Shown here: positions 1 to 13,027 of the stretch, in pieces
Layout of the letters: each line of letters starts with the position of its first letter
Numbering within the stretch: the first letter of the stretch is position 1
Origin: Actinomycetes bacterium
GTDB taxonomy: Bacteria > Actinomycetota > Acidimicrobiia > Acidimicrobiales > Palsa-688
Direction: 5' to 3'
Length of the DNA: 13,027 nt
Assembly: GCA_021796905.1 (NCBI GenBank)
Contig: JAKABK010000018.1
Span: forward strand, 1-13,027
The notes under the pieces: model-generated
What the model saw: only the letters and a program-made list of their open reading frames with translations
What the model was told of the DNA's origin: nothing
Database searches by the model: none
Position numbers and translations under genes: made by a program

Positions 1-568
1 CGAACGCCGGGGCGAAACGGGCGCCGCTCGGACCGGATGTCGTCTCGTCCCCGTCGATCGACAACCCGACCAGGCGCGACGGCGGGCGCCGCTCCAGCTC
101 CCCGACCAGGCCCAGGGCTTCCTCGCTGCTCTGGTTGCGTAGCAACGACACGAGCAGCCAGCAGTCGCAGGCCCCCGCGGCGGCGGCCCGGGCGAAGCCG
201 GCGCAAACCGCCTCGAGCAGCGCTTCGCGTGGTAGGCCGCTCCAATGGGTCGGGTTGACGATGACCTCGGCGTGGACCACCCCGTCGGCGGAGAGCCGGG
301 TAGCGAGGTCAGCGGCCTGGGCCTCGGCCGCCTCGGGTGTGCGGACCAGTCCGCACCACCAGTCGAGGCGTGCCAGCAGCTCGGGGAGGGAGCCGACAGC
401 GAGGAGCTGGCCGGGGGGTGCCGGCAGCGGCTCGCCGGCGCTGGCGGCGAGCTCGACGATCCGCTCGGCGGTGAAGCTCCCCTCCAGGTGGACGTGCAGC
501 TCCACCTTGGGTAGCGCCGTGATCCACGCCTCGAGGTCACCGTCCGTACCGTGGTGCGAACAGTTCAT
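1..568 (-). CDS. add: Adenosine deaminase, 5' part (3' end beyond window)
   Basis: This gene encodes adenosine (or adenine-type) deaminase, which hydrolyses adenosine to inosine and ammonia in the cytoplasm for purine salvage and catabolism. I translated the minus strand from the ATG at 568. The first 189 codons stay open to the window edge, and the family is usually 330-350 residues, so about 55% is present. The N-terminus carries the family signature LPKVELHVHLEGSF (residues 19-32). Its H25-x-H27 pair supplies two zinc ligands. Near the edge, GLSIDGDE matches the conserved G-x-D-L-x-G-x-E strand of the barrel. The later zinc His, catalytic Glu/His and Asp lie outside the window. It is divergent from the xanthine dehydrogenase operon, 88 bases away, which fits one purine-degradation unit. 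The Shine-Dalgarno signal is weak (AGG only). Adenine or N6-methyladenosine deaminase cannot be excluded from this half. Confidence 0.9.
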   Translation of the reverse strand, partial: MNCSHHGTDGDLEAWITALPKVELHVHLEGSFTAERIVELAASAGEPLPAPPGQLLAVGSLPELLARLDWWCGLVRTPEAAEAQAADLATRLSADGVVHAEVIVNPTHWSGLPREALLEAVCAGFARAAAAGACDCWLLVSLLRNQSSEEALGLVGELERRPPSRLVGLSIDGDETTSGPSGARFAPAF

Positions 569-578
569 ACAACCTGCG

Positions 579-584
579 AGGCTA
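579..584 (-). promoter_or_regulatory. Candidate -10 element of the adenosine deaminase gene
   Basis: On the minus strand TAGCCT (TAnnnT) lies 10 bases before the ATG at 568, and no good Shine-Dalgarno sequence lies between. The mRNA would therefore have a very short or absent leader. No convincing -35 was seen. The element nearly abuts the -35 of the divergent promoter on the plus strand, so the two promoters probably compete or share control. Confidence 0.35.
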
Positions 585-588
585 GACG

Positions 589-617
589 TTGACAGAGTGT
601 TCAGTTTGGACGAAGAT
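589..617 (+). promoter_or_regulatory. Candidate sigma-70-type promoter of the xdh operon
   Basis: A perfect -35 hexamer TTGACA (589-594) is followed after 17 bases by GAAGAT (612-617), which keeps the key A2 and T6 of a -10. Transcription would start near 624, about 30 bases before the FAD-subunit start and upstream of its ribosome binding site. The downstream arrangement is therefore leadered, unlike several other genes here. Confidence 0.5.
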
Positions 618-645
618 CACCGGGCCCGGTCCGGTGAGCGGGGAG

Positions 646-652
646 GGAGGTG
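646..652 (+). promoter_or_regulatory. Ribosome binding site that decides the FAD-subunit start
   Basis: GGAGGTG matches the 16S anti-Shine-Dalgarno sequence over seven bases. Its GGAGG core ends 6 bases before the GTG at 657 and only 3 before the in-frame GTG at 654, so 657 is preferred. Confidence 0.55.
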
Positions 653-656
653 GGTG

Positions 657-1502
657 GTGCGGATCGCACGGCCGGTGACAGTGGACGAAGCCGTCGAGGC
701 CCTCTCCGAGGAGCCCGGCGCGCAACTGCTCGCCGGGGGCACCGACTTCTGCGTGGAGGTCAACTTCGGTCACCGCCGCCCGCCGGCGGTCGTCGCCCTC
801 CGGCGCGTCGACGAGCTGACGCACCGGGAGGTCACCGACGAAGTGGTCACCCTCGGGGCGGGGGTCACCTACAGCGACCTCGTCGGCCCGCTCTCCGGGG
901 TGGTCCCGGCCCTGACTGCCGCAGCCCGCAGTGTCGGCTCCCCCCAGATCCGGAACGCCGGGACCATCGGCGGCAACCTCGCGACGGCCAGCCCGGCGGG
1001 CGACACCCTGCCGGTGCTCGCCGCGCTCGGCGCCCGGGTCGGCCTCCGGGGCCCCGGCGGGGAACGGACCGTCGCGTTGGAGGATCTGGTGACCGGGGTG
1101 AAGCGCACCTCGATCCGACCCGACGAGCTGATCGTCGAGGTGGCGGTCCCCCGGGTCCGGGGCTCCCAGCAGTTCGTCAAGGTCGGGACCCGCAACGCCA
1201 TGGTGATCGCCATCGCCTCCGCTGCGGTGGTGCTCGACCGGGACCGCCGGGAGGTGCGCTGCGCCCTGGGCTCGGTGGCGCCGGTACCGCTCCGGGTGCC
1301 CCTGGCGGAGGCCTCGATGGCCGACGCGATCGACTGGGAGCGGATGGCCGCGCCGGCCGCAGCCCTCACCAGCTTCGGCGAGATCGCAGCCGAGGCGGCC
1401 GCACCGATCAGCGACCACCGCTCGACTGCCGCCTACCGGCGCCGGGCGGTGGCGGTGATCTGCGAGCGGGCGATGAGGAGGTGCCTGCGGGATGCCGGTT
1501 GA
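657..1502 (+). CDS. Xanthine dehydrogenase-type FAD-binding subunit (CoxM/XdhB-like)
   Basis: This is the FAD-binding medium subunit of a molybdenum hydroxylase. It passes electrons from the iron-sulfur subunit to NAD or another acceptor. The protein has 281 residues, typical of free-standing CoxM-like subunits. Both flavin motifs are visible: LLAGGTDF at 24-31, and NAGTIGGNLATASPAGDT at 100-117, which binds the FAD diphosphate. The C-terminal part (about 160-281) fits the CO dehydrogenase flavoprotein C-terminal domain. A GTG start at 657 is chosen from the ribosome binding site; GTG 654 would add one residue. The open frame continues upstream, but that part lies before the promoter and has no family similarity. 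The gene is first in a tight three-gene operon and overlaps the next gene by 11 bases. Xanthine is inferred as substrate from the neighbouring adenosine deaminase and the large subunit, not from this protein. Confidence 0.92.
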   Translation: MRIARPVTVDEAVEALSEEPGAQLLAGGTDFCVEVNFGHRRPPAVVALRRVDELTHREVTDEVVTLGAGVTYSDLVGPLSGVVPALTAAARSVGSPQIRNAGTIGGNLATASPAGDTLPVLAALGARVGLRGPGGERTVALEDLVTGVKRTSIRPDELIVEVAVPRVRGSQQFVKVGTRNAMVIAIASAAVVLDRDRREVRCALGSVAPVPLRVPLAEASMADAIDWERMAAPAAALTSFGEIAAEAAAPISDHRSTAAYRRRAVAVICERAMRRCLRDAG

Positions 1503-2079
1503 GCAACGCCCGCCCGACGTGCCGGCAGGTTGGGACCTCCCCCCGGCGCCGGGTGGTCGGGAGACACCCGGAGGTGACCGGCCGTGGCCGACCGCCGAGG
1601 CCTACGAGCTGGTCGTCAACGGCGAGACCCGGGAGGTGACCGGCGGATGGGTGGGCGAGAGCCTCCTGTTCGTGCTGCGGGAACGTCTCGGGCTGCCCGG
1701 CGCCAAGAACGCCTGCGAGCAGGGCGAGTGCGGGTCGTGCTCGGTCCTGCTCGACGGGGTGGTGGTCTGCGCGTGCTGCGTGCTCGGCGCCGACGCCGCC
1801 GGGGCCGAGGTCACGACCGTCGAGGGGTTGACCTCTTCGGGGGCGGCGGCCGATGTCCAAGCGGCGCTGGTGGGCGCCGGCGGGGTGCAGTGCGGGTTCT
1901 GCACCCCCGGGTTCGTGGTCGCGATCACCGACCTGCTCGCGCGATCACCCGACGCCACCGAGCTCGAGGTGCGCGAGGCGCTGTCGGGGAACTTGTGCCG
2001 CTGCACCGGCTACGGGCGGATCCTCGAAGCGGTCTCTGAGGTCCAGGCGGAGCGGAGGATGGCCGGTGGCCCGGGATAA
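1492..2079 (+). CDS. Xanthine dehydrogenase-type [2Fe-2S] subunit (CoxS/XdhC-like)
   Basis: This is the small electron-transfer subunit of the molybdenum hydroxylase, 195 residues long. Residues 38-115 form the plant-ferredoxin-type domain, with cluster ligands C75, C80, C83 and C95. Residues 118-190 form the helical [2Fe-2S]-binding domain, with C134, C137, C169 and C171 in the patterns QCGFCTPG and LCRCTGY. All eight ligands are present, so both clusters should assemble. About 37 Pro/Gly-rich residues precede the ferredoxin fold, which is longer than usual for a roughly 160-residue family. An internal start is possible but none has a better ribosome binding site. The ATG at 1492 lies 10 bases after a GAGGAGGTG sequence inside the upstream gene. 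Overlaps on both sides (11 and 14 bases) suggest translational coupling and equal subunit supply. Confidence 0.94.
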   Translation: MPVEQRPPDVPAGWDLPPAPGGRETPGGDRPWPTAEAYELVVNGETREVTGGWVGESLLFVLRERLGLPGAKNACEQGECGSCSVLLDGVVVCACCVLGADAAGAEVTTVEGLTSSGAAADVQAALVGAGGVQCGFCTPGFVVAITDLLARSPDATELEVREALSGNLCRCTGYGRILEAVSEVQAERRMAGGPG

Positions 2080-4405
2080 CGTCGTCGCCGGAGCCACGTC
2101 TGCGCCCCCCGGCGAGGCGACCGGCACCGCGACCGCGACGGTGGCACCCCGGGTGGGTGACGACGCGCCCCGTCCCGACGGGATCCCCAAGGCGACCGGT
2201 CGGTTCGCGTTCTCCTCGGACCTGTGGATCGACGGGATGCTGTGGGGACGCACCCTGCGCAGCCCGCACCCCGCGGCCCGGGTCCGCTCGATCGACGTGG
2301 CCCCGGCGCTCGCCCTGCCCGGCGTGTGGGCGGTGCTCACCGCCGCCGACGTGCCCGGTCGCCCGACCTTCGGGCTGGAGGTCCCCGACCAGCCGGTGCT
2401 CGCCGGCGACGTGGTCCGCTACCACGGCGAACCGGTCGCCGCGGTGGCCGCCGACCACCCCGAGACCGCCCGGGCGGCCGCGGAGGCGGTGATCGTCGAC
2501 TACGAGCCGCTCACTCCGCTGGTCGACCCGGCCGCAGCCCTCGGCTCACCGCCGATCCACCCCGACGGCAACCTGTTCCGGCACCTGCCGATCCGCCACG
2601 GCGACCCCGGGGCGACCGGGACCGTAGTGGTCGAGGGGGAATACGAGGTGGGCATGCAGGACCAGGCGTTCCTCGGGCCCGAGTCTGGGCTGGCAGTGCC
2701 CGCCGACGACGGTGGTGTCGACCTCTATGTCGCGACCCAGTGGCTGCACGTCGACCGGGACCAGGTCGCCGCCAGCCTCGGGCTGCCGGTCGAGCGGGTC
2801 CGTCTGCACCTCGCCGGGGTCGGCGGGGCGTTCGGCGGCCGGGAGGACGTCAGCCTGCAGATCCACCTGTGCCTGCTGGCGTTGCGAACCGGCCGGCCGG
2901 TGAAGATGGTCTACTCGCGTGACGAGTCGTTCTTCGGCCACGTCCACCGCCACCCGGCCCGAATGTGGTACCGCCACCACGCCACCGCAGAGGGCGACCT
3001 GGTGAAGATCGAGGCCCGGATCCTCCTCGACGGCGGTGCCTACCTGTCCTCGAGCAACGCGGTGATCTCCAACGCCGCGTGCTTCGCTCCGGGGCCGTAC
3101 CGGGTGCCGAACGCAGTGATCGACGGGTACGTGGTCCGCACCAACAACCCGCCGTGCGGGGCGATGCGCGGCTTCGGCTCGGTGCAGGTCTGCTACGGCC
3201 ACGAGGCCCAGATGGACAAGCTGGCTGCCGCCATCGGCGTCGACCCGGTGGCGCTGCGGGCACGCAACGCCCTCCACCGCGGCGACCGGCTGGTGACCGG
3301 TCAGGTCCTGACCGGTGCGGTCCCGGTACGGGAGGTGATCCGTGCCGCCGCCGCCCGGCCCCTACCGGCGCCCGCCGACCCGGACGGTCCGGTGATCGCC
3401 CGACCGGGGGGTGCGGGGCTCACCGCCGACCCCGAAGACATCACCAGGGGGGTCGGCTTCGCGCTGAGCATCAAGAACGTCGCCTACTCGGAGGGCTACG
3501 ACGACTACGCCACCGCCAGGCTGCGTCTGGAGGCCGGGGCGGGAGGCGAGCCGGTCGCCACTGTCGTCGTCGCCACCGCCGAGGTCGGGCAGGGGTTCGT
3601 GACCCTTGCCGGCCAGATCGTCGGCGAGGAGCTGGGCGTGGAGCGGGTGGTCCTAGCCCCGGCCGGCACCGCCGAGGTCGGCTCCGCCGGTTCGAGCAGC
3701 GCCTCCCGCCAGACCTGGGTGAGCGGCGGCGCCCTGCAGCTGGCCTGCGCCGCGGTTCGAGCGGAGCTGGTGTCCCGGGCTGCGAGCAAGTGGGCGTGCC
3801 CGACCGACGCGGTGGAGGTCTCCCCCGGGGCTCTGCGGCGCAGCGACACCCTCGAACGCGCCGGGTGGGCCGAGCTGCTCCACCCGCCGATCGAGGTGGA
3901 GGAGGTCTACCATCACCGCCCGACCCGGGCGCTCGACGCGGACGGTCAGGGCGACGCCCACCTGGCGATGATGTTCGCCGCGCACCGGGCGGTCGTGGAC
4001 GTCGACCGGGGTCTCGGTCTGGTCCGGGTGGTGCAGGTAGCCACCGGCCAGGACGTCGGGCGGGCCCTGAACCCCTTGCAGGTGACCGGCCAGATCGAGG
4101 GCGGGATCGCCCAGGGCGTCGGGCTGGCGGTGATGGAGGAGATCGTCCTCGACACGGGACGGGTCCGCAACCCTTCCTTCACCGACTACCTGATCCCGAC
4201 GACCCTCGACATGCCGGTCGTGGACGCCGTGCTGGTCCAGGAGCCCGAGCCCGGGGCTCCCTACGGGGCGAAGGGGGTCGGGGAGCCACCGGCGATATCC
4301 TCGGGTCCAGCGGTGCTCGCCGCGATCCGCGACGCCACCGGTCTGCCCCTGTCCCGGGTCCCGGTCCGCCCCGCCGACATCGCCCTCGCCGACCCTTCCG
4401 GCTGA
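2066..4405 (+). CDS. Xanthine dehydrogenase-type molybdenum cofactor-binding subunit
   Basis: This is the catalytic subunit, 779 residues, which hydroxylates the purine ring at the molybdopterin-cytosine-dinucleotide or molybdopterin site. Visible family elements are the N-terminal a/b hammerhead domain (about 35-150), QDQAFLGPESGLA (198-210), GVGGAFGGRED (251-261), GAMRGFG (365-371), TAEVGQGF (504-511), GSAGSSSASRQTW (539-551), and GVGEPP (737-742) with the catalytic base Glu740. The loop at 365-371 lacks the AYxCSFR motif of form I CO dehydrogenase. With the divergent adenosine deaminase, this favours xanthine or hypoxanthine dehydrogenase. Substrates such as nicotinate or aldehydes cannot be excluded. 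The start is GTG at 2066, 7 bases after GGAGG (2054-2058). The frame extends further upstream, but only as a shadow of the iron-sulfur gene. It is the last gene of the operon. No XdhC-type insertion chaperone follows. Confidence 0.93.
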   Translation: MARDNVVAGATSAPPGEATGTATATVAPRVGDDAPRPDGIPKATGRFAFSSDLWIDGMLWGRTLRSPHPAARVRSIDVAPALALPGVWAVLTAADVPGRPTFGLEVPDQPVLAGDVVRYHGEPVAAVAADHPETARAAAEAVIVDYEPLTPLVDPAAALGSPPIHPDGNLFRHLPIRHGDPGATGTVVVEGEYEVGMQDQAFLGPESGLAVPADDGGVDLYVATQWLHVDRDQVAASLGLPVERVRLHLAGVGGAFGGREDVSLQIHLCLLALRTGRPVKMVYSRDESFFGHVHRHPARMWYRHHATAEGDLVKIEARILLDGGAYLSSSNAVISNAACFAPGPYRVPNAVIDGYVVRTNNPPCGAMRGFGSVQVCYGHEAQMDKLAAAIGVDPVALRARNALHRGDRLVTGQVLTGAVPVREVIRAAAARPLPAPADPDGPVIARPGGAGLTADPEDITRGVGFALSIKNVAYSEGYDDYATARLRLEAGAGGEPVATVVVATAEVGQGFVTLAGQIVGEELGVERVVLAPAGTAEVGSAGSSSASRQTWVSGGALQLACAAVRAELVSRAASKWACPTDAVEVSPGALRRSDTLERAGWAELLHPPIEVEEVYHHRPTRALDADGQGDAHLAMMFAAHRAVVDVDRGLGLVRVVQVATGQDVGRALNPLQVTGQIEGGIAQGVGLAVMEEIVLDTGRVRNPSFTDYLIPTTLDMPVVDAVLVQEPEPGAPYGAKGVGEPPAISSGPAVLAAIRDATGLPLSRVPVRPADIALADPSG

Positions 4406-4443
4406 GCCGGCCGCCGAGCCGACCCACCCGGCTGAGCCGACCC
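4398..4443 (+). repeat. Palindromic direct repeats at the end of the xdh operon
   Basis: The palindrome CGGCTGAGCCG occurs twice, at 4399-4409 (13 bp as CCGGCTGAGCCGG, 4398-4410, covering the xdh stop codon) and at 4429-4439. GAGCCGACCC also repeats at 4416-4425 and 4434-4443. Each palindrome can form only a short hairpin and there is no T-run, so this may be a weak factor-independent terminator or a protein-binding pair. The genes on the two sides converge here. Confidence 0.4.
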
Positions 4444-4487
4444 GCCCGGGTCGCCCGGCACGCTCGGGCGCTCCTTGCGAGTGCGGT

Positions 4488-4715
4488 TCAGCCCGCTGCG
4501 GGAGCCTTCTCCTCGACTTTCAAGGCGTTGCCGAGGGCCATGAACGTCGGCGCCCACAAGCCCACGAAGATCCCCCACCGCTCGGCACCGGCCCGCTTGT
4601 CGTCGCCCTTCGGGCCGGCCAGGCGCCACGCTGCGATGCTCGCTGCGATGGACGCTATCGACGCCAGGTAGGCCACCTCGGAGTTGAGCCCGATGGTCTT
4701 CAACACTTTGATCAT
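4488..4715 (-). CDS. Small conserved two-helix membrane protein, function unknown
   Basis: A 75-residue protein of unknown function. It has two hydrophobic segments, about 14-34 (alanine/isoleucine-rich) and 47-65 (containing GIFVGLWAPTFMALGNAL). A short charged loop, KGDDKRAGAER, joins them, and the tail is lysine/glutamate-rich. Short proteins with a GLWAPTF-ALGNAL-type second helix are, from memory, seen as uncharacterised proteins in other actinobacteria, but I cannot name a family. The hairpin topology, the clean hydrophobic pattern and the third-position GC of this frame support coding. It starts at ATG 4715 after a weak GGGTGAG. It stands alone, convergent with the xdh operon and divergent from the Fur-family gene 75 bases away. 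No signal peptide cleavage site was seen. Confidence 0.75.
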   Translation of the reverse strand: MIKVLKTIGLNSEVAYLASIASIAASIAAWRLAGPKGDDKRAGAERWGIFVGLWAPTFMALGNALKVEEKAPAAG

Positions 4716-4767
4716 GTCTCACCCAACCACACCCGCTGCGCTACCCGTAACCGGCGGGAGAGCGGGA

Positions 4768-4786
4768 CCCTGCAGGGATAGCCTGC
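4768..4786 (+). promoter_or_regulatory. Overlapping palindromes and -10 of the Fur-family gene
   Basis: A -10 element TAGCCT (4779-4784) ends 6 bases before the GTG start at 4791, and no Shine-Dalgarno sequence intervenes, which fits a leaderless transcript beginning at the start codon. Two perfect inverted repeats overlap it: CCCTGCAGGG (4768-4777) and GCAGG-GATAG-CCTGC (4772-4786). They are positioned as an operator would be, possibly for autoregulation. They do not resemble the AT-rich Fur or Zur box, so the binding protein is not identified. Confidence 0.4.
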
Positions 4787-4790
4787 CCGG

Positions 4791-5261
4791 GTGGGAGACG
4801 AGGCCCTGAGCGGGGGGGACACCGGCAGCCCGGGCGTCGAGGAGGTGCTCGGCTTGATCCGCGCCGGCGGCGGGAGGGTCACCAGCACCCGGCGGGTGCT
4901 GCTCGAGGTGCTCCTGGGCTCCCGGGAGCACCGCAGCGCCGAGCAGCTCGCCGAGCTCGTGCAGGCCCGGTTGCCCGAGGTGCACCTGTCGACGATCTAC
5001 CGCAACCTCGAGGAGCTCCAGCGCATGGGGGTGCTGGTCCACACCCACTTCGGTCACGGACCGGCCACCTACCAGCCGGCTGTCGGCGCCCACGCCCATT
5101 TCGTCTGCGAGGTGTGCTCCGCGACCGTCGAGGTCCCGCCGGACCTCGTGGCCCGCCTCGCGGAGGGAGCGATGGAGCACGCCGGCTTCGTGGTCGACCC
5201 GGGGCATTTCGCCATCGGCGGCCGCTGCGCCCGCTGCGCCGGTGACCGCCACCGAGCCTGA
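4791..5261 (+). CDS. Fur-family metal-dependent transcriptional repressor
   Basis: A 156-residue ferric-uptake-regulator family protein that dimerises with bound metal and represses target promoters. The N-terminal winged helix (about 15-90) contains the recognition helix STIYRNLEEL (67-76), nearly invariant in the family. The dimerisation domain has the structural zinc site C106-x2-C109 and C146-x2-C149, preceded by H101-x-H103 (HAHFVCEVC), which usually contributes to the regulatory metal site. The sequence does not separate Fur, Zur, PerR and Nur types. The two complete CxxC pairs are compatible with Zur or PerR-like members. It starts at GTG 4791, probably on a leaderless mRNA. Its neighbours are a small membrane protein (divergent) and an APC permease 79 bases downstream with its own promoter; no metal transporter lies in the window. 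Confidence 0.92.
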   Translation: MGDEALSGGDTGSPGVEEVLGLIRAGGGRVTSTRRVLLEVLLGSREHRSAEQLAELVQARLPEVHLSTIYRNLEELQRMGVLVHTHFGHGPATYQPAVGAHAHFVCEVCSATVEVPPDLVARLAEGAMEHAGFVVDPGHFAIGGRCARCAGDRHRA

Positions 5262-5314
5262 GACGTCGCCGACCACCGCTCGGGCCCGGGCCCCAGGGCC
5301 GCTTACGCAAACTG

Positions 5315-5333
5315 GTAGCGTTAGCGATACGTT
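5315..5333 (+). promoter_or_regulatory. Leaderless promoter and imperfect palindrome of the permease gene
   Basis: TACGTT (5328-5333, TAnnnT) ends 7 bases before ATG 5341 with no Shine-Dalgarno sequence between, so a leaderless mRNA is likely. A 16-base imperfect palindrome, GTAGCGTTAGCGATAC (5315-5330, 12 of 16 positions symmetric), overlaps the -10. It may be an operator of an unknown regulator, perhaps the Fur-family protein just upstream. No convincing -35 was seen. Confidence 0.4.
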
Positions 5334-5340
5334 CTCGGGC

Positions 5341-6825
5341 ATGGGCCGCCGGGAGACGAGGACCGTCACCACCGCTGCGGACCACCCCGGGACCGACAGG
5401 ACGCTGCGTCGAGCATTCGGTCTGCGCGAGCTGATCCCGCTGTCGGTGTCGAGCGTCGGACCGATGTTCTCGGTTGCAGCCACCGGTGGGGTGATGGCCG
5501 CAGACGCGGGATGGTGGACGCTGCCGGCGATCGCGGTGCTCGCCGTGCCGTTCATCGTCTCGAGCTTCGTGTTCCGCCTCCTCAACCGTCACTTCCCCCA
5601 CTCCGGCGCCTCGTACCACTGGTCGGCACGGGTGATCGGTCGGAGCGTCTCCAGGTACCAGGCCTGGATCCTCATCCTCGCCTACTTCCTGTCGATCCCG
5701 CCGATCGCCATACCGGCAGGGTCCTACACCCTGGCGCTGATCGCACCCCGCTACCACGCCCCTGCCGTGGTGAGCCTCGCGATGACCTGCTTCTGGGTCG
5801 TCTTCGCCGCCATCCCGCTGCTGCTCGGCTCTCGACCGACCGCCCGGGTGACCCAGTTCTTCTTCGCGGTCGAGATGCTCGCTCTCGGCACCTTCGGGGT
5901 CATCGGGCTGGTGCGCCTTCCCGCGATCGGGGTGCCGGTCCACTTCGGGCGTCCGCCGATCGGCGGGATCCTGGTCGTGGCGGTCATCGCAGCCACGATC
6001 CTCGACGGCTGGGAGATCGACAGCTACGCAGCCGAGGAGTCGGTCCGTCCCCGCTCCGACCCTGGGATCGGTGGGATCATCGGGGCCTTCGGTGCGCTGG
6101 TTTTCTACGCGATCCTCTATCCGCTGATGCTCGGCGAGACCCCGTTGCGCTCCCTTTCGGGATCGGTCGACCCGCTCGCTACCTGGGCGCACCGTCTGGT
6201 GCCGGGGGCGGAGTGGACGATGCTCGTGCCGGTGCTGCTGTCCACCGCCGGCGGCTTGTGGCTCACCAGCTTCATCCTCACCCGGGCCCTGTTCGCCATG
6301 GGCCGCGAGGGGCTCATCCCTCGGGCCTTCGGCCGGCTCAACCGTCAACGTGTTCCGTGGGTGGCGATCGTCGCCAGCCTCGCGACTGCGACCCTGGTGG
6401 TGACGGTACAGCTGTTCGACAGGTCGCTGTCGGCGTTCTTCGAGCTGGTCCTCTCCGGAGCCGGGTTCTTCCTGCTGGCCGAGTTCTTCCTCGACTCGCT
6501 CACCGCGACGGTCTTCTTGAGCACCGGCCACCGGCGCCTACCCGATGTCGGCCTCCAACCCCATTCCCACCGTCTGTTGTTGGTGGCGTCTGTGTTCTCG
6601 AGCGTCGTGATGGGCGCGCTGCTGGTCGCGTTCTTCGTGTACGGACCGGAGGCGATCGGCTCCGGGGTCGACGTCAGCTTCGCGGTGCTGCTCGCGCTGG
6701 GGCTGGTCTTCGCCTGGGTCACCAGCCGGCGTCGTCTCACGACCCACCACATCGTGGGCCCGGACCAGGTTCCCGCTGTCGTGGCGGCTGGGTCCGCCGG
6801 CGCTCCAGGTGCCCCCGGGAGCTGA
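5341..6825 (+). CDS. APC-superfamily amino acid permease
   Basis: A cytoplasmic-membrane secondary transporter of the amino acid-polyamine-organocation superfamily, 494 residues with about 12 hydrophobic segments. The N-terminus LRRAFGLRELIPLSVSSVGP leads into the unwound first helix typical of the fold. FPHSGASYHW (about residues 83-92) matches the conserved P-x-x-G-x-Y segment. GREGLIPRAFGRLN, followed by RVPWVAIV, is the characteristic loop before helix 9. The cytoplasmic C-terminus is Ala/Gly/Pro-rich. The substrate is not readable; an amino acid or amine is likely from the family. ATG 5341 is chosen because a -10 lies 7 bases upstream. The frame extends back to 5242 inside the Fur-family gene, but those residues look non-family. 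Confidence 0.88.
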   Translation: MGRRETRTVTTAADHPGTDRTLRRAFGLRELIPLSVSSVGPMFSVAATGGVMAADAGWWTLPAIAVLAVPFIVSSFVFRLLNRHFPHSGASYHWSARVIGRSVSRYQAWILILAYFLSIPPIAIPAGSYTLALIAPRYHAPAVVSLAMTCFWVVFAAIPLLLGSRPTARVTQFFFAVEMLALGTFGVIGLVRLPAIGVPVHFGRPPIGGILVVAVIAATILDGWEIDSYAAEESVRPRSDPGIGGIIGAFGALVFYAILYPLMLGETPLRSLSGSVDPLATWAHRLVPGAEWTMLVPVLLSTAGGLWLTSFILTRALFAMGREGLIPRAFGRLNRQRVPWVAIVASLATATLVVTVQLFDRSLSAFFELVLSGAGFFLLAEFFLDSLTATVFLSTGHRRLPDVGLQPHSHRLLLVASVFSSVVMGALLVAFFVYGPEAIGSGVDVSFAVLLALGLVFAWVTSRRRLTTHHIVGPDQVPAVVAAGSAGAPGAPGS

Positions 6826-6836
6826 TGGCGCCCCTC

Positions 6837-6859
6837 GCTCGCCTGTCCGTCGGGCGAGC
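6837..6859 (+). terminator. Hairpin after the permease gene
   Basis: GCTCGCC (6837-6843) pairs perfectly with GGCGAGC (6853-6859) around a 9-base loop, 11 bases after the permease stop codon. No T-run follows, as is common in high-GC actinobacteria, so termination is plausible but unproven. Confidence 0.4.
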
Positions 6860-6905
6860 CCGCCGGCGAGCGCGGCGAGGCGAGGCGTGCGGCCTAGCCC
6901 CGCCT

Positions 6906-6924
6906 AGCCCCCAAGCCGGGGGCT
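6906..6924. terminator. Strong GC hairpin in the permease-tRNA spacer
   Basis: AGCCCCC (6906-6912) pairs with GGGGGCT (6918-6924) around the loop AAGCC. A T-G wobble and a further C-G pair extend the stem. It is the most stable short hairpin of the spacer and could stop permease transcripts before the tRNA gene. There is no T-run. Confidence 0.4.
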
Positions 6925-6940
6925 GGCACGTCGACGGGTC

Positions 6941-7045
6941 CGCCGTGATCGGGTGCGAGCGCCGTGATCGGCTACCGGCGGTGCCGGCCACCGGTCCAGA
7001 CCTGGTGCCGGCCACCGGTCCAGACCTGGTTCGGAACCGGTCCAG
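6941..7045 (+). repeat. Direct-repeat cluster upstream of tRNA-Ser
   Basis: CGCCGTGATCGG is repeated at 6941-6952 and 6960-6971. It is followed by a perfect 24-base tandem duplication (6981-7004 and 7005-7028), which contains GCCGGC and ACCGGT palindromes. A third, degenerate copy ends in ACCGGTCCAG at 7036-7045, directly before the tRNA promoter -35. A perfect inverted repeat GGTTC-G-GAACC (7028-7038) sits at the junction. No coding frame is evident in 6826-7085. Confidence 0.75.
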
Positions 7046-7074
7046 TGGACAAGGCGACACGCAGGCCATATGCT
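7046..7074 (+). promoter_or_regulatory. Promoter of tRNA-Ser
   Basis: The -35 TGGACA (7046-7051) and the -10 TATGCT (7069-7074) are separated by 17 bases. The predicted transcription start is about 7081, a few bases before the mature tRNA end. This is one of the best sigma-70-type promoters in the window. Confidence 0.65.
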
Positions 7075-7085
7075 CTCGGCTGCTA

Positions 7086-7171
7086 GGAGGGATGCGAGAG
7101 CGGCCGAATCGGACGGTCTCGAAAACCGTTGTGCCCCATGGGCACCGTGGGTTCAAATCCCACTCCCTCCG
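7086..7171 (+). tRNA. tRNA-Ser, anticodon CGA
   Basis: The complete cloverleaf can be drawn by hand. Acceptor stem GGAGGGA (7086-7092) pairs with TCCCTCC (7164-7170), with discriminator G7171. The anticodon stem ACGGT/ACCGT encloses loop CTCGAAA, giving anticodon CGA, which reads UCG codons. The long variable arm, GTGCCC-CAT-GGGCAC, is the serine identity feature. The T arm is GTGGG-TTCAAAT-CCCAC. The 3' CCA is not encoded (CTG follows), so nucleotidyltransferase must add it. Confidence 0.97.
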
Positions 7172-7176
7172 CTGCG

Positions 7177-7200
7177 GGACCCGACCGATGTTCCGGGTCC
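7177..7200 (+). terminator. Hairpin after tRNA-Ser
   Basis: GGACCCG (7177-7183) pairs with CGGGTCC (7194-7200) around a 10-base loop, 5 bases after the tRNA. No T-run follows. It may act as a terminator or as a processing signal for the tRNA precursor. Confidence 0.45.
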
Positions 7201-7204
7201 GGGC

Positions 7205-7247
7205 CCGGGAGGCCACGCTCCGGGAGGCCACGGTCTGCGAGGTCACA
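7205..7247 (+). repeat. Three short tandem repeats, 15-base period
   Basis: CCGGGAGGCCACG is repeated exactly at 7205-7217 and 7220-7232. A third degenerate copy at 7235-7247 matches at 9 of 13 positions. The run lies in the non-coding gap between the tRNA and the convergent dehydrogenase gene. Function unknown; it could arise by slippage. Confidence 0.55.
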
Positions 7248-7323
7248 CCCGGGGCGGCCTCGCGGCGAACCGAAACGTGCTGGGGGCTCCCGAACCCCGA
7301 ACCTGCTCCGCATCCCGGCCGCC

Positions 7324-7337
7324 CGGGGGTCGCCCCG
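7324..7337 (-). terminator. Hairpin downstream of the dehydrogenase gene
   Basis: CGGGG (7324-7328) and CCCCG (7333-7337) form a 5-bp stem with a 4-base loop, 15 bases past the stop codon of the minus-strand dehydrogenase. The stem is short and has no U-run, so the assignment is weak. Confidence 0.25.
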
Positions 7338-7352
7338 AGGGGTGCACGAGGG

Positions 7353-8402
7353 CTACTGGACCGTCGGGTCCACGGTGACCACGAGCTTGCCGAAGAACGC
7401 CTTCGAGGCGAACTCCTCCTGGGCTCGGCGAAGGTCGCGAAGCGGGTAGTGCTCGGCGAGCAAGGGCCGTAGCGAGCCGGACTCGATCAGCCCTACCAGT
7501 TCTGCGAAGTCCTCGTGGGTAGCCATCGACGAACCGATCAGCTGCAGCTGCTTCAGGTAGACGGTGCGCAGGTCGGCTCGGACGAGCGGCCCGGCGATCG
7601 CCCCGGCGACGACGTACCGGCCGAGCGGAGCGATCAGGTCGAGCAGGGCCGGGAACAGCGGCCCGCCGACCACGTCGGCCACGACGGCGGGAGCCTCGGC
7701 ACCAACGACCCGCAGCTGCTCGACGAGGTCCCCGGCATCCCGGTCGACGTCGCGGGCTCCGAGCGCCCTCAGCTGTTCCCGCTTCGCTCCGCTGGTGACG
7801 CCGACCACCTCTGCTCCACGCAAGACCCCCAGCTGGACCAGTGCGGAACCGACACCGCCTCCCGCGCCGGTGACGAGCAACGACTCCCCCGGCCGGAGAC
7901 CGGCCCGCCCGAGCATCCTGATGGCCGTGGCGTAGGCAGTCGGGAAGGTCGCCAGTTCTGCGTCCGCAAGGTTCGACTCGATCCGGTGGGCGTTGGCCGC
8001 CGGGACCGTGACCAGCTCGGCGAACCCCCCGTCACGTTCACTGCCCAGGTAGGCGGTGGTGACGAGATCGACTTCGGCACCCACGTACAGGGCGGGGTCG
8101 ACCAGTACCCGCTCGCCGGTCCGAACGGCGGGAACGCCCTCGCCGACGGCATCGATCCGCCCGACGACGTCGGCTCCTTGGATACGCGGGAAGACGAACC
8201 CGCCGGCTCGCCATCCGCTCTGACGGTCCGGGTCGGCGTCCCTGCCGTAGGCTCCCTCCCGGGTCCAGACATCGGTGTTGTTGATCCCCGCGGCACCCAC
8301 CCGGACCCTGACCTCACCGACCCCCGGTTCGGGGTCGGGAACGTCTTCTCGGTACTCGAGCTTGTCCAATCCCCCGAAGCCGGTCAGCACGACTGCCCGC
8401 AC
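7353..8402 (-). CDS. Quinone oxidoreductase-like MDR-family dehydrogenase (zinc-free)
   Basis: An NAD(P)H-dependent oxidoreductase of the medium-chain dehydrogenase/reductase superfamily, 349 residues, cytoplasmic. Residues 1-140 form the GroES-like catalytic domain, with GINNTDVWTREGAYG (39-53) and the substrate-side segment FPRIQGADVVGRIDAVGEGV (71-90). The Rossmann domain has the nucleotide motif VTGAGGGVGSALVQL (177-191). The protein contains no cysteine at all, so neither the catalytic nor the structural zinc site of alcohol dehydrogenases can form; this points to the quinone oxidoreductase/enoyl reductase side of the superfamily. The true substrate is unknown. The start is GTG 8402 after GGGGAGTGGGGGG with a 5-base gap. 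A longer frame to 8450 adds 16 residues without family similarity. It is monocistronic and convergent with the tRNA gene. Confidence 0.87.
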   Translation of the reverse strand: MRAVVLTGFGGLDKLEYREDVPDPEPGVGEVRVRVGAAGINNTDVWTREGAYGRDADPDRQSGWRAGGFVFPRIQGADVVGRIDAVGEGVPAVRTGERVLVDPALYVGAEVDLVTTAYLGSERDGGFAELVTVPAANAHRIESNLADAELATFPTAYATAIRMLGRAGLRPGESLLVTGAGGGVGSALVQLGVLRGAEVVGVTSGAKREQLRALGARDVDRDAGDLVEQLRVVGAEAPAVVADVVGGPLFPALLDLIAPLGRYVVAGAIAGPLVRADLRTVYLKQLQLIGSSMATHEDFAELVGLIESGSLRPLLAEHYPLRDLRRAQEEFASKAFFGKLVVTVDPTVQ

Positions 8403-8944
8403 GAGAACCCCCCACTCCCCGAAAGCACCGAGGGTACCGGTTCCGCCCACCCCTCGGAGCCTGCGGGACGCTGCGGGCCCAAGGCAGCTGCCCGCGGCCT
8501 GCCGGCAGCGAACGCGCGAGGCGTGCCGGATCGAATGGTCCGCCCGGGCGCCGGGCGCCTAAACCTAAAGGCGTAGCGCCACGACGTCGGTGGCTCGCGC
8601 ACTGCCTGGGCCTGCCTGGGCCAGGAGCGCCACCGCGCCTCGAGAGCTGCTGGGACCGTGACTGCCGCGCCGATCGGCTGTCCATGGCCGGCGATGCCTA
8701 GGTGCTGTTCGACCGATACCGGGCTCGACGGGGGAAAGGCGCCGACCGAGGTGACCGACCCGCGCCGGGCGATCGACCCGGGCATCTCGGGACCCGGCCG
8801 GGCTCCGAGGTGATCAGCACCGCTCACCAGCCACCGAAGCGGGCAGCGCGCCCCTGGGCCGGAGAGCACCTAGAGCACACCTGCTTGGCTGGAGGGTGGC
8901 GCTGTGCTAAGGGTACGGTCACACGAGCGAAACGGAGAGCCTTC
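8403..8944. other. 542-base intergenic region without a convincing gene
   Basis: Divergent genes flank this stretch. Open frames in it have no recognisable similarity and read like Arg/Pro/Ala-rich noise. It holds a possible minus-strand -10 for the dehydrogenase (TACCCT, 8436 to 8431, about 29 bases before its GTG). It also holds an AT-rich island CCTAAACCTAAAGG (8558-8571) inside a small hairpin (CGCCT 8556-8560 with AGGCG 8569-8573), a second hairpin GCCAC/GTGGC (8578-8594), and the promoter of the aldehyde dehydrogenase gene near its right end. A small RNA is possible but not shown. Confidence 0.6.
8885..8913 (+). promoter_or_regulatory. Candidate promoter of the aldehyde dehydrogenase gene
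   Basis: TTGGCT (8885-8890) and TAAGGG (8908-8913) are 17 bases apart, and TGC just before the second hexamer (8905-8907) resembles an extended -10. TACGGT (8914-8919) is an alternative -10. Either would give a leader of roughly 15-25 bases carrying the GGAGAG ribosome binding site (8934-8939). Confidence 0.4.
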
Positions 8945-10309
8945 ATGGCCATCTACACTGTCGTCGATCCCGCGACCGGGAAGACCGTCAGGGAGTACCC
9001 CACCACCTCCGACGACGAACTGCGGGCCGCGATCGAGCGAGCCGACGACGCTCACCGCAGCTGGGGGGCGACGGTCGCCGACCGATCGGCGCTCGTGCGC
9101 CGGGTCGGGGAGCTGCACACCGAGCGTCGTGACGACCTGGCGGCGATCATCACCACCGAGATGGGCAAGCCGGTCGAGCAAGCGCTGGGTGAAGTGGATT
9201 TCGCTGCGTCGATCTACCAGTTCTACGCCGACAACGCCGACAAGATCATGGCCGACGAGCCGATCGAATTGCTCGCCGGGGAAGGCTCGGCCGTCGTCCG
9301 CCGCTGCTCGATCGGTGTGCTGCTCGGCATCATGCCGTGGAACTTCCCCTACTACCAAGTGGCGCGCTTCGCCGGGCCCAACCTCGTGATCGGCAACACC
9401 ATCGTGCTGAAGCACGCCCCACAGTGCCCCGAGTCCGCCGAGGCGATACAGCAGATGTTCCACGACGCCGGCTTCCCTCCCGGGACGTACGAGAACATTC
9501 GTGCCACCAACGAGCAGATCGAGTGGGTGATCGCCGACCCGCGTGTGCGCGGGGTGTCGGTCACCGGCTCGGAGCGGGCGGGGGCGGCGGTCGCTGCGAT
9601 CGCCGGACGCAACCTCAAGAAAGTGGTGCTCGAGCTCGGCGGATCCGATCCTTTCATCGTTCTCGGCACCGACGACCTCGACAAGACCGTGGCGGACGCG
9701 GTAGCCGCGCGCCTCGACAACTCCGGCCAGAGCTGCAACGCCGCCAAGCGTTTCATCGTCGCCGACGAGCTGTACGAGCCGTTCCTCGAGAAGTTCACGG
9801 CCGCGCTCGCCGCCGTCCGGCCCGGCGACCCGCGCTCGCCCGAGACGGTCCTCGGTCCACTCTCGTCGAAGGCGGCCGCCGATCGGCTCGAGGATCAGGT
9901 CGAACGTGCCGTCGCCCAGGGGGCGGAGGTCGTCGTCGGCGGTAAGCGCGACGGCAACTTCTTCGAACCGACGGTCCTCGCCGGCATCGGGCCCGACAAC
10001 GACGCCTATCGCGAGGAGCTCTTCGGTCCGGTGGCCCAGGTATATCGCGTGCGCTCCGAGGACGAAGCCGTCGAACTGGCAAATGCCACCCCGTTCGGGC
10101 TCGGCTCCTATCTCATGACCACGGATCCGGATCAGGCAGAGCGGGTCGCGAACAGGATCGATGCCGGAATGGTCTACGTGAACATCGTCGGAGCCGACGG
10201 TGCCGAGCTGCCCTTCGGGGGCGTCAAGCGCTCCGGGTTCGGGCGCGAGCTGGGGCGCTACGGAGCAGACGAGTTCGTCAACAAGAAGCTCATCCGCATC
10301 GGCCGCTGA
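8945..10309 (+). CDS. gabD1: NAD(P)-dependent succinate-semialdehyde dehydrogenase (GabD1/Sad type)
   Basis: This enzyme oxidises succinate semialdehyde to succinate, feeding GABA or 2-oxoglutarate-derived carbon into the TCA cycle; it acts in the cytoplasm. The protein has 454 residues, the length of mycobacterial GabD1 and E. coli Sad rather than the roughly 480 of GabD. Visible aldehyde dehydrogenase landmarks are PWNFP (131-135), the coenzyme motif VTGSE (206-210), the general base Glu230 in LELGGSDPF, the nucleophile Cys264 in GQSCNAAKRF, and EELFGPV (357-363). The combination LELGGSDPF plus GQSC-AAKRF is typical of the GabD1/Sad subgroup. Start ATG 8945 has GGAGAG (8934-8939) 5 bases upstream. 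The frame continues back to 8702 but without family similarity. It is a single gene, and no GABA transaminase is nearby, so the physiological aldehyde is inferred. Confidence 0.88.
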   Translation: MAIYTVVDPATGKTVREYPTTSDDELRAAIERADDAHRSWGATVADRSALVRRVGELHTERRDDLAAIITTEMGKPVEQALGEVDFAASIYQFYADNADKIMADEPIELLAGEGSAVVRRCSIGVLLGIMPWNFPYYQVARFAGPNLVIGNTIVLKHAPQCPESAEAIQQMFHDAGFPPGTYENIRATNEQIEWVIADPRVRGVSVTGSERAGAAVAAIAGRNLKKVVLELGGSDPFIVLGTDDLDKTVADAVAARLDNSGQSCNAAKRFIVADELYEPFLEKFTAALAAVRPGDPRSPETVLGPLSSKAAADRLEDQVERAVAQGAEVVVGGKRDGNFFEPTVLAGIGPDNDAYREELFGPVAQVYRVRSEDEAVELANATPFGLGSYLMTTDPDQAERVANRIDAGMVYVNIVGADGAELPFGGVKRSGFGRELGRYGADEFVNKKLIRIGR

Positions 10310-10321
10310 GCGTCGGCCGGG

Positions 10322-10347
10322 ACGCCCTGTCGGGGTCAGCGGGGCGT
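10322..10347. terminator. Hairpin between convergent genes
   Basis: ACGCCC (10322-10327) pairs with GGGCGT (10342-10347), and an inner CTG/CAG pairing further closes the loop. It fills most of the 47-base gap between the aldehyde dehydrogenase stop and the stop of the minus-strand nuclease gene, so it could terminate transcripts from both sides. There is no T-run. Confidence 0.45.
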
Positions 10348-10356
10348 GACCGTCGT

Positions 10357-11316
10357 CTACTCCTCGAGGGGCAGCTCGTCGACCTCGCCGCTCTCCTCGG
10401 CGGCGAGGACGTCGGGCAGTGCCGACAGCGCCTCCGAGGGTGTGCCTTCCGCCGGCCCGTACACGTCGGCGGCGGCGGTCTCGGCGATGGCCAGGCCGAC
10501 CAGGCGATCGACCAGCCCGGCGGCGTCGAGCGTCGAGGACACCAGCGGGAGCCCGCAGCGGGGTGGGGGCTCGGTGGCGGGCAGGAAGCGGACGACACCG
10601 CGCGCGATGCCGCCACCACCCCAGGAGTAGAGGCCCACCGCCGCGAAGTCGCACCGGTTCAGGTGTGAGGGATCCCCTGCCCGGCGCCCCGAGCGGCGCC
10701 GTAGTTCGAGGACGGCGTGCGCGAACGACGACTGGCCGGCCGACTTGTCCGAGCACGCCTCGACCGGCACGAAGAACACCCCGGCCATCGTCGCCCGGGG
10801 CAGGTGGCGGTGGACGGTGGTCAGCTCGTCGGCGAGCTCGTAGAGCCGGCCGGTGAGGTTCTTGTCGTAGTTGCCGCTCTCGTCGTCACGGAAGTTGAGG
10901 CCCTTGAGCGAGACACCGAGCTGGAGGCCGGACAGCTCTCCGGCGACCACGACGTCGATGCGTTTGCCGCTGCGGTAGCCCAGCGGCCAGAACGTCTCCT
11001 GGCCGGTGCCGTCAGCCGCCGGCGCCACCCGGAAGCGCCGGCTGATCGCGCGGTGACGGCGCAGCTCGTCGGCGAGCATGGTCGCGGTGGCCCCCGCGAA
11101 GAGCTCCGACCACCGCTTCCGGCGGTCACGCAGCGGCGCCCGTCTCGCGCTGCGCTCGCTCCGCGACAGCCCGGCGTCCAGGATCTCGGCCGCGTCGGCC
11201 TCGATCGCCGCTCGGGGCCGCTCGGCGTCGGCCAGGTCGAGCGCGGTCAGCATGCCCGGCGAAGCTACGAGGTCGGACCAGCGCTGGGCCTCGGCGTCAC
11301 CCGCCACGCGGCCCAC
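10357..11316 (-). CDS. Putative type II restriction endonuclease, degenerate PD-(D/E)xK core
   Basis: I do not recognise a named family. The 319-residue protein lies directly downstream of a cytosine-5 methyltransferase and a Vsr gene on the same strand, the usual place of the cognate restriction enzyme. Residues 1-100 are mostly helical and Arg/Ala-rich. The core RSGKRIDVVVAGELSGLQLG, then VSLKGLNF (115-142), fits a PD-(D/E)xK hairpin: Asp121 at the first strand and S136-L-K138 in the second, with Ser replacing the usual Glu or Asp. NYDKNLTGRLYELADE (149-164) is a strikingly polar helix that may complete the active site. The next strand, AGVFFVPV, is hydrophobic. The tail is acidic (EESGEVDELPLEE). 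Start GTG 11316 lies 48 bases after the Vsr stop; GTG 11307 is an alternative. Nuclease activity is inferred; the coding call is firm. Confidence 0.72.
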   Translation of the reverse strand: MGRVAGDAEAQRWSDLVASPGMLTALDLADAERPRAAIEADAAEILDAGLSRSERSARRAPLRDRRKRWSELFAGATATMLADELRRHRAISRRFRVAPAADGTGQETFWPLGYRSGKRIDVVVAGELSGLQLGVSLKGLNFRDDESGNYDKNLTGRLYELADELTTVHRHLPRATMAGVFFVPVEACSDKSAGQSSFAHAVLELRRRSGRRAGDPSHLNRCDFAAVGLYSWGGGGIARGVVRFLPATEPPPRCGLPLVSSTLDAAGLVDRLVGLAIAETAAADVYGPAEGTPSEALSALPDVLAAEESGEVDELPLEE

Positions 11317-11364
11317 ACTTCCCGGCTCCGCCTGCCGCCCTGATCGCCGCCACGGGGCCGCAAC

Positions 11365-11883
11365 CTAGCGGCGTCGCGGCTCCCGGGGCTGCGACGGGGA
11401 TCCCCCGCGTCCGCCGCCGGCTCGTGCCGCCGCCTCCACCCGGGAGGCCGCTGCGGTCGGCTCCTCGTGCTCCCAGACCCGCACGACGGTCCACCCGGCG
11501 GCAGACAGGTTCTCGTCGGTGGCACGGTCCCGGGCGACGTTGGCGTCGAGCTTGGCGGTCCACCACTCCTGGTTGGTCTTGGGGGTGGTGGCGTGGAGGG
11601 GGCAGCGGTGCCAGAAGCAGCCGTCGACGTAGACCGCCACCTTGGCCCGGGTGAACACCACGTCGGCGCGTCGACGTCCCCGGATCGGTGCCACGTCGAC
11701 CCGGTAGCGCAGACCCCGACGCCACAGCTCCCGTCGCAGCGCCAGTTCCGGGGCGGTGTCGCGCCGGGCCTGGCGCTGCATCCGCCGGCGGACGGTCTCC
11801 GAGGAGCCGGGCGGCCGCCCCTGGCGACGATCAGGCGACGGAGGACGCCTCCCCGGCGAGCACCTCGACGTGCTCGGCGACAT
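11365..11883 (-). CDS. vsr: Very short patch repair (Vsr) mismatch endonuclease
   Basis: This enzyme nicks DNA 5' of the T in T:G mismatches left by 5-methylcytosine deamination, protecting sites methylated by the neighbouring methyltransferase. The conserved core is clear: RRDTAPELALRRELW (40-54), the metal-binding Asp74 in ADVVF, VDGCFWHRC (86-94) with Cys89, Phe90, Trp91 and His92, Asp119 in ARDR, and VWEHE (136-140). The residue equal to E. coli His64 is Asp87, and the Cys117 position is His139; both are, from memory, common variants. The start is uncertain. ATG 11781 would begin at the Met that aligns with the DNA-intercalating Met14 of E. coli Vsr and would remove the N-terminal helix. 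The next in-frame start, ATG 11883 (172 residues), overlaps the methyltransferase by 53 bases and is given here. Neither has a good ribosome binding site. Confidence 0.85.
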   Translation of the reverse strand: MSPSTSRCSPGRRPPSPDRRQGRPPGSSETVRRRMQRQARRDTAPELALRRELWRRGLRYRVDVAPIRGRRRADVVFTRAKVAVYVDGCFWHRCPLHATTPKTNQEWWTAKLDANVARDRATDENLSAAGWTVVRVWEHEEPTAAASRVEAAARAGGGRGGSPSQPREPRRR

Positions 11884-13000
11884 CCGCGAGGAACCCCGGC
11901 ACGAACCGCAGCGAGGAGCGCCCCGTCCGGGACAGGAAGCCGGCCGCCCCGCGCACCGACAACGGGGTGGCCGACGGGAGGTCGACCACGTCGGAGAGGT
12001 GCTCGTAGGAGAGACGGATGGGCCACAACGACGCCTCGACCGCCCACGCCTTCCCGGCCGCACCGTAGGCCGCCGTCGGCCAGCGCTCACCGGCGACCAG
12101 CGGCCGGCCGTCGGCGCTCGGGCTGCCGGGGTCGACGAGGCGACGTCCGAGCCATCTCGACACCCCTACGGTCACGGCGTTGCCGACCAGCTTCCAGCGC
12201 ACCCCTTCCCGGCGCTGCGAAGCCGGCTCGGTCCAGCCCGCCGGGAAACCCTGCAGCCGCTCGGCCTCCCGGATCGACGGGACCACGATCCTGCCTCCCG
12301 GCGGACCGGCCGGCCACCAGATCGCCGGCGGCGACGGGATCCCCAGGCTCGACCCGCCCTTCAACGTCGGCACGCCGTCGGGCGCCCACCCGAGGCCCCG
12401 CAACCCCTCGGTCCAGTAGAAGCCGTACGCGTCGAGCCGGTACGACGACGGCTCGGGCTCCCCGGCCTCGTCGGCGAAGAGCACCGAGCGGGGATCGAGG
12501 TCCCTCGCCGCCACCAGGATGACCCGTTGACGGCGCTGGGGCACCCCGGTCGAACGCGAGTCCACCAAGCGGTAGGCCCAGCGGTAGCCCAACCCCTCGA
12601 ACTCCGACACCAGGTAGCTCATCGCCGCCCCAGCATCCAGGACGAGCATGTTGCGCACGTTCTCGAGCACCAGGACCGGCACCCGTCGCCGCCGCAACAG
12701 CCGGAACACCTCGCTTACCAGCCCCGACTGGGACCCTCGGATCCCCACCGTCCGACCCGCCTGGGACAGATCGGTGCACGGGAACCCCGCTGTCACCACG
12801 TCGACCTTCGGCAACGACCGCAGCTCCCGCACGTCGGTGGCGACCGGCACACCGGGGAACCGGGCCTCGAGCACGCGAGCGGCCGGCTCCCACCACTCGC
12901 AGAGCAGCTCGGCCTCCCCACCCGCCTCCGCCAGCCCCCGCTCCAGACCACCGATACCGGCGAAGAGCCCGGCGACCGAGAAGCGAGCCCCTGCTGTCAC
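11831..13000 (-). CDS. DNA (cytosine-5)-methyltransferase
   Basis: This enzyme transfers a methyl group from S-adenosylmethionine to C5 of cytosine in a specific DNA site and is the modification half of the cassette. The 389-residue protein shows the motifs in order: I, LFAGIGGLERGLAEAG (12-27); IV, GFPCTDLSQAG with catalytic Cys75; VI, ENV (113-115); VIII, QRRQR (155-159); IX, RLQGFP (248-253); and X, GNAVTVGVSRWLGRRL (273-288). The target-recognition region lies between VIII and IX (about 165-245), and its site cannot be read. About 100 residues follow motif X, longer than minimal family members. Start GTG 13000 has a -10 element 7 bases upstream. It is the first gene of a minus-strand cassette with the Vsr and nuclease genes. 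Confidence 0.95.
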   Translation of the reverse strand: MTAGARFSVAGLFAGIGGLERGLAEAGGEAELLCEWWEPAARVLEARFPGVPVATDVRELRSLPKVDVVTAGFPCTDLSQAGRTVGIRGSQSGLVSEVFRLLRRRRVPVLVLENVRNMLVLDAGAAMSYLVSEFEGLGYRWAYRLVDSRSTGVPQRRQRVILVAARDLDPRSVLFADEAGEPEPSSYRLDAYGFYWTEGLRGLGWAPDGVPTLKGGSSLGIPSPPAIWWPAGPPGGRIVVPSIREAERLQGFPAGWTEPASQRREGVRWKLVGNAVTVGVSRWLGRRLVDPGSPSADGRPLVAGERWPTAAYGAAGKAWAVEASLWPIRLSYEHLSDVVDLPSATPLSVRGAAGFLSRTGRSSLRFVPGFLADVAEHVEVLAGEASSVA

Positions 13001-13007
13001 GCCCCCG

Positions 13008-13013
13008 AAACTA
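13008..13013 (-). promoter_or_regulatory. Leaderless -10 element of the methyltransferase gene
   Basis: On the minus strand TAGTTT (TAnnnT) ends 7 bases before the GTG at 13000, with only CGGGGGC between, so transcription probably starts at the start codon. The -35 region would lie beyond the right edge of the window. Confidence 0.5.
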
Positions 13014-13027
13014 CATCCTTGGAGCTC

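Follow-up and report, generated by a model that had tools for sequence, protein, structure and literature searches.

What does the third gene of a small cassette at the end of this contig encode? The last 2.7 kb of the window (the whole 13,027-nucleotide stretch that we analyzed, from a draft genome that is 75% complete) carry three adjacent open reading frames (ORFs) on the minus strand. The initial annotation read these as a C5-cytosine methyltransferase, a Vsr gene, and a 319-residue protein that it took to be the cognate restriction endonuclease. The ORF list and the family matches confirm the three frames and where they lie:

10357..11316, minus strand: predicted cognate Type II restriction endonuclease, 319 amino acids (from methyltransferase linkage and conserved residues)
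11365..11883, minus strand: Vsr (very short patch repair) mismatch endonuclease, 172 amino acids from the ATG at 11883 (TIGR00632, PF03852)
11831..13000, minus strand: C5-cytosine DNA methyltransferase, 389 amino acids from the GTG at 13000 (Pfam, NCBIfam, PADLOC)
13001..13027, minus strand: 27 bases upstream of that GTG, to the contig end

We consider it highly likely that the three genes form a Type II restriction-modification-Vsr cassette whose endonuclease belongs to an uncatalogued family, by which we mean one that is absent from Pfam, NCBIfam, PADLOC, and the PDB sequences (REBASE may list a member). The arrangement of methyltransferase, Vsr, and endonuclease is already known, and the endonuclease family is absent from the libraries we searched. 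XorII of Xanthomonas oryzae, reportedly described by Choi & Leach in 1994, is a precedent for a Type II system with a Vsr gene. XorII likewise combines a C5 methyltransferase, a Vsr homolog, and an endonuclease in one system, but the endonuclease in the window has no named family, and the comparison with XorII is one of gene content.

The methyltransferase matched DNA_methylase in Pfam (155 bits, E = 3.4e-45), dcm in NCBIfam (TIGR00675, 142.2 bits with a cut-off of 100.65), and MTase_II in PADLOC (PDLC03324, 445 bits across residues 8-381 of 389). Its translation contains FAGIGG, GFPCTDLS, LENV, PQRRQRV, and GNAV, which we take to be the C5 methyltransferase motifs in their familiar roles. So, a DNA methyltransferase with the key catalytic motifs is indeed present and adjacent, as expected for a Type II system. 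It resembles the PDLC03324 (near full length) and TIGR00675 families, but these models carry no information about specificity.

The Vsr protein scored 122.6 bits against TIGR00632, above the curated cut-off of 97.85, and so belongs to that family; it also matched PF03852 in Pfam (E = 2.5e-17). It holds the segment VDGCFWHRC, whose residues presumably have their usual roles in Vsr. The protein is above the curated cut-offs and does not differ notably from these families, except that its start codon is uncertain. The ATG at 11883 gives a 53-base overlap with the methyltransferase gene and the ATG at 11781 gives a 49-base gap; these values, as well as the 48-base gap between Vsr and the 319-residue ORF, are as first described. 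Because the TIGR00632 match starts 7 residues ahead of the ATG at 11781, and because the alignment with Vsr homologs reaches further upstream (to ORF residue 60 for L013 and to residue 61 for L021), the ATG at 11883 is most likely the better start. As for the start of the cassette, the contig (C417) appears to stop at 13027 (the locus with its flanks, L017, spans 2028 bases and stops there). As there are just 27 bases upstream of the GTG at 13000, and as the methyltransferase frame stays open to the contig end, the true start of the methyltransferase and any promoter may be off the contig.

With an E-value limit of 1, neither Pfam nor NCBIfam nor PADLOC had a match for the 319-residue protein. 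Its best match among the PDB sequences was a ribosomal protein (E = 1.5), which is meaningless, and searches of these sequences that started from the protein, from its profile, or from an N6-linked relative (see below) gave nothing better than E = 0.085. When the 35 members of alignment A1 (the window protein and 34 of 120 listed relatives) were compared with Pfam and weak scores were allowed, eight unrelated families matched one member each. Judged by titles, a literature search returned none that we recognized as describing this enzyme family. Thus, the protein cannot be assigned to a named restriction enzyme, as the initial annotation had claimed, and Pfam, NCBIfam, PADLOC, and the PDB sequences did not confidently place it in a non-nuclease family either, which would have spoken against a nuclease. 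Many restriction enzymes are missed by profile libraries because they diverge quickly.

A protein search with the 319-residue protein found 160 relatives, and the best 120 of these share 41-93% identity with it; none of those 120 carries a Pfam domain. Scanning genome contigs with a single sequence found no relative, but the A1 profile found 10 loci on 9 contigs (one contig has two copies about 14 kb apart). We also sampled 396 genomes of the phylum and found two further carriers besides the window's own genome. The viral contigs that we scanned had no endonuclease relative.

Most of these relatives have the same kinds of neighbors as in the window. In 9 of the 11 other genomes, a homolog of the C5 methyltransferase (47-69% identity) lies within about 1.3 kb of the endonuclease relative, and Vsr is nearby in 7 of the 11. 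In the two genomes without the methyltransferase (L010 and L016), the contig ends within 12 bases of the match; the other side is readable for 2.6 and 8.0 kb and has no methyltransferase. (The upstream genes of L010 and L016 look alike.) Two loci have the methyltransferase and no Vsr match; their contigs end 2.4 kb (L009) and about 300 bases (L011) past the match. In one genome (G399), the sole C5 methyltransferase match is the one beside the endonuclease relative. A crude estimate of the probability of nine such adjacencies by chance, from per-genome counts of C5 methyltransferases (with fragments merged manually) placed uniformly at random, is 1.5e-22 within 3 kb, but this assumes that the genomes are independent, and related cassettes are not independent.

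With the window included, we saw seven gene arrangements (M, methyltransferase; V, Vsr; R, endonuclease): M-V-R in the window; R-M-V with one gene between R and M (L007); M-R-V (L012 and L022); M-R with a convergent Vsr gene (L015 and L021); R-V with a convergent M (L013); M-V divergent from R (L014); and M-R with no Vsr match (L009 and L011). As gene order and orientation vary among the relatives, the link between endonuclease and methyltransferase looks functional.

The family extends beyond C5 methyltransferases. Six plasmid records had weaker endonuclease matches, and in four of the five that we opened (L003-L006), the relative directly overlaps an N6-adenine methyltransferase gene. A relative on a Pseudomonas megaplasmid (L002) had no recognized methyltransferase within 8 kb. 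The N6-linked type is also present in one genome from the same family as the window's (L153). A search with one N6-linked protein gave 1,923 relatives (120 listed), and a search with the protein from L022, which is the most divergent of those linked to a C5 methyltransferase and Vsr, yielded a third subfamily, with 174 relatives (120 listed); these counts may overlap with each other and with the 160 above. The neighborhoods that we examined for the N6-linked type are the plasmid loci and L153. Among the matches listed for the third subfamily, several are from Rhodococcus and kin and a few are named "Restriction endonuclease" in UniRef. By hhalign, the N6-linked sister subfamily is related to A1 with a probability of 99.6%, and the third subfamily is related to A1 and to the N6-linked set with probabilities of 99.9% and 99.7%. 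Homologs that usually lacked a methyltransferase would have spoken against a cognate endonuclease, but most homologs with readable surroundings are near one. So, a separate candidate endonuclease gene is linked to a methyltransferase across genomes, as in Type II systems, with L002 as the exception.

We then have to ask whether the protein looks like a nuclease. We aligned 360 sequences: the window protein, the listed A1-type relatives (119 of 120, as we dropped one of less than 240 amino acids), 120 N6-linked proteins, and 120 from the third subfamily (all rows are the best-scoring listed sequences, so diversity is understated). None of the listed sequences has a Pfam domain. E107, D121, S136, D144, K152, and H169 are identical in all 360 sequences, and K138, N153, and E164 are identical in 359. 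At position 160, the residue differs by subfamily (E, D, or E). (The placement of E107 depends on the alignment, as it was off by one column in an earlier alignment of two subfamilies.) These residues suggest a candidate active site of E107, D121, S136-x-K138, D144/E160/E164, and H169. Of a PD-(D/E)XK motif, D121 and K138 may be kept, and the spacing of D121 ... S136-x-K138 would fit the PD-(D/E)XK strand pair with serine in the usual acid position; position 136 is S, rather than D or E, in every sequence. S-x-K instead of D/E-x-K is unusual. We propose that E164, or else E160 or D144, substitutes for the missing acid, so that the protein would be a PD-(D/E)XK-type nuclease with a relocated second acid, a fold that we read from the motifs. 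Migration of the second acid within this superfamily, with NgoMIV as an example, is described in two papers (PMC1189080; PMC4652773).

One alternative is that the protein is a divergent member of a named family, either XhoI-like or CCGG/Cfr10I-NgoMIV-like, that was missed by the profiles. It would still be the cognate endonuclease. This seems unlikely for either family. According to one of these papers (PMC4652773), endonucleases of the CCGG family (NgoMIV, Cfr10I, Bse634I, and BsaWI) have the motifs PDX21-53KX12-13E and R-(D/E)R and likewise draw their second acid from downstream, as we predict for the 319-residue protein. However, D121 and K138 are spaced by 16 residues rather than 21-53, and there is no conserved R-(D/E)R recognition motif, so we rejected membership in this family. 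Also, the sister subfamilies have Q or T in place of the acid 12 residues after K138 (D151). (The Bse634I profile, PF07832, had no match in any genome that we searched, controls included.) As for XhoI, PF04555 matched 23 of the 396 genomes, and we compared ten proteins from a set of 12 loci. The XhoI family has a loosely similar layout (K-x-x-D ... E-x-K ... and an Asn/Arg-rich segment), and weak N6-methyltransferase matches lie near 6 of the 12 loci. In contrast to the S-x-K of the 319-residue protein, the XhoI family has E-x-K, and kinship was rejected because there was no Pfam match and because hhalign probabilities to the ten proteins were just 0.1-0.4% at full length and 0.2-2.3% for the core.

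A second, quite improbable alternative is that the 319-residue protein is an accessory (for example, a DNA-binding or regulatory protein) of the methyltransferase-Vsr pair, with the methyltransferase being effectively solitary. This would account for the lack of a match to a nuclease family, and a solitary C5 methyltransferase of Caulobacter is functionally tied to a Vsr-like protein, according to one paper (PMC12907096). Also, the methyltransferase family often occurs without the 319-residue protein. The window methyltransferase matched 46 plasmid records, and none of the eight that we opened (41-53% identity for the methyltransferase; the stretch lacks annotation in four) is among the six plasmids with an endonuclease relative. 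Vsr was annotated or found in three of the eight (L132, L138, and L133). In L132, a different unassigned protein adjoins the methyltransferase, and in L136, an Eco57I-type enzyme does. Since the methyltransferase lacked this partner in all eight opened records, the converse link is loose: the methyltransferase family is broader than the endonuclease family, and the pairing is not exclusive. Three observations argue against an accessory role, however. The same family accompanies N6-adenine methyltransferases at loci with no Vsr match in roughly 16 kb around, which is not expected for a helper of 5-methylcytosine repair. The nuclease-like pattern of acids and lysine is kept in 359-360 of the 360 sequences. 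And on the one side of the cassette that can be read in the window, the neighbor is an aldehyde dehydrogenase (by Pfam) and not an alternative cutter (the other side is off the contig).

Finally, it is very improbable that the endonuclease gene is degenerate, inactive, and retained beside a useful methyltransferase and Vsr: the genome is an incomplete draft and the copy in L015 is split between two frames, but the ORF in the window is full length with the invariant residues intact, and its four closest listed relatives (83-93% identity) have 316-319 amino acids.

We conclude that the third gene very probably encodes the cognate endonuclease. The proposal of the initial annotation is supported by the recurrent linkage to a methyltransferase and by the conserved residues, and cleavage is what we infer from them. 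In our model, the methyltransferase would methylate cytosine at C5 within a short, probably palindromic site and so mark the host DNA as self. Where this site carries no methyl group, for example on phage or plasmid DNA entering the cell, the 319-residue protein would cut it with a metal-dependent active site of the PD-(D/E)XK type. D121 and K138 would have their usual roles, with S136 at the position of the second acid and the downstream E164 (or E160 or D144) as its substitute. Vsr would nick beside T:G mismatches that arise by deamination of 5-methylcytosine, which would protect the methylated sites from mutation. All three proteins would have a specificity in common.

Which site might this be? 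The target-recognition stretch of the methyltransferase, GFYWTEG..GLG(W/G)A and then (V/I)P(T/P)(L/M)K(G/N)GS..GI(P/A)SPP, aligns and is kept in nine linked homologs and in three plasmid methyltransferases that do not adjoin this endonuclease. Given this conservation, it is plausible that these methyltransferases have a core site in common. We also computed observed/expected ratios for palindromes in six carrier genomes, and then in ten carriers and five genomes without a relative. We found no palindrome whose avoidance was shared by the carriers (59 tests, with nothing significant after correction), and CTAG and CGCG were low in the controls too. The lowest P value was for CGATCG (0.0496, uncorrected; 0.75-0.97 in carriers and 0.91-0.96 in controls). 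As a check on the method, CTCGAG was at 0.19 in one genome with an XhoI-family gene (G204) and at 1.05 in another (G080), so this test can miss real systems. XorII, which was published with a vsr homolog, is specific for CGATCG according to two papers (PMC4390886; PMC4853030). We keep CGATCG as a lead only.

The A1-type endonuclease is rare. It is present in 3 of 396 genomes of the phylum (including the window's genome) and in 1 of 398 genomes of the phylum that includes Marichromatium (that one is the seed genome). Among the window's genome and 60 of its relatives, the subtype is in the window's genome only, and one other genome has the N6-linked type. None of the three congeners that we searched has the subtype (those genomes are 80-86% complete). 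Such rare and scattered occurrence, together with the absence from all three congeners, fits horizontal movement.

If our reading of the cassette is correct, then the unlabeled relatives of the 319-residue protein become restriction enzymes with candidate catalytic residues and possibly with new cutting specificities. Beyond that, we lean somewhat towards the view that they form a clade of their own among Type II endonucleases, with an E ... D ... S-x-K ... E site in which an invariant serine would replace the acid, and that this clade is paired with both m5C (often with Vsr) and m6A methyltransferases. If so, the clade would be a natural series for how one nuclease scaffold follows changes in the chemistry of methylation.

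The genome G204, which carries a XhoI-family gene and served as a check of the palindrome-avoidance test, was strongly depleted of CTCGAG (0.19 of the expected count in the sample, L210-L213). This depletion is likely a case of site avoidance.

In the window, the gene for the 319-residue predicted endonuclease forms a convergent pair with an aldehyde dehydrogenase gene. The other genes of the window include:

650-4405, + strand: putative xanthine-dehydrogenase-type enzyme, with candidate FAD, [2Fe-2S], and molybdopterin subunits in three successive frames (by eye)
7086-7172, + strand: tRNA-Ser (cga), predicted by ARAGORN
8702-10309, + strand: aldehyde dehydrogenase, by family match (the closest NCBIfam model is succinate-semialdehyde dehydrogenase, with a score under the cut-off)

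At L007, a 305-amino-acid protein (8972-9889, − strand), in which an HNH-like pattern (CAFC...HIRN...HH) can be seen by eye, separates the methyltransferase from the endonuclease relative. This locus and L008 are two copies of the cassette on a single metagenome contig (G396:C232), with about 14 kb between them, and they could be either a true duplication or an assembly artefact. At L015 (4522-5171), also from a metagenome assembly, the gene is split, so that two reading frames share the endonuclease relative. On a Pseudomonas megaplasmid (L002, 7842-8663, + strand), we found no recognised methyltransferase within the 8 kb around the relative.

Methyltransferases related to that of the window also occur beside other partners. 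In Mycolicibacterium arabiense (L136, 3884-7167, + strand), there is an overlap between the gene for a related C5 methyltransferase and one that encodes an Eco57I-type methylase. In Rhizobium phaseoli (L132), a methyltransferase of the same family and Vsr adjoin a different protein of 280 amino acids (5545-6387, − strand), which has no family assignment and contains a LEAK motif (by eye). This protein is perhaps a further unnamed restriction enzyme.
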